Source: an uncultured Verrucomicrobia subdivision 3 bacterium (lineage in GTDB: Bacteria > Verrucomicrobiota > Verrucomicrobiia > Limisphaerales > UBA11358). From it: a DNA stretch of 59,859 nt. The DNA lies in assembly GCA_903850425.1 (NCBI GenBank), contig CAINLR010000028.1, positions 1-59,859 of the forward strand, read 5' to 3'. The notes beneath the pieces are model-generated. The model searched no databases and was not told where the DNA came from. It saw only the letters and a program-made list of their open reading frames with translations. Positions 1 through 59,859 of this stretch are shown piece after piece. Numbering within the stretch: position 1 is the first letter of the stretch; each line of letters opens with the position of its first letter. A program made the position numbers and the translations under genes.

Positions 1-185
1 GCCGCTTGCGTGAGCGAGTAGAGGTCGCCGTTGTTCTTGAGGTCTTTCTTGGAGCCCGCAAACCGCTCACCGCGAATCTCTGCCTCGCCCAAGCCATAGG
101 TGCGGATGGTCGTGCCCATCGCGCCGTCAATGATGACGATGCGTTCGCGGAGGGCTTTTTGCAGGAGTTCGGCGGTATTCGACAT
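1..185 (-). CDS. metH: Methionine synthase (B12-dependent), N-terminal fragment cut by the window edge
   Basis: The first 61 codons are visible on the minus strand from an ATG at 185; the rest lies outside the window. The peptide carries the homocysteine-binding-domain opening 'VIIDGAMGTTIRTYGL' followed by 'RGERF' and 'DLKNNGDLYSLTQ', the standard start of cobalamin-dependent MetH. The full enzyme transfers a methyl group from methyltetrahydrofolate to homocysteine in the cytoplasm. No cobalamin or SAM riboswitch is recognisable upstream, but an ATCAA/TTGAT dyad lies about 40 bases before the start and may be an operator. The fragment alone cannot show whether the gene is full length. Confidence 0.9.
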   Translation of the reverse strand, partial: MSNTAELLQKALRERIVIIDGAMGTTIRTYGLGEAEIRGERFAGSKKDLKNNGDLYSLTQA

Positions 186-513
186 GCGGAGAAAATAGGC
201 GATGGCGGAGAGAATTCAAATCAAAAATCAACGCATCTTGATTTGATGATATGTAATATGTAATTGCCGTGGTCATTTTGCGCGGGCGGTGACGGTCAGA
301 ACAAAAAGTATAACAAATGTTATGGACTTTGCGAGAGGCTGCCGTTAGTATCCTGAGCAATTGAATCAATCACTAATTCGAATGACGTCCAAGTGCTAAG
401 GTCCGGCCGCCAACTTCAAAATATTAAGAACCCAACCGCCTGGTTTTGGTTCTCCCTGACGTTTCAATTTGCAGGCAGGTCGCGGGCAGGAAGTGTGTGT
501 CTGGCGTGAGGTG
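186..513. other. Intergenic region between divergent metH and the FN3 gene
   Basis: This stretch separates the metH start (minus) from the FN3 protein start (plus), so both promoters should lie here. It is AT-richer than its surroundings around 210-260 and contains the dyad listed separately. No convincing gene, riboswitch or repeat was seen. Confidence 0.5.
227..242. promoter_or_regulatory. Candidate operator upstream of metH (ATCAA-N6-TTGAT dyad)
   Basis: Perfect 5-bp arms ATCAA and TTGAT enclose CGCATC. The dyad extends outward imperfectly as further ATCAA/TTGAT copies, so the whole 217-250 segment is partly symmetrical. It lies 42 bases upstream of the metH ATG. ArsR-family regulators of the methionine/SAH cycle bind AT-rich dyads of this kind in other bacteria; that this is such a site is inference. 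Confidence 0.35.
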
Positions 514-1107
514 ATGCGAATTCTGCTGGCCATTTTCATTCGACCCACGCGTCGGCGCTGGCTGGTTACCGCCCTGGCGGGCATTTTTATTTTGAGCGCT
601 TTGGTCCGGGCGCGGGGATCCCAAAACGTGGTGCTCGCTTGGAATCCGAGTCCAGCCACCAACGTGGTCGGCTACAACGTTTACTTCGGAACCGAGAGCG
701 GCAGCTATCCGTTCTTGATCAATCTCGACAACGTGACGGACACGCAAATTTATGGCTTGGCCGACGGTGCGACCTATTTTTTTGCGGTTTCGGCCACGGA
801 TTCCGAAGGCGATGAAAGTGCCCTTTCCGAAGAGATCTCCTACACGGTGCCTTTGCCCCCGCCCGTGACGCTGGCGGCTCAAGTTTTCCCGGAAGCGGAT
901 GGGCAACCACCCTACATGGTCATCACCACCACCGACAGCTTGATCGGTTGGTGGGAGGTGGATTGTTCCACCGATCTGCAGAATTGGGGTGTTTACCGTT
1001 TTGGTTACAGCTACAGCGACGTCCTTCGCTACGGTGGCGGTTTGAATCTTCGTGTGCCCTTGGATCCAGCTCAACCGCAGATGTTTTTCCGGTTGCTGAA
1101 GTTCTAG
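514..1107 (+). CDS. Secreted fibronectin type III domain protein with verrucomicrobial C-terminal module
   Basis: The start at 514 gives a 197-residue protein. Its N-terminus has a short basic stretch and a hydrophobic segment (WLVTALAGIFILSALV), consistent with a signal peptide or anchor. A single FN3 domain follows ('LAWNPSPATNVVGYNVYFG', then 'GLADGATYFFAVSATDSEG ... SEEISYTV'). The C-terminal part carries 'STDLQNWGVY' and ends in 'MFFRLLKF', a layout shared with two other proteins in this window. FN3 modules bind carbohydrate or protein at the cell surface; no catalytic residues are visible. An in-frame ATG at 469 would only add an unstructured leader. Confidence 0.75.
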   Translation: MRILLAIFIRPTRRRWLVTALAGIFILSALVRARGSQNVVLAWNPSPATNVVGYNVYFGTESGSYPFLINLDNVTDTQIYGLADGATYFFAVSATDSEGDESALSEEISYTVPLPPPVTLAAQVFPEADGQPPYMVITTTDSLIGWWEVDCSTDLQNWGVYRFGYSYSDVLRYGGGLNLRVPLDPAQPQMFFRLLKF

Positions 1108-1252
1108 ACTGGATTTGCATTGGCTGGCCAAGCCAGTTCCGATCTTGTCAGGCTTCAGCCCTTATTTGTTTTTCAGCGGGTGATTATTGACTCTTTTTGT
1201 TCGTCTGGTAATTTCACGGCTCGTTTCAATCGCAAATCATTGTATTTATTTT

Positions 1253-4006
1253 ATGGCCAAATCATCCAAATCCAACAAATACGTTTACACTTGGGGCAAC
1301 AAAAAAGCGGACGGCGACGGCTCCATGAAGCCGTTGCTCGGCGGCAAAGGCGCGAATCTCGCCGAGATGACCCGCATCGGGCTCCCGGTGCCGCCCGGTT
1401 TCACCATCACCACGGAAGTCTGCACTTATTTTTACGCGAACAAGAAGACTTACCCCGCCGTGCTGCAAGCGCAGATGGCCGCCGGGGTTGCCAACATGGA
1501 AAAAATCATGGGCTGCAAATTCGGCGACGCGAAGGCAATGCCACTGCTCCTGGCCGTGCGCTCCGGCGCGCGCGATTCCATGCCCGGCATGATGGACACG
1601 ATTTTGAATTTGGGTCTCAATGATCAAACGGTCATCTCACTCGCGGCGGCGACCAAGAACGAACGCTTCGCGTGGGATTGCTATCGTCGCTTCATCCAGA
1701 TGTATGGCGACGTTGTGCTCGGCGTGCAGAAGAAGGAAGGCGAAGATCACGAACCGTTTGAAACGGCCATTCACGAATACAAGCACGAGGTTTATCACAA
1801 AGACATCATTGACAGCGAACTCACCGCCGCCGACCAGGCGGAACTCGTGAAGCGTTTCAAGGCGCTCGTCAAAGAACGCACCGGCAAAGGCTTTCCGAAT
1901 GATCCGTGGGAACAGTTGCGCGGCGCGGCCGGCGCAGTGTTCGGTTCCTGGATGAACGATCGCGCGACGGTCTATCGCCGCAAATACAACATCCCGACCG
2001 AATGGGGCACCGCCGTTAACGTGCAGGCCATGGTCTATGGCAACACCGGCGAAACCTCCGGTTCCGGCGTCGCGTTCACGCGCAATCCCGCGAATGGCAC
2101 GAATGAATTCTACGGGGAGTTCCTTATCAACGCGCAGGGCGAAGACGTCGTGGCCGGCGTGCGCACGCCGGAGCCGGTGTTGAAGCTGAAGGATCAGATG
2201 CCTAAGTCCTACGCGGAATTGCTCCTCGTGCGCAAGACCTTGGAAAAACATTTCAAAGATGTGCAGGACATCGAGTTCACTGTGCAGGAAGGCAAGCTGT
2301 TCATGCTCCAGACGCGCAACGGCAAGCGCACCGCCGCCGCCGCCCTCAAGTTCTCCATTGACATGGTGAAGGAGAAATTGATTGATGCCGAGACCGCCGT
2401 GTTGCGCAATCCGGCAGACCAGCTCGACCAATTGCTCGCGCCGATCTTCGATCTGGCCGAAGTGAAGAAAGCCACGATCATCGCCACCGGTCTCCCGGCC
2501 GGTCCGGGCGCGGCTTCGGGCAAAATCTATCTTAATGCCGAGCGCGCCGTCGAAGCGGAGAAGCGCGGCGAAAAAGTGCTGCTCGTCCGCGTCGAAACGT
2601 CCCCCGAAGATTTGCGCGGCATGATCGCCGCCGAAGGCATTCTCACCGCGCGCGGCGGGGTCAGCTCCCACGCGGCGCTCGTCGCCCGCCAGATGGGCAA
2701 AGTCTGCGTCTGCGGCGCCTCCGGCGTCCATGTGGATTACGACAAGCAGACCGTCACCATCGGCAGCCAGACGTTCAAGGAAGGCGACTTCCTCTCGATT
2801 GACGGCACGGCGGGCACCGTCTATGCCGGCGAAGTCAAAACCGCTCCGTCCGAAATCATCGCGGGCCTGATTCACGACGACAAGGCGGCGCAGGCCACCG
2901 AGAAATTCAAGAGCTACACCCAGCTCATGAAATGGTGCAGCCAGGCCACCCGCCTGCAAGTCCGCACCAACGCCGACACGCCCGAGCAGGCGCAGAACGC
3001 CATGGCGTTTGGTGCCACCGGCATCGGTCTCACCCGCACGGAACACATGTTCTTCGAGGGCAATCGCATTGATGCGATGCGCGAAATGATTCTGGCCGAC
3101 AACCTCGAAGCCCGCGAAGCCGCCCTCGCCAAGCTCCTGCCGTATCAACGCGACGACTTCTTCGGCATCTTCAAGGCACTGAAAGGATTCCCCGCCACCA
3201 TCCGTTTCCTCGATCCGCCGCTGCACGAATTCCTCCCGAACACCAAGGAGTCGCAGATGGATCTCGCGCGGAAGCTCAACATCCCCGTCGAGAAAATCAT
3301 GAACCGCGTGCATGAACTGCATGAGTTCAATCCCATGCTCGGTTTCCGCGGCTGCCGTCTCGGCATCAAGTTCCCGGAAATCACGCGCATGCAATCCCGC
3401 GCCGTGTTTGAAGCCGCTGCCGATGCGCAAAAGCAGGGTTTCAAACCCAAGCCCGAAGTCATGATCCCGCTCGTTGGTTTCAAACGCGAACTGGATTTGC
3501 AGGTCGCCATCGTTCACGAAACGGCGAAGCTCGTGCAGGCCGAGAAGAAGGTGAAGTTCACCTACAGCGTCGGCACGATGATCGAAGTCCCGCGCGGTGC
3601 CTTGACCGCCGACGAAATCGCGCAGACCGCTGAGTTCTTCAGCTTCGGCACGAACGACCTCACGCAGACCTGTCTCGGCATGAGCCGCGACGACTCCGGC
3701 TCCTTCCTCGGTGCCTATCAGGAATCCGAGATCATGAAGAAGAATCCGTTCGCCTCGATTGACCAGACCGGCGTCGGCCAGCTCATGGAAATCGCCATTG
3801 CCAAAGGCAACAAGACGCGTCCCGGCATCAAGCTTGGCATCTGCGGCGAACACGGCGGCGACCCCGACTCCGTGAAGTTCTGCCACAAACTCGGCCTGAC
3901 CTATGTGAGCTGCTCGCCCTTCCGCGTGCCCGTCGCGCGCCTCGCTGCCGCGCAAGCTGCCATCGAAGAGAACCGCAAAGCCAAGACGGTTGCCAAGAAG
4001 AAGTAA
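1253..4006 (+). CDS. ppdK: Pyruvate, phosphate dikinase
   Basis: This enzyme interconverts pyruvate + ATP + Pi with phosphoenolpyruvate + AMP + PPi in the cytoplasm, linking glycolysis and gluconeogenesis. From the ATG at 1253 it is 917 residues, close to the family's 870-930. The N-terminal ATP-grasp domain opens with '[12 protein letters not shown]'. The central swivelling domain carries '[12 protein letters not shown]' with the phosphorylated His473. The C-terminal PEP/pyruvate domain ends with '[10 protein letters not shown]', containing the catalytic Cys864. The upstream ATG at 1187 adds residues with no family counterpart, so 1253 is preferred. A strong terminator follows immediately, so the gene is probably monocistronic. 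Confidence 0.97.
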
Positions 4007-4026
4007 TTCACGGCGCTAAATTCAAA

Positions 4027-4058
4027 GCCGCTCCGGGAAACCGGGGCGGCTGTTTTAT
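4027..4058 (+). terminator. Rho-independent terminator of ppdK
   Basis: A 10-bp GC stem (GCCGCTCCGG / CCGGGGCGGC, one G-T pair) with a GAAA tetraloop is followed by TGTTTTATTT. It begins 20 bases after the ppdK stop codon. Confidence 0.85.
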
Positions 4059-4184
4059 TTCGCCCCAGCTTCCACCGGTTGTCATTGGTAAATGGTATGA
4101 GGAGGTTGTAACTTCTGATTCCGCCAACCCGCGAACCATTCGAAAGACTTGTCATCGCGTCTCCGACGCGGCTTTCAAGTTGGT

Positions 4185-7100
4185 TTATCGGAATTGCAAA
4201 TAAGCCCGGCTGCCATCCGAACGCACGCCGCCGGTCTGGTCATCGGTCAAGAATAGCCGCGCGGCTTCCACCTTGCCTGTCTGAAGCAGGTAAGTTTGAA
4301 CGGTCTTGGCTCGTTCGGCGGCCAAGGTCGCCAGATCGGCCTCACGCACTGGAATCAACGCCACCAGCAAGGCTTCCATCGGGTCTGCCGGCGCGGTTAG
4401 TTTAACCGTGGAGGCCAAAACGACGGCGGGTTTCGCCGCCGTGGCTTTCGGCGGGTTCCCTAACAGCATCGCGCCTTTCTGGGCTTCCCGGGAACGCCGG
4501 GGAACTTTTGCCGCCAGGACGGCCAGATTGGTGTTCGCCGCAATCACCGCGGGCGTGATGGTGCCGCTGGCCAGCGCTTCGGCGTAAAGTTTCTTCACGA
4601 ACGACTGTCTTTCGTCCGGCGTCAACGTGACCTGATCCACCGTGCTCGTCGCCCGTTCGGATTTGCGCAGGGTGAGCCATTTCTTCATGCGCATCTGCCG
4701 GTCCAGATTGGCGCGTTGCAGACCGTCGCGGTCATTCAGGGGATCAATGCTGCCGGAAATCTCCAGTTGCAGCGCGGGCCGCTCGGTCAGGCCTTTCACG
4801 AGCGAATCGAGTTTCTTCACGTTGTCGGGTGAGAGTGCGGCGCTGCCCGGCGCAAACTCCTGATAGCTCATTTCCTCCCCGCCGCCGCCGAACGCCGCGC
4901 CCAGCAAGGAGAATGGCGAGGTCGCCACTTTGACCAGGATGTTCTCGATGACGCGCACCACCACTTTGCCGACGCGGAATTTCGGATCGTCCGTGCTGCC
5001 TTCAATCGGCACGTCCAGAATGATTTTGCCCTCGCGGTCCTTGAGAATGGCCACGGCGAGCCGCACCGGCAGATGCGTGGCGTCCGGGCTGTTCACCTTT
5101 TCGCCGAATGTGAACTGGTCGAGCGTGATGACATTTTTCGACGACAGCTTTTTCCCAACCAGATTGTATTCGAGGTCGAGACTCAACTTGCCGCGCGCGA
5201 TGCGGTAGCCGGCAAACTTTCCGGCATACGGGCTGGTCGGCGTCAGGTCCACGTCCTTCACGGAGATCTTGACCTCGTTCGTCTGGGTGCCGCTGAACGG
5301 ATTAATGTGGCCGGTGATGTCCGCCGGACCGACGTTGTCAATCAGCGCGTGCAGGTTGAGGTCGGCGTGCTGCAATTGTTCTGTCGAAATACCGGCGATC
5401 GTGCCGTCGGCTTGACCAATCGTCAGGTTCACATTCGGCGTCATCGAGCGGTCGGTGAAATGGATCGTGGCGTTGGAAAAGGCAATGCTCCCGATGGAAA
5501 CCTGCGGTGCCGCCGAGGCTGTCATTGCATTGGTCACCATCGCGGGGGATTGGATGACCACGGCGGGAATATTCGTTTCCCCGGGTGCGGCCGAACTGGC
5601 GGGGCGCAGCGCGGTGAGCAGATTGATGGATTTATTCGTCTCGATGATGATGCGCGCGTAGGCATTGGCCACGGCGATTTCCTTGATGGCCACGGTGGGC
5701 GGATTCAAGTTCGCGTCAATGCCGTTGAAGCGCAGTCCGTCCCACTTCAACAAATCTTCCGCCGCCACCCCATCCACGGTTTGAAAATCATCGAGGCTGG
5801 CGTCGCCATGGAAAGTGACCTCCGGCAGTTCGTGCAGCGGGGTGCGCAGATTGACTTTGCCGTGCAATCCCAACTTGCTGCCGAGAATGAGCAGATTGAA
5901 TTTGGGTTCGAGATACGGATCGAGCGAGCCAAGCTCAAGCTGGTCCAAGTCGAGTTGAATGTCGAAGGTCGGCGGCCGAAACGAAGCCGTGGTTTGCGTT
6001 CGGAGCGTGCCGTTCGTGTTCCAGCGCAACGAAAAATCGGCGGTGAAATTCGTGCCGGCGACATTGGAAATATTTTTTGCCAGCAGCGTGACCTCATCGA
6101 GATCCAGTCGCGCCGGCCGCGAATTCACCAGGTCCTCAAAATGCAGCGCGCAGTTCGTGAGGTTGACGGCTTGCACCGTGCCGCGCCACTGGTTCGTGCT
6201 GTCGAGCAGCATCGCCACCGCGTTGGTCACGGAGCGCAGCAGAAACAAGATGCCGCCCGGCACATTGGCGGTGGGGGCCGGTTGGGCGAGTTCGACGACA
6301 TTGAGGGTTTCATTCTTACGGCGGCTCACCAACAGTTTTCCGCCGGAACCCAGGATTTCCCCCACGCTCGCCTCGTGGCCTTGCAGGTCCACATTGGCGC
6401 CGGTGACGGCGAAATGCGGCAGCTCCATGATGTTGTTGCTTTCGCCGGGTTGACCAAGTTTGAGATCGCGCAACGCAAACGCCGTGTCCGTTACTTTGGC
6501 GATGCGGTTGGTGGGACTCAGCTCAAATTGATAATTCAGATGCAAGCCGATGGTGCCGTCGCGGATTTCAAAGCGCACCAGGTCCTGGTAAAGCGGCGCG
6601 TATTTGTTGAGCGTGAGATTATCCAGCGTGAGCGAGCCTTCCGAACGCAGCGGGGAGAGATAAAAAAATCCGCTCCACGAAATTTTTTCGCCCGCATCGG
6701 TCGTGCCCGCGAACGCGTAGGGATTTTTGCTGTCGGGATCGGTGCGGAAATTATCGAGCGTGATATCAATCGGGCCGAGTGTGCGCTTGAACGTTTCGCG
6801 CGGCGTGAAGTCCGCCAGTGCCGCCGTGGCCCGGTTGATGCGCAACCGGTCTATCCGCAGGGCCAGCGGCGCCGCCGGTTTGGCCGCCACTCCGGCGGGC
6901 GCATTGGTGGCAAATCTGGCGATGATGTCCGAAAAGTTAAACGTGCCATCCTGATTCATGCGCACGGAGACAAACGGCTTGGTCGTGCTGATTTCCTTGA
7001 ACGTCCACGCCTTGCCGAACAGCGACGAGAGCTGGAAATTCACATAGACTTGGTCCCACGAAACGAACGGTTCGCCATCCGCGTCCTTGATGAGCAGGCC

Positions 7101-7310
7101 ATTGATGGTGGCGGACAGCACAAACGGATTGAGCTTCACCTGCGCAATGGAAACCTCGCGGCCGAGCAGTTGGGAAATCTGTTTCACGGCCACGCGGCGG
7201 ACAATCGGCGGCAGGATGAGGAAGCCAATGACCGTGCAAAGCAACAGCAAGCCCAGCGCCCACCCGGCACATTTGCGCTGGCGCGTAGAAAGTAATTTCC
7301 AGACCATCAT
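4185..7310 (-). CDS. Very large AsmA-like / DUF748 envelope protein
   Basis: This is a 1041-residue protein with one N-terminal transmembrane segment (about residues 16-36) and the rest predicted periplasmic. 'VRRVAVKQISQLLGREVSIAQVKLNPFVLSA' cut into its parts ('LLGREVSI', 'VKLNPFVLS') and 'INGLLIKDADG' are typical of the DUF748/AsmA family, as is the late block 'LDVPIEGSTDDPKFRVG' followed by 'VIENILVKVATSPFSLLGA'. The C-terminus resembles the DUF748 tail with an OmpA-like feel ('LEISGSIDPLNDRDGLQRANL'). AsmA-like proteins form long beta-rich grooves implicated in lipid transport between membranes. It converges on ppdK. Its specific substrate cannot be read from sequence. Confidence 0.85.
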   Translation of the reverse strand: MMVWKLLSTRQRKCAGWALGLLLLCTVIGFLILPPIVRRVAVKQISQLLGREVSIAQVKLNPFVLSATINGLLIKDADGEPFVSWDQVYVNFQLSSLFGKAWTFKEISTTKPFVSVRMNQDGTFNFSDIIARFATNAPAGVAAKPAAPLALRIDRLRINRATAALADFTPRETFKRTLGPIDITLDNFRTDPDSKNPYAFAGTTDAGEKISWSGFFYLSPLRSEGSLTLDNLTLNKYAPLYQDLVRFEIRDGTIGLHLNYQFELSPTNRIAKVTDTAFALRDLKLGQPGESNNIMELPHFAVTGANVDLQGHEASVGEILGSGGKLLVSRRKNETLNVVELAQPAPTANVPGGILFLLRSVTNAVAMLLDSTNQWRGTVQAVNLTNCALHFEDLVNSRPARLDLDEVTLLAKNISNVAGTNFTADFSLRWNTNGTLRTQTTASFRPPTFDIQLDLDQLELGSLDPYLEPKFNLLILGSKLGLHGKVNLRTPLHELPEVTFHGDASLDDFQTVDGVAAEDLLKWDGLRFNGIDANLNPPTVAIKEIAVANAYARIIIETNKSINLLTALRPASSAAPGETNIPAVVIQSPAMVTNAMTASAAPQVSIGSIAFSNATIHFTDRSMTPNVNLTIGQADGTIAGISTEQLQHADLNLHALIDNVGPADITGHINPFSGTQTNEVKISVKDVDLTPTSPYAGKFAGYRIARGKLSLDLEYNLVGKKLSSKNVITLDQFTFGEKVNSPDATHLPVRLAVAILKDREGKIILDVPIEGSTDDPKFRVGKVVVRVIENILVKVATSPFSLLGAAFGGGGEEMSYQEFAPGSAALSPDNVKKLDSLVKGLTERPALQLEISGSIDPLNDRDGLQRANLDRQMRMKKWLTLRKSERATSTVDQVTLTPDERQSFVKKLYAEALASGTITPAVIAANTNLAVLAAKVPRRSREAQKGAMLLGNPPKATAAKPAVVLASTVKLTAPADPMEALLVALIPVREADLATLAAERAKTVQTYLLQTGKVEAARLFLTDDQTGGVRSDGSRAYLQFR

Positions 7311-7490
7311 ATATTAATCAGCTCCATCTTCTGGCCAAACGCAGGCAAGGTCAATTCGGGATGCGACCTTGGCATGGAAGTAGATTTGCAAGCGTGCGAA
7401 CCACCCGATGTTCGTGACCACCGTCTCGAGGTCGAGCGAAGTGGAATTTGCTTTTGCACATATCTGGTTTGCCGGACACTCTGGGTCGGG

Positions 7491-7948
7491 ATGAAACTGC
7501 GGCAAATGTTCAAGATTGTCTGCCTGATCGGCGCGGCGTTGTTGCAAGTAGTCAGCAGCGGAGCGCAACCCGTGACCAAGATTGCCGCTGGCGCAGGTAG
7601 TTTGTTCCTCAAGAGTAACGGGAGCCTGTGGGGCATGGGCTACAACCCGTTTGGCCAGTTGGGCGATGGCACTTTTGGTAACTATCCAGCTTACGGAACG
7701 AATCGCTTCGAGCAGATTCTGGCGCTTACAATCAAATTTCTAACGAGCCTTTGAATGGTGGCAAAATAAAAATATCCTTTGTGGGCATTGCCGAAGCGAA
7801 TTACGCGCTGGACCGTTCCTTCAGCCTGGCTGGGTTCAACTGGTAGCCTTTGCTCACCAATCCCGCCAACGCTTTCGGTGCGCTAGCCTTCACCAACCCA
7901 CCGGATGCTACCATGAATAATTTCTGGCGCATCCGCTCCGTGCCGTAA
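7491..7948 (+). pseudogene. Decayed RCC1-repeat (chromosome-condensation-regulator-like) secreted protein
   Basis: From the ATG at 7491 the frame gives a signal peptide (KIVCLIGAALLQVVSSGAQ) and half of one RCC1 repeat ('GSLFLKSNGSLWGMGYNPFGQLGDGT'-type text), then stops at 7754. The expected C-terminal domain continues in another frame from about 7727: 'YNQISNEPLNGG', 'ISFVGIAEANYALDRSFSL', an internal TAG after 'FNW', then 'TNPANAFGALAFTNPPD' and 'NNFWRIRSVP' before TAA at 7946-7948. Most RCC1 repeats are therefore deleted, and at least one frameshift and one nonsense change are present. Related intact verrucomicrobial proteins carry many RCC1 repeats before this same tail. The stop abuts the convergent glycosyltransferase gene. 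Confidence 0.8.
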
Positions 7949-9394
7949 TCACTCGCGCACGATGATCGTCATATCCCAGTTTTTGAATTTCACCATGTCG
8001 AGCCCATGAGCGCTTAGGATCAATCCATTCGTGTCGGCCAGTTTCGCAAAATCCTTGGTGGGCAGAATGAGAATGCAGGGCGGGGGATTGGTCAGAAAAT
8101 TTGCCGCCTGCTCGCGCGGGCCAAGCGTGATGGTGTTGGTGGCGACGCTGCGGAACTTCCAGACCAGGCTGGACTCGACAAAATCAAAGCAGCCAATTTT
8201 CGTCTGCGGCTGAACGAGCGGTTTGATTTCGCGCCACAGGTTCTCGGTCAACAAAAATGGTTTCGCCAACGGAAACAGCATCAGCGTCAGCACAGCCATG
8301 AACGCTGCCATTGCCACCAGTCGCTGGGAAAACCAGGCGAAGGAATTCTGCTCGCGGGCGATTTCCCGCGCCAGCCACAAGGCGATGCACGCAAACGCCG
8401 GCATAGTGTAATGCGGCAGCTTGGTGCGCACGCACGAGAAGACGGCGAAGACAATGCCTGCCTGCACCAGCAAATACCAGCCCAAGCCATCGCTCGTCCG
8501 GGCCGGCCACCAACGCTTCAAAGCGGACGGCACCTTGGTGGACCACGGGAAAAAGCTGACGAAAAAGGTGAGGAAATACAGCGGCGTGGTGGCGATGAAA
8601 CCCAGAATGCCGGCGAGACCGTGGCCGTCATTTACACCGGTGGAGCGATGCACCACGTGTTCGCCGATGCCGATCTTGAAAAACTCGCCGTTGGTTTGCT
8701 GGAGCGCGGGAATGGCCCAGGCTGCGGTCAAGGCGAGGGTGACGACCAAGCCGGCAACGGTTGCCAAAAATGGCAGGCGGAAGGAGTCTTTGCGGAACAG
8801 GCGACCCAGCAGGACGCCCCCGAATGGCAGCCAGGCCACCGGGCCTTTCGCGAGAAAGCCAAGTGCGAGCGCGACGTAAAAAATGCCCCAACAGAGTTTG
8901 CGCGCGGGCTGCTCGGGCCGCGTCAACTCCCAGCCGCTCCATAACGCCAGCGTGCAAAAGAAAACCAAGGCCATGTCCGCCGTGGCCACGCGGCCGATGA
9001 TGGCCACATGCAATCCCAGCAAGAAAATGCCACCGGCCATCAGGGCGGTTTTGGCATCGGCAATTTTCCGGCCCCAGCGCACCAGCAGCCACGCGGTGAG
9101 CGTGGTGAAAATGGCGGAGGGCAGGCGCGCGGCGAATGGGTTTTCGCCGAAGACGCGGTAGCTGGCGCTCTGGCACCAGTAGATCAGAATGGGTTTGTCG
9201 AAACGCCACGCGCCGTTGAACCACGGCACCACATAGTCGTGACGCTGGAGCATTTCGCGCGAGGCTTCGGCGAAACGCGTCTCGTCGCGGTCGGTCAAGG
9301 GCAGCAGCCAGTTGCCGCTCAACATCAGCGCCAGGCCGAAGATGAGAATGGCGCGTTGCGGGGCGGCGGCGAGTTTTTCAAACAAGGCGGACAT
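7949..9394 (-). CDS. ArnT-like glycosyltransferase, GT39/GT83 superfamily
   Basis: A 481-residue multi-pass membrane protein. The first periplasmic loop has the family signature 'LTDRDETRFAEASREM' containing the acidic DE pair used by polyprenyl-phosphate-sugar glycosyltransferases, followed by 'DYVVPWFNGAWRFDKPILIYW'-type text and 'FGENPFAARLPSA'. Around ten hydrophobic segments follow, then a short soluble tail. It probably moves a sugar from an undecaprenyl carrier to a lipid or protein at the outer face of the inner membrane; the acceptor is unknown. The divergent PAP2 phosphatase next door could recycle a polyprenyl-phosphate or act on lipid A, so a shared envelope role is plausible. Confidence 0.88.
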   Translation of the reverse strand: MSALFEKLAAAPQRAILIFGLALMLSGNWLLPLTDRDETRFAEASREMLQRHDYVVPWFNGAWRFDKPILIYWCQSASYRVFGENPFAARLPSAIFTTLTAWLLVRWGRKIADAKTALMAGGIFLLGLHVAIIGRVATADMALVFFCTLALWSGWELTRPEQPARKLCWGIFYVALALGFLAKGPVAWLPFGGVLLGRLFRKDSFRLPFLATVAGLVVTLALTAAWAIPALQQTNGEFFKIGIGEHVVHRSTGVNDGHGLAGILGFIATTPLYFLTFFVSFFPWSTKVPSALKRWWPARTSDGLGWYLLVQAGIVFAVFSCVRTKLPHYTMPAFACIALWLAREIAREQNSFAWFSQRLVAMAAFMAVLTLMLFPLAKPFLLTENLWREIKPLVQPQTKIGCFDFVESSLVWKFRSVATNTITLGPREQAANFLTNPPPCILILPTKDFAKLADTNGLILSAHGLDMVKFKNWDMTIIVRE

Positions 9395-9481
9395 TTACGC
9401 GAAAATCCAGTATGCGAAATTCTCGCGGACACTAGCGATTTGGATTTTTATTTGCAAGCGCAACACGGTAAAGTCGGCGCG

Positions 9482-10141
9482 ATGACGAACCGCGACTCTC
9501 TCCGCCGCTGGCTCTGGCTGCTGGCCGGGGCCGGCTTCGTCGCGGCGATGTTTCCACTCGACGCCGCCGTGGATGGCGCGCTGGTGGTGACCAGCGCTTC
9601 GCCTTGGCATGAGGTGGCGTGGTGGGGTTCCAAACTCGGCGACGGCTTGGTCATCGGCGTGGCCGGGGTTTTGCTCTCGGCTTTTTTTGTGTGGCAGAAA
9701 CAGCCGGGGCTGGCTGCCAATATTTTCTTCGTCGGGTTCACGTCGGAAATCGCCGGGTTGATCGCCACCATTTTTCGGGTGATTTTTGGGCGGACCCGGC
9801 CCAGCAACCTCGCCGTGCCGCAGGGATTTTATGGTGTTTGGCACGACGGTCACTGGCTCATCGGTAAATATCAATACAGTTCCTTTCCTTCCGGCCACTC
9901 TGCGTCCGCCGTTGGGTTGGTGGCGGCGCTGTGGCTCGTGAACCGTCGCTGGGGCGCGGCGGGGGTGGGCTATGCGCTGGCCGTCTTATGGTCGCGCATT
10001 GCCTTGAATTGCCATCATTTGTCCGACGTGGTGGCTTCAGCGGTCTTGAGCATTGTGGTCGCGCGGTGGCTGAAAACTAATTTTGCGCCACACAACGAGA
10101 CGATCTTCCAACGGCTCGCGGCGGTGAAGAAATTGCCTTGA
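9482..10141 (+). CDS. PAP2-family membrane phosphatase
   Basis: A 219-residue protein with about five to six membrane segments. All three acid-phosphatase motifs are visible: 'FGRTRPSN' (RP at 106-107), 'PSGHSAS' (136-142) and 'SRIALNCHHLSD' (171-182) containing the nucleophilic His and the Asp. PAP2 enzymes remove phosphate from lipid phosphates such as undecaprenyl-diphosphate or phosphatidic acid at the membrane. The start at 9482 is preferred because upstream in-frame text is antisense to the glycosyltransferase gene. The divergent arrangement with the ArnT-like gene suggests, but does not prove, linked envelope functions. Confidence 0.9.
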   Translation: MTNRDSLRRWLWLLAGAGFVAAMFPLDAAVDGALVVTSASPWHEVAWWGSKLGDGLVIGVAGVLLSAFFVWQKQPGLAANIFFVGFTSEIAGLIATIFRVIFGRTRPSNLAVPQGFYGVWHDGHWLIGKYQYSSFPSGHSASAVGLVAALWLVNRRWGAAGVGYALAVLWSRIALNCHHLSDVVASAVLSIVVARWLKTNFAPHNETIFQRLAAVKKLP

Positions 10142-10190
10142 CCTGCGGCGGGAATCTTGTCCATTTGGGGTTGCAATTTAGATTTGCAAA

Positions 10191-10346
10191 ATGACTAGCA
10201 CCGTCAAAGTTACTTGGATCATCATCGGGGGCGCATGGGGCCTGTTTGCCCTGTTCACGCTTGGGCTGCTGGTGGCGTCCTGGCACCGACGGCGGGAGCG
10301 GCGGAAGCGCAAAGGCCATCGCCGGAAACATAAGGAGTGGGGTTGA
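10191..10346 (+). CDS. Small single-pass membrane protein, hypothetical
   Basis: An ATG at 10191 opens 51 codons: one hydrophobic span (about residues 8-29, 'WIIIGGAWGLFALFTLG') followed by a strongly basic tail rich in R, K and H. The topology would be N-out with a positively charged cytoplasmic end. No Shine-Dalgarno site is visible, which is common here. It lies between the PAP2 and PPK2 genes on the same strand. The function is unknown, and coding status rests only on the tidy membrane-plus-basic-tail composition. Confidence 0.4.
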   Translation: MTSTVKVTWIIIGGAWGLFALFTLGLLVASWHRRRERRKRKGHRRKHKEWG

Positions 10347-10417
10347 GCGGACCAAGGCAACGACGGGGCGCATATTTTTTCTTTTCTTTCGTCCTCGGCT
10401 GACGGCAAACTCGCGTT

Positions 10418-11278
10418 ATGAAAACCAAGGCATTCCGCGTGCGCGCGGGCGACTCGATCAACCTCAAGCATTGGCCGACTCAAGTGAAGCCGGTTTACTC
10501 GTCGCCGGACGACTATCAGAAAATCCTCGCGGAGCACATCCACGATCTGAGTCATTTGCAGGATTTGCTCTACGCGCACAACCGCTATGCCTTGCTGCTG
10601 ATTTTTCAGGCAATGGATGCGGCGGGCAAGGATGGCGCGATCAAGCACGTCATGTCCGGCGTGAATCCGCAGGGCTGCCAGGTTTACAGTTTCAAACATC
10701 CGAGCGATGAGGAACTGGATCACGATTTTCTCTGGCGCACCACGCGGTGCCTGCCGGAACGCGGCCGCATCGGCATCTTCAACCGGTCCTACTACGAGGA
10801 AGTGTTAGTCGTGCGGGTGCATCCGGAACTGTTGCAGAAACAGGCTCTCCCCGCCGAAATTCTGGCGGACAAAAAAATTTGGGAGAAACGCTTCACCTCC
10901 ATCGCGAATCAGGAAAAGCATCTGCAGCGGAATGGCACGCGGATCGTCAAATTCTTTTTGCACTTGTCCAAGGCGGAGCAGCAAAAGCGATTTTTGCAGC
11001 GGATTGAAGATCCGAACAAAAACTGGAAATTCAGCGAATTCGATCTCGCGGAGCGGGCTCGTTGGAAGGACTACATGCAGGCCTACGAAGAGTGTCTGCC
11101 AGCGACCAGCACGGAACAGGCCCCGTGGTATGTCGTGCCCGCCGACGACAAGTTGAACGCCCGGCTGATCATCTCCCAAATTGTGGTCGAGACCTTGAAG
11201 GAATTGAACATGAGTTATCCCGCGCCGCGCAAGCCGGCGGAATTGGCGGCGTTGCGCAAGTCGCTGGCGAAAAAATAA
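10418..11278 (+). CDS. ppk2: Polyphosphate kinase 2 family protein (class III-like polyphosphate:nucleotide phosphotransferase)
   Basis: A 286-residue cytoplasmic enzyme. The Walker A motif is 'DAAGKDG' (68-73) within '[17 protein letters not shown]', the Walker B/lid region is '[18 protein letters not shown]' from about 119, and 'DPNKNWKF ... [15 protein letters not shown]' plus '[11 protein letters not shown]' complete the single PPK2 domain. Length and motif text resemble class III enzymes, which phosphorylate AMP and ADP using polyphosphate; that subclass call is from memory of family sequences. No accompanying PPK1 or exopolyphosphatase is in the window. Confidence 0.9.
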
Positions 11279-11325
11279 CCGCCGACCCCGAGCCCTCACA
11301 GGCCTAAATTGCCCGCGCCGGCCGC

Positions 11326-12594
11326 TCAATTGGTTTTCTTGCGATAGAACATCGGCTTCAAGCTGGGATACATGGTCTGCATGTCGGCGATGCGGACAAT
11401 CATCCAGGGCTGGCGATAGTTGTTGCCATATTTGGTGAAGGCGAGGTCATCGGCTAAGAACACGGCGGAGTGTTTTATTTCGTTGTGGTCATTCGCAAAC
11501 AGGATGACATCGCCGTAGAGCGACGGTCCGTCAATCCGGTAAAAATTCTTCTGGATGTAGTTCACCGTGTATTCCGGATTATTGTAGCGGTTGTCGGGCT
11601 CGATATTGGAAAAATTAAACGTGCTCCAGTGGCAATCCATCTCGGGATCGCCCGGTTGCGCGGGCAGGGGATAGGTATAGAGGCGGGCGCGCGCAAACGG
11701 CGGGAGAAAATACATCAAGCTCACCGTCCCGCCTTCGGGCAAACCTTTCAGCGCTTCGAGCATCGGCCGCATGTCGGTGAATCGGACGTTGTTCATATGG
11801 CCCCAGTAACTCGCGATCTTATCAATATCGCTGTTCGGGCCGACGCAAATACGGGCCAGCATCGCCGGTTGCAGCGACAACACTTTGGCCATCATCGCCC
11901 GGCGCGGAGCCGTGGGGATTTTGCGCAGCAACAGATTGTAATCCGTCAAACGCACGGCGTTGGTGGCGGGATAAACCAGTTGCTTGAGCATCGCTACATC
12001 ATCCGGCTGCAACCGGTTGTCCGCATAAATGGTCTCGATGCTGTCCGCTGGAAAAATAAACGGGTAATCCATGTAGGTCTCCACGTTGCGGCCATACAAC
12101 GCGCCATAAAGCTGCTGGCGCGTCTCGGGTTTCAGCGCGAGCAGAAAAGCCTCGTCTGGTTGGAACACCAGAGTATTTCCCTGCCCGGTGAGGCGGTTCG
12201 GCGTCACTTGCGCCGCGATCTGTTCCGGGGTCAGGCCATTGGCGGCGAGCAGGGCTTTGAGCTGCGCCAGATTCAAGCCGGTAAACTTCCAGGACTCCGG
12301 TTCGGGATCTTGGACCTCGCGCGAAATGTATTCCGTGGGCCGCTCCAACTTGATGCTTTGGGTCAGCAGTTCACCCCATGGACCGGTGTGGGTGGATTTG
12401 CTTTTGTCGGAGGCATCCGGATCCAGCCCATCGCTCTGCGCAAACAAATATTCTTTGGGTTTGGGCTCGAACAGCCGGCAGGAAACCAGCGCCGAGCCGG
12501 CTATCAGAAACAAGCTGAAGCAGATTAACCCGACCAGATTGAACCGGAACGAATTCACCGTTTCGGTCTCATTATTATTTTTTAATTTCGCCAT
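11326..12594 (-). CDS. Unknown exported lipoprotein-like protein with a possible NlpC/P60-type C-terminal domain
   Basis: A 422-residue protein with a hydrophobic segment (LVGLICFSLFLIAGSALVSC) ending in a lipobox-like 'LVSC', so it may be lipid-anchored. The middle is helical with no motif I recognise. The last third has 'MDCHWSTFNF', and then 'SLYGDVILFANDHNEIKHSAVFLADDLAFTK', which resembles the Cys ... His arrangement of NlpC/P60 or CHAP cysteine peptidases (GDV-x-F, then H-x-A-x-F/Y). If so it could trim peptidoglycan. That reading is inference, and the family is otherwise unrecognised. It converges on ppk2 with no obvious terminator between them. Confidence 0.7.
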   Translation of the reverse strand: MAKLKNNNETETVNSFRFNLVGLICFSLFLIAGSALVSCRLFEPKPKEYLFAQSDGLDPDASDKSKSTHTGPWGELLTQSIKLERPTEYISREVQDPEPESWKFTGLNLAQLKALLAANGLTPEQIAAQVTPNRLTGQGNTLVFQPDEAFLLALKPETRQQLYGALYGRNVETYMDYPFIFPADSIETIYADNRLQPDDVAMLKQLVYPATNAVRLTDYNLLLRKIPTAPRRAMMAKVLSLQPAMLARICVGPNSDIDKIASYWGHMNNVRFTDMRPMLEALKGLPEGGTVSLMYFLPPFARARLYTYPLPAQPGDPEMDCHWSTFNFSNIEPDNRYNNPEYTVNYIQKNFYRIDGPSLYGDVILFANDHNEIKHSAVFLADDLAFTKYGNNYRQPWMIVRIADMQTMYPSLKPMFYRKKTN

Positions 12595-13001
12595 AAACGT
12601 CAGGGAAATGATCGACTAGACTAACATACAATTGGCCGCCAGCAAGATTAGTTCCGGCAGCCGCCCGGGACACCGCGCCCGAACGAACGCTGCTGGCGCG
12701 GGTTGCATCGGGTTAACATCGGCGAAGGAGCTGTCATCTGGCCTCACATTTTTTGTCATGTGGCAACCCTCGTCCGCCACATTTTGCGCTTGGAATGCAG
12801 TTGGACCCGGTTCCTCGCCGCGGTGGGCCGGATTGGCGTCCTGGCGGTGCCGGAATATTTCCAGCTCCCCCGTTTTAGGGATTGTCCGGCACCGCGCTTC
12901 ATTCCAAGCTGTTTTTTTATGCGAACCGGTGCCGTGAACCATGCCTCGCTCCCAGAGCTCTGTTGAACTTTCGCTGGCGGTCCAGTTGAATTGAGTTTTA
13001 C
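12595..13001. other. Intergenic region without recognised gene
   Basis: Short open frames exist on both strands but none shows family text or a plausible start. The region should contain the divergent promoters of the lipoprotein-like gene (minus) and the TRIC-type channel (plus). No repeat or hairpin with a T-tract was seen. Confidence 0.5.
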
Positions 13002-13643
13002 ATGCAATACATGCTCGAACATTTTGCCGTCAGCATCGCCGCCATCACCGGCGTGCTGGCCCCGCGCGGGAAAGCGGTGGACTTGTTCGGCGTGCTGGTG
13101 CTGGCGCTGGTGACGGCGTTTGGCGGCGGCACCATCCGCGACGTGCTGCTCGGTGATTTGCCGTTGTTTTGGATGGCCGACCAGAGTTTTGTGCTCAATG
13201 CGGCGCTGACCGCCGTGGTCGTGTTTTTTCTCGTGCGTTACCACGCACTGCCGACGACGGTGCTGATGGTGGCGGACGCGTTTGCGCTGGCGTTGTTCAC
13301 GATGATCGGCACGCGCAAAGGCCTGGCGTTTCCGGTCGCGCCCTCCATCGCGGTCATGCTGGGGGTGACCACAGGCGTGGCGGGCGGCATTTTGCGGGAC
13401 CTGCTCATCGGGGAAATTCCGCTGGTGTTTCGGCGGGAAATTTATCTCTACGCCACGGCCGCGTTCGGCGGCGCATCGGTATTTGTGCTGCTGCATCAAT
13501 ATTCCATGGATGCAAAGACCAACGCCATCGTCAGCACGCTCGTCACGCTGTTGCTGCGCTTGGCGGGCATCAAATGGCGCATCCGACTCCCGATGTTTCG
13601 GCCCAAGGTCACGCTGCCAGAAAATCAGAAGGAGAACGGCTGA
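13002..13643 (+). CDS. TRIC-type cation channel / UPF0126 membrane protein
   Basis: A 213-residue protein with about seven hydrophobic spans and two repeated halves. Each half carries the family signature: 'GGGTIRDVLLGDLPLFW' in the first and 'GVAGGILRDLLIGEIPLVF' in the second. The G-x-x-RD-x-LLG-x-x-P motif defines the YicG/UPF0126 proteins, whose structures are related to trimeric intracellular cation channels. It acts in the inner membrane, probably passing K+ or other small cations. It is followed on the same strand by OPT and MFS transporters. Confidence 0.92.
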   Translation: MQYMLEHFAVSIAAITGVLAPRGKAVDLFGVLVLALVTAFGGGTIRDVLLGDLPLFWMADQSFVLNAALTAVVVFFLVRYHALPTTVLMVADAFALALFTMIGTRKGLAFPVAPSIAVMLGVTTGVAGGILRDLLIGEIPLVFRREIYLYATAAFGGASVFVLLHQYSMDAKTNAIVSTLVTLLLRLAGIKWRIRLPMFRPKVTLPENQKENG

Positions 13644-13774
13644 CATGGAGTTGCGAAAACAATTTCGCCATTGCGACCGCGGCCCGCGCCAGACTATCTT
13701 GGCGCGCGTCTCCGTAAAATTTGCACTCGTGCCGACGATGGCAATTTCCCATTACCAACCAACCAGAAGCGATT

Positions 13775-16018
13775 ATGCCCAACGAACCGAAAGCCGATAA
13801 CGACCAACTGAAATCCGTCGAAGCGCGCGACCAAGAGTGGTTGAAGAATGTTTATCGCGGCGACAAGGAGCCGGATCTCACCGTGCGCGCGGTCCTTGCC
13901 GGGATGATGTTTGGCGCGCTGATGTCGCTCTCCAATCTTTACGTCGGCCTGAAATCCGGCTGGGGCCTCGGCGTGGACATCGCGGCGGTGGTGGTGATTT
14001 TCACCGTGTTCAAGGCTCTGCGCAGTGTGGGCCTCGTCAAAAAAGATTTCGGCATTTTGGAGAACACCATGATGATGTCTGTGGCCGTGGCGGCGAGTTG
14101 GATGTCGTCGGCAGGTCTGGTCTCGTCGGTGCCAGCGCTGACGATGCTCACCGGCTACACGTTCGTTTGGTGGCAGCTTTCGTTGTTCATCGGCGTGGTC
14201 TTGCTGCTGGGCCTGTGCATGGCGATTCCGCTGAAGCGGCAGATGATCCAAATTGATGCGCTAAAATTTCCCGGCAACGTGCCGACGGGCGAAACGCTGA
14301 AAGCCATCTACGCTTCCGGCGACGAGGGCGTGCAAAAAGCCAAAGCCATGGGCGTCGCCGGTGTGATCGGCGTGGTGCTCGCCGCGCTGCGCGACTTGTT
14401 CAACGTGATTCCGGGAATGCTCACGCTGCCGGGACACATCGGGCGCATCGGTCTGGGCAAGCTCACGCTGACGTTTGAACCGAGCTTGATTTTCATCGGC
14501 ATCGGCGCGGTGTTCGGCATCAAAATCGGTCTGAGCATGTTGCTCGGACTGGTTTTGAACTACGGCGTGCTCGCACCGGCAATGATCAATCGCCACAGCG
14601 GCGACATCAAACATCCGCCGGCGGAAATCAAGGCGGCAGCGGTGGCGCAATTTCCGCTGACCGTCGCTGCCGGAGAAAAATTTACCGCGGAACTCACCGA
14701 GGCGGTGACGAGCCCGGAATTGTCGGCCGACTCGGCGGTCACGCAGTTCTCCTACACTTGGAGTAAAACCCAGACGTATCAGAACACCGCCGAACTTCAA
14801 AGCGGCCTGGCGGCGGAAAAATTATTGGACGACTCGCCGAATCCCTTCTTTGGCCATATCGCGGTAGGCACAGTGACCAACAAGTTGACGCAAGCCATAT
14901 CGCTTTCACTCGCCGCGATCACGGCCACGAATTGGGAGGCCATGCTGGCCATTCCCACCAATCAGTCAGCGCCATTGGTCGGCAATCTTGGCTTCAAGCC
15001 GGGTGCGAGCGCCAAACAAAACATCGGCGGCTTCCGCAACATCGCCGCGTGGTCGCTGTGGCCGGGCGCAACGATCATGGTCATCGGCGGGCTGCTCGCG
15101 CTGGCGTTCCAGTGGCGCACGCTCGGACGCACGTTCGGCGACATTTTCGCCAGCCTCGGCAACAATAAGAACCGTCCGCGTGGCGTGCTTGCGCATTTGG
15201 AAATCCCGATGACTTGGTTCGTCATTGGTTTTGTCGTGATGGGCTGCATCGCCACCGTGATGCTGGTGTGGCTGTTTGGCATTCACTGGTGGATGGGCCT
15301 GATTGCCGTGGTGATGACATTTTTTCTCGCGGCGGTCTGCACCCGGGCCGGCGCGGAGACGAGCGTGAATCCCATCGGCGCGATGGGCAAAGTGACGCAG
15401 CTCACCTACGGCGTGCTGGCACCCGGCAATATCCCCGCCAATCTCATGACTGCCGGCATCACCGCCGGGGCCGCGTGCAGTTGCAGCGACACGATCGGCA
15501 ATCTCAAGGTTGGTCACATGGTCGGAGCGAATCCGCGCAAACAATTCATCGCGCAGATTTTTGGCGTGCTCACCGGCGCGCTGATTGCCGTGCCGGTCTA
15601 TTTCCTGTTGGTGCCCGACCCGAACGCGCTCGGCGGCGAGAAATTTCCCGCGCCGTCCGCGCTGATCTGGAAAGGCGTGGCGCAGGTTTTGTCGCAGGGG
15701 CTGCACACCTTGCCGCGCACCGCAATCACGGGCGTGCTGGTGGCGCTCATTGCGGCGTTCGTCATCGTCATCGTCGAAAGAATTTTTCCCAAAACGCGAC
15801 CCTATATGCCTTCGCCCACAGCGCTGGGTATCGCGATGACGATTCCGGCCTACACCAGCTTTTCGATGTTCCTCGGCGCGCTCATCGCGTGGATTTTGGA
15901 AAAGTCCGCGCCGAAATGGAGCGAGCGCTTTGTCATCGCCATTGCGTCCGGTTGCATCGCGGGCGAAAGCATCGCCGGCGTTGGCATCCTTGCGATCAAC
16001 ATGCTGCTCGGCCGATAA
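13775..16018 (+). CDS. Oligopeptide transporter, OPT family
   Basis: A 747-residue integral membrane protein with about 14-16 hydrophobic segments. Family text includes 'TVRAVLAGMMFGALMS', 'FGILENTMMMSVAVAASWM', 'LKFPGNVPTGETLKA', and late 'GAMGKVTQLTYGVLAPG' with 'CSCSDTIGNLKVGHMVGANP'. OPT proteins import oligopeptides or metal chelates. A roughly 70-residue soluble insertion (about 285-400, from 'MINRHSGDIKHPPAE' to 'NPFFGHIAVG') lies between membrane halves. The start at 13775 has the most natural N-terminus (MPNEPKADN); the upstream ATG at 13721 adds unrelated residues. Confidence 0.93.
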   Translation: MPNEPKADNDQLKSVEARDQEWLKNVYRGDKEPDLTVRAVLAGMMFGALMSLSNLYVGLKSGWGLGVDIAAVVVIFTVFKALRSVGLVKKDFGILENTMMMSVAVAASWMSSAGLVSSVPALTMLTGYTFVWWQLSLFIGVVLLLGLCMAIPLKRQMIQIDALKFPGNVPTGETLKAIYASGDEGVQKAKAMGVAGVIGVVLAALRDLFNVIPGMLTLPGHIGRIGLGKLTLTFEPSLIFIGIGAVFGIKIGLSMLLGLVLNYGVLAPAMINRHSGDIKHPPAEIKAAAVAQFPLTVAAGEKFTAELTEAVTSPELSADSAVTQFSYTWSKTQTYQNTAELQSGLAAEKLLDDSPNPFFGHIAVGTVTNKLTQAISLSLAAITATNWEAMLAIPTNQSAPLVGNLGFKPGASAKQNIGGFRNIAAWSLWPGATIMVIGGLLALAFQWRTLGRTFGDIFASLGNNKNRPRGVLAHLEIPMTWFVIGFVVMGCIATVMLVWLFGIHWWMGLIAVVMTFFLAAVCTRAGAETSVNPIGAMGKVTQLTYGVLAPGNIPANLMTAGITAGAACSCSDTIGNLKVGHMVGANPRKQFIAQIFGVLTGALIAVPVYFLLVPDPNALGGEKFPAPSALIWKGVAQVLSQGLHTLPRTAITGVLVALIAAFVIVIVERIFPKTRPYMPSPTALGIAMTIPAYTSFSMFLGALIAWILEKSAPKWSERFVIAIASGCIAGESIAGVGILAINMLLGR

Positions 16019-16043
16019 CTGCGCGGCCGGCAAACAAACGATC

Positions 16044-17462
16044 ATGCTGACTCCGCCCGCCGCCAGCGACCTGCCGCAGCCAAAGCTGTGGCCCATCGCC
16101 ACAGTGATGGCCACCGGCGTCTTCGCCACGACCTTTGTGCAGACGCAATGTCTCGGCCAGCAGCCAATCAATTCATTGCTGATGGACGGGATGAAGTTGG
16201 ACAGCAATACGGCGGCCACGTTTGTCACGCTGGCCACCTTGCCGTGGACGTTCAAATCCATTGCGGGATTGCTGGTGGATCGGGTGCCGTTGTTTGGTTC
16301 GCATCGGCGAAGTTATCTGCTGCTCAGCGCGTTGCTGGCGGGCACGATGTGGCTATTGATGGGCTTGGAAAGCACCCACTACAATCTGCTGCTCGCCTGC
16401 GCCATCGGCATGAATGCCACGCTCGTTCTGGGCAGCACCACGGCCAACGGATTGCTGGTCGAAGCGGGCCAACGGACCGGCGCGAGCGGACGCCTCAGTT
16501 CCCTGCGCCAGTTTGCTTACACGTTGGCCAGCGTCATCGCCGCCCCCGCCGGCGGCTATCTGGCCGGCCGGTCGCTGGGTTGGACGAGTGCGATGGCGGC
16601 TTTGCCATTGGTCTGCCTGCTGGTGGCCGCCTGGTTTCTGCTGAAGGAATCTTCCACCGTGAAGCACGATTCCGAGTTTGCGGACGCCATCTGGAAATTG
16701 ATCCAACCGTTGCCGCGACAAGCGAATTTCGTCGGCAGCCTGCTAATCATCCTGCTGGCGTATTATTATTTCGACCAGTTCCTGCTCGGCCTGCAGTTGC
16801 TCTCCACCGCCTTCTGTATTTGGATTCTCATCGAGATGGTCGCGCTGCATCGGCTGGACGGGCCGCGCTGGCAATTGTATTTGCCCGCCGGCCTGCTTTG
16901 TTTTCTTCAGGCCGTGCCCACTTTCCGCAGCACCTGCTTTTACGAATATCAAACCAAGGCGCTCGATTACAGCAACGTCCAAATCGGCTGGCTTTCGCTG
17001 GCCGGCTTCAGCGTGGCGCTCTTGAGTTCCGGCGTTTATGCGTGGGTCTGCCGCAAAATTTCCCTTCGCACTTCGCTTTATGCCGCCGTGGTGCTCACCG
17101 CACTTTCCGCCGTGCCGTATTTGTTTTACACGCGCTATTCACCGGATTCCCCGTGGATGGCGCGGGCGCTCACGATCGAAAGCGTCGGCACGTTCCTGCA
17201 ATATCTTGCCTATGTGCCGCTCTTCGATCTGGCGATTCGCTCCACGCCGAAAGGCGGCGAGGCCCTCGGCTTTGCGGTGCTCATCAGCATTTGGAACGTC
17301 GGCCTGATGATCGGCGCGAAGACCGGCCCCATGCTCTACGAAACCGCGCTGCACCAGGACATGAACGCGCTCATCTGGATCAACGCCGGCGTGACGCTGG
17401 CGGGTATCGCCATCGTGTTCCTGCTGCCCAAGGCGCTCGTGGATCAACGCGAGGGAAGATAA
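16044..17462 (+). CDS. Major facilitator superfamily transporter
   Basis: From the ATG at 16044 this is 472 residues with about twelve hydrophobic segments. An early 'TFVTLATLPWTFKSIAGLLVDRVPLFGSHRR' region, readable as 'PWTFKSIAGLLVDR' plus 'GSHRRSYLL', is the loop 2-3 MFS signature with the D-R and R-R charges. The overall look is like the folate-biopterin/AmpG-type branch. It begins 25 bases after the OPT stop on the same strand and may be co-transcribed. The substrate cannot be read from sequence. Confidence 0.85.
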   Translation: MLTPPAASDLPQPKLWPIATVMATGVFATTFVQTQCLGQQPINSLLMDGMKLDSNTAATFVTLATLPWTFKSIAGLLVDRVPLFGSHRRSYLLLSALLAGTMWLLMGLESTHYNLLLACAIGMNATLVLGSTTANGLLVEAGQRTGASGRLSSLRQFAYTLASVIAAPAGGYLAGRSLGWTSAMAALPLVCLLVAAWFLLKESSTVKHDSEFADAIWKLIQPLPRQANFVGSLLIILLAYYYFDQFLLGLQLLSTAFCIWILIEMVALHRLDGPRWQLYLPAGLLCFLQAVPTFRSTCFYEYQTKALDYSNVQIGWLSLAGFSVALLSSGVYAWVCRKISLRTSLYAAVVLTALSAVPYLFYTRYSPDSPWMARALTIESVGTFLQYLAYVPLFDLAIRSTPKGGEALGFAVLISIWNVGLMIGAKTGPMLYETALHQDMNALIWINAGVTLAGIAIVFLLPKALVDQREGR

Positions 17463-17492
17463 CCCTGCAACAATTCAATCACCTCAAAGATC

Positions 17493-19667
17493 ATGAAAAC
17501 TAACTGGGTGATTCAGGTTCGGCTAATTCTGGCGCTGATTCTTCTCCCGTCGCTGGCAAGCAACGCGGCGGACTGGCTGGTTGACCCGTCGCCGTTTCGC
17601 GCGCTGATGGTGACGAACTCCGCGGCGAACGAAATCGTTTTGGAAAACGGATTGGTGCGGCGGGTTTTCAAACTCGCGCCGGACGCGGCCACCGTGGCCC
17701 TCGATAATCTGATGACCGGCGAAGCCATCCTGCGTTCCGTGCGGCCGGAGGCGCAGGTGGAATTGGATGGGAAAATATTCGACGTGGGCGGGTTGGTCGG
17801 CCAGCCGGTTCACAATTATTTCAATCCCGCATGGCTGGCGCAGATGAAAGCCGATCCGGCCGCGTTCCATTTTTCGGGTTTGAAAACGGGCCGCACCGCA
17901 CCGCGCTTTCCGTGGTTGAAGCGGAACGAATGGCTTTCCCAAGCCGCACCGTGGCCGCCGTCTGGCATCGCGATGACAATGATCTTCGACGCGCCGACAA
18001 ATCTCGGCGCGGTCACGATTGAAGTGCATTACGAACTTTACGACGGGCTGCCGGTGATGGCCAAATGGCTGACGGTGCGGAACGATTCGCCGAAACCAGT
18101 CATGCTCCATTCCCTGACCGTGGAGCAACTCGCCTTCGTCGAGCCCGAATCCATCGTGGACGGTGCGGCGGCGAATTTTCGCGGCAGCTACCGCGCGCTG
18201 GATGCGTTCAGCGATTATTCCTTCGGCGGCAATATGAGCGCCACCGCCGACGCGCCGGCCATCCATTGGCGGAACGATCCGCTTTACAAAACCCAGGTCC
18301 ACTACGAACTCGCGACGCCGTGCCGGTTGGAATGTTCGCCGCCCATCGGCCCGGAAATGGCCATCAAACCCAGCGAAAGTTTTGAATCGTTCCGCGTGTT
18401 TGAGTTGGTTCACGACAGCACCGATCGCGAGCGGCGTGGATTGGCCATGCGTCGTGCGTATCGCGCGCTCGCACCGTGGGCGCAGGAGAATCCCATTCTC
18501 ATGCACGTCCGCAGTGCCGCGCCGGACGCGATGAAAATGGCAATTGACCAGTGCGCCGCCGTTGGTTTTGAGATGGTCATCATGACGTTCGGCAGCGGTT
18601 TTGATATTGAAAACGAAAAGCCGGACTACCTCGCGCAAATCAAATCGCTGGCGGATTACGCCAAGAGCAAAGGCGTGGCGCTCGGCGGTTATTCGCTGCT
18701 GGCGAGCCGTTCGATTGACGCGGCCAATGACGCCATCAATCCCAAGACCGGGAAACCCGGCGGCGCGCGGTTCGGCGATTCGCCATGCCTCGGCAGCGAG
18801 TGGGGTGAAAACTATTTCCGCAAGCTGCGGCAGTTTTTCGAGCAGACCGGCTGCGGCGTGCTGGAAAACGACGGGTCGTATCCGGGCGATGTCTGCGCCG
18901 CGACCAATCATCCGGGCCACGCAGGACTTGCAGATTCGCAATGGACGCAATGGAAAACCATCCGTGATTTTTACCAATGGTGTCGCGCGCGGGGAATTTA
19001 TCTGAACGTGCCCGACTGGTATTTCCTCGCCGGTTCGAGCAAGACCGGCATGGGCTATCGCGAGACCGACTGGTCACTGCCCCGCGAGCAGCAGGAAATC
19101 ATCGAGCGGCAAAATGTCTTCGACGGCACCTGGGAAAAAGCGCCGAGCATGGGCTGGATGTTTGTGCCGCTGACGCAATATCACGGCGGCGGCGCGGCGG
19201 CCACCATCGAGCCGCTGGCGGATCATCTGGAACATTACGAGACGCGGCTGGCGAATCTTTTTGGCGCGGGCGTGCAGGCCTGTTATCGCGGCCCGCGCCT
19301 GTTCGACACCGACGAGACCAAGGCCGTCGTGAAAAAGTGGGTGGATTTTTACAAGGCGCACCGCGCGATTCTTGACAGCGACCTCATCCACCTGCGCCGC
19401 GCCGACGGGCAGGATTGGGATGGCTGGCTGCATGTGAATCCGGCGTTGAAGGAACGTGGCCTGGCGATGTTTTACAATCCGCGGAACGAGCTGGTAGAAC
19501 GACGCATCAAGTTGCCGCTTTATTACACTGGACTGACCGGGCGCGCGACCGTTCGCTTTGAAAATGGCCGACGTGAGGAAATCCAACTAGCCCGCGACTA
19601 CTCGGCGGAGATCACGGTGAAAATTCCCGCGCATGGACGGACATGGTGTATCATCGAGGCGGGCTAA
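17493..19667 (+). CDS. Secreted glycoside hydrolase, clan GH-D-like (alpha-galactosidase-like) TIM barrel
   Basis: A 724-residue protein with signal peptide 'MKTNWVIQVRLILALILLP ... ASNA'. A beta-rich N-terminal half (to about residue 320) is followed by a TIM-barrel stretch: 'AVGFEMVIMTFGSGF', 'YAKSKGVALGGYSLLAS', 'GCGVLENDGSYPGD' with candidate catalytic Asp, 'RGIYLNVPDWYFLAG', then a beta C-terminal domain. This arrangement resembles GH36/GH27-type alpha-galactosidases, but I do not recognise an exact family. It is the first of four secreted glycosidases on the same strand, and the next gene starts 14 bases downstream, pointing to an operon. Confidence 0.7.
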   Translation: MKTNWVIQVRLILALILLPSLASNAADWLVDPSPFRALMVTNSAANEIVLENGLVRRVFKLAPDAATVALDNLMTGEAILRSVRPEAQVELDGKIFDVGGLVGQPVHNYFNPAWLAQMKADPAAFHFSGLKTGRTAPRFPWLKRNEWLSQAAPWPPSGIAMTMIFDAPTNLGAVTIEVHYELYDGLPVMAKWLTVRNDSPKPVMLHSLTVEQLAFVEPESIVDGAAANFRGSYRALDAFSDYSFGGNMSATADAPAIHWRNDPLYKTQVHYELATPCRLECSPPIGPEMAIKPSESFESFRVFELVHDSTDRERRGLAMRRAYRALAPWAQENPILMHVRSAAPDAMKMAIDQCAAVGFEMVIMTFGSGFDIENEKPDYLAQIKSLADYAKSKGVALGGYSLLASRSIDAANDAINPKTGKPGGARFGDSPCLGSEWGENYFRKLRQFFEQTGCGVLENDGSYPGDVCAATNHPGHAGLADSQWTQWKTIRDFYQWCRARGIYLNVPDWYFLAGSSKTGMGYRETDWSLPREQQEIIERQNVFDGTWEKAPSMGWMFVPLTQYHGGGAAATIEPLADHLEHYETRLANLFGAGVQACYRGPRLFDTDETKAVVKKWVDFYKAHRAILDSDLIHLRRADGQDWDGWLHVNPALKERGLAMFYNPRNELVERRIKLPLYYTGLTGRATVRFENGRREEIQLARDYSAEITVKIPAHGRTWCIIEAG

Positions 19668-19681
19668 CCCAATCCATAAAA

Positions 19682-21964
19682 GTGAAAGTCTATTCCATCC
19701 TCGGCGTCTTGGGCATTATGTCATCACTCGGCGCTGCAGAACTGCATGTCGCGGTCAACGGCAGCGATGCCAATTCCGGCACGAAGAAGTCCCAGTTTCG
19801 CACGATCCAACACGCGGCGGACCTCGCGCAGCCGGGCGATGTCGTCACGGTGCATGAAGGTGTTTACCGCGAACGCGTCCGCCCGCCACGCGGCGGCACC
19901 TCGGACAAGAAGCGCATCACGTATCAGGCTGCGGCGGGTGAAAAGGTCGTTATCAGCGGGTCGGAGATCGTGAACAATTGGGAGCGGGTAACGAATGACA
20001 CATGGCGGGTGACCATCCCGAATTCTTTTTTCGGCAAGTTCAATCCCTATGCCGATCTGATCCACGGCGACTGGTATGGCAGCCGCCGGCCGAATCACAC
20101 GGGCGCAGTTTATCTGAATGACGACTGGCTGCGTGAGGCGGCGCAGTTCGACGAAGTGCTGAAGCCGGCGGACCAATCTCCTTTGTGGTTCGCCCTGGTG
20201 GACGGGGTGACGGTGGAAGTGCCAGCATCAGAATACCTCCTGAACCTCGCGTCGTTTCGTGTCGGCTCAGCGGAGGTTCCAGCGAACCAGATCGTCGCCA
20301 AACGCGGCACGCAACTGGCGGCCTGCTCCGAGGGCGGTCAATGCGTTGGCTATATTCACCAGAACGACTGGGTGCGTTATGATGCGGTGGATTTTGGAGC
20401 GGGAGCTGAAAGCATCACTCTGCGCGCGGCTGCGAATGTGGGCACGGGAGGAATCGTCGAGTTGCGGTTGGACAAGTTTGATGGCGAGCTGTTGGGGACT
20501 TGCGAGGTGACGACCACGGGCGGTTGGCAGAACTGGCAGTCGTTCACCGCCAGGATTAATAAGACCGGAGGCAAAAGAAATCTGTGCCTCTTGTTCAAAG
20601 CGTGCCAACCGGCCAGCCCAGCCAAGCAGTTTATTCCGCCGGCCGGCCGAACTAGGATCTACGCGCAATTTCCCGGCGTCAACCCCAACGACGGCCAAGT
20701 GGAGATCAATGTCCGCCAGACCGTGTTCACTCCGCAGCAGACCGGCATCAACTTCCTTACCGTGCGCGGCTTTGACCTGCGCAATGCCGCCACACCGTGG
20801 GCACCACCGACCGCCGGGCAGATTGGAATTATTTCCGCCTACTGGTGCAAAGGCTGGATCATCGAGAACAATAAAATTAGTTATTCAACCTGCTCTGGGA
20901 TGGCGCTCGGCAAATACAGCGATGAATGGGACAACCGCGCGGAATCCGCCGAGGGCTATGTCGGCACGCTCACTCGCGCGCTGACGAACGGCTGGAACAA
21001 GGCGACGGTCGGTAGCCATATCGTCCGCAACAATCAAATTCATCACTGTGAACAGACCGGCATCGTGGGCAGTCTCGGCTGCTCGTTCAGCACCATTACC
21101 GGCAACGACATTCACGACATCCATGTCCGCGAGCTTTTCGGCGGCGCGGAAATGGCGGGCATCAAATTCCACGGCGCGATTGATGTCGCCATCAGCCACA
21201 ACCACATTTACCGCTGCGGCGCCGTCGCCGGCCTCTGGCTGGATTGGATGGCGCAAGGCGCGCAGGTCACGGGAAATCTGTTCCACGACAACCGCTCGCA
21301 GGACATCTTTTTTGAGATGCAGCACGGCCCGATCTTGGTGGCCAATAATTTGTTTCTGTCCCAGCGCCGCTCGTTTGAGCTGAATTCCCAGGGCGTTGCC
21401 TTTGTCCACAATCTGATTGCCGGGACCATCGCCAGCTCTCGCGGCGATACGCGCAGCACGCCGTTTCACCCGGCTCACGCCACCGAAATCGCCGGGCTCT
21501 ATTCGGCGACGGCAGGCGATAGCGGCGACCATCGCTTCTACCACAACCTGTTCATCGCACCCGCCAATCTTGCTGCACTGGACAAGTCGGTTCTGCCATG
21601 TTTCGCTGCCGGCAACGTGTTCACCAAAGGCTCGCAGGCGTCGAAATTCGACAACCTGGCGCTGCTCAAGCCGGAGTTTGAGGCTGGCGTGACGTTGGAG
21701 CAGAAAGTTGACGGCTGGTATCTCGAACTCGCCGAGGATAAAGCGTGGCGTAGCGAAACGAAGCGTCAAACGGTGACCACGGATATGCTGGGCAAGGCGA
21801 AAGTGTCCGGTTGCGCCTACGAAAACGCCGACGGCACACCGCTCCACGTCAACACCGATTACTTCGGAAAAAAGCGCGACGCCAAAAATCCTGCTCCCGG
21901 CCCGTTTGAGAAAATCGCGGATGGCAAACCGCAGATCAAAGTGTGGCCGGCCAATCGCGAATGA
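19682..21964 (+). CDS. GH120 family beta-xylosidase with embedded CBM6-like domain
   Basis: A GTG start at 19682 gives a clean signal peptide (MKVYSILGVLGIMSSLGAA) and 760 residues. The right-handed beta-helix opens with 'DVVTVHEGVYRERVRPP' and 'KKRITYQAAAGEKVVISGSE', then 'FFGKFNPYADLIHGDW', matching recalled GH120 XylC beta-xylosidases. The catalytic pair is conserved: Asp521 in 'GLWLDWMAQG' and Glu545 in 'DIFFEMQHGP'. About 120 residues ('LNLASFRVGSAEVPA' to 'LCLLFKACQP') are inserted between 'WFALVDG' and 'RTRIYAQFPGVNPN'. They read like a CBM6 ('GYIHQNDWVRYDAVDF', 'VELRLDKFDGELLG'). It probably releases xylose from xylo-oligosaccharides in the periplasm or outside. Confidence 0.88.
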   Translation: MKVYSILGVLGIMSSLGAAELHVAVNGSDANSGTKKSQFRTIQHAADLAQPGDVVTVHEGVYRERVRPPRGGTSDKKRITYQAAAGEKVVISGSEIVNNWERVTNDTWRVTIPNSFFGKFNPYADLIHGDWYGSRRPNHTGAVYLNDDWLREAAQFDEVLKPADQSPLWFALVDGVTVEVPASEYLLNLASFRVGSAEVPANQIVAKRGTQLAACSEGGQCVGYIHQNDWVRYDAVDFGAGAESITLRAAANVGTGGIVELRLDKFDGELLGTCEVTTTGGWQNWQSFTARINKTGGKRNLCLLFKACQPASPAKQFIPPAGRTRIYAQFPGVNPNDGQVEINVRQTVFTPQQTGINFLTVRGFDLRNAATPWAPPTAGQIGIISAYWCKGWIIENNKISYSTCSGMALGKYSDEWDNRAESAEGYVGTLTRALTNGWNKATVGSHIVRNNQIHHCEQTGIVGSLGCSFSTITGNDIHDIHVRELFGGAEMAGIKFHGAIDVAISHNHIYRCGAVAGLWLDWMAQGAQVTGNLFHDNRSQDIFFEMQHGPILVANNLFLSQRRSFELNSQGVAFVHNLIAGTIASSRGDTRSTPFHPAHATEIAGLYSATAGDSGDHRFYHNLFIAPANLAALDKSVLPCFAAGNVFTKGSQASKFDNLALLKPEFEAGVTLEQKVDGWYLELAEDKAWRSETKRQTVTTDMLGKAKVSGCAYENADGTPLHVNTDYFGKKRDAKNPAPGPFEKIADGKPQIKVWPANRE

Positions 21965-22054
21965 TCAGCGCTTGGAATGGGATGCGCTGGCATTCCCCCG
22001 TTTGTGGTATTCCTGGCTCGGGCGGCGCGAACTAACATTCAGCTTACGAACTCA

Positions 22055-25000
22055 ATGACATTAAACGGCGCGCTCGCAATCCTGCTCGCCACGCTGGCGC
22101 TGGCCGCACGCGGGGCGGACTGGCATGTCATTGCCTCGTTTGATGCGGCCAAGGCGGATGATATGCCCAAGGCGAGCGGGGCGACGGGATATGTTTATCT
22201 TCCTGAAGAAATTCCGGAATCCAGTCTCCCGGCGGCCAGCGCCCAACGCAAAATTGTATTTGGCAGCCAGGTGGTTCTCGCGTGGTCCGGGGCCAATCCC
22301 GGCGCGCACTATAAAATCCAGGCGGCGTTCCTATCTGACAGCGACGACCGTCTGCTGCGGCTTGAATGCAACAACCGACCGCTGGAAGAAAAGCTGGCGT
22401 TGCCAAAATGGAATTTGCTCGAACGCGAGTGGCTGGTTCCGGACGGCGCGATTGCCGACGGCGACATCGGCATCACCATCAGCCGACTCGGTGGGGCCAA
22501 TGCCGTGCTCTCGCGGTTGGAAGTCCTTTCGGACACGCCGCAAACACTTTCCGCGCCGCCGCCGCTCGCAGAACTGCTCGGCAAAATAAATGTGCCGCTG
22601 CCGCGCCTGTCGCCGCGTCCGGTGGCGGTCGCCGGCATTAAGTCGCCGCTGGTTTCATTGGATGGGCGTTGGCAATTTACTCCCAAACCACCGCTTGGCT
22701 TTGAGAACTTCAGCGCCGCACAAACGAAGCCGTGGGCCAAAATCCAAGTTCCCGGCGAGTGGGTCATGCAAGGATTTGAAGTCGCCAGCAATTCGGTGGC
22801 GGCGTATTGGCGCGAGTTTCAAATCCCCGCTGCGTGGCGGGGTTACCGCGTCAAGCTGCGTTTCGACACGGTTCACAGTGACTGCCATGTCTTCGTGAAT
22901 GGTCGCGAGGTCGGCGCGCATGAGGGCTGTTTCACCGCGTTTGAACTCGATATCACCGACGCCGTGAAGCCGGGTCGCAACACGCTGGCGCTGGCGGTGA
23001 CAAGCGAATCCACCGCCGACACGCTCGCCAGTGCGACGCAATACGCCGCGCACCAACTCGGCGGCATCACGCGCAAGGTGCAGCTCTTCGCCCTGCCGGA
23101 AATGAATGTAGCATCGCAAATTCTCACGACGACGTTTGACAAAAAATTCAAGGATGCGGAACTGAAGATCCATCTGGAGATCGCGAATGAATCGTTGCGC
23201 GACCGTAAAACCGCCGCGCGATTCCAACTCGTGGACGCCGCTGGCAAAGTGGTTTTGACCGAAACGCGTGAAGTTCCACCGGTGCGCGCCGGTCAGATTG
23301 TTGCCGCCGATTTCTTCCTGCCGGTCGCTGCGCCAAAGAAATGGGATTCCGAGCATCCTAATTTGTATTCGCTGAAAACGGCGTTGCTGGTTGGTGGCCG
23401 GGCAGAGCAGGGGATAACGCAGCGGGTTGGCTTCCGGCAAATCGAGGTTCGTGGCAATCAACTGTTGGTCAACGGCACGCCAGTTAAGTTGCGCGGCGCG
23501 TGCCGGCACGAGGTGGACCCGTTGCGCGGCCGCAGCCTGACGCCGCAGATTTGGAAGCAGGACGCCGAGCTTTTCCGGGCGGCAAACGTGAACTACATCC
23601 GCACCAGTCATTATCCGCCCGCCGAGGAGTTCTTGGATTTGTGCGACGAATTCGGTTTCTTCGTCGAGTGTGAAGCGCCGTTGTGCTGGGTGAATCACGG
23701 CGCGAATTCCATCTGGAGTTCCTGGGATTATCGCGACAAAAAGTTTTTCAATTTTCTCCTGCGTGCCAACTTCGAAAACCTGGCGGCGAACCGCCACCAT
23801 CCGTGCGTCACGATCTGGTCGCTGGCCAATGAATCCACTTGGTCGCCGTTGTTTGCCGAAGTGAACCGTCGCGTGAAGCTCGCCGATCCGACGCGTCCGA
23901 CGTCGTTTCACGACCAATGCTGGGGCGGCTACAACAACGCGCACAGTCAGGCGGATATTGCGGTTTATCATTATCCCGGCGAGAACGGGCCGGCCAAATG
24001 CGATGAAGCAAATCGCCCAGTCTTGTTTGGCGAATATTGCCACGTCGAATGTTACAACCGCCGCGAACTCGCCACCGATCCAGGCGTGCGCGACGACTGG
24101 GGGCGCGGCTTTGCGCGCATGAGCGACTTGATGTATCAGCACGACGGCTGTCTCGGCGGCGCGATCTGGGCGGCGATTGACGACGTGTTTTGTTTGCCCA
24201 ATGGAAAATTTGTCGGCTACGGCATGTGGGGCAGCATTTGCGACGGCTGGCGGCGCGACAAGCCGGAGACGTGGCATGTGAAGAAAACCTATTCGCCTGT
24301 CCAGGTGACTACAACCAGCTTGCCGCTGCCAGCAGCCGGCGAGTCCATCCGCGTTCCCGTTGAGAACCGATATAGTTTTGCAGACCTCAACGAAGTCCGG
24401 ATAGCGTGGAATGTCGGCGGCTCAAAGGGAAAAGTGCGGGCCGATCTGCCTGCGCGGCACAGTGGCGAAATTGTCATTCCGTCGCCCGCCGGATTGAAGC
24501 ATGGCGACGTGCTGCATTTGACTTTCACCGATCCGCGCGGTTTTGTCTGTGATGAAGATAATATCGTCCTGGGGAACTCCACCGCAGACATTCCTCCCAT
24601 CGCTGAAAAGAACGGTGAATGGCTCTTGGTCACACCGGCGGAAGGTCAGATTCAAATCAAGGGAGCTAAAGTCGAATATCTTATTGACCGCCACAGCGGG
24701 CAGTTCATCAGCGGCAAGCTGAATGGCAACACCTTTCTCACCGGCGGTCCGGCGCTGATGCTTCTGCCGCTGCAATCCGAAGCGTGCGAACCGGTGGACC
24801 TTGGGGTTTGGAAACCATTGAATAACGGCGGTGAAAACTGGATAGCTAACATGGTGTTGGCGAAGGAAGCCGCCGACCGTTCGGTTGAGATTGCCGTGAA
24901 AGGATCGAGCAAGCTGGCCACAGGTGATTATGTGATTCACCTGGACACGGCGGGAGGAATCAAGATTCGTTACGCTTTCGCCTCGAACATAAAAGTGAAT

Positions 25001-25495
25001 CCGCGCCAGTGGGGCATGGTTTTTTTTGCGCCGAAAAACTTTGCAACGCTTCAGTGGAAGCGCTCGGCGCAGTGGTCGTATTATCCGGTTGGGCACCTTG
25101 GACGCCCGGTTGGAACAGCGAAAGCTCGCCGCGCGACGGGCCATTCCCCTTACGCGGTGACGCCGCCCGCGAACGCGTGGTCGGTGGATGCAACCGAGCT
25201 GGGCGGAAATGATTTCAGCAGCACGAAAGTTGCCATCCAGGAAGCATCGCTCGTGGATCGGTCAGACCAGTTGCGAGTGTATTCCGATGGCCATCAATCC
25301 GTCCGTGCTTTTTCAGATAGCGACCAATTTGGTTTGCTCGTCACAGGGTTTCACACGGGCGGTGGCGACGGATTTTTTGCCACCCACCTCGCTGCGGAGC
25401 GCCGTCCGCTTCAAGTCGGCTCCGCCATTAGCGATGAAATCACCCTCCAGCTTGCGGCCGACGGAGCCGGGCATATTCATGCCCTGCCCAAATGA
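22055..25495 (+). CDS. Secreted GH2-family glycosidase (beta-galactosidase-like)
   Basis: A 1146-residue protein with signal peptide 'MTLNGALAILLATLALAARG'. An N-terminal extension precedes the GH2 sugar-binding domain ('SLDGRWQFTPK', 'PGEWVMQGF', 'YWREFQIPA'), the immunoglobulin-like domain, and the TIM barrel ('VNGTPVKLRGACRHEVDPLRG', 'NYIRTSHYPP'). The acid/base is Glu593 in 'SLANES' and the nucleophile is Glu660 in 'LFGEYCH'. Two hundred or more beta-rich residues follow. GH2 members include beta-galactosidases, mannosidases and glucuronidases, and the substrate is not fixed by these motifs. The start at 22055 is chosen for its signal peptide. Confidence 0.87.
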   Translation: MTLNGALAILLATLALAARGADWHVIASFDAAKADDMPKASGATGYVYLPEEIPESSLPAASAQRKIVFGSQVVLAWSGANPGAHYKIQAAFLSDSDDRLLRLECNNRPLEEKLALPKWNLLEREWLVPDGAIADGDIGITISRLGGANAVLSRLEVLSDTPQTLSAPPPLAELLGKINVPLPRLSPRPVAVAGIKSPLVSLDGRWQFTPKPPLGFENFSAAQTKPWAKIQVPGEWVMQGFEVASNSVAAYWREFQIPAAWRGYRVKLRFDTVHSDCHVFVNGREVGAHEGCFTAFELDITDAVKPGRNTLALAVTSESTADTLASATQYAAHQLGGITRKVQLFALPEMNVASQILTTTFDKKFKDAELKIHLEIANESLRDRKTAARFQLVDAAGKVVLTETREVPPVRAGQIVAADFFLPVAAPKKWDSEHPNLYSLKTALLVGGRAEQGITQRVGFRQIEVRGNQLLVNGTPVKLRGACRHEVDPLRGRSLTPQIWKQDAELFRAANVNYIRTSHYPPAEEFLDLCDEFGFFVECEAPLCWVNHGANSIWSSWDYRDKKFFNFLLRANFENLAANRHHPCVTIWSLANESTWSPLFAEVNRRVKLADPTRPTSFHDQCWGGYNNAHSQADIAVYHYPGENGPAKCDEANRPVLFGEYCHVECYNRRELATDPGVRDDWGRGFARMSDLMYQHDGCLGGAIWAAIDDVFCLPNGKFVGYGMWGSICDGWRRDKPETWHVKKTYSPVQVTTTSLPLPAAGESIRVPVENRYSFADLNEVRIAWNVGGSKGKVRADLPARHSGEIVIPSPAGLKHGDVLHLTFTDPRGFVCDEDNIVLGNSTADIPPIAEKNGEWLLVTPAEGQIQIKGAKVEYLIDRHSGQFISGKLNGNTFLTGGPALMLLPLQSEACEPVDLGVWKPLNNGGENWIANMVLAKEAADRSVEIAVKGSSKLATGDYVIHLDTAGGIKIRYAFASNIKVNPRQWGMVFFAPKNFATLQWKRSAQWSYYPVGHLGRPVGTAKARRATGHSPYAVTPPANAWSVDATELGGNDFSSTKVAIQEASLVDRSDQLRVYSDGHQSVRAFSDSDQFGLLVTGFHTGGGDGFFATHLAAERRPLQVGSAISDEITLQLAADGAGHIHALPK

Positions 25496-25540
25496 AATTT
25501 GTTTCGCCAACCTCCAATAAAACCAATCCATTCTCTCTTT

Positions 25541-27886
25541 ATGAAAAAACTCCTCGCCCGCTTCGGCCGGCACGCCGCGATCACGGCCTGCGTCTGCCTC
25601 CTGGTCCGCTCGACGTCGGCGGCCACCTTCACCATCGGCGACAGTGATTTTCTGCTCGATGGGAAACCATTTCTCATCAAGGCCGGCGAGATGCATCCGG
25701 CGCGCGTGCCACATGAATATTGGGCGGATCGGCTGAAAATGATTCACGCGATGGGACTCAACACGGTTTCGATTTATGTGTTCTGGAACCAGCACGAGCC
25801 GGAGGAAGGCAAATTTAATTTCAAGGGCGACGCAGACGTTGCCGAGTTCGTGCGGCTCGCGCAGAAGGAAGGCCTGTGGGTCATCGTGCGGCCCGGGCCG
25901 TATTGCTGCGCCGAGTGGGAATTTGGTGGCTATCCGTGGTGGCTGCTCAAGTCGGGCGATTTGAAAGTGCGCTGCCAGGATCCGAAATTCCTCGCGCAGG
26001 CGGGAGCGTATTTCAAGAAGCTTGGCGAGCAGCTTGCGCCGCTGCAAATCACGCACGGCGGACCGATCATCCTGATTCAGGTGGAAAATGAATACGGCAG
26101 CTACGGCAGCGACCATGTTTACATGGGCCAGATTCGCGACCTCGAGCGCGCCGCTGGCTTTGATGTGCCGCAGTTCACTTCGGACGGCGGCGGGCACATG
26201 ATGGCCGGCGGTTCCTTGCCGGATGTGCTGCCCGGACTCAATGGCGGTGGCGGCACCAACATCATGAAGGAGATCGGCAAGTATCGGCCGACCGGGCCGT
26301 GGTTCGTGCCGGAATTTTATCCGGGCTGGCTCGATCATTGGGGCGAAGATCATGCGCAGACCGGCATTCGCGGCCTGGTGCGGGAAACTGAATGGAAGAT
26401 CACGAACCATGTTTCGTTTTGCTATTATATGGTTTTCGGCGGCACGTCGTTCGGTTTCATGAACGGCGCGAACTACGGCGGCCATTTCCAGCCGCAGCCG
26501 ACGAGCTACGATTACGACGCGCCCATTGACGAGGCGGGCCGGCCGACGAAGAAATTCTTCGCCCTGCGGGAAGTGCTGGCGCGGCATCTTGCCCCCGGCG
26601 AAACCTTGACGGACGTTCCGCCGACTCCGCCAATCATTGCAATTCCAGAAATTAAACTGACTGAATCCGCGAGCGTGTTTGACCTGCTCGGCCAACCCGT
26701 GAAGTCGGAAAAGCCATTAAACTTTGAGGATCTCGGCCAGGATTACGGCTACGTTTTGTATCGCACGAAAATTGTCGGGCCGGTGGATGCGGCCCTGAAA
26801 ATAAAGGAGCTGCGCGATTACGCCGTGGTGTGCGTGGACGGCAAGCGCGTCGCCACGCTCGACCGCCGGCACAAGCAGGATTCCTTGACGCTGGTTATCA
26901 CCAATGCCAGCGCCACGCTGGACATCCTCCTGGAGAATGGCGGGCGCATCAATTACGGCGGCCAGATTCCTTTCAATCACAAGGGCATCACCGAAGCTGT
27001 CACGCTCGGCGATCGCGAACTTACCGGCTGGGAAATGTTCAAGCTGCCCTTCGATAATGTTTCGGCTTTGAAAATTTCCGGCCCGACCACGGCAGCCGCG
27101 CCGTTTGTCGCGCGCGGCACGTTTGAACTTGCCCGAGTTGGCGATGCATTCCTTGACCTGCGTGGCTGGGGCAAGGGCATCGTTTTCATCAACGGCCACA
27201 ACCTGGGCCGCTATTGGTATATCGGGCCGCAACAGACGCTTTATGTGCCCGGTGTCTGGCTCAAAAAAGGCCGCAATGAAATTGTCCTTTTCGAGCAAAT
27301 CAAGGACGGCATTCACGAGCTCGCCACGCTCACGGACCCCGTGCTGAACCAGTTGAACCCGGACGAGAACGCCGTCGTCCGCAGCCAGGTGAGCAACAAA
27401 TCCGAGAACACCGCGTCGCGCGGCAAGATGTCGGAGCCGAAATTCCCCGCGTCAGCTTTGGTTAAAACTGGTGCGCTCGCGGACAGCGAAGATGAGCAGA
27501 CCGTGCGAATCCCCACGCAGAAGGCGCGGTATCTGGGGTTGCAGGCGCTCTCGTCGCATAACGGTGATGAGTTCACCACCCTCGCGGAAATCGACGCTCT
27601 GGATGCTGCCGGCAAAACGGTTTCGCGCAAAAGCTGGAAAGTCATCTATGTGGACAGCGAGGAAAATTTCTCCGAGGGCGACCAGGCGGAAAAGATCTTT
27701 GATAGTGACCCGGCGACTTTCTGGCACACGCTTTGGAGCGCGCCACACACGAGTCATCCGCACACGGTCGTGATTGATTTTGGCGCGGAGCAGGATATCT
27801 CCGGCGTGCGCCTGTTACCGCGCCAGGACTCGCCGAACGGCCGCATCAAGGATTATCGACTGTATCTGGATACCAAGCCGTTTTGA
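25541..27886 (+). CDS. Secreted GH35 beta-galactosidase with F5/8-type C-terminal domain
   Basis: A 781-residue protein with signal peptide 'MKKLLARFGRHAAITACVC'. The GH35 barrel begins 'FLLDGKPFLIKAGEMHPARVP', continues 'VSIYVFWNQHEPEEGKF', and has acid/base Glu184 in 'VENEYGSYG' and nucleophile Glu258 in 'VPEFYPGWLDHWG'. The C-terminal 150 residues ('LGLQALSSHNGDEFTTLAE' to 'RIKDYRLYLD') look like a discoidin/F5-8 type C carbohydrate-binding module. GH35 enzymes remove terminal beta-galactose. It starts 46 bases after the GH2 gene and ends the hydrolase cluster. Confidence 0.93.
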   Translation: MKKLLARFGRHAAITACVCLLVRSTSAATFTIGDSDFLLDGKPFLIKAGEMHPARVPHEYWADRLKMIHAMGLNTVSIYVFWNQHEPEEGKFNFKGDADVAEFVRLAQKEGLWVIVRPGPYCCAEWEFGGYPWWLLKSGDLKVRCQDPKFLAQAGAYFKKLGEQLAPLQITHGGPIILIQVENEYGSYGSDHVYMGQIRDLERAAGFDVPQFTSDGGGHMMAGGSLPDVLPGLNGGGGTNIMKEIGKYRPTGPWFVPEFYPGWLDHWGEDHAQTGIRGLVRETEWKITNHVSFCYYMVFGGTSFGFMNGANYGGHFQPQPTSYDYDAPIDEAGRPTKKFFALREVLARHLAPGETLTDVPPTPPIIAIPEIKLTESASVFDLLGQPVKSEKPLNFEDLGQDYGYVLYRTKIVGPVDAALKIKELRDYAVVCVDGKRVATLDRRHKQDSLTLVITNASATLDILLENGGRINYGGQIPFNHKGITEAVTLGDRELTGWEMFKLPFDNVSALKISGPTTAAAPFVARGTFELARVGDAFLDLRGWGKGIVFINGHNLGRYWYIGPQQTLYVPGVWLKKGRNEIVLFEQIKDGIHELATLTDPVLNQLNPDENAVVRSQVSNKSENTASRGKMSEPKFPASALVKTGALADSEDEQTVRIPTQKARYLGLQALSSHNGDEFTTLAEIDALDAAGKTVSRKSWKVIYVDSEENFSEGDQAEKIFDSDPATFWHTLWSAPHTSHPHTVVIDFGAEQDISGVRLLPRQDSPNGRIKDYRLYLDTKPF

Positions 27887-27920
27887 GCCAGCGTTTGGTA
27901 TTGGTTCACCATTTATCGTT

Positions 27921-27953
27921 CCGCCGCTGCGCACTACCCAGTGCGTGGCGGCG
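27921..27953 (+). terminator. Hairpin after the glycosidase cluster, possible terminator
   Basis: CCGCCGCTGCGCACT pairs with AGTGCGTGGCGG around an ACCC loop, with small internal mismatches. It lies 35 bases after the GH35 stop. There is no T-tract, so termination is uncertain. Confidence 0.35.
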
Positions 27954-28089
27954 AGAAGGGCGGTTTTGTCGCGTTTATTGGGCATCGGGCTTTTCGATGT
28001 TCGTTGGCTTTTTTCAATTCACATCCTGCCCCATTCGGAGTTAATGTCGTGCGGAGAGTCCCAAAAGAAATCCGCACCGATACTGTCCT

Positions 28090-29241
28090 ATGAAAACAAA
28101 TCGCCCCATTCATGTCCTGCTGGCCGGCATCGGCCTGGCGTCGCTGTTGGTTTACGTTCTCGCCTGTTCGACTGCCTTCAGCCCGGACGACCGGCAGGTC
28201 CTGTATCCCTCGTTTGATCCCCAAAGCGGTGCCTTGAGCTTTGCCATCTACGACCGCAAATCAGGCCGCAGCGAACACGTTTTCTCGGGCATGCAACTTC
28301 ATGCCGACACCAACTTCCATTCTTCCCCCATGCGCGCCGAGTGGATGCCCGATGGCAAACACATTCTGGTGGCGCAGGCAGACGAGAAAGATCGCCTGTC
28401 CTTGACTTTGCTGCCGCGCGGTGTCGCCGAGCCGATTCGTCATTTCGGCAGCATCGCATGTCAGGATGCCACGATGGCTTTGCAGTTTCCATTCGCGGTG
28501 GCCGGCCATTGGGTTTTTCTGAATCAGGAGCACGGCTTCGTGCGCCTGGACTTGCGCACGGGTGAAGGCGTGACTACGACCAACCTGCTGGCAATGATGC
28601 CAAACGAGGATGGCAAGACCATCGTGGGCTGGCGCGAGGCGGAAAATGACAGCGGTGAATTCGGCCTGGTGAATCCGCAAACGCTGGAGTTTCAGTCCAA
28701 GTTAATCATCACCAACAGCATCAAAGATGGCACGTTCCCGATCTTTAACTCGCAGGCGCACGAAGCTATTTTCATCGCTCACGTGGGGACGAATCAGGAA
28801 TTTCAGGTGCAACGCGACGGGCAGAAGACCTTCTCGCGCCTCATTTCGCGGCCGGGTTATGACGTGAAAGTGGCCAGCATCTTTTTGGCGCTGGGTCCGG
28901 GTAAAGATCGAGCCTTCACGACTTACTTAAGCCAGACCGAAGGCCAAACCAATTATGAGTGCGGCCTGCTCGAAATCCCGCTCTCGGAAAAACCGCTGCG
29001 CTTCACGCCGCTGTTCTCGGTGAAGTCTGATGAAATGGTTGCGTTGCTGGCGCAACCATCCCTCTCGCATGATGGCCGGACTTGGGCGATTTCTTCGGCG
29101 TGGCTTGGGGTGAAAGATAAATCCAATCCCAAGCCCGAAGACTGCGCGTTATTCCTGGTCGAGGTGGACCGGCGGCTGCCCAAGGTCACCAAGGTGCCGA
29201 TCGTCCAGCCAAATGTGCGGGATGAAGGTATGAACTTCTGA
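28090..29241 (+). CDS. Lipoprotein with WD40/TolB-like beta-propeller text, function unknown
   Basis: A 383-residue protein. The N-terminus has a hydrophobic stretch ending in a lipobox-like 'VLAC' (residues 23-26), so it is probably lipid-anchored. 'FSPDDRQVLYPSFDPQSG' and 'AEWMPDGKHILVAQADE' are TolB/WD40-like propeller blade phrases, and further beta-rich blades follow. No catalytic motif is visible. It ends three bases before the DUF2085 gene on the same strand, so the two are probably co-transcribed. Such propellers usually serve as protein-protein scaffolds, but the partner is unknown. Confidence 0.75.
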   Translation: MKTNRPIHVLLAGIGLASLLVYVLACSTAFSPDDRQVLYPSFDPQSGALSFAIYDRKSGRSEHVFSGMQLHADTNFHSSPMRAEWMPDGKHILVAQADEKDRLSLTLLPRGVAEPIRHFGSIACQDATMALQFPFAVAGHWVFLNQEHGFVRLDLRTGEGVTTTNLLAMMPNEDGKTIVGWREAENDSGEFGLVNPQTLEFQSKLIITNSIKDGTFPIFNSQAHEAIFIAHVGTNQEFQVQRDGQKTFSRLISRPGYDVKVASIFLALGPGKDRAFTTYLSQTEGQTNYECGLLEIPLSEKPLRFTPLFSVKSDEMVALLAQPSLSHDGRTWAISSAWLGVKDKSNPKPEDCALFLVEVDRRLPKVTKVPIVQPNVRDEGMNF

Positions 29242-29244
29242 AGT

Positions 29245-29814
29245 ATGCCGGAGCAATTCCATCAGTGGTTCAGTTGGATCTGCGGCCAGGGTCTCGCGCA
29301 CACCTGGTCGCCCGGCGGCGAACTCCTGCCGTGCTGCCAGCGCTGCACCGGCGTCTATGTTGGCGCATTCGTCGCTGCGTTGCTGCAACTTGCCGGTCCG
29401 CCGCCGGTAACCAGTTTCTGGCTTCGTCTCCATGGCTTGTTTTTGTTGTTCATGGTTCCGGCCGGATTTCATTGGTTTCCGCAAGGGCCGGAGTTGCGCG
29501 CCGCTTCCGGCATTCTCTTTGGCTTCGGCCTCATCGCTTTTCTCTGGCTGCCACTGCAAATAAATATTTTACCCGAGGCAGAACGGAAGAATTCACCGAC
29601 GCAGTTTTTGATATTCTTCACGGTCCTGATCGCCGCGCTGGTGTTCACACCGCTCCTGGGCGTGAGCGAAAATCCTTTTGCCGCCACCGCGCTCTCGCTG
29701 CTGACCGCTGCTGGCGCCCTGGTGCTGGCGTTGCTGGTGCTGGCCAATTTGTTTCTCACGGTGCGCGGATTATGGCGGTGGTTTTTCCAACCCGCTCCCC
29801 GCGCGGCCGCATGA
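29245..29814 (+). CDS. DUF2085-family membrane protein
   Basis: A 189-residue protein with about five hydrophobic segments. The signature 'LLPCCQRCTGVYVGAF' (Cys-rich, C-x-R-C-x-G-x-Y-x-G) near residue 30 defines DUF2085 membrane proteins, whose function is unknown. The N-terminal 'CGQ ... HTWSPGG' precedes it, as is usual. The paired cysteines could bind metal or form a disulfide. The gene sits immediately after the propeller lipoprotein and just before a palindromic repeat element. Confidence 0.82.
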   Translation: MPEQFHQWFSWICGQGLAHTWSPGGELLPCCQRCTGVYVGAFVAALLQLAGPPPVTSFWLRLHGLFLLFMVPAGFHWFPQGPELRAASGILFGFGLIAFLWLPLQINILPEAERKNSPTQFLIFFTVLIAALVFTPLLGVSENPFAATALSLLTAAGALVLALLVLANLFLTVRGLWRWFFQPAPRAAA

Positions 29815-29816
29815 AC

Positions 29817-29998
29817 CCGAATTCCGAAATAGAAGGGGAGCGCGCCCGCCTCGGGCGCAGTTTTTCGCGCCCTCGCGGAAAACTCGGACGCACCGAATGG
29901 TTTCGAGGGTTCATGGCACCTTCACGCGCAAGCGGCTGGCCGCGAGGGCGCGGCCAGCGACGCCCGAGGCGGGCGTGCTCCCCAACTTCGAAATTCGG
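29817..29998. repeat. Palindromic intergenic repeat element
   Basis: About 40 bases at 29817-29857 recur inverted at 29961-29998 with few mismatches; both arms contain GGGGAGC[GA]CGCCCGCC. A nested inverted pair, GCGCCCTCGCGG at about 29868-29879 and its complement at 29940-29951, makes the whole 180-bp unit a long foldback. It fills the space between DUF2085 and the radical SAM gene and ends at the latter's start codon. From memory, similar GC-rich foldbacks occur as dispersed repeats in related genomes; a copy number cannot be given from one window. Confidence 0.7.
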
Positions 29999-31501
29999 AT
30001 GAAAGAGCTGCTTCTCTTCGTCCGTCCGCCGCGCCCCCTGTGGCCGTTCAACGGTCCCGCTTCGTCCTTCTGGCCGCCGCTCGCGTTCGCTTCCATGGCC
30101 GCAATGCTGCGCCAGCACTGTCCCGACTGGCGCGTGGAAATTCTCGACGCGCCCGTGCTCGAAATGGGCTGGCGCACGCTTGAAGCGGAACTGCGCGCGC
30201 GTCGTCCTGCTGTCGTCGCGATGGGTGAGGAGGCCGTGAGTTGTGCGGAATGTCTCCGCCTTGCGCGCCTCGCAAAAAGTCTCGGGGCCAAAGTCATCGC
30301 CGGTGGCTGCTTCTTCGGCCACGTCGCACCGCAGGTGTTGCAGACCGGCCTCGTGGATGTCGTCGCGCACGGCGAAGGCGAAAACACCATTGTCGAACTC
30401 GCCGCCGCGCTGCGCGAAAATTCGCCGGACGCCCTCGCGCCGGTCGCGGGAATTTCCTTTCGGCGCGACGGTGAAGTCATCCACACGCGGCATCGTCCGC
30501 TGATCAAAAATCTCGACGAGCTGCCGATGCCGGCTTGGGATTTGCTGCCGATGCATCGCTATGGCGCGGGCAGCCAGAATCATCCCGGCCTCGCCGCCAT
30601 TGAAGCGTCGCGCGGCTGTTTTGACGCCTGTGATTTCTGCGTGCTGTGGCGGCAGATGGGCAACTTCGTCGGCGAACAGACGCGGCCGTTCGTCCGTTTC
30701 AAGTCTGCCGCGCGGCTGCTGGAGGAGATCAAAATTCAGACGCGCAATTTTGGGCGCCAGCATTTCGGCTGGGTGGACCCAAGCTACAACGCGCATCCGC
30801 AGTTGCCCGCCGAACTTGCAGACGCGCTGCTGCGCGAAAATATTTCCGTCAGCATGAGCGCGTGGGTGCGGGCCGACTGCCTCGTGCGCGACGCGCAATC
30901 CGGCGCCATCGCCCGCCAGGTGCGTGGCGGCCTGAAGGAGGTTTACATCGGCGTGGAACGGCCCGACGGCGACGGCTTGAAAACCATTCACAAGACCACG
31001 ACCATTCCCGAAGTCCGCGCAGCCTTCCGCATTTTGGCGCAGGAATTCCCGGAGGTCTTCACGGTCGGTAGTTTCATCTACGGCCTGCCCGGCGACACCC
31101 CGGAAACCGTGCGGGCCATTTTCCGGCTCTCGCACGAACTGGAATTGAACCAGGCGTTCTTCATTCCGCTCACGCCGCTGCCGGGCACGCCCTTTTGGCG
31201 CGACGAACTGTGGGACGCCACCGGCGAAAGTTTTCGCGACTATAATTTTCTGCCCTCCAGCACGCGGCCGGGCGCGCGGCGCGAGCTCGAATGGGCGCTG
31301 CTCATGGCCTTCGCCACGCACTGGACGCCCGCGCGCCTCCGCTCTCTCTGGCGCAGCGTCGCCCACCGCAGTCCGCGCTGCCGGCGCATGAGCCTGCGAC
31401 TCCTGGGACGCAGCACTTGGTTCGCGGCGCACGGCATGGTGAGCAATCTGATCGCCGGTAAACGCGCCGGCATGATCTTCCCGCGCTGGTATGAAAGTTG
31501 A
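29999..31501 (+). CDS. B12-binding radical SAM protein
   Basis: A 500-residue protein from the ATG at 29999. The N-terminal part resembles a cobalamin-binding fold ('AMGEEAVSCAECLRLARLAKSLG', 'VVAHGEGENTIVELAAAL'). The radical SAM cluster motif is C207-x3-C211-x2-C214 in 'GCFDACDFC'. A typical barrel follows ('GLKEVYIGVERPDGDGL', 'FIYGLPGDTPETVR'). Enzymes of this class perform methylation, rearrangement or other radical chemistry on lipids, cofactors or natural products. The start codon touches the end of the repeat element, so the promoter may lie within or beyond that element. Confidence 0.87.
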   Translation: MKELLLFVRPPRPLWPFNGPASSFWPPLAFASMAAMLRQHCPDWRVEILDAPVLEMGWRTLEAELRARRPAVVAMGEEAVSCAECLRLARLAKSLGAKVIAGGCFFGHVAPQVLQTGLVDVVAHGEGENTIVELAAALRENSPDALAPVAGISFRRDGEVIHTRHRPLIKNLDELPMPAWDLLPMHRYGAGSQNHPGLAAIEASRGCFDACDFCVLWRQMGNFVGEQTRPFVRFKSAARLLEEIKIQTRNFGRQHFGWVDPSYNAHPQLPAELADALLRENISVSMSAWVRADCLVRDAQSGAIARQVRGGLKEVYIGVERPDGDGLKTIHKTTTIPEVRAAFRILAQEFPEVFTVGSFIYGLPGDTPETVRAIFRLSHELELNQAFFIPLTPLPGTPFWRDELWDATGESFRDYNFLPSSTRPGARRELEWALLMAFATHWTPARLRSLWRSVAHRSPRCRRMSLRLLGRSTWFAAHGMVSNLIAGKRAGMIFPRWYES

Positions 31502-31835
31502 CTCAGGACTTGGGTGGTTATTCATTTGAGTCAGTTTACCGGCGGTTCCAACCTCAATGTCCCAGCGCTCGCAACCTCCCATTTCAGTCAATGCGTGGCC
31601 GGTAATTTGGCGGTCTGCGATGGCCGGCCTGGCCATCGCGCCGGACGCCACCTTTGGCTGCAGCGGGTGGATTGAATTTATTTTTTCGAGGAGAGTGGCT
31701 TTCCACTTCCAGAACATTTGGGCGGAGGGAAATCAAAACCGGCGGCGGGAAGTTGCTGCCGCAAAGCACGGATCTTCTCTTTTTGCGCGACAAACGAACC
31801 AAAGCAATTTGCAGCAACTTCCCGCCGCCGGTTTC
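31502..31835. other. Region between radical SAM gene and CRISPR array (presumed leader side)
   Basis: No convincing gene is present. It contains a short perfect hairpin at 31618-31638 (CGATGGCC/GGCCATCG) and a large perfect 24-bp inverted repeat at 31736-31834 listed separately. If the array is read on the plus strand, as the tracrRNA implies, the leader and promoter should lie here. No strong -35/-10 pair was seen. Confidence 0.5.
31736..31834. repeat. Perfect 24-bp inverted repeat abutting the CRISPR array
   Basis: The 24 bases at 31736-31759 (starting AAACCGGCGGCGGGAAG) are exactly complementary to 31811-31834 (ending CCGCCGCCGGTTT). The loop is 51 bases. The right arm ends one base before the first CRISPR repeat. 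No T-tract follows, so it is not a standard terminator. It could be a leader structure, a foldback repeat, or inverted duplication left by integration. Confidence 0.9.
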
Positions 31836-32266
31836 GCTTTGCCTTGATTCCAAAACCGGGTAGAGCAAACTTGCAGCTACACGGCTGCCAACCAGACCGC
31901 GGCTTTGCCTTGATTCCAAAACCGGGTAGAGCAAACTTCTCTGCACGGCCGCGCGCACGCTGGTGACGCTTTGCCTTGATTCCAAAACCGGGTAGAGCAA
32001 ACTTTGCCTTGCTTCGCCTTACGGGGGCTTGCTGCTTTGCCTTGATTCCAAAACCGGGTAGAGCAAACTCCAGCGTGTTCGCGCTCGCCGGCCTGTTCAG
32101 CTTTGCCTTGATTCCAAAACCGGGTAGAGCAAACTCGTTGTGAATGCCACGGCACTGATCACCAGCTTTGCCTTGATTCCAAAACCGGGTAGAGCAAACT
32201 CCCGCTGCACCTGACCGCCGAGCGCATTCAGCTTTGCCTTGATTCCAAAACCGGGTAGAGCAAACT
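31836..32266 (+). CRISPR. CRISPR array, seven identical 36-nt repeats, type II
   Basis: Repeats lie at 31836-31871, 31902-31937, 31968-32003, 32034-32069, 32100-32135, 32165-32200 and 32231-32266. Each begins GCTTTGCCTTGATTCC and ends GGGTAGAGCAAACT, and all seven are identical. Five spacers are 30 nt and one (32136-32164) is 29 nt. Complementarity of the repeat's first 16 bases to the anti-repeat at 36903-36918 sets the transcribed strand as plus. The array runs toward the 3' end of cas2, ending 41 bases short of its stop. The repeat termini are weakly inverted (GCTTTGC ... GCAAACT). Confidence 0.98.
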
Positions 32267-32307
32267 CAGTGGGCGCAAGCCCCTGATTTTGCTCTGCTTG
32301 GGCAATA

Positions 32308-32622
32308 CTACCAGAGTTGGATTTGTTCGGGCATGTCCTCGGCTTCCGACTCGGTGGCGGGCGATCCTTGAATGACGTAGGACTTCTCCCATTGGGAGCG
32401 GGTCACAAAAATGGCGCGGACGCTGCCTTCGGGCGGCAGGTGTTTCTTCACCCGCTCAATGTGGGTTTTCTGGCGCGCGAAGGTCACGCATGACCGGGCA
32501 TACACGCTGAACTGGATCATCTGATAGCCGTCATCAATCAGGAAATTGCGAAAGTCCGTTGCGGCCTTGCGCTGCTTTTTGGCGGTCACCGGCAGATCAA
32601 ATGTCACGACGAGCCAGCCCAT
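32308..32622 (-). CDS. cas2: CRISPR-associated protein Cas2
   Basis: A 104-residue protein opening 'MGWLVVTFDLPVTAKKQRKA', the Cas2 beta1 strand with the conserved FDLP. 'FLIDDGYQMIQFSVYAR' and 'HLPPEGSVRAIFVT' complete the ferredoxin-like fold. Cas2 bridges two Cas1 dimers in the spacer-integration complex. An ATG at 32622 is favoured because it begins the first strand; a GTG at 32643 would add seven residues. The gene overlaps the end of cas1 by 19 bases, indicating translational coupling in one operon. Confidence 0.95.
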   Translation of the reverse strand: MGWLVVTFDLPVTAKKQRKAATDFRNFLIDDGYQMIQFSVYARSCVTFARQKTHIERVKKHLPPEGSVRAIFVTRSQWEKSYVIQGSPATESEAEDMPEQIQLW

Positions 32623-33527
32623 TTTATATTTTTCGGTGTCCACGGTTTATAATGGCGCGGCTGGTTTTCAATCACGGCCTTGCGGAAGCCGCGCACCACG
32701 CCTTCAATCACGCCCTGAATCTCCAGACTCAAATCTAGATAATCCACGCGCTCCAGCGGAAAGCCCGTCACCCATTTCCGAAATTCCTTGGTCACTCCCC
32801 ATTCATTCGGATTTGGATGCTGTTTCACCCACTGGCACACACGCCAGTCCACGCACGGACGGAACTGCTCCATTATGTCATACGCGAGGGGTGTGCTGCG
32901 TTCGCGCTCGACGTGGGAAATGCCGAACGTGGGATCAAGGCCGACGCCGAAAAGTTTTTGCAACACGGTGGAAAGCAGCACGGCGTAACCGTAATTCAAA
33001 AAATGATTCAACCCGCCGCGTCCCCGGTCGCGGATGAAATCCTCATCGTTCAACGTCCGGCCAAAAATCTGCCAGAACATTTTTGCGCAGATGGCTTCCT
33101 TGTGCGGTTTTTTGCCGAAGGCCGTTTGCCGCATCGCGTCCAGACCCTTGCCTTCCGGTGCGATGTGTTCCGCCAGCGCGAATTGATTCTGGCACTTGGC
33201 ATCAATGGTTTTTTGCCAGAGTGCGGCGCGGGCTTTGGGCGTGAGATTGATCATCGCGCGGGAAAGAATCGTGTCCGTGGAGCGGTTCGCAGGCAGCACT
33301 AGGCTGACCGGCTTGAACGATTCGCAGATGATGAGCGCGACGCCGTGTTTGGCCGCTTCCAGAAAAAGGTTGCTTTGGATGCTCGCCGAGAAGCTGGTGA
33401 TGATAATGGATGCGATGTCCTCCAGCGGAAGTTTCTTTTCACCTTCCGCCGTTTTGCAGGTCAACTGGCCGTCTTTGCAACTCAAGGAGCATTGCGGCGA
33501 GTCTATACTGACGATGTGATAGGACAT
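32604..33527 (-). CDS. cas1: CRISPR-associated endonuclease Cas1 (type II)
   Basis: A 307-residue integrase with the type II N-terminus 'MSYHIVSIDSPQCSLSC'. The metal-binding catalytic residues appear as Glu144 ('HKEAICAKMFW'), His205 ('FGISHVERE') and Glu220 ('AYDIMEQFRP'). 'FNYGYAVL'-type text ('LNHFLNYGYAVLLS') lies between them. Cas1 inserts new spacers at the leader-end repeat with Cas2. The gene overlaps cas9 upstream by 25 bases and cas2 downstream by 19, forming a tight cas9-cas1-cas2 operon. No csn2 or cas4 is present, which fits subtype II-C. Confidence 0.97.
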   Translation of the reverse strand: MSYHIVSIDSPQCSLSCKDGQLTCKTAEGEKKLPLEDIASIIITSFSASIQSNLFLEAAKHGVALIICESFKPVSLVLPANRSTDTILSRAMINLTPKARAALWQKTIDAKCQNQFALAEHIAPEGKGLDAMRQTAFGKKPHKEAICAKMFWQIFGRTLNDEDFIRDRGRGGLNHFLNYGYAVLLSTVLQKLFGVGLDPTFGISHVERERSTPLAYDIMEQFRPCVDWRVCQWVKQHPNPNEWGVTKEFRKWVTGFPLERVDYLDLSLEIQGVIEGVVRGFRKAVIENQPRHYKPWTPKNIKWAGSS

Positions 33528-36500
33528 GACACGATGCCCGTGAGCGGAGTTTTTAGAATTTCAAGACCGCCATCATAAAGAGCTTGCAGCCTGATGTTCT
33601 GTGCGCAGTCGTCACGACCTGATACACGATACTGGATAACGTCGGGCGAACTTAAATCCACAAGAAAGCCGGCGCGTTGGTTTAACTGGACTCCGCGAAC
33701 CATCCACAATCCCCGATAATCACTTCGTCCTGCTTTCTTTGGCACACGAATCAGAGTTCCAATTCGCAACAAGCGCGGCACTTTGCCGGAATTTTTCAGC
33801 TTCAATTCCTGAATCCGAGGCCAGACCTTGTGCCACGGGACGACGACAAATTTTTCCTCACCTTCCTCTGCATGGTCGAGAATAGCGACGCCGAAGTTAT
33901 CCGTGATGACACGCACGCCTTTCTGTGGTGTGAGTTTTCCGGGTTTCAGTCCGACAACTTTGCTCGCGGATTCTTCCGTCTCTTTCACGGAAAGTTTTCC
34001 CGTCTTGGCGTCGCGCGATTGTTGGCGCAGATAAACGCGGCCATCTTTGATTGCAGTTATGCCCCGCGTATTTTCCTCCACGCGCATTCCGCTCATGTCC
34101 GCCGGAATATGTTGCACCACACGTTTCTCTGCGAGGCGTCGGCGGATTTGTTCCTTCAAGGTTTCCGGCAATTCCGTCAAACCAAAGCGGCCTTGCGAAT
34201 CAAAATCAAAGTAGCCCGTTGAACGCAGCACGGCCTTGTCCGCCTCATTCGGATTGCGTTTGAGCATCAGTTCCCACAAGCCGCCGTTGTTCGGGAGATA
34301 ATGCGAGGCCAGTCCCAGCACACACGCATCGAGCGCGTGATGCAGATGCGTGACACTGCGGATGTCGGTTTTATTTTTCAGCGTGCCGTCCGCTTCCTTC
34401 ACCTGCGGCGCGGCGAGCGCGAGACAGCCAAGCAGATTCCAGCCTTTGCGAACCGTGCCCGTCACCGAGCCGGGCAGGGAAACCACCTTGCTGGGATTGA
34501 GGTCGGGCAACGTCTTCCGAATGTTCTGCGCGCCCAGCCGGACAAGCTGCGAGGTGACGGTCAAATCGCGCGGCACGAATCCTTTTTCCTCGTAGCTTTG
34601 CAGCAGCAACAATTCTTTGCGTTTCTTTTTCCGGCGTTTGTCGTCGTCGTGGCCTTTGAACGTCTCCAAACTTTCTGCCCATTTCTTGAAGCGCGTGATT
34701 GAGACAATGGACAACTGCGGCATCCCTTCCACGGGTCTTTCCTGCTCGTCGCTGACAAATTGAATCGCCGTCCGCTGGCCTTTCATCTTGTTCACTTCCG
34801 AGAACGTGATGACCAGCGAATCCAAACCGTCTGCCGGACGCAGCGAGCGCGGGATGATGTGGTCTTTGTCCACCTGCCGCGAAACCAAGTCCAGTGCGTC
34901 GTAAGTTTTGCCGGTGTAAGGACAAGTCCAGCCCAAATCTTCCGCGATGCGCGCCTTGCGGATGAGTCCGGCGGTGATTTGAATCGGCTGGCCGTTGTAA
35001 GTTTTGCCGTCCAAATCTTTTTCCAACTTCGCCGCGACGCCGTGATGGTTTGCCAGCCGTCGTCCCAAGTCTTGCTGGATTTCCTTCGCCGACTTGCCAG
35101 ACATTTCGCGCAAATCGCGGTTCACTTCGATGGTGACTTTGGCCACGCGCGATTTGTCGCCGTTCGCGTAGGCGGGTTCGGCGATTAAATCTTTCAACAG
35201 CCGTTCCAAAATTAAAAGCCGGTGACGGACGAGATGATTGTTCGTCTGCTGGTCAATCTGCTTTTGCAACTGCGCCTGCCGCATGGCATCCGTGATTTCC
35301 AAGCAGCCGCCGGTTTCCTTGGGATGTTTGCCCGCCATGACTTCGGCATAAGCGCGGACGAGCAGGGGACGGGCGTAAGCGGCGCGCCCATCCAGCTTTT
35401 TGATCGTCAACGGCTCGCGCAACAACACCTCGCGATTGAAGGAACCTTCCTTCTTGCCGCGCTTCGTATTCGCAGCATCGGCGAGTTTGTTCAACTCCAC
35501 TTCAAACTCCGTCAGTGGTTCGCCGAGCTTTTGCGCGATGGCGCAGATGCATTCCAGCGTCACCAGCTTGCCGCGCTGCCAGAGGTCGCGGACGCGCTTT
35601 TGCACACGCGGAGAAAATGCCGGCCAGAGGGTTTTCAATTTGTCGCCCCGGACAAGTTTTTGAATCGGATCAAGCAGCAGCCCGTCTTTCGCGTCCGGGT
35701 GCATGAGCATGGTTTCCAAATTATTTCGCTCGCAGCCCGGCAGTTCGCGGATGGCCTTTTTCAATTCGGTCGGCGTCAACGCGCCTTCGCTTACCATAAG
35801 CGCGTTGATTTTCTTTCGCTCGTCGCCCGTCAGCGGTCGCAATTCTTTTTCCTTTGCCCCGGCCACGCGGATGTTTGCCAGCGCCATTGCCCAGCGGAAT
35901 TTGAAAAACTCCGGGCAGTTCTTGGACGGAACTTTTTCGCCAGTGCTGGGACAGGTGGAAATGATGCGGTTGTCAAAGCGGGGAACAAGCTGACCAAACA
36001 GCAGTCCGCCTTGATACCGCGCGGGCAATTTCAAACCGGGGACAGCGGCGGCCTGCCAATCTTTAAACAGACTGTTCAGAAACACGGCGTTGATGGCGGG
36101 CAGATTCTTCTGGTGAAGTTCCAACAGACGGCGGACTTCTTTTTCAACGATGGGGCGGGGGAACGCGGCATTGAGACGCTTGAAATTTTTTTCGGAAGAT
36201 TGTTTCTCGCCGAGCGGTTCGAGGCCGAGAACCTTGCAGAAGGTCTCAGCCATCGTCTGCGTGCTGTGTTGCGCCATGAGTGCGTTGGCGTTCTTTTCTT
36301 TTTCCGTGTCGGACTTTTTGTCATCTTGCTCGGTAGCTGTAAGCGCGTCTTCGGACGCATTTGCCCATCGCGAATTTCCATCGTAACCGCGATTGTGGGC
36401 ATACCACCGCAGGACGTCCCAAAGCTCCTTCCAACCGAGCAAGTATTTCGCCTCGCCATTGCTGGCAAGAACACGCGCGGCCAAAAACCACGGCACGGCA

Positions 36501-36856
36501 TTGCCACCGGCCTGCTGATGCTTTTGTTTCAGTTCTTCGGCAGACAAAACTTTCAGGTGCGCCAAAAGTTTTTCCATTTGGGCAATCCGCTGGCGGGTGG
36601 CGCGGGCGTGGCGGCGTTGACGGCGGTAATCGCGTCGCTTGCTGGCCAGGCAATCATCCGCGCCAAACGTGACGACACCGCAGCCGAGCAGGTTGACGCG
36701 CGGTGCCGGAGGAGTTTCCTGCGTAACGGTTCTTTTGGCGAATGGTGTGGGACTGGTGAAGTTCTCCGCTCCAGTGTTTTGCAGCACCGCCCAGCCGAGG
36801 GAACTGTGGCCGACGTCGAAGGAAAGTTCCAAATCCTGAATCGTGTTGTTGCCCAT
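33503..36856 (-). CDS. cas9: CRISPR effector endonuclease Cas9, compact type II-C-like
   Basis: An 1117-residue RNA-guided nuclease. RuvC-I is 'LSFDVGHSSLGWAVL' (Asp14); an arginine-rich bridge helix spans about 73-92 ('SKRRDYRRQRRHARATRQR'). RuvC-II is 'VTIEVNRDL' (Glu577). The HNH is 'CPYTGKTY ... DKDHIIPRS ... SEVNKMKG' (His666, Asn689), and RuvC-III is 'HLHHALDACVLG' (His840, Asp843). All catalytic residues are intact, so it should cut both strands. Length and lack of csn2/cas4 suggest II-C. Unusual features are a charged low-complexity run at about 168-192 and a Lys/Arg cluster at 739-748 after the HNH. The C-terminal PAM-interacting region cannot be decoded by eye. Confidence 0.97.
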   Translation of the reverse strand: MGNNTIQDLELSFDVGHSSLGWAVLQNTGAENFTSPTPFAKRTVTQETPPAPRVNLLGCGVVTFGADDCLASKRRDYRRQRRHARATRQRIAQMEKLLAHLKVLSAEELKQKHQQAGGNAVPWFLAARVLASNGEAKYLLGWKELWDVLRWYAHNRGYDGNSRWANASEDALTATEQDDKKSDTEKEKNANALMAQHSTQTMAETFCKVLGLEPLGEKQSSEKNFKRLNAAFPRPIVEKEVRRLLELHQKNLPAINAVFLNSLFKDWQAAAVPGLKLPARYQGGLLFGQLVPRFDNRIISTCPSTGEKVPSKNCPEFFKFRWAMALANIRVAGAKEKELRPLTGDERKKINALMVSEGALTPTELKKAIRELPGCERNNLETMLMHPDAKDGLLLDPIQKLVRGDKLKTLWPAFSPRVQKRVRDLWQRGKLVTLECICAIAQKLGEPLTEFEVELNKLADAANTKRGKKEGSFNREVLLREPLTIKKLDGRAAYARPLLVRAYAEVMAGKHPKETGGCLEITDAMRQAQLQKQIDQQTNNHLVRHRLLILERLLKDLIAEPAYANGDKSRVAKVTIEVNRDLREMSGKSAKEIQQDLGRRLANHHGVAAKLEKDLDGKTYNGQPIQITAGLIRKARIAEDLGWTCPYTGKTYDALDLVSRQVDKDHIIPRSLRPADGLDSLVITFSEVNKMKGQRTAIQFVSDEQERPVEGMPQLSIVSITRFKKWAESLETFKGHDDDKRRKKKRKELLLLQSYEEKGFVPRDLTVTSQLVRLGAQNIRKTLPDLNPSKVVSLPGSVTGTVRKGWNLLGCLALAAPQVKEADGTLKNKTDIRSVTHLHHALDACVLGLASHYLPNNGGLWELMLKRNPNEADKAVLRSTGYFDFDSQGRFGLTELPETLKEQIRRRLAEKRVVQHIPADMSGMRVEENTRGITAIKDGRVYLRQQSRDAKTGKLSVKETEESASKVVGLKPGKLTPQKGVRVITDNFGVAILDHAEEGEEKFVVVPWHKVWPRIQELKLKNSGKVPRLLRIGTLIRVPKKAGRSDYRGLWMVRGVQLNQRAGFLVDLSSPDVIQYRVSGRDDCAQNIRLQALYDGGLEILKTPLTGIVSCPITSSV

Positions 36857-36879
36857 AACATTTTTCTTGAGTGAGGCAG

Positions 36880-37023
36880 CCAGCTTTGATTAAAGTCCCG
36901 ATGGAATCAAGACAAAGTTAGATAACGCAGACCGTGCCACTGTTCGCCATGCGGACACGCCGCGTTAAAAAGCGTTTCTAAAAAACCCGGCGGGGTTTTC
37001 AAGCCCCGCCGGGTTTGTTTTTT
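36880..37023 (+). ncRNA. tracrRNA
   Basis: The segment 36903-36918 (GGAATCAAGACAAAGT) pairs with the first 16 repeat bases with one mismatch and one G-U pair, and CCCG at 36897-36900 can pair with CGGG further along the repeat. Downstream lies a nexus-like fold closed by AACGC (about 36923) and GCGTT (about 36962), then a terminator hairpin with six T's. It diverges from cas9, starting about 25-45 bases from the cas9 ATG. The exact 5' end is estimated. The RNA would anneal to pre-crRNA for RNase III processing and Cas9 binding. Confidence 0.88.
36983..37023 (+). terminator. Terminator of tracrRNA, probably bidirectional
   Basis: A perfect 13-bp stem (AAACCCGGCGGGG at 36983-36995, complement at 37004-37016) with an 8-base loop is followed by G and six T's. 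On the minus strand it is followed by TTTTTTAG-like sequence, so it could also stop transcription coming from the gene at 37102-37872. Confidence 0.92.
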
Positions 37024-37049
37024 CTCGGCGGCAAGTCTGGAACATGAAG

Positions 37050-37077
37050 AAAGGCGCATCGTTGCCGATGCGCCTTT
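37050..37077 (-). terminator. Terminator of the 256-residue unknown gene
   Basis: A perfect 12-bp stem (AAAGGCGCATCG / CGATGCGCCTTT) with a TTGC loop lies 25 bases downstream of the minus-strand gene's stop. The T's of the stem and following TTCTTC give a modest U-tract. Confidence 0.7.
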
Positions 37078-37101
37078 AGAATCCTCTGGATGGTTTTTGG
37101 T

Positions 37102-37872
37102 TTATGGTTGTGGGGTGGTCGGGAGCGGGGTGGTTTCCTCCGGATGGGTCTCGGTGGCTTTTGGCTTTGGCGCGGGCGGCGGGGTGCCGGGTCCGTGGCC
37201 GTAGTTGCGCACGACGCGCGCGGCATGGTAGGCGGCAATCATCGCCTGGCCGGCCTCGGTGCCGTTGAATCGCAGAATCATGTCGTCCACTTGCACGAAC
37301 AGGTTTTCCACGGCGTTGAAGCGAAGGCGCAATTGCTCGGTGAGGCTGTGGCGGTCGCTCTGCGCCTGTTGTGGCGCGGTGATGTATTTGGCGTAATCGG
37401 TGATGCCGTCATCCACTACTTTGGCGGTGGCGGCGGTGAGGTCGTATTTGGCGGCGTCCGTGGCGGCCGGGTCGGCGATCACTTGATGCGCCAGGTCGCT
37501 GACAATGCGCGCCTTGCCCAGCAACACTTCGTCGCGGAAACGCAGCCAGTCGCTGGGGACGAAATCCACTTTGGCGGCGTTGGTCAGGTCGTTCTTGTCG
37601 GTGAACCAAGTGACCAGCGCCCGGGCCAGCGAATGCGCGGTGGTGTCCAGCGTTTTTTCCGCGTGCATCTTGTCGGCCGTGGTGCCGGTGGGGACGATGC
37701 CCTGTTGCTGGCAGAATTTTTCCAGGGCCAGCACGCCGGCGGCGGCGGCGGCGACTTTGGTGGTGAAAATCACCGGGTTGAGCTGGAACCAGAGAGGCTG
37801 GCGCTTGGGATCCTGCAGAATACCCAATGAAGTTTGAAACATTCCGATCCGGTTAGTGAATTCATTTTTCAT
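37102..37872 (-). CDS. Unknown helical protein with proline-rich tail
   Basis: A 256-residue protein with no signal peptide. Most of it is predicted helical ('KFCQQQGIVPTGTTADKMHAE', 'LARALVTWFTDKNDLTN'), with an alanine-rich hydrophobic stretch near residue 42. The last 30 residues are Pro/Thr/Lys rich ('PGTPPPAPKPKATETHPEE'). No family is recognised. It sits upstream of the tracrRNA on the opposite strand and has its own terminator, so it is probably unrelated to CRISPR. The neighbouring intergenic minisatellite lies just upstream of its start. Confidence 0.7.
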   Translation of the reverse strand: MKNEFTNRIGMFQTSLGILQDPKRQPLWFQLNPVIFTTKVAAAAAGVLALEKFCQQQGIVPTGTTADKMHAEKTLDTTAHSLARALVTWFTDKNDLTNAAKVDFVPSDWLRFRDEVLLGKARIVSDLAHQVIADPAATDAAKYDLTAATAKVVDDGITDYAKYITAPQQAQSDRHSLTEQLRLRFNAVENLFVQVDDMILRFNGTEAGQAMIAAYHAARVVRNYGHGPGTPPPAPKPKATETHPEETTPLPTTPQP

Positions 37873-38009
37873 AAATTTAACGAGGATTATACAGGCAATC
37901 TTATGGTAACGGGATTGGATTGCAAGCCTTTAATGCGCGGGCTTCATAAGGTTGGTTGTGGAGCGGCTTAAGTGTCATAAGTGCGTGAGGTTGAATAAAA
38001 TGAACGACG

Positions 38010-38345
38010 CGACCGGCTGGTTGAAGGAACCCACCGGCTGATTGAAACGCACGACCGGGCCATTGAAGGGCACGACCGGCTGGCTGAAAGGTCCGACCGA
38101 CCGGCTGAAGCCGGTTACCGGCTCATGGCAGATAACGACTGGCTCATTGCCCCTTCAGACCGGGGTGTTGAACGGACCGACCAGCCGATTGCGAAACACG
38201 ACCAGATGATTGAAGGAACTTGCCGGGCGGATGCAGCTTCCGACCGGTCGGCTGAAGGCCCCGACCGGCCTGTTGCGGAACCCGACCAAGCCATTGCGTC
38301 GCACGACTGGCTCATGGCAGCACCCGACCGGGCCTTGGGCGGGAG
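38010..38345 (+). repeat. Minisatellite of sixteen 21-bp units, readable as heptad repeats
   Basis: Sixteen units of exactly 21 bases run without any indel from 38010 to 38345. The rough consensus is CGACCGGCTGATTGAAGG plus three variable bases. Individual units have diverged substantially, yet the period is intact. In the plus-strand frame beginning GAC the units read as heptads such as DRLVEGT, HRLIETH, DRAIEGH, DQMIEGT and DWLMAAP, with no stop until 38406. The frame has a TAA just upstream and no ATG before 38125, so only the last ten or so units lie in a normal open frame. Confidence 0.92.
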
Positions 38346-38406
38346 CAACGGCGGTCTAACCCGATTTCACGCGGCGCTGCGGCTGAACGCCGTCCGCCAG
38401 CCGTGA
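38125..38406 (+). CDS. Possible heptad-repeat protein, start uncertain
   Basis: From the first in-frame ATG at 38125 the minisatellite gives 93 residues: ten heptads of the pattern D-[RQW]-x-hydrophobic-[AE]-x-x, then a short basic tail ending 'RLNAVRQP'. The pattern repeats D every seven residues and a small hydrophobic residue three later, but lacks the double hydrophobic positions of a strong coiled coil. No Shine-Dalgarno site is evident. It may be a decayed remnant, or simply an open frame created by the repeat. Confidence 0.22.
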   Translation: MADNDWLIAPSDRGVERTDQPIAKHDQMIEGTCRADAASDRSAEGPDRPVAEPDQAIASHDWLMAAPDRALGGSNGGLTRFHAALRLNAVRQP

Positions 38407-38432
38407 GCGCAGCTTGACCCTACCCGCGTCGC

Positions 38433-38555
38433 GCAGATTTCCAATCTGCCGGATCGCGGATTTTCAATCCGCTGGTCGTGGTCGCCGCTTAAATTTCAAA
38501 CCGTTTGAAGCTCTGCCGACTGGCAGTTGGCGATACCGCAGGTTGGGAAACCTGC
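38433..38555. repeat. Three short palindromes of the same design
   Basis: GCAGATTTCCAATCTGC (38433-38449), GCGGATTTTCAATCCGC (38456-38472) and an 18-base GCAGGTT/AACCTGC palindrome (38538-38555) each have 7-bp arms around a 3-4-base loop and share the layout GC[AG]GRTT-loop-AAYC[TC]GC. They fill the intergenic region before pgk. They look like members of one dispersed intergenic palindrome family. Confidence 0.75.
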
Positions 38556-38681
38556 GCTATGCGGGGCCGAGCGCGGATGCACCCGCCAGCCGTTTGCAGT
38601 TTTAAATTCACTTTACTGGCAAGCCACCTGTGATAAGCTGGTCGCTCTTGTTTGCCAGGCAAACACATACAATTTTAATTT

Positions 38682-39926
38682 ATGGCCAAACTGTTTATTG
38701 AAGATATCGAATTGAAGGGCAAGCGCGCCCTGATCCGCGTGGATTTCAACGTCCCGCAGGACAAAGTCACGGGTGCCATCACCAATACCAAGCGCATTGA
38801 GGCGGCGTTGCCGACGATCCGCTACGCGCTGGACCAGGGCGCATCCGTGGTGCTGATGAGCCATCTGGGTCGTCCGGACGGCAAGCGCATTGAAAAGTTT
38901 TCCCTCAAACCCATTGCCGAAGCCCTCCAGAAATTGCTCAGCCGCCCGGTGCAATTCCTCGCTGACTGCGTCGGGGCGGAAGTCGAGGCTGCCTGCGCCA
39001 AGGCCCAGCCCGGCGACGTGATTTTGCTCGAAAACCTTCGCTTCCACATTGAGGAAGAAGGCAAAGTGAAACTCGAAGACGGCACCAAGCTCAAGGCCGA
39101 TCCAGAAAAGGTGAAGGCGTTCCGCGCGAGCCTGACGAAGCTGGGCGACATTTACATCAACGACGCGTTCGGCACGGCGCATCGCGATCACAGTTCGATG
39201 ACGGGCGTGCAACTTCCGCAGCGGGCGTGCGGCTACCTGATGAAGAAAGAGCTCGACGCGTTTGGCGCGGTGCTCGACCACCCGAAGCGTCCGTTGCTCG
39301 CCATCCTCGGCGGCGCGAAGGTCTCGGACAAAATCCAACTCATCAATAACCTGCTCGACAAGGCCGACGAAATCATCATCGGCGGCGGCATGGCTTTCAC
39401 TTTCAAGAAAGTTCTTAACCACATGGCCATCGGCAATTCGCTCTATGACGCCGAAGGCGCCAAGCTGGTGCCTGACCTGATGAAGAAGGCGCAGGAGAAG
39501 GGCAAGCAGATCATCCTGCCCGTGGATTACGTTTGCGGCGACAAGTTCGCGGCGGATGCACAAGTCAAGCTGGCGGATGACGCCTCTGGCATTGCCGACG
39601 GCTGGATGGGCTTGGATGTGGGACCGAAGTCCACCGCGCTGTTTCTAGCCGCCATCAAGGGCGCCAAGACCATCATCTGGAACGGGCCGGCGGGCGTGTT
39701 TGAATTTCCCGCTTTCGAGCAGGCCACCAAGGCCATGGCGGATGCCATTGTGGCGGCCACGCAGGCCGGCGCGACCACCATCATCGGCGGCGGCGACACG
39801 GCGACGGCGGCGAAGAAATACGGCGCGGACAAAAAGGTCACGCACACTTCCACCGGCGGCGGCGCGTCGCTGGAATTTCTTGAAGGCAAGGTGCTGCCCG
39901 GCGTGGCGGCGCTTTCAGACAAATAA
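38682..39926 (+). CDS. pgk: Phosphoglycerate kinase
   Basis: A 414-residue cytoplasmic enzyme transferring phosphate between 1,3-bisphosphoglycerate and ADP in glycolysis. It shows the conserved N-terminal '[11 protein letters not shown]', the substrate-binding 'SHLGRPDG', 'LLENLRFH', '[13 protein letters not shown]', and the C-terminal nucleotide-binding 'WNGPAGVFE' and '[15 protein letters not shown]'. Length is normal. It heads a pgk-tpiA-secG group on the same strand with 24- and 12-base gaps, a conserved bacterial arrangement. Confidence 0.98.
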
Positions 39927-39950
39927 ATTTAAATTTTAAAACCAATTCAA

Positions 39951-40715
39951 ATGAACAAAGAACGTAAATTGATTATTGCGGGCAACTGGAAGATGAACAA
40001 AACCGTCGCCGAGGCGCTAACGCTCGTCAGCGACCTGAAGCGTGACCTCATGGGCGTGAAGGAAGTGGACGTGGTCGTCTGCCCCCCCTTCACCGCGCTG
40101 GAATCGGTGTCCAAGGCGGTGCTGGATTCCAATATCAAGCTTGGCGCGCAGAACATGAGCGAGAATAATTTCGGCGCGTTCACTGGCGAAATCTGCGCGG
40201 GCATGTTGAAGGAATTTTCCGTGCGCTACGTCATTCTCGGCCACAGCGAACGCCGTCAGTTCCAAAAGGAATCCGATGCGCTCATCGCCAAGAAGGCGGC
40301 GGCAGTTCATGCGGCGGCGCTCAAGCCGATCGTCTGCGTGGGCGAGACCCTCGCCGAACGCGAAGGCGGCCAGATGGAAACCGTGTTGGACACGCAGGTG
40401 CGCGGCAGCCTCGCCGGCCTGACCAAAGAGCAGATGGTGGAAACGGTCATCGCCTACGAACCGGTCTGGGCGATTGGCACCGGCAAGACCGCGACCACGC
40501 AACAGGCGCAGGACGCCCACGCGTTCATCCGCGGCATCCTCGTGAAAATGTTCGACGAAGGCACCGCCAAAAAAGTCCGCATTCAATATGGCGGCAGCGT
40601 GAAGCCGGCCAACGCGAAAGAACTCATGAGCCAGCCCGACGTGGACGGCGCGCTGGTCGGCGGGGCCGCCCTCGAAGCAAGAAGTTTTGCTGACATCATC
40701 AAAAATTCCATCTAA
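39951..40715 (+). CDS. tpiA: Triosephosphate isomerase
   Basis: A 254-residue TIM-barrel enzyme interconverting dihydroxyacetone phosphate and glyceraldehyde-3-phosphate. Landmarks are 'IIAGNWKMNKT' (catalytic Lys), 'VILGHSERRQ' (catalytic His), 'AYEPVWAIGTG' (catalytic Glu plus flexible loop) and 'YGGSVKPAN' (phosphate binding). It follows pgk directly and precedes secG, probably in one transcript. Confidence 0.98.
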   Translation: MNKERKLIIAGNWKMNKTVAEALTLVSDLKRDLMGVKEVDVVVCPPFTALESVSKAVLDSNIKLGAQNMSENNFGAFTGEICAGMLKEFSVRYVILGHSERRQFQKESDALIAKKAAAVHAAALKPIVCVGETLAEREGGQMETVLDTQVRGSLAGLTKEQMVETVIAYEPVWAIGTGKTATTQQAQDAHAFIRGILVKMFDEGTAKKVRIQYGGSVKPANAKELMSQPDVDGALVGGAALEARSFADIIKNSI

Positions 40716-40727
40716 CCTGTCACCCAT

Positions 40728-41120
40728 ATGACTTTTCTTGTTGGCATTTTAACCTTGGTTTTGGTTCTGAATTGCGCGCTGCTGATCCTGCTCGTGCTGG
40801 TGCAACTGCCGAAAAAAGACGCCGGCGCGGGCATGGCCTTTGGTGCCGGCACGGCCGATGCGTTGTTCGGCGCGGGCTCCGGCAATGCGCTGACGAAGAT
40901 CACGAAATACGGCACGGGCGTTTTCCTGGTCCTGGCATTGGGGCTGGGCAAAATGCAGGATATCGTGCATCGCGACAGCGCGCCGACGGAATTCACGAAG
41001 CAACTGCAGCAAAAACAAATGCAGACGCCGGCGGTGACGGCCAAGCCGGCGGCGCAGCCGGTGGCACCGGCGACCAGTCCGTTGCTGACGACCCCGGTCA
41101 CGACGAACGCAGAAAAATAA
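40728..41120 (+). CDS. secG: Preprotein translocase subunit SecG
   Basis: A 130-residue membrane protein with two transmembrane segments flanking the SecG loop 'VQLPKKDAGAGMAFGAGTADALFG'. SecG assists SecYE in protein export. The C-terminal tail beyond residue 85 is Gln/Ala/Pro rich, longer than in many homologues. It starts 12 bases after tpiA; linkage of secG to tpiA is common in bacteria. Confidence 0.95.
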   Translation: MTFLVGILTLVLVLNCALLILLVLVQLPKKDAGAGMAFGAGTADALFGAGSGNALTKITKYGTGVFLVLALGLGKMQDIVHRDSAPTEFTKQLQQKQMQTPAVTAKPAAQPVAPATSPLLTTPVTTNAEK

Positions 41121-41133
41121 CCGAACCGTTTTT

Positions 41134-42951
41134 TCAAACGCGCCCGCTGGATTTATCCGCTGGCGCGTTTTTCTTTGCGCGCAAATAATCCTGGATGCGC
41201 CATTGCAGGAACGGCGAACAATGTTTCGTGGTGGCCTTGTTGCGTGACGGCCAATAGGCGTTGAAGTCTTTTTCCAACCGGCGTAGTTCGCGGACGCCGC
41301 GCCGGGCCAGATTATTTGCCACGGCAGATTTCTGCGCCGCCACCGCTTGTTGCCACAGCATGAAGTGACAGGATTCCGCCGCCATGCGCGCGGCCAGATC
41401 CAGTTCCCGCGCCAGGATTTTTCCGGTATCCGAGTCCGGCTTCGCGCGCCCCAAGATTGCCCGCTGTTTCTGGATTCCATTCAAGGCCGCATTAATTTTA
41501 CGCGCCGGAATTTTGGCGAACCATTTCAATCCGTTCCGACAAAACAGTTCGCGATCTTCCGGCTTGGGCGCGGCGATGACCGTGCCGAGCGGGGTTTCAT
41601 TCATCGCTTTCACGCCCAGTTTTTCATGCGCGAAACCAAGCTTGAACCCGGCCTGGGCAACCTGGCCCGTCGGATCTTCAAACACATCCCGGCTCAAGAC
41701 CGCCAGCAGATTATCTTCGTTGAATGATTTTGAATTCCATGCCAGCGCCGCGCCGGCGGCGAACAGCGGCCAGCTTACGGCCAACGGCTGCGGATGTCCG
41801 CCGTCGCCCCAGTCGGTGTTGAGAAGACCTAGCGCGCCGAACTTTTTGCCGGCTTGGGCGGCGGCGCGCAGATTGGCCAGCGCGTTATCGTGCCGGCCCA
41901 GCAAGGTCTGCCAGGTCGAGGTGCCGGGGCAGACGTAGAATGGAATCCTGGCCTTGGCGAATTGCGCGGCTTCTTTCTCAAATGGATGATCCGCCTCGTA
42001 GCCCCAGTTCATAGCCATGACATCCTGCGGCAATTCACGGATGAGGCTGGGGTCCTTTAAAATAATGTCGCCCCAGAACATCATTTTCTTGCCCCGGCCG
42101 GCGACTTCCCGGTGCAACGCTTTTAGAAAATCAAAATAGACTCGGCCTTTACCTTTCGTCGCGCAGAGCTTTTTACTCTGGCCTTTGCCAAGGTCCCAGG
42201 TCTCGTCACCGCCGATGTTGAAGAATTCGCTGGAAAAGTTCGGCAGCAATTCGTCGAACAGGCCGCGCACAAAGGGCAGGGTGCCGGGATGGTTCGGGGC
42301 GAGCGTGGTCGGGCGACGGAGAAAATCTTTCGTCTCCGCCTCGTAAGGCGCGGACAGTTCGCCGAGCTTTTTCAGGCGCGCGTCCGCGAGAAAATAGCGC
42401 AGGTGGCCGAAGGAATTCTGGTTCGGCACAAGGTCAATGCCGAGTTCCCGGCAGCGCGCGTCGAGGGTTTGAATTTCCTTCGCTGTCAAGGCGCCCCAAC
42501 TTTGCCAGACGGATTTGTAATGGCGATAGGCGAACGTGTGTTCGGTGTAAAGTTGCAGCTCGTTGATTTTGAAATCGGAAAGTTTTTCGGCAAGGTCGAG
42601 CAGGGTTTCCAACTTCGGCACGCGGCCGCGCGAGATGTCGAGCATCACCCCGCGCCGGGCAAAATCCGGCCAGTCACGGATTTTCAGGCACGGCAGCCGG
42701 CGTCCATATTCGCGCAGCAATTGCCGCAAGGTCGCCGCTGCGGCGCGCAAGCCCGGCGGCTCGCGAAATTCAATCCGCACGCCGCGGCGGTCAATCGTCA
42801 ACGCGTAACCTTCGGCTTGCGCGGGTGCCGCCTGGGTGCGGATGACTCTGATTGCGCCCAGCGGTTTGTGCCTGGGCAGCAGGAATTTTCCGGCGTGGCA
42901 TTTCAACGAGCGCGGCGCAGGCAGCAGGGTCAAGGCAAGGCGTTTCGGCAT
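41134..42951 (-). CDS. GH20-like beta-N-acetylhexosaminidase family protein
   Basis: A 605-residue protein without a clear signal peptide, so it may act in the cytoplasm. The N-terminal alpha/beta domain ends near 'LRQLLREYG'. The barrel begins 'RDWPDFARRGVMLDISRGRVP', continues 'DFKINELQLYTEHTF' and has the catalytic acid pair Asp249-Glu250 in 'FFNIGGDETWDLG'. GH20 enzymes remove terminal GlcNAc or GalNAc by substrate-assisted catalysis. The barrel's later part ('YVCPGTSTWQTLLGR', 'GLLNTDWGDGGHPQ') and a long helical C-terminus match a divergent GH20 branch. Exact substrate is unknown. Confidence 0.8.
   Translation of the reverse strand: MPKRLALTLLPAPRSLKCHAGKFLLPRHKPLGAIRVIRTQAAPAQAEGYALTIDRRGVRIEFREPPGLRAAAATLRQLLREYGRRLPCLKIRDWPDFARRGVMLDISRGRVPKLETLLDLAEKLSDFKINELQLYTEHTFAYRHYKSVWQSWGALTAKEIQTLDARCRELGIDLVPNQNSFGHLRYFLADARLKKLGELSAPYEAETKDFLRRPTTLAPNHPGTLPFVRGLFDELLPNFSSEFFNIGGDETWDLGKGQSKKLCATKGKGRVYFDFLKALHREVAGRGKKMMFWGDIILKDPSLIRELPQDVMAMNWGYEADHPFEKEAAQFAKARIPFYVCPGTSTWQTLLGRHDNALANLRAAAQAGKKFGALGLLNTDWGDGGHPQPLAVSWPLFAAGAALAWNSKSFNEDNLLAVLSRDVFEDPTGQVAQAGFKLGFAHEKLGVKAMNETPLGTVIAAPKPEDRELFCRNGLKWFAKIPARKINAALNGIQKQRAILGRAKPDSDTGKILARELDLAARMAAESCHFMLWQQAVAAQKSAVANNLARRGVRELRRLEKDFNAYWPSRNKATTKHCSPFLQWRIQDYLRAKKNAPADKSSGRV
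41136..41175. terminator. Bidirectional terminator between secG and the GH20-like gene
   Basis: AAACGCGCC (41136-41144) pairs with GGCGCGTTT (41162-41170), with T's on both sides (TTTTTC before on the opposite strand, TTTTTCTTT after). It overlaps the last codons of the minus-strand GH20-like gene and lies 15 bases after secG. Confidence 0.8.
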
Positions 42952-42983
42952 CGGCGTTTAGTTAGCCCTCGTTTGTTGGTGGA

Positions 42984-43778
42984 TCAGACCGCCGCCCGCT
43001 GCTGCACCAGAAAATCCAGCCACGCCTTCATGCCGTCGCCCGTCTTGGCCGACAGTTCAAAAATGCGGGCATGATGGCTCACCCGCTGCAAGTTGATCAG
43101 CGTCAGATCGCGATTGAACCCGGCGGCGTCAGCCATGTCGCTCTTGGTGATGATCGCCACATTTGCGGAATGGAACATCGGCGGATATTTCAGCGGCTTG
43201 TCCTCGCCCTCGGTGACGGAGAGCAGCACCACGCGCAAATCTTCGCCCAGATCGTAGTCCGCCGGGCAGACGAGATTGCCCACGTTTTCAATGACCAGCA
43301 CGTCGAGTTGGTCCAAATCCAGTTGGGCCGCCGCTTTGGAAATCATGTCGGCGTCCAGGTGACAAACCGTGCCGGTGGTGATTTGCACGACGGGAATGCC
43401 GGCGGTGCGCAATCGCGCAGCATCGTTGTCGGTGGCGAGGTCGCCCACAATCACGCCCACGCGCAAACGCGCGCCGAGCATGGCGGCGGTCTCGCGGATG
43501 AACGTGGTTTTGCCCGAACCGGGCGACGAAACGACATTCAACACGAGTAGTTTTTTCGCGCGGAAAAATCCCCGGTTGCGCTCGGCGAGCCGGGCGTTTT
43601 TCTCCATCAACGACCGGTTTAGATTCAGGGTCATGACGCCGTGCGCATGGCTGTGGGCATGGCCGTGATCGTGATGTTCATGCCCCTGTTCATGGCCGTG
43701 AGGGGGTTCGTGATCATGCGCGTGCGCGCCGATTTTCACGTCGCCACCGCCGCTGCCGCAGCCACATTCTTGACACAT
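42984..43778 (-). CDS. hypB: Hydrogenase nickel-incorporation GTPase HypB
   Basis: A 264-residue protein from an ATG at 43778. The N-terminus has the high-affinity metal motif 'MCQECGCG' and a His-rich stretch (about residues 20-48) that can store nickel. The GTPase domain has the P-loop 'SSPGSGKTTF', 'VGDLATDNDA', 'CHLDADM' and 'NVGNLVCPADYDLGE'. HypB works with HypA to insert nickel into the [NiFe]-hydrogenase large subunit. It begins one base after hypA's stop codon, so the two are translationally linked. Confidence 0.97.
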   Translation of the reverse strand: MCQECGCGSGGGDVKIGAHAHDHEPPHGHEQGHEHHDHGHAHSHAHGVMTLNLNRSLMEKNARLAERNRGFFRAKKLLVLNVVSSPGSGKTTFIRETAAMLGARLRVGVIVGDLATDNDAARLRTAGIPVVQITTGTVCHLDADMISKAAAQLDLDQLDVLVIENVGNLVCPADYDLGEDLRVVLLSVTEGEDKPLKYPPMFHSANVAIITKSDMADAAGFNRDLTLINLQRVSHHARIFELSAKTGDGMKAWLDFLVQQRAAV

Positions 43779-43779
43779 A

Positions 43780-44121
43780 TTATGAAGTCTCCACCGCGGC
43801 AATATCCAGTTCTCGCCCGCGCCGCAGCTCGCCGCTGACATTGTGGCACCGGGGACATTCGTTGAAAAAATCCACGCATTCAAATTCCGCCTGACAGGTC
43901 TCACACCAGCACGCGGCCTGCACGGCTTCAATTTCCAACACCGCGTCTTCGGCCATCGTGCCGTGACAAACCACGTCAAACGCGAACCGCATGGCCTCGG
44001 GCACGACCCCGCTCAAACTGCCGATGCGCAGGCGCAATTTCAAAATTCGGCTGGCCTTGGCGGACTGCGCGGCGTCCACCGCCATCCGCAGAGCTTCGGT
44101 CATGATGGAAACTTCGTGCAT
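43780..44121 (-). CDS. hypA: Hydrogenase nickel-incorporation protein HypA
   Basis: A 113-residue protein starting 'MHEVSIMTEAL', with the nickel-binding N-terminal Met-His-Glu. The zinc site is formed by two C-x2-C pairs in 'CWCETCQAEF' and 'CPRCHNVSG'. Family length is typical. HypA delivers nickel together with HypB. It is the first gene of the minus-strand hypAB pair, divergent from hypF. Confidence 0.97.
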   Translation of the reverse strand: MHEVSIMTEALRMAVDAAQSAKASRILKLRLRIGSLSGVVPEAMRFAFDVVCHGTMAEDAVLEIEAVQAACWCETCQAEFECVDFFNECPRCHNVSGELRRGRELDIAAVETS

Positions 44122-44526
44122 TGACGCCCCGCCAACGTGAACTGTTCGCCCGCAAAAATCAATTCAATCCCTCAGCTAAGAAGCCTAACGGCGGTTTTTC
44201 CGAGCGCGGAGTGTGCCGCATCCGCCAGCACGCGTCAGCCGTTTCAACGGCTCTCAGCTCCAGCCTTGAACCGGCCACCGGGCTGAAGCCCAGTGCTAAT
44301 GAAATAAAACCGGTTCGTCTCATCTTGATCGCGAATTAGAATTTTAACCGCTGAAAAACATCCGACGCGCTCACGTTGAAACAACGCGCTCTTTACGAAT
44401 CTGGACGCGGTCCTCATTTCCAATGACCCGACAAATTTAGGTCGCGTTTTGGCAAGAAAAGAAAGGTTGTGACGCCGCCGCTAACAGACCATATCTTAAT
44501 TGCACGGTTCCGTGCAGGAATATTTT
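44122..44526. other. Divergent promoter region of hypAB and hypFCDE
   Basis: No gene recognised. A GGGCTGAAGCCC palindrome lies near 44280, part of a longer segment that looks like a dispersed intergenic repeat. Promoters for both hyp arms should lie here. A TTGTGA box at about 44468 sits upstream of hypF, but no clear -10 is spaced correctly. No FNR- or NtrC-like operator was identified. Confidence 0.45.
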
Positions 44527-46953
44527 ATGACGAGCCAGCCCCAACTGCATCCGCGGGTCCGATTGAAAATCGCCCTGCGCGGCGCGGTGCAGGGCGTTGG
44601 CTTCCGCCCGTTTGTCCACCGGCTCGCCACGGAATTGACGTTGACCGGTTGGGTCAATAATTCGCCCCAAGGCGTTTTCATTGAGGTTGAAGGTCCGCGT
44701 CCCGCGCTTGAACAATTTTTGCGTCACTTGGAAACCGATCAGCCGCCGCGTAGCTTCATTCAAAGTTGGGAGACGCTGTGGCTGGACGCCGTGGGGTTTG
44801 ATGATTTTGTGATTCGTGCGAGCGAAGTCGGTGGCGACAGAACCGTGCTGGTCTTGCCCGACATTGCCACCTGTGCCGATTGCATCCGGGACATTTTTGA
44901 CCCGAGCAATCGCCGCTTCGGTTATCCCTTCACGAACTGCACGCATTGTGGTCCGCGTTTTAGCATCATCGAGGCTTTGCCCTACGACCGCGCGAACACC
45001 GCGATGAAAGCGTTCGCGCTGTGTCCCGCGTGCCAGGCGGAATACGCCAACCCGCAAGACCGCCGTTTTCACGCGCAGCCGAATGCGTGCCCGGTGTGCG
45101 GCCCGCGGCTGGAATTTTGGAACGCGGCCGGCGAAACAGTTTCTGGTGGTGGCGGCGCGCTGCTCGCCGCCGCCCACGCGATTCGCGGTGGCAAGGTGGT
45201 GGCGGTCAAAGGCGTTGGCGGGTTCCATCTGCTGGCGGACGCGCGCGATGAACAAGTCGTCCAGCTTTTGCGTCAGCGCAAACATCGCGATCAAAAGCCG
45301 TTCGCGCTGATGTTTCCGTCGCTGGCCAGCCTGCGGCGACTTTGTGCCGTTTCGTCGCCGGAAGAACGACTGTTGCGTTCGCCCGAAGCGCCGATCGTTT
45401 TGTTGCCACGTCGCCAGCCATCTAAATTTCAAATTGCCGAAGGCATTGCCCCCGGCAATCCCAACCTCGGCGTGATGCTGCCAGCCAACCCGCTGCATCA
45501 TTTGTTGATGGCGGAGTTGGATTTTCCGGTCATCGCCACCAGTGGCAATTTGAGCGATGAGCCGATTTGCACCGATGAATTGGAAGCGCTCGAACGCCTG
45601 CGCGGCCTCGCCGATTTCTTTCTGGTGCATAACCGTCCGATTGTCCGCCACGTGGATGACTCGATTGTTCGCGTGCTGCTGGACCGTGAAATGATGGTGC
45701 GCCGCGCGCGTGGCTTTGCGCCGTTGCCAATCCATCTTTCGATAGCCGCCGACGTGGGGAAGCTCAAATCTAAAACGGGAATTCAGTCAGCGCCTCCCCA
45801 CGTTGGCCGCCCGGCCACGATTCTGGCCGTTGGCGCGCATCTGAAAAATTCCGTGGCGCTGGCGGTCGGCGAAAATGTTTTCATCAGCCAGCATATCGGG
45901 GATTTGGAAACCGAGGCCGCCAATCAGGCGTTTCACCGCGTTATCGCCGATTTTGAAAAACTCTTTGCGGCGAAGCCGGCGGTCGTCGCGGCGGATTTGC
46001 ATCCCGATTATCTTTCGACCAAATATGCGCTGGAGCGCCGGCCTCCGGCCCGGCGCGTCGCTGGTAATTCAAGCGGCCACCCCACCGAGCCGGCACGCGA
46101 CACTTCGCACCTGATCCAAGTCCAACATCACGTCGCGCATGTGCTATCGTGCATCGCGGAAAACGAAGTGGCCCTGCCCGCGCTGGGCGTGGCGTGGGAT
46201 GGCACGGGTTACGGCCCGGACGGCTCGATTTGGGGTGGTGAGTTTTTTTTGGTCACGGCGGAAACGGTCGAACGCGTCGCGCATCTGCGGCCGTTCCGAC
46301 TGCCCGGCGGCGATAAAGCCGTGAAGGAGCCGCGCCGCGCCGCGCTGGGATTGCTTTACGAAATGTATGGCGAGGCCGCTTTTGAAATGGGCCATCTGGC
46401 CCCCTTGCGGGAAATGCCGCCCATTGAGATGGTCACCTTGAAGGGCATGTTGCAGCGCCGCTTCAATTCGCCTTTAACCTCCAGCGTCGGGCGTTTGTTT
46501 GACGTGATCGCCTCGCTGGTCAACCTGCGGCAACAGATGCAGTTTGAAGGCCAGCCGGCGATGGAACTGGAATTCGCGCTCGACGGCGTCGCGGTGGAGA
46601 CCCATTATAAATTACCGTTGCTGGCCCGTTCGCCGGCCCTGGTTTTCGATTGGTCGCTGCTGATCAATGCCGTTTTGGCGGACGTGAACGGCCGGGTTTC
46701 CGTGGCGGAAATTTCCGCGAAATTCCACAATGCCCTGGCTGAGGCGGTGGTGGCAATGGCCAAACGCTGCGGCCAGCCGCGCGTGGTGTTGAGTGGCGGT
46801 TGTTTTCAAAATCGTTACTTGCTCGAACGCAGCGTCACGCGGCTGCGCGCGGAAAACTTTCAGCCGTATTGGCATCAGCGAGTGCCGACGAATGACGGCG
46901 GCATCGCGCTGGGACAAGTTTTTGCGGCGCGGAACAATCTCAACTTGAAATAA
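44527..46953 (+). CDS. hypF: Carbamoyltransferase HypF
   Basis: An 808-residue protein producing the thiocarbamoyl group that HypE converts to cyanide for the hydrogenase active site. Domains in order are an acylphosphatase-like part ('GAVQGVGFRPFVHRLA'), two zinc-finger pairs ('CADC', 'CTHC', 'CPAC', 'CPVC'), a YrdC-like domain ('GKVVAVKGVGGFHLLADA', 'KPFALMF') and a Kae1-like carbamoyltransferase ('VGAHLKNSVALAV', 'QHHVAHVLSC', 'GVAWDGTGYG', 'LSGGCFQNRYL'). The start at 44527 is chosen for its fit to family N-termini. hypC follows three bases after the stop. Confidence 0.97.
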   Translation: MTSQPQLHPRVRLKIALRGAVQGVGFRPFVHRLATELTLTGWVNNSPQGVFIEVEGPRPALEQFLRHLETDQPPRSFIQSWETLWLDAVGFDDFVIRASEVGGDRTVLVLPDIATCADCIRDIFDPSNRRFGYPFTNCTHCGPRFSIIEALPYDRANTAMKAFALCPACQAEYANPQDRRFHAQPNACPVCGPRLEFWNAAGETVSGGGGALLAAAHAIRGGKVVAVKGVGGFHLLADARDEQVVQLLRQRKHRDQKPFALMFPSLASLRRLCAVSSPEERLLRSPEAPIVLLPRRQPSKFQIAEGIAPGNPNLGVMLPANPLHHLLMAELDFPVIATSGNLSDEPICTDELEALERLRGLADFFLVHNRPIVRHVDDSIVRVLLDREMMVRRARGFAPLPIHLSIAADVGKLKSKTGIQSAPPHVGRPATILAVGAHLKNSVALAVGENVFISQHIGDLETEAANQAFHRVIADFEKLFAAKPAVVAADLHPDYLSTKYALERRPPARRVAGNSSGHPTEPARDTSHLIQVQHHVAHVLSCIAENEVALPALGVAWDGTGYGPDGSIWGGEFFLVTAETVERVAHLRPFRLPGGDKAVKEPRRAALGLLYEMYGEAAFEMGHLAPLREMPPIEMVTLKGMLQRRFNSPLTSSVGRLFDVIASLVNLRQQMQFEGQPAMELEFALDGVAVETHYKLPLLARSPALVFDWSLLINAVLADVNGRVSVAEISAKFHNALAEAVVAMAKRCGQPRVVLSGGCFQNRYLLERSVTRLRAENFQPYWHQRVPTNDGGIALGQVFAARNNLNLK

Positions 46954-46956
46954 ATT

Positions 46957-47220
46957 ATGTGCCTGGCCATTCCTGGAAAAGTCGTGAGCATCAGCGGGGA
47001 CGATGACCCGTTGACCCGCATGGGGCGCATCAACTTCGGTGGCGTCGTCAAAGAGGCGAGTCTCGCCTATGTGCCGGAAGTCGTGCTCGGGGACTATGTC
47101 ATCGTGCATGTGGGGTTCGCCCTGAGCAAGGTGGATGAAGCCGAGGCGCAAAAAGTTTTTGAATATCTGAAACAGATGGGTGAACTCGGCGAACTTGAGA
47201 CTAAGAAAGCGACCGGTTGA
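46957..47220 (+). CDS. hypC: Hydrogenase maturation chaperone HypC
   Basis: An 87-residue protein beginning 'MCLAIPGKVVSI' with the essential N-terminal Cys2 that binds iron and the CN/CO ligands with HypD. 'GRINFGGVVKEASLAYVPE' and 'GDYVIVHVGFALSKVDE' complete the OB-fold. It starts three bases after hypF and is followed by hypD. Confidence 0.97.
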   Translation: MCLAIPGKVVSISGDDDPLTRMGRINFGGVVKEASLAYVPEVVLGDYVIVHVGFALSKVDEAEAQKVFEYLKQMGELGELETKKATG

Positions 47221-47308
47221 ACAATGACCGGTGGACCGAGTGTCCGCGCGAGCCAAATTTGGCCGACCCTTGACGGCTCGTCGGGAGCCTCGCCCCACCA
47301 AGATTTAC

Positions 47309-48391
47309 ATGAAATTTCTGGACGAATATCGAGACGGCGACCTCGCGCAAAAACTGGCGGCGGAAATCCATCGCGTCACCACCAAGCCGTGGACGATCAT
47401 GGAAGTCTGCGGCGGCCAGACCCACGCCATTGTTAAGTTCGGCATTGATGAACTGCTGCCCAAGCAAATCACGCTCATCCACGGGCCGGGCTGTCCGGTG
47501 TGCGTGACGCCGCTGGAAGTGATTGACCAGGCGCTGGAAATCGCCGCGCGGTCGGAAGTGATTTTCACCTCGTTCGGCGACATGCTGCGCGTGCCCGGCA
47601 GCACCACGGATTTGCTTTCCGTGAAAGCCAAAGGCGGCGACGTGCGCATCGTCTATTCACCGCTCGACGCCGTGAAACTGGCGTCGGAAAATCCGGCGCG
47701 CGAAGTGGTTTTCTTTGGCGTCGGTTTTGAAACCACCGCGCCGGCCACGGCCATGGCGGTGTTTCAAGCGGCACAAAAGGGCTTAACCAATTTCTCCCTG
47801 CTCATCTCGCATGTGCTCGTGCCGCCGGCGATTGAAGCCTTGATGTCTTCGCCGAACTGCCGCGTGCAGGCATTTCTCGCCGCTGGCCACGTCTGCGCAG
47901 TGATGGGCTATGAGGAATATTTTCCGCTCGTGGAAAAATATCGCGTGCCGATTATCGTCACCGGGTTTGAGCCGCTGGATATTTTGCACGGCATTTTGCT
48001 GACGGTGCAGCAGCTGGAGTCGGGCCGCGCGGAAGTTGAGAACCAATACGCGCGGGCCGTCTGCCGCGCAGGCAACCAGCCGGCGCAGGCTTTGGTCAAA
48101 CAAGTCTTCCAAGTGGTGCCGCGCAAGTGGCGCGGCATCGGCGAAATTCCCCAGAGCGGTTTGGGTTTGAGTGCCGCTTACGCGGCGTTCGATGCCGCAA
48201 AAAAATTTGGGCTGACGGAGCATCGTGTCGAGGAACCAGCGGAATGTCTCGCGGGTTTGATCTTGCAGGGCTTGAAAAAACCGCACGAATGTCCGGCGTT
48301 CGGCACGCGCTGCACACCGGAACATCCCTTCGGTGCGACAATGGTTTCGAGCGAAGGCGCGTGCGCGGCCTACTATCGGTATCGGCGGTGA
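47309..48391 (+). CDS. hypD: Hydrogenase maturation protein HypD
   Basis: A 360-residue iron-sulfur protein starting '[20 protein letters not shown]'. Key motifs are '[11 protein letters not shown]', '[11 protein letters not shown]' and '[10 protein letters not shown]', and the [4Fe-4S] cysteines lie in the C-terminal part ('[17 protein letters not shown]'). HypD scaffolds assembly of the Fe(CN)2CO unit with HypC and HypE. The ATG at 47309 matches family starts; an upstream GTG at 47231 would only add text without counterpart. The 88-base gap after hypC holds nothing recognisable. Confidence 0.97.
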
Positions 48392-48415
48392 AAATAATTT
48401 TATCTTGAAAAAAAC

Positions 48416-48497
48416 CTTCAACAATCAACCTTCAACGTCCAATGGTTCAGCGGGCACCGAACTCGGTTATTTGATATTGGAGGTTGAGTGTTCGATG
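48416..48497. repeat. Imperfect inverted repeat between hypD and hypE
   Basis: About 26 bases around 48416-48442 (containing CAACCTTCAACGTCCAAT) are nearly complementary to 48474-48497 (ATATTGGAGGTTGAGTG), with a 30-base loop. It separates hypD from hypE inside an otherwise tight operon. It could be a processing or attenuating hairpin, or a dispersed repeat. Confidence 0.55.
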
Positions 48498-48515
48498 TTT
48501 CCTATCTGAATTCCC

Positions 48516-49559
48516 ATGAACTTTGACTCAACCTGCCCGATTCCCATCGCTCAATATCCGCACGTCCTGATGGCGCATGGCGGCGGCGGCAAACTCATGC
48601 ACCAGTTGCTCGCAGAGGTTTTCGGCAAAGCCTTCAGCAATCCGATTCTCGACACGCGCCACGACTCGGCGCAGTTCACTCTTCCTCCTGGCCAGGTGGC
48701 GATGACCACGGATTCCTACGTCGTGCGCCCCATTTTTTTTCCGGGCGGTGACATCGGCTCAATGGCGGTTCACGGCACGGTGAACGACTTGGCGATGAGC
48801 GGTGCGCGGCCGCTCTATCTGACCAGCGCGTTCATCATCGAGGAAGGTTTGCCGATGGAAACTTTATGGCGGGTGGTGTGTTCGATGCGCGATGCGGCGA
48901 ACCAGTGCGGTGTGCAAATCGTCACCGGTGACACCAAAGTGGTGGACAAAGGCAAGGGCGACGGGCTGTTCATCAACACGGCGGGCATTGGCGTCATTGA
49001 ACATGCCCTGAACATCGCGCCGCAAAACGTGCAGCCCGGCGATGCGGTGATCGTCAGCGGCGATCTGGGCCGGCATGGCATGGCGATCATGGCCGTGCGC
49101 GAAGGCTTGCAATTTGAAAGCACCATTGAAAGCGACTCCGCGCCGGTTCACGAAGTTGTCTTGGATTTGCTCAAGGCGGGCATTGAAATTCATTGCCTGC
49201 GCGATCTGACGCGCGGCGGCCTGGCGAGCGCATTGAATGAAATCGCCGAAGCGGCGGGGGTGAAAATCGCGGTCGAACATAAATCAATCCCGGTGCGCGA
49301 AGACGTTCACGCCGCGTGCGAGATGCTCGGGCTGGATCCGCTCCACGTGGCGAACGAAGGGCGGTTTGTCGCCTTTGTGGCGGCGCCGGATACCGCGAGC
49401 GCCATGCAAATCCTGCGGCGTCACGAAGTCGCGGCCGGCGCCGCGCTCATTGGCCAAGTCACGGAGAAATCGGCGCCGCTGGTCACCATCAAAAGCACCA
49501 TCGGCGCAAGCCGGATTCTCGACATGCCGAGTGGCGAGCAGTTGCCGCGCATTTGTTGA
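48516..49559 (+). CDS. hypE: Hydrogenase maturation protein HypE
   Basis: A 347-residue ATP-dependent dehydratase of the AIR-synthase fold. It begins with '[14 protein letters not shown]' and '[21 protein letters not shown]', contains '[19 protein letters not shown]' and '[15 protein letters not shown]', and ends in 'LPRIC', whose final Cys carries the thiocarbamate converted to thiocyanate. It passes cyanide to the HypC-HypD iron. Length and C-terminus are intact. It is the last gene of the hypFCDE arm. Confidence 0.98.
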
Positions 49560-49886
49560 GGGAGATCGGGGCGCTTCCATTGCCGCCTCCGGCGTCCAGG
49601 GATCTGGCACCGCCCCGGCACCTTCGTCTGTGCGAAGAAATTGGTTTTTCCACGAACCCGTCTAACCCCAGTTTGCGGATTCCTTGGGCACCCGAGGCTG
49701 GCTGGCTTACCAAGGCGCGGGCTTTGGCCTTGCCCAAGCTAAATCAACGCGGCCCCAATTCCAGTGATGAACCCGAGGCTCATTTGTGCAAGAAATGCTT
49801 ATGATTAAACAATCAGAGTGTGGCTGTCGGCGGATGAAAGGCGTTAGGGTTGGGTTGAAAATGTGGAACCGGAGCACAACCAACCT
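49560..49886. other. Intergenic region between hypE and a radical SAM gene
   Basis: Open frames here lack family text. A stretch around 49650-49760 is GC-rich with local palindromes such as CTTGGGCA/TGCCCAAG. It should hold the promoter for the radical SAM gene unless that gene is read from hypE. Nothing else recognised. Confidence 0.45.
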
Positions 49887-50777
49887 ATGACAGCGACTGC
49901 ACCAGCGAAAAAGAAACCGAGTGTTTCCTTTCATGTGCCGGCGCGCGAGACGGCGTTTGACCGGGCGCGTGATTTTCTGGGCAACCGGTTTGTGTATGCC
50001 GTGATTTCCTCGCGGGCCGGAGGGCTGTCGCTCGGCGTGAACATGAACCCGGACAAACGCTGTAATTTCGACTGCGCCTATTGCGAGGTGGACCGCCGGG
50101 TGCCGTCGCGCGAGGCCAGTCTGGATGTGGACGTGGTGGCGCAGGAACTGCGCAAGACCATCGCATTCATCCGCAGCGGACGGTTGGTGGCTCATCCCGC
50201 CTATCGCACGCTGCCCGCCGAGTTGCTGCAACTACGGCAGGTGGCGTTGAGCGGCGACGGCGAGCCGACCTTGGCGACCAATTTTGTCGAGGCCTTGCAA
50301 GCCGTGGTGCGGGTGCGGGCACTTGGCGGGTTTTTCAAAATTGTCCTTATCACCAACGGCACTGGCCTCCATCACGCGCAGGTGTTGCGCGGACTGGACT
50401 ACCTGACCAAGTCCGACGAAATCTGGATCAAACTGGATGGCGGCACCCAGGCGTTTCTGGAGAAGGTCAACCATACGGATGTGCCGTTGGAAAAAATTCT
50501 GGAAAATATTTTGCTTATCGGCCGGCAACGCCCGGTGGTGATCCAGAGTATGTTCCCGGCCATCCACGGGGATGAACCGCCGTTTGAGGAAATCAAGGAA
50601 TTCGCCCAGCGCTTGAAAGAACTCAAGGCGGCTGGTGCGGATATATCGCTGGTGCAAATCTACTCCGCCGCGCGCCCCGGCATCCAGACCGACTGGGGGC
50701 ATCTGCCCTTGCGGGTGCTTTCGCAAATCGCCCAAACCGTGCGCCAGGTTTCTGGGTTGAAAGCGGAAGTTTTTTAG
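49887..50777 (+). CDS. Radical SAM protein
   Basis: A 296-residue protein with the radical SAM cluster motif C59-x3-C63-x2-C66 in 'CNFDCAYC', followed by 'VALSGDGEPTLATNF' (the GDGEPT glycine-rich SAM-binding motif) and 'VLITNGTG'. These features resemble small uncharacterised radical SAM proteins close to the molybdenum-cofactor/wybutosine branch. The start at 49887 begins 'MTATAPAKKK'; a GTG at 49863 adds eight residues. It follows the hyp operon on the same strand, but a link with hydrogenase maturation is not established. Confidence 0.88.
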   Translation: MTATAPAKKKPSVSFHVPARETAFDRARDFLGNRFVYAVISSRAGGLSLGVNMNPDKRCNFDCAYCEVDRRVPSREASLDVDVVAQELRKTIAFIRSGRLVAHPAYRTLPAELLQLRQVALSGDGEPTLATNFVEALQAVVRVRALGGFFKIVLITNGTGLHHAQVLRGLDYLTKSDEIWIKLDGGTQAFLEKVNHTDVPLEKILENILLIGRQRPVVIQSMFPAIHGDEPPFEEIKEFAQRLKELKAAGADISLVQIYSAARPGIQTDWGHLPLRVLSQIAQTVRQVSGLKAEVF

Positions 50778-50903
50778 AATCTCGCTGGGATTTCTGGAAT
50801 CAAGATGGCCTTGCCGCGGCCGAGCGAGCCAACAAACCGGCAATTCGAATTATTCATTTTTCCGGCTCTAAATTCCGCGAGCCCTCGGGATTGATGGCGT
50901 AGG

Positions 50904-51382
50904 TCAGGAAAGTCGTTTCTGAGCCAGCCGCTCATGGATCTGTTGTTCGAGGTCATGTCTGGCCACGCATTTTTGCGGGCACGCGGGTCGGCGGCTTTTT
51001 GAACAATGGTAGCAAGTGTAGCGATGAGACATTGGCTTAACCATTTTTGCCACCAACGTTTCGCAACGCGGAAACACTGTGCGGTTACGCGAGGCGAACT
51101 TGAATTTGCCGGTGCCGCAAATTACCTGGTGCTTTTCCTCGGCGGTTACCCTGCGACCGCAATCGCCGCAGTGGATTAATCCCGTAAACGCGAATTCGTA
51201 ATGAGTTTGTGCATGAGGACTGCCGTCGCGGCCCAGCAGGGCCTGGTCTTGCTGATATTCCACCTCGGTAATTATCGGCTCGTGCTTCCCCTGATACCAT
51301 TGACTGCTGCCGCTGGGGTATTCAAAACGACCGTAACAGAAGGGCTTGATGAAAATCTTTGTAGTGTTTTCATGCTGGCAAC
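50904..51382 (-). pseudogene. Remnant of a large serine recombinase (Recombinase + zinc ribbon part)
   Basis: Reading from after a TAA at 51383-51385, the frame gives 'TTKIFIKPFCYGRFEYPSGS', then 'WYQGKHEPIITEVEYQQDQAL', 'HYEFAFTGLIHCGDCGRRVTA', and 'YTCYHCSKSRRPACPQKCV', ending at 50904. This is the Recombinase domain end plus zinc beta-ribbon (C-x2-C ... C-x2-C) of phage- or ICE-type large serine recombinases. The N-terminal catalytic resolvase domain with its Ser and the C-terminal coiled coil are missing, so it cannot be active. Its former element is not otherwise visible nearby. Confidence 0.85.
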
Positions 51383-51766
51383 CTTATCGCCGAAGAGCAC
51401 CAAGCCATAGGTGTGTAAAGTCGCCAGAATCGGTCAGTAGGAGAAAATACTTTGGAATTACTGTGCGACATATTGCACGCTGTTTTTCAAACCAACCTCG
51501 CGGCTATCCCCAAGCGGAAATTCGCGTGCTGAGGGCGCAAAAGCGCCAAGCTCCTCGGCTCAATGAGCATCAACGCTGCCGTTTGGCCAAGTAGTATGTG
51601 GCTGGTTTTTTATGCCTGCTCGTTGTGGTATATGACATACATCATATGGTTGCCTCTTCTGGCCTCTGGCAAATTACGGTCGAACCCCGATGAATGTTTA
51701 AACACGAAGTTATCAACCTCCAATTAAATGCGTAGTGTTCAACCCATCATCAGCCCAATAAAACCA
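51383..51766. other. Intergenic region before the PATR protein
   Basis: AT-richer than the surroundings. No gene is recognised; a short plus-strand frame to 51594 has no family text. It contains the ATATGA/TCATAT dyad listed separately and the probable promoter of the PATR gene. The recombinase remnant borders it on the left. Confidence 0.5.
51630..51647. promoter_or_regulatory. Candidate operator upstream of the PATR gene
   Basis: ATATGACATACATCATAT is a dyad with 6-bp arms around CATACA, about 120-140 bases upstream of the plausible PATR starts. It matches 15 of 18 bases of a second dyad at 56179-56196 upstream of the GH3 gene. The regulator is not known. Confidence 0.5.
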
Positions 51767-54700
51767 ATGAAATCCAACCTCACTATCACTGCCGATGCCA
51801 AAAAGGTGCCAAACCAGGTTCCTTCCAACGCGTCGGGAAACAAACCCATGCGAATTATGAAACTAAAACTTGCCGCGGCAATCATTGCCTTGTCGGCCAT
51901 GGCCGCCACAACGACCGTCTCTGGGGCGACGATTATTTGGAACGGCGGAGACGGCACAGGAACAGCCATCGGTGCCGTCACGAATTGGGTGGGCGGCGTT
52001 TCGCCCAATTCAGCCGCCGGAGACATCTGTCAATGGGACAGCACCGTTCCTGGCAATCTATTGCTAACCTCCACCAGCGCTAACGGCAACTTCAACAACG
52101 GCACGCCGGGTGTGAACTTTTACATTGCAGCGGGTCATACCGGTTCGTGGAATCTCCGTTCTCTAATTGCTGGGGGGTCTGCAAATATCGCCCTGAACGC
52201 TACGACGCTTGATAGTGGCGCAGGAGCTTATTCCTTGGGCGACGCCAGTGCCAATGTGCTGAATATTATTCTGCGACCCTCCTCATCCGGCGGCCCTCCC
52301 AACTCACCGATCCACACCAATCTAAACAATTCGGCGAACGCGGCCACGATCTTTCCGAATGTGAGATACCAATCCGGCGGCGGCAACCCGCATGTGGTGC
52401 AGTTTGATGGAACCGGAGATTGGAACGTCAGCAATACCCTTTGCATGGCCAACGGGCCGGCAACATATTTCGTAAAAGCCGGTTCGGGCACTTGGTTTTG
52501 GTCGGCTAATTCGATTGCGGGGGCTGCGCCCAGCGGTGGCATCGCCAGCCCCATTGACATCGAGGGTGGCAGACTGGTTATTACCGCCACTTCCTCCCTG
52601 CTGACCACGCAACGGATCACCAATAACGCAACTTTGGAATACAATGCTCCGGCGGCGCAGACCCTGTCTGGCCCGTTTAATGGCACCAACGGCACGTTGA
52701 TCGTGAGCGCGGGCACGCTGACACTGTCTTCATCCCAAAGTGACTGGACCGGCAACATCGTGCTCACGAACGGCGGCGTCTTGGTCGTCGGCGGCACCCA
52801 AAACATCGGCGGCACCGGCCCGCTGGGCATCAATAGCACGATTCTCTTTAAGGGTGGAACGCTGCAATTCAACGTGGCGAATACCTTCGATTATTCTCCG
52901 AACTTCAGCACGGCGGCCAATCAGGCGTATTCTTTCAACACCGGCGGGCAGTTGGTCACGTTGACGAACGCTCTGACCAGCAGCGGCGGCACGCTGACCA
53001 AGCTTGGTTCCGGCACGCTCACGCTGACGGGCGCGAATACCTACAGCGGCACGACCGCCGTTGGCGCTGGCAAACTGATCTTGCAAGGAACGGCGGGCAC
53101 CGGTGCCATCATCGTGTCCAACAGCACGTCGCTGGGCGTTTCTCAAGGCGGCACCCAGATCGCGACCTCATCGCTGACGGTGGGAACCAGTGCCAGTGCG
53201 ACCTTGGAATTTAACAATGTCAACAGCACGACGACGGCGGCAATTGACGCCGGCACCTTGGTCGCCGGCGGCACGGTTACAGTTAACATCAACAGCGGAT
53301 CATTTTTGACCGGCACATCCTATCCGTTGCTTCATTGGACTGCTGGATCGTTCACGGCAAGTTCGTTTGCGCTCGGTGCGATCACTGGCGCCGGCGGCAA
53401 CCTTTCGGTTTCCGGAAATACGCTCTACCTGAACGTCACTGCCCTGGCATCCAAATGGACCGGTGCTGCTGACGCCATTTGGAGCGCTACGTCTGGAGCC
53501 GTTGATTGGATTGCCGGCGGTTCTCCAAGTCAGTGGATCAACGGTGCCCCCGCCTTGTTTGATGATACGATTGCCAACGCCAATACCAATATTACCCTTG
53601 GTTCTTCGGTTGTTCCGAACGGGGTTACGGTTAATAACAATACAACGCCTTACACGATTGCTTGCAGCACTGGAAATGTAATCAGTGGTGCCACCAGCTT
53701 GACCAAGAACGGCAATAGTTCATTGACGATCTCTGGCGGCGTCAACACCTACAGCGGTGCGACCACCATCAACGGCGGCATATTAAGTGTGGACGCGCTG
53801 GCCAACGGCGGTTTGCCCAGCGACATCGGTCAATCCGGCAATGCGGCAGCCAATCTGGTGCTCAACGGCGGCACGTTGCAATACACCGGCAGTGCGCAGG
53901 ACAGTGATCGCCTGTTCACCCTCGGCACCGGCAACGGCACGATCAATGCCTCAAGTTCAGGCGCGTTGAACCTGACCAACAGCGGCCCGGTCACCTTGAG
54001 CGGTTCCGGCGCGCGCACGCTCACCCTGACGGGCACCAGCACGGATGACAACACCCTCTCGGCTCGGCTCGCGGACAGTGGCGGCGCTACTTCGATGGCG
54101 AAGAACGGCGCGGGTAAATGGGTTTTGACTGGAAACAATACGAATTCCGGCACGGTAACGATTGCCGCGGGGACACTTCAAGTCGGGACGGGCGGCGCGA
54201 GCGGTGCGGTCGGCAGCGGCAACATTGTTGACAACGGCACGCTTATCTTCAACACCACCAGCACCCTGACCAATGGCACCGTCACCGGCACCGGTGCGGT
54301 GACCGTGGATGGCAGTGGCACGGTCATTCTGCCCGGCAACAACAACTATTCGGGCGCCACCATCATCAATGCGGGCACGTTGCAGATCGGTAACGGTGGT
54401 GCCACTGGCACACTCAACGGCGGCGGCGCCGTGACGGTCAATGGCACGCTCATCTACAACAGCACTTCCACCATCAACGTCGGTGGCCTGTTTGGTGGCG
54501 GGATTGGCGGAACTGGAAATCTGATCGTGCGCAAAGGCACCTTTCAGGCGTTGGGGGCCAATAGTTACAGCGGTTGGACGCAAATTGACCCCGGGGCATC
54601 GTTCCAGCCTTCCTTCGGCAACCAAGGGTTGCTCGCCAGTTCCGTTGTGACCAACAACGGCACGCTCATCTTGGGTCGCCAGGACAACGCGGTTTTCATT

Positions 54701-55900
54701 TATAGTGGCAACATCGTCGGAACTGGTGCGGTCACCAAAATCGCCAACAACGGAAATGACGGTGATGTGACGCTGCTGGGAAATAACACCTACACCGGCG
54801 GGACCTATATCTTGGGCGGTCACATCATCGTTGGCGACAACGGCACGCCCGGTGCGGGATCATTTGTTGGCGGTGTCTTCCTGACGAACGATTACGCCCA
54901 CAACCAGTTCGGCACCGCGCCGAATGATTTCGTGCCCGCCACGCTCGTCTTCAATCGCCCGGATGACTTGATCTTTCCGGGCAATATTGTCGGCGAAGGT
55001 TTCGTGACGCTCACCGGCTCGGGCACGGTGACGCTCACCGGCAATAACACCTATACCAACCGCGGCACCGGTGCCACGATGACCATTAACGCTGGCAAGC
55101 TGGTGGTTGGTAATGGCGGCACAACCGGCTCCGTCGGCACGGGTGCCATTGTCAACAATACCGAACTGGACTTCAACCGCTCCGACGCTATGAGCATCAG
55201 TCGCGTCATCAGTGGCGGCGGAACGCTTGTAAAACTCGGTGCCGGCGAGCTCACTCTGAGCGCCGCCAACACCTACACCGGTGCCACCACCGTCAGCAAC
55301 GGCACCTTGGTGGTGACCGGTGGCGCGATCGGCGGTGACTTGAACCTTGAAGGCGGCACCTATATTGCCGGCGGAACGAGCACTGTCATCACCAACACGG
55401 TGGCCGGAAGCATGAACATTGATGCCGGAACTTTGGTGGCCACGCTGAATAAGTCGGTGGTGGAATCGAACACCTTCTTCCAAGTTGCTGGCGCTATTAA
55501 CCGCACGGGCGGGTCGCTGAAATTGCTCATTGCCGGTCCGCTGCCCACCATCGGCGAGACCTATGTCCTCTTCAGCCAGCCGGTCACCGGTGGCGCTGCC
55601 ATGCCGATTGCCTCGCCCGGCTTTACGGTCACGAACAATCTGGCTGATGACGGGTCCATCACGGTGACCGCGGTCTCACCCAAGCCCACCATCACCGCGT
55701 CGGTTGCCGGCGCGAACTTGAACTTGTCGTGGCCGGTCGCCTGGGCGGGTGGCGTGCATCTGCAGAGCCAGACCAATACCGTGGCCAAAGGCCTTGGAAC
55801 GAATTGGGTCACCATTCCGGGCACTGACGGGGGTAACACCTACTCGGCTCCCGTAATCAAAATGAACGGTTCCGTATTCTATCGTCTGATTACGCCGTAA
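51767..55900 (+). CDS. Giant autotransporter-strand-repeat (PATR) surface protein
   Basis: About 1377 residues from 51767. The signal peptide is 'MKLKLAAAIIALSAMAATTTVSG'-like, so starts at 51728, 51767, 51848 or 51857 are all possible; 51767 is a compromise. At least eight PATR units are visible, such as 'LTGANTYSGTTAVGAG', 'PGNNNYSGATIINAGTLQ', 'LLGNNTYTGGTYILGG' and 'LSAANTYTGATTVSNGTL', separated by beta-rich Gly/Thr/Asn spacers. No autotransporter barrel follows. Instead the C-terminus is 'LQSQTNTV ... NWVTIPG ... FYRLITP', the verrucomicrobial end module. A surface-displayed beta-solenoid, probably adhesive or glycan-binding, is the natural inference. Confidence 0.88.
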   Translation: MKSNLTITADAKKVPNQVPSNASGNKPMRIMKLKLAAAIIALSAMAATTTVSGATIIWNGGDGTGTAIGAVTNWVGGVSPNSAAGDICQWDSTVPGNLLLTSTSANGNFNNGTPGVNFYIAAGHTGSWNLRSLIAGGSANIALNATTLDSGAGAYSLGDASANVLNIILRPSSSGGPPNSPIHTNLNNSANAATIFPNVRYQSGGGNPHVVQFDGTGDWNVSNTLCMANGPATYFVKAGSGTWFWSANSIAGAAPSGGIASPIDIEGGRLVITATSSLLTTQRITNNATLEYNAPAAQTLSGPFNGTNGTLIVSAGTLTLSSSQSDWTGNIVLTNGGVLVVGGTQNIGGTGPLGINSTILFKGGTLQFNVANTFDYSPNFSTAANQAYSFNTGGQLVTLTNALTSSGGTLTKLGSGTLTLTGANTYSGTTAVGAGKLILQGTAGTGAIIVSNSTSLGVSQGGTQIATSSLTVGTSASATLEFNNVNSTTTAAIDAGTLVAGGTVTVNINSGSFLTGTSYPLLHWTAGSFTASSFALGAITGAGGNLSVSGNTLYLNVTALASKWTGAADAIWSATSGAVDWIAGGSPSQWINGAPALFDDTIANANTNITLGSSVVPNGVTVNNNTTPYTIACSTGNVISGATSLTKNGNSSLTISGGVNTYSGATTINGGILSVDALANGGLPSDIGQSGNAAANLVLNGGTLQYTGSAQDSDRLFTLGTGNGTINASSSGALNLTNSGPVTLSGSGARTLTLTGTSTDDNTLSARLADSGGATSMAKNGAGKWVLTGNNTNSGTVTIAAGTLQVGTGGASGAVGSGNIVDNGTLIFNTTSTLTNGTVTGTGAVTVDGSGTVILPGNNNYSGATIINAGTLQIGNGGATGTLNGGGAVTVNGTLIYNSTSTINVGGLFGGGIGGTGNLIVRKGTFQALGANSYSGWTQIDPGASFQPSFGNQGLLASSVVTNNGTLILGRQDNAVFIYSGNIVGTGAVTKIANNGNDGDVTLLGNNTYTGGTYILGGHIIVGDNGTPGAGSFVGGVFLTNDYAHNQFGTAPNDFVPATLVFNRPDDLIFPGNIVGEGFVTLTGSGTVTLTGNNTYTNRGTGATMTINAGKLVVGNGGTTGSVGTGAIVNNTELDFNRSDAMSISRVISGGGTLVKLGAGELTLSAANTYTGATTVSNGTLVVTGGAIGGDLNLEGGTYIAGGTSTVITNTVAGSMNIDAGTLVATLNKSVVESNTFFQVAGAINRTGGSLKLLIAGPLPTIGETYVLFSQPVTGGAAMPIASPGFTVTNNLADDGSITVTAVSPKPTITASVAGANLNLSWPVAWAGGVHLQSQTNTVAKGLGTNWVTIPGTDGGNTYSAPVIKMNGSVFYRLITP

Positions 55901-55927
55901 CGGCAGCTACAAATTGCATGAAAGCAT

Positions 55928-55955
55928 GGGCGGCAGAAGGAGCCTTCTGCCGCCC
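55928..55955 (+). terminator. Hairpin after the PATR gene
   Basis: GGGCGGCAGAAGG pairs perfectly with CCTTCTGCCGCCC around a 2-base turn, 28 bases after the stop codon. The T-tract is weak (GAATTGCT), so it may be a stabilising 3' hairpin rather than an efficient terminator. Confidence 0.6.
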
Positions 55956-56337
55956 GAATTGCTGAGGATACATATCGCTTTTGAAGTTGGGGCGTAAAGT
56001 TCTCGTTGGTCATCACCTGTTGTTCTAATCCACATACTCATTGTTTGGTAGTGCCGATAACCAAGCCAATGCCAGATCAAACTGAGTCATCGAATTTATC
56101 TCGCCATTTGGGTGAATGGCGGGAACTTGGGGGGTGGCGCCCGGTTGCTGCTGGGTCATCCGGGTGCCACTTTTTAAAATATGACATTCGGCATATTTCA
56201 ACCCAACACGCATTACGGTATGGTTCGCCTAAATTGGCCTTATTCAGCGAACGTAAAGTAATTGCCTGACCGGATGTGTTTGCCTCGTAGCTGCCAGTGG
56301 TCCGAATATTTAAGAAAACAACTCGTAGAATCAAACA
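55956..56337. other. Intergenic region before the GH3 gene
   Basis: No gene is recognised; minus-strand frames here lack family text. The region holds a GTGCCAC-bearing GC-rich stretch at about 56130-56170, the dyad at 56179-56196, and AT-rich sequence close to the GH3 start that should contain its promoter. Confidence 0.45.
56179..56196. promoter_or_regulatory. Candidate operator upstream of the GH3 gene
   Basis: ATATGACATTCGGCATAT lies within the wider dyad AAATATG-N8-CATATTT, about 140 bases upstream of the GH3 start. It shares 15 of 18 bases with the dyad at 51630-51647. Confidence 0.5.
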
Positions 56338-59178
56338 ATGATCTTCCAACTCAAAAATGCTGCATTTGACGATTCAGAAACGGCCGCCGATAGCCGTGAC
56401 TCTGACTTCTTGTCGCCGGGACACGCTCCATGCAAACCATCCGCGCATCCGAAGCTGTCACTATTCTTTGCAGCCATTTCCATGATGACGTTGGGGAGTC
56501 AGATGTTTTTCATATCGAACGCATCAGCGGCTGATGAAGTCTGCGCCTCCTGCGGTCAGCAGGTAAGCGTCAGCGGCAGTTTTGCCCATCGCAAAGAAAA
56601 TGCGTCGGTGGTTATTGAAGGAGCCGGCAACAATGCCGCTGCCTACCGGGAGGACGTCAATGGCACGAATTTCTCAGTCACCATTGCGCATCTGCCGGCG
56701 GGCAAATATACGATCACCATCCGCGCGGCGGAGACTTCGGCCAGCGCGGCGGGTGAAAGAGTGTTCGACGTGACGTCAGGCGATGCGTCGCTGGCGAAGG
56801 ATTTCGACATCTTCGCCACAGCCGGTGGGGCACGAAAGGTGGCGACGATCAGTGGCACGGTGGAGCATGAGGATGATTCGCTGCGCGGGCCGCTGAAGTT
56901 TTCCTTTGTGGCGAGCAAAGGTGCGGCCAAGTTCAACACGGTTGAGATTAAGAACGCCTCGGGCGTTTCAATCGTCTCGTTTAGCGCCTCGGAATTGGCG
57001 GACGCTTTTTCAGCTGCTGCCATGCGCGTGCCGGACGTCAAGGAACCACCAAGCTGGCGCGATTCGTCCAAACCGTTGAAAGCGCGGGCCGATGATTTGA
57101 TCCGCCGCCTGTCACTCGCGGAAAAAGTGGCGCAGTTGAAGAATGCGGCGCCGGCCATTTCACGCCTGGGTTTGCCCGCCTATGATTACTGGAACGAAGC
57201 TTTGCATGGCGTGGCCAACAACGGCGTCGCCACGGTCTTCCCGGAACCGGTGGGCGCAGCTTCGTCGTGGAATCCGGGATTATTTCATCAGGAAGGAATG
57301 GTCATCGGCGTGGAGGGCCGCGCCAAGCATAACGACTACGCCAACGCGCACAACGGCGACTCCAAGTGGTGGGACGGCCTGACCTTCTGGACGCCCAACA
57401 TCAATATTTTTCGCGACCCGCGTTGGGGCCGTGGCCAGGAGACTTACGGGGAAGATCCTTATCTCACGAGCGAGATCGGCATCGAATTCGTCAAAGGCAT
57501 TCAGGGTGATGATCCCAATTACATGCTGGCAATGGCCTGCGCGAAACATTACGCGGTGCACAGCGGCCCGGAACGGGACCGACATCGCTTCGATGCCCAG
57601 GTTTCGGAACGCGACCTGTATGAGACCTATCTGCCGCAATTCGAACGGGTGGTGCGCGAAGGAAAAGTCGCTGGCGTCATGAGCGCTTACAATGCGGTCA
57701 ACGGTGTGCCGGCCAGCGCCAGTTCCTTCCTGCTCGACGATCTGCTGCGCAAACAATGGGGGTTTGAAGGCTATGTGGTGTCCGATTGCGATGCGATTCG
57801 CGATGTTTGGGGTCGCCAGCAACATCATTATGTGAACACCCCGGAAGAGGCTGCGGCCGCGGCCGTGAAAGCCGGATGCAACCTTTGTTGCGGCGGAGAT
57901 TACAATGCACTAGTGCGGGCGGTGCAACAGGGCTTGGTTACCGAAAAGGAGATTGATGTGGCCTTGTATTATACCTTTTGGACCCGTTTTCGCCTTGGCC
58001 TGTTTGATCCGGCCGATAAGGTTCCTTATTCGAAATACACCATCAAGGATAACGACACGCCTGCAAGCCGGCAGTTGGCCCTCGAAATCGCCCGGCAATC
58101 GTTGGTGCTGTTGAAGAACGATGGCATTCTCCCGCTCGACCGCTCCAAGTTCAAACGAATCGCTATCATCGGTCCCAACGGCGACTCCAAATCAATGCTG
58201 CATGGCAATTACCACGGGTCCGCCTCGCGCCCGGTCTCAATTCTGAACGGCATCAGGCAATTAGCCGGGACGAACATCGAGGTCACGTTTGCTCTGGGAT
58301 GTCCGGTCACCACCAACAAGGCGACTGCGGCGTGGAGCGGCCAAGATAACACGACGAAGCGCCCCGCCGAGGAACTCAGCTCCGAAGCTCTCGCGAATGC
58401 GACCAATGCCGACTTGATCATCTATGTCGGCGGCATCACTCCCGCGCAAGAAGGTGAAGGGTTCGATCGTGATTCGATTGAGTTGCCTGAAGTGCAGGAG
58501 AAACTCGTGCAAGCGCTCCATGCCATCGGCAAGCCGATGGTCATGGTCAATTGCAGCGGTTCCGCCATCGCGCTGACCTGGGAGGACGAACATTTGCCGG
58601 CGATTCTGCAAGCCTGGTATCCCGGCGAGGAAGGTGGACGCGCTGTGGCTGAAGTTCTATTCGGCGACGTGAATCCTTCCGGCCACCTGCCGGTGACATT
58701 CTACCGGGCTGTCGCCGACCTGCCGAGCTTTACGGATTATTCGATGAGCAATCGCACTTACCGCTATTTCGGCGGCAAGCCGCTTTATGCCTTCGGTCAC
58801 GGCATGAGTTACACCAAGTTTGATTACGCGAACGGTAAATTGGATTCTAAGAAGATCACCGCCAAAGACAAGGTTCAGGTGACATTCACTGTTAAGAATG
58901 CAGGGAAGCGGGATGGCGATGAAGTGGCGCAGGTCTATTTCCGCCACGTCAACTCCGCAGTTCCGCAGCCGAAACTCGCGCTGTGCGGTTTCAGCCGCGT
59001 GCCACTGAAGCGAGGCGATTCCAAGAAGATCACGATTGAAGTTCCCGCTGAACGCCTGCGCTTCTGGGACACCCAGAAAAAGCAGTATGTGGTTGAACCG
59101 GGTGACTATGAAATTCTCATTGGTGCGGCATCAGACGACATCCGGCTGAAATTACCCATGACCATCACCGCCCAGTGA
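56338..59178 (+). CDS. Secreted malectin-domain GH3 family glycosidase
   Basis: A 946-residue protein. A long polar leader precedes the hydrophobic export segment 'LSLFFAAISMMTLGSQMFF' and a cleavage-like 'NASA-ADE'. Residues about 75-200 form a malectin-like carbohydrate-binding domain ('VSVSGSFAHRKENASVVIE', 'GTNFSVTIAHLPAGKYTI'). The GH3 barrel follows ('LSLAEKVAQLKNAAPAI', 'DYWNEALHGVA', 'TPNINIFRDPRWGRGQE') with nucleophile Asp483 in 'YVVSDCDAI', then the alpha/beta sandwich ('GPNGDSKSMLHGNYHG') and an FN3-like C-terminus ('VKNAGKRDGDEVAQVY'). The motifs resemble beta-xylosidase/beta-glucosidase members. A malectin lipoprotein follows 30 bases downstream. Confidence 0.92.
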   Translation: MIFQLKNAAFDDSETAADSRDSDFLSPGHAPCKPSAHPKLSLFFAAISMMTLGSQMFFISNASAADEVCASCGQQVSVSGSFAHRKENASVVIEGAGNNAAAYREDVNGTNFSVTIAHLPAGKYTITIRAAETSASAAGERVFDVTSGDASLAKDFDIFATAGGARKVATISGTVEHEDDSLRGPLKFSFVASKGAAKFNTVEIKNASGVSIVSFSASELADAFSAAAMRVPDVKEPPSWRDSSKPLKARADDLIRRLSLAEKVAQLKNAAPAISRLGLPAYDYWNEALHGVANNGVATVFPEPVGAASSWNPGLFHQEGMVIGVEGRAKHNDYANAHNGDSKWWDGLTFWTPNINIFRDPRWGRGQETYGEDPYLTSEIGIEFVKGIQGDDPNYMLAMACAKHYAVHSGPERDRHRFDAQVSERDLYETYLPQFERVVREGKVAGVMSAYNAVNGVPASASSFLLDDLLRKQWGFEGYVVSDCDAIRDVWGRQQHHYVNTPEEAAAAAVKAGCNLCCGGDYNALVRAVQQGLVTEKEIDVALYYTFWTRFRLGLFDPADKVPYSKYTIKDNDTPASRQLALEIARQSLVLLKNDGILPLDRSKFKRIAIIGPNGDSKSMLHGNYHGSASRPVSILNGIRQLAGTNIEVTFALGCPVTTNKATAAWSGQDNTTKRPAEELSSEALANATNADLIIYVGGITPAQEGEGFDRDSIELPEVQEKLVQALHAIGKPMVMVNCSGSAIALTWEDEHLPAILQAWYPGEEGGRAVAEVLFGDVNPSGHLPVTFYRAVADLPSFTDYSMSNRTYRYFGGKPLYAFGHGMSYTKFDYANGKLDSKKITAKDKVQVTFTVKNAGKRDGDEVAQVYFRHVNSAVPQPKLALCGFSRVPLKRGDSKKITIEVPAERLRFWDTQKKQYVVEPGDYEILIGAASDDIRLKLPMTITAQ

Positions 59179-59208
59179 GACGAGAACAACAACAAAATAA
59201 AAATAACT

Positions 59209-59742
59209 ATGCGAAATATTCTTACTCAAACCCTGACTATCTGCGCAACCGCTTGCGCTTTGACCTTCGTGACCGGCTGCCAGAGCAACGATCACGGCTC
59301 CACCCAAGCTTCGGCGCAACCTGCGCCCGCTCCGGCCGTGGTAACGCGGCCGACAACACCGCCCGTAGCACCCGCTCCGGCGGCAACCAAGTCGGTTGTT
59401 CGTATCAAGGCCGGTTCTTCGGCACCGTTCAAGGACTCCAGCGGCAACGTCTGGCTGGCCGAACAGGGATTTGAAGGCGGCGACGTGATTGAACGCGAGG
59501 GTATTGAAATTGCCAACACCAAAGACGCCGGGCTTTATCGGTCGGAACACTATTCGATGAGTTCCTTTTCCTGTGCGGTTCCCAACGGCAAATATATTGC
59601 CAAACTGCACTTTGCCGAAACCTTTGAGGGTATCACCGAAGCTGGCCAGCGTGTCTTCTCCTTCAATGTCCAGGGACACGAGTTCAAAGATTTTGATGTT
59701 TATGTCAAAGCCGGTGGTCCTCTTAAGAAACTAGGCGTATAA
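59209..59742 (+). CDS. Malectin-domain lipoprotein, 3' end truncated
   Basis: A 177-residue product with signal peptide and lipobox 'FVTGC' (about residues 20-24), an Ala/Pro-rich linker, then a malectin domain ('RIKAGSSAPFKDSSGN', 'GLYRSEHYSMSSFSC', 'GKYIAKLHFAETFEG', 'GQRVFSFNVQGHEFKDFDVY'). The domain stops abruptly after 'KAGGPLKKLGV', where family members continue for another 40 or so residues. The convergent transposase-like frame starts three bases after the stop, so an insertion has probably cut the gene. It begins 30 bases after GH3 on the same strand and likely bound the same glycan. Confidence 0.8.
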   Translation: MRNILTQTLTICATACALTFVTGCQSNDHGSTQASAQPAPAPAVVTRPTTPPVAPAPAATKSVVRIKAGSSAPFKDSSGNVWLAEQGFEGGDVIEREGIEIANTKDAGLYRSEHYSMSSFSCAVPNGKYIAKLHFAETFEGITEAGQRVFSFNVQGHEFKDFDVYVKAGGPLKKLGV

Positions 59743-59744
59743 GT

Positions 59745-59859
59745 TTATGAGGCTGAGACCAATGTGAGGCCGAGTGCGGCGGCATTTTGTTGCAGCCGTT
59801 TGAGTTTTTTCTGGTTGGAGTGAGCGATGGCTTGGTCCCAAACGGAGGGGTCGTAAGGA
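59745..59859 (-). CDS. Probable transposase C-terminus, cut by the window edge
   Basis: Thirty-seven codons of a minus-strand frame run in from the window edge and end in TAA at 59745-59747. The peptide reads 'PYDPSVWDQAIAHSNQKKL' then 'KRLQQNAAALGLTLVSAS'. The K-R-L-Q-x-x-A-A-x-L-G-x-x-L-V tail is typical of the C-termini of several IS transposases. The family cannot be fixed from the visible part. Its position immediately against the shortened malectin gene supports an IS insertion. Confidence 0.55.
   Translation of the reverse strand, partial: PYDPSVWDQAIAHSNQKKLKRLQQNAAALGLTLVSAS

What the first reader, a model, noticed from the sequence alone, without database searches (positions are those of the whole stretch)
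31736..31834. Perfect 24-bp inverted repeat ending one base before the first CRISPR repeat
Two 24-base arms are exactly complementary and enclose 51 bases, with the right arm touching the leader-end repeat. This is where Cas1-Cas2 integrates new spacers and where the leader should be. Perfect arms of this length are unlikely by chance. The foldback could anchor integration, cap the pre-crRNA, act as a dsRNA substrate for RNase III, or be a repeat that landed at the integration hotspot.
Basis: seen in the sequence. Interest (0 to 1): 0.62.

Follow-up and report, generated by a model that had tools for sequence, protein, structure and literature searches.

The report
Hairpin trapping a stray CRISPR guide
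A long, perfect DNA hairpin sits against the oldest repeat of a bacterial CRISPR-Cas9 array, where it most likely ties up the useless guide RNA that this repeat would otherwise make; this kind of safeguard was described recently, and this is an unusually strong example.

Summary
The inverted repeat is real: two perfect 24-nt arms (31736-31759, 31811-31834), 51-nt loop, ending 1 nt before the first of seven identical CRISPR repeats; no second copy was found in its genome. A tracrRNA upstream of cas9 shows that crRNAs are read on the + strand, in a cas9-cas1-cas2 (II-C-like) locus. II-C systems are reported to acquire spacers at the crRNA-3' end, here beside cas2; the inverted repeat lies at the crRNA-5' end. 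There the oldest repeat would pair with upstream sequence to give an extraneous crRNA (ecrRNA); published II-C counter-measures are an upstream terminator, a hairpin trapping the ecrRNA guide, or a mutated first repeat. Here 24 of the 25 guide nucleotides are locked (mean unpaired probability 0.02, versus 0.37-0.58 for the six real spacers) and the first repeat is intact. One of 23 other arrays with a readable 5' end has the same geometry in unrelated sequence (25-bp perfect stem, 0 nt from the repeat); the other 22 do not. Best reading: an ecrRNA guide trap without a clear U-tract. New member of a known kind; nothing was tested at the bench.

The parts
31736..31759 (+). left arm of the perfect inverted repeat (24 nt)
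31760..31810 (+). 51-nt loop
31811..31834 (+). right arm; 24 of the 25 nt that would form the guide of the extraneous crRNA
31726..31735 (+). outer extension of the left arm, pairs 7 of 10 with 31835-31844 (into the first repeat)
   Evidence: 34-nt arms, 91%; bases printed
31836..31871 (+). first (by inference oldest, 'extra') repeat, intact 36-nt consensus
31836..32266 (+). CRISPR array, 7 identical repeats, 6 spacers, crRNA sense = +
32251..32301 (+). predicted hairpin of the 3' half of the last repeat with the 41-nt flank before cas2 (expected acquisition end)
36902..37023 (+). predicted tracrRNA: anti-repeat 36902-36917, terminator stem 36983-37016 and T-run
   Evidence: duplex with repeat -26 kcal/mol
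33503..36856 (-). cas9 (1117 aa)
32604..33527 (-). cas1, type II
32308..32643 (-). cas2, type II
29897..31501 (+). upstream gene (radical SAM-like; best NCBIfam hit below its cut-off), reads toward the array; possible source of read-through
   Evidence: orthologues

Best explanation
The inverted repeat is an RNA hairpin at the oldest (crRNA-5') end of a type II-C array that neutralises the extraneous crRNA. Shown here: the predicted tracrRNA makes crRNAs + strand, the first repeat is intact, and 24 of the 25 nt just before it are perfectly complementary to a stretch 51 nt further upstream. Inferred: transcripts entering from upstream (for example from the codirectional gene ending at 31501) would fold so that the would-be guide (31811-31835) is buried in a 24-bp stem before Cas9 and tracrRNA can use it; the stem may also be cut by RNase III. 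Internal crRNAs are unaffected because they come from spacers and, in II-C, usually from promoters within repeats.
For: Polarity: anti-repeat and terminator of a + strand tracrRNA. Placement: the right arm covers 24 of the 25 nt next to the repeat. Folding: mean unpaired probability of the 25-nt guide 0.022, against 0.37-0.58 before the other six repeats and 0.36 when the left arm is reversed in silico; 0 of 123 spacers tested over 24 arrays fall below 0.1; fold z-score -5.07, 0 of 200 shuffles as stable. Recurrence: L041 (same genus, cas9 55-59% identical, array on the other side of cas9 and codirectional with it) has a 25-bp perfect stem of other sequence, loop 35, 0 nt from the crRNA-5' first repeat, guide unpaired 0.005. 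So the feature follows the crRNA-5' end, not the cas genes. Controls: 0 of 800 random positions have a helix >=24 in the last 25 nt, 1 of 800 has 22. The published kind: guide-sequestering hairpins in II-C, one tested in C. jejuni (PMC12080349).
Against: No transcription data: that any RNA enters the array from upstream is inferred. The two trap sequences are unrelated, so there is no covariation proof of selection. A hairpin this stable could also stop polymerase or be a neutral inverted duplication. Long perfect stems also occur elsewhere: 3 of the 6 with arms >=20 in 262,631 nt of relative loci are not at an array's 5' edge. The left arm is itself a 24-nt perfect target of the guide, so a leaky trap could cause self-cutting unless the PAM (unknown) is absent. 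The repeat's own first 8 nt are mostly paired in internal repeats too, so extra occlusion of the repeat is not shown.
Confidence: 0.62

Rival explanations
1. It is a transcription terminator or insulator between the upstream gene and the array (sense), or a stop for antisense transcripts leaving the array (cas operon read-through).
For: Stems close with AAA/UUU; antisense tails are T-rich (window TGATTTCC, 4 T of 8; L041 ATTTTATC, 5 of 8). Terminators upstream are one of the three published II-C strategies (PMC12080349). A 26-bp inverted repeat 122 nt upstream of another array (L083) would fit an insulator.
Against: Sense tails hold 3 T in the 8 nt after the stem (CGCTTTGC; L041 GCTTTGCC) against 6 of 8 for the tracrRNA terminator. 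The terminator scan, which allows loops of 3-8 only, finds none on the + strand here; its single hit, on the - strand, is a different 7-pair hairpin inside the right arm. Loops of 51 and 35 nt are large for a terminator (recalled). A terminator need not end exactly at the repeat in two arrays. In L041 the cas genes lie downstream of the array, so cas read-through does not cross it (coordinates). Three orthologues of the upstream gene keep no such stem: DNA similarity ends at the stop codon and no perfect stem >=20 lies in those loci.
Confidence: 0.2
2. It is a neutral inverted duplication or recombination scar at the array edge with no function.
For: The match continues at lower identity into the repeat, as if the array edge had been copied in inverted form; L038 has a decayed repeat plus its inverse (22 bp, loop 6). 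Absent from 22 of 24 array edges in this form.
Against: Perfect arms in two unrelated sequences at 0-1 nt from the repeat. By my arithmetic (5 places per 546,861 nt of the window's genome, 2 positions, 23 other arrays; the rate of other genomes may differ) about 0.0004 were expected, 1 was seen.
Confidence: 0.13
3. It is an acquisition element: leader DNA that anchors Cas1-Cas2.
For: It touches a repeat; one search's paper leaves room for II-C subgroups with different acquisition ends.
Against: It lies at the crRNA-5' end; II-C is reported to acquire at the crRNA-3' end. In relatives 5 of 23 first repeats are mutated and 3 more arrays have a relic repeat one unit upstream, while 1 of 26 last repeats is mutated (L090, a two-repeat array); 3' flanks are more alike (5 of 153 pairs with score >=25 against 0 of 153) (L078's arrays with variable-length repeats left out of the repeat counts as told in the full report).
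Confidence: 0.03
4. The trapped guide is a regulated RNA: when released, it directs Cas9 to the left arm or another locus (scaRNA-like control).
For: The left arm is a perfect 24-nt target; six further sites with 3 mismatches to a 21-mer exist in the genome, against 1 for the reversed-pattern control.
Against: No site with 1 or 2 mismatches; the six sites were not examined; at the left arm the base next to the repeat side mismatches (31835 C against T); no data on release.
Confidence: 0.02

Closest known systems
II-C ecrRNA guide-sequestering hairpin (Feussner et al. 2025, PMC12080349)
   Same: Same subtype, same end of the array, the 25-nt ecrRNA guide pairs with upstream sequence. First repeat unmutated: the paper says two thirds of systems with a helix in the guide or upstream region have neither a mutated extra repeat nor a terminator.
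   Different: Here 24 contiguous pairs cover nearly the whole guide with a 51-nt loop; the published statistic used 8-bp helices with up to 2 unpaired nt, and its C. jejuni example is also a predicted Rho-independent terminator. The window stem lacks a clear U-tract.
Rho-independent terminators upstream of II-C arrays (same paper)
   Same: Same position, same proposed purpose (no ecrRNA).
   Different: No clear U-tract in the sense direction, very large loop.
Leader-repeat hairpin of II-A (Liao et al. 2022, known only as cited) and VI-B systems (Migur et al. 2026, PMC13187072; abstract, introduction, discussion and passages seen)
   Same: Upstream RNA folds to block ecrRNA.
   Different: Those pair with the first repeat, which is at the acquisition end; here the guide region is paired, at the expected oldest end, with only a weak extension into the repeat.

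Membership tests
Type II-C CRISPR-Cas | cas9, cas1, cas2 only, no csn2 or cas4 (as in a passage of PMC6008519) | tested here: met
   cas9-cas1-cas2 adjacent, type II models; the next ORF (37102-37872) matches no NCBIfam or PADLOC family; other ORFs of the window were not scanned for csn2/cas4, save the radical SAM-like one
Type II-C CRISPR-Cas | tracrRNA complementary to the repeat | tested here: met
   by sequence and folding; expression not tested
Type II-C CRISPR-Cas | promoter (-10) inside each repeat | tested here: inconclusive
   TATAAT at repeat 3' ends in L044, L045, L078, L079; window repeat ends CAAACT and the scan finds no promoter-like site
Type II-C CRISPR-Cas | acquisition at the crRNA-3' end | tested here: inconclusive
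   supported by mutated first repeats in relatives and papers; the window's seven repeats are identical and no acquisition was seen
ecrRNA guide-trapping hairpin (Feussner et al. 2025) | helix of >=8 bp between the 25-nt ecrRNA guide and upstream sequence | tested here: met
   24 bp
ecrRNA guide-trapping hairpin (Feussner et al. 2025) | lowers ecrRNA formation or targeting | not testable with these tools
   needs RNA or cell-free activity data
Rho-independent terminator | GC stem, short loop, U-tract | tested here: not met
   51-nt loop, 3 T of 8 in the sense tail, no + strand hit in scan; antisense tail 4 T of 8; RNIE not available
Dispersed palindromic element (MITE/REP) | many copies in the genome | tested here: not met
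   the L041 element has no other match in 49 genomes of the genus and the L083 element none in the 5 genomes searched
Leader / Cas1-Cas2 integration site | lies at the acquisition end | tested here: inconclusive
   polarity, relatives and papers point to the other end; acquisition not observed in this strain

The most novel reading that the evidence does not exclude
These arrays re-invent the trap by inverted duplication of their own oldest edge: the left arm starts as a backward copy of guide plus repeat start, so one event both locks the guide and gives the left arm a repeat-like, PAM-less flank (31735-31728 on the - strand reads TGATTTCC, against CGCTTTGC at 31835-31842) that protects it from self-cutting. 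The trap would then be sequence-free, arise anew in each lineage, and work without termination.
Probability: 0.15. Interest if true: 0.55.

Novelty: new member of a known kind. Interest (0 to 1): 0.36.

Why it matters
It is an extreme and clean case of a recently proposed safeguard. Feussner et al. say that trapping and termination are hard to tell apart in C. jejuni because their hairpin is also a predicted terminator; this one covers almost the whole guide and lacks an obvious U-tract, and a second array of the genus has the same geometry in another sequence. It also corrects the likely polarity: what looked like the leader of this array is, by indirect evidence, its oldest end.

Tried and rejected
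Rejected: dispersed element; terminator inherited with the upstream radical SAM-like gene (three orthologues, in genomes without such arrays, show no DNA similarity past the stop codon and no perfect stem >=20); a known Rfam RNA (0 matches in the window at gathering thresholds). The right arm as an ordinary spacer with a lost repeat in front: the best repeat-like score in 31736-31812 is reached by 68 of 500 random stretches.

Led nowhere: no spacer is shared (exact match) between arrays among 460 spacers, so acquisition order could not be read from strains. Cas9's closest relative by identity (G023:C329) is a 3.4-kb contig without array. Extra occlusion of the first repeat by the stem is not distinguishable from the folding of internal repeats. 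A five-term literature search for an inverted repeat in II-C leaders gave 0 papers (open-licence PMC papers only, one wording). A first count of the 3' hairpin used a control that included the next repeat; it was redone. In one search the guide helix of five arrays with an earlier imperfect repeat was measured from the first exact repeat; it was redone from the first repeat-like unit.

Rows dropped: 10 of 34 array pieces with less than 120 nt of 5' flank; L035 is the same contig as L040 by length and content; L037 (Akkermansia, other repeat) left out of the counts; L078's arrays left out of repeat-mutation counts as said. Some genomes give two array pieces on different contigs (G059, G032, G228, G583), possibly one array split. 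Two 5' flanks are short (L046 159 nt, L089 165 nt). Relic repeats in L080 and L091 were seen by eye in the flanks printed.

Full report
What is there. The arms at 31736-31759 and 31811-31834 are perfect inverted copies, 24 nt, 51 nt apart. The right arm ends one base before the first of seven identical 36-nt repeats (31836-32266). It is the only perfect inverted repeat with arms >=14 and loop 3-80 in the window. A sample of 546,861 nt from 40 other contigs of this genome lists 6 with arms >=20, two being registers of one place, so such stems are rare but not unique. No other copy of the element was found in the genome.

Which end of the array it is. cas9, cas1 and cas2 lie on the - strand. A + strand stretch between cas9 and the next ORF starts with an anti-repeat (36902-36917, 15 of 16 matches to the repeat's complement) and ends in a strong terminator (36983-37023); its duplex with the repeat is -26 kcal/mol. 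So crRNAs are + strand, guide first and repeat second, and 31835 is the crRNA-5' edge. The gene content is that of II-C. In II-C, new spacers are reported to enter at the crRNA-3' end: passages of PMC12638026, passages of PMC6008519 on Riemerella, where insertion is between cas2 and the array, the introduction of PMC13187072 and the results of PMC12080349. The window's integration end is therefore expected at 32266, next to cas2. A caution: PMC12638026 also suggests that II-C may hold subgroups with different acquisition ends.

Relatives agree on the whole. A repeat-pair pattern found arrays in 20 of 320 genomes of the order and in 8 of 387 of the phylum sample, own genome included in both. 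With two named contigs (L034, L036) this gave 34 array pieces, 24 with at least 120 nt of 5' flank. At the 5' end, leaving out the second array of L078, the first repeat is mutated in 5 of 23 (L040, L079, L082, L141, L143), and three more have a decayed or partial repeat one unit upstream (L038; L080 and L091, by eye). At the 3' end, leaving out both L078 arrays, the last repeat is mutated in 1 of 26, a two-repeat array. Flanks at the 3' end resemble each other more (mean pairwise score 8.5 against 4.3; 5 against 0 of 153 pairs at score >=25; 18 arrays). The window's own repeats are all identical and give no hint.

What the stem would do. In a guide-first system the repeat at the crRNA-5' edge has no spacer before it; with upstream transcription it would make an extraneous crRNA whose guide is the flanking 25 nt. 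Feussner et al. 2025 (PMC12080349; seen: abstract, part of Methods, the Results sections, Discussion and passages) report three counter-measures in II-C: upstream terminators, hairpins that sequester the guide, and mutated first repeats. Here 24 of the 25 guide nt are in the stem. In a fold of 150 nt plus the repeat their mean unpaired probability is 0.022; before the six other repeats it is 0.37-0.58, and with the left arm reversed 0.36. Over the 24 arrays, 0 of 123 spacers tested fall below 0.1. Among first edges, besides the window and L041, only L038 does (0.081, measured at its decayed first unit). The window's first repeat is intact, so the stem would be the only visible barrier.

Recurrence. 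L041 (G023, same genus) has a perfect 25-bp stem with a 35-nt loop directly at the first repeat (guide unpaired 0.005), although its sequence is different apart from a GGCGGCGG core seen by eye, its array lies on the other side of cas9, and crRNAs there run with the cas genes. L083 has a 26-bp stem 122 nt upstream of its array; L038 has a 22-bp stem made of a decayed repeat and its inverse, 36 nt upstream of its first good repeat. The other 20 of 24 show no perfect stem >=20 bp in the 300 nt upstream, or the shorter flank held, and 22 of 24 do not reach 8 contiguous Watson-Crick pairs in the guide. Of 800 random positions none has a helix of 24 or more in the last 25 nt, one has 22. From one search's 5 places I compute about 0.0004 expected stems ending 0-1 nt from one of the 23 other edges; one was seen. 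Against this, 3 of the 6 stems >=20 in 262,631 nt of relative loci lie away from array 5' edges.

Trap or terminator. After the stem the sense strand reads CGCTTTGC (3 T of 8), L041 GCTTTGCC (3 of 8); the tracrRNA terminator has 6 of 8. The antisense tails are more T-rich (TGATTTCC 4 of 8, ATTTTATC 5 of 8). The scan, limited to loops of 3-8, finds no + strand terminator here. Sense termination is thus not excluded but is not the better reading; antisense termination remains open. Orthologues of the upstream gene in three congeners have no similar stem.

Limits. No RNA data exist; transcription into the array, trapping and RNase III cutting are inferences. The genome is known here only as an unnamed assembly of 197 contigs. 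The PAM is unknown, so whether the left arm could be cut is open.

Judgement.

Noticed in passing
32251-32301: The 3' half of the last repeat pairs with the 41-nt flank before cas2 in a long predicted hairpin. Last repeats with >=14 such pairs: 8 of 28 arrays (window, L038, L041, L042, L043, L044, L046, L081), against 9 of 283 controls with own spacers and 50 of 754 with swapped flanks; the means hardly differ (8.5, 8.2, 6.9), so it is a feature of a subset.
   Followed up: partly
L085, L087, L045, L140, L034 (3' flanks): Some arrays without that pairing carry a separate strong hairpin right after the last repeat (for example 16 bp, loop 12 in L085), perhaps stopping the last repeat's promoter.
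   Followed up: partly
window repeats; L044, L045, L078, L079: These four relatives have TATAAT at the repeat 3' end; the window repeat has CAAACT instead, so its internal promoter is doubtful.
   Followed up: no
L038:12208-12298: A 38-bp perfect inverted repeat (loop 15) lies between cas9 and cas1 in G085, which are about 2.1 kb apart there.
   Followed up: no
L078: G128 carries arrays of 122 and 21 repeats in one 19.9-kb stretch, with repeats of at least two lengths.
   Followed up: no
37102-37872 (-): A 256-aa ORF next to the tracrRNA matches no NCBIfam or PADLOC family.
   Followed up: no
32002-32015: A near copy of the repeat start (13 of 14) spans the last 2 nt of a repeat and the first 12 nt of the following spacer.
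   Followed up: no
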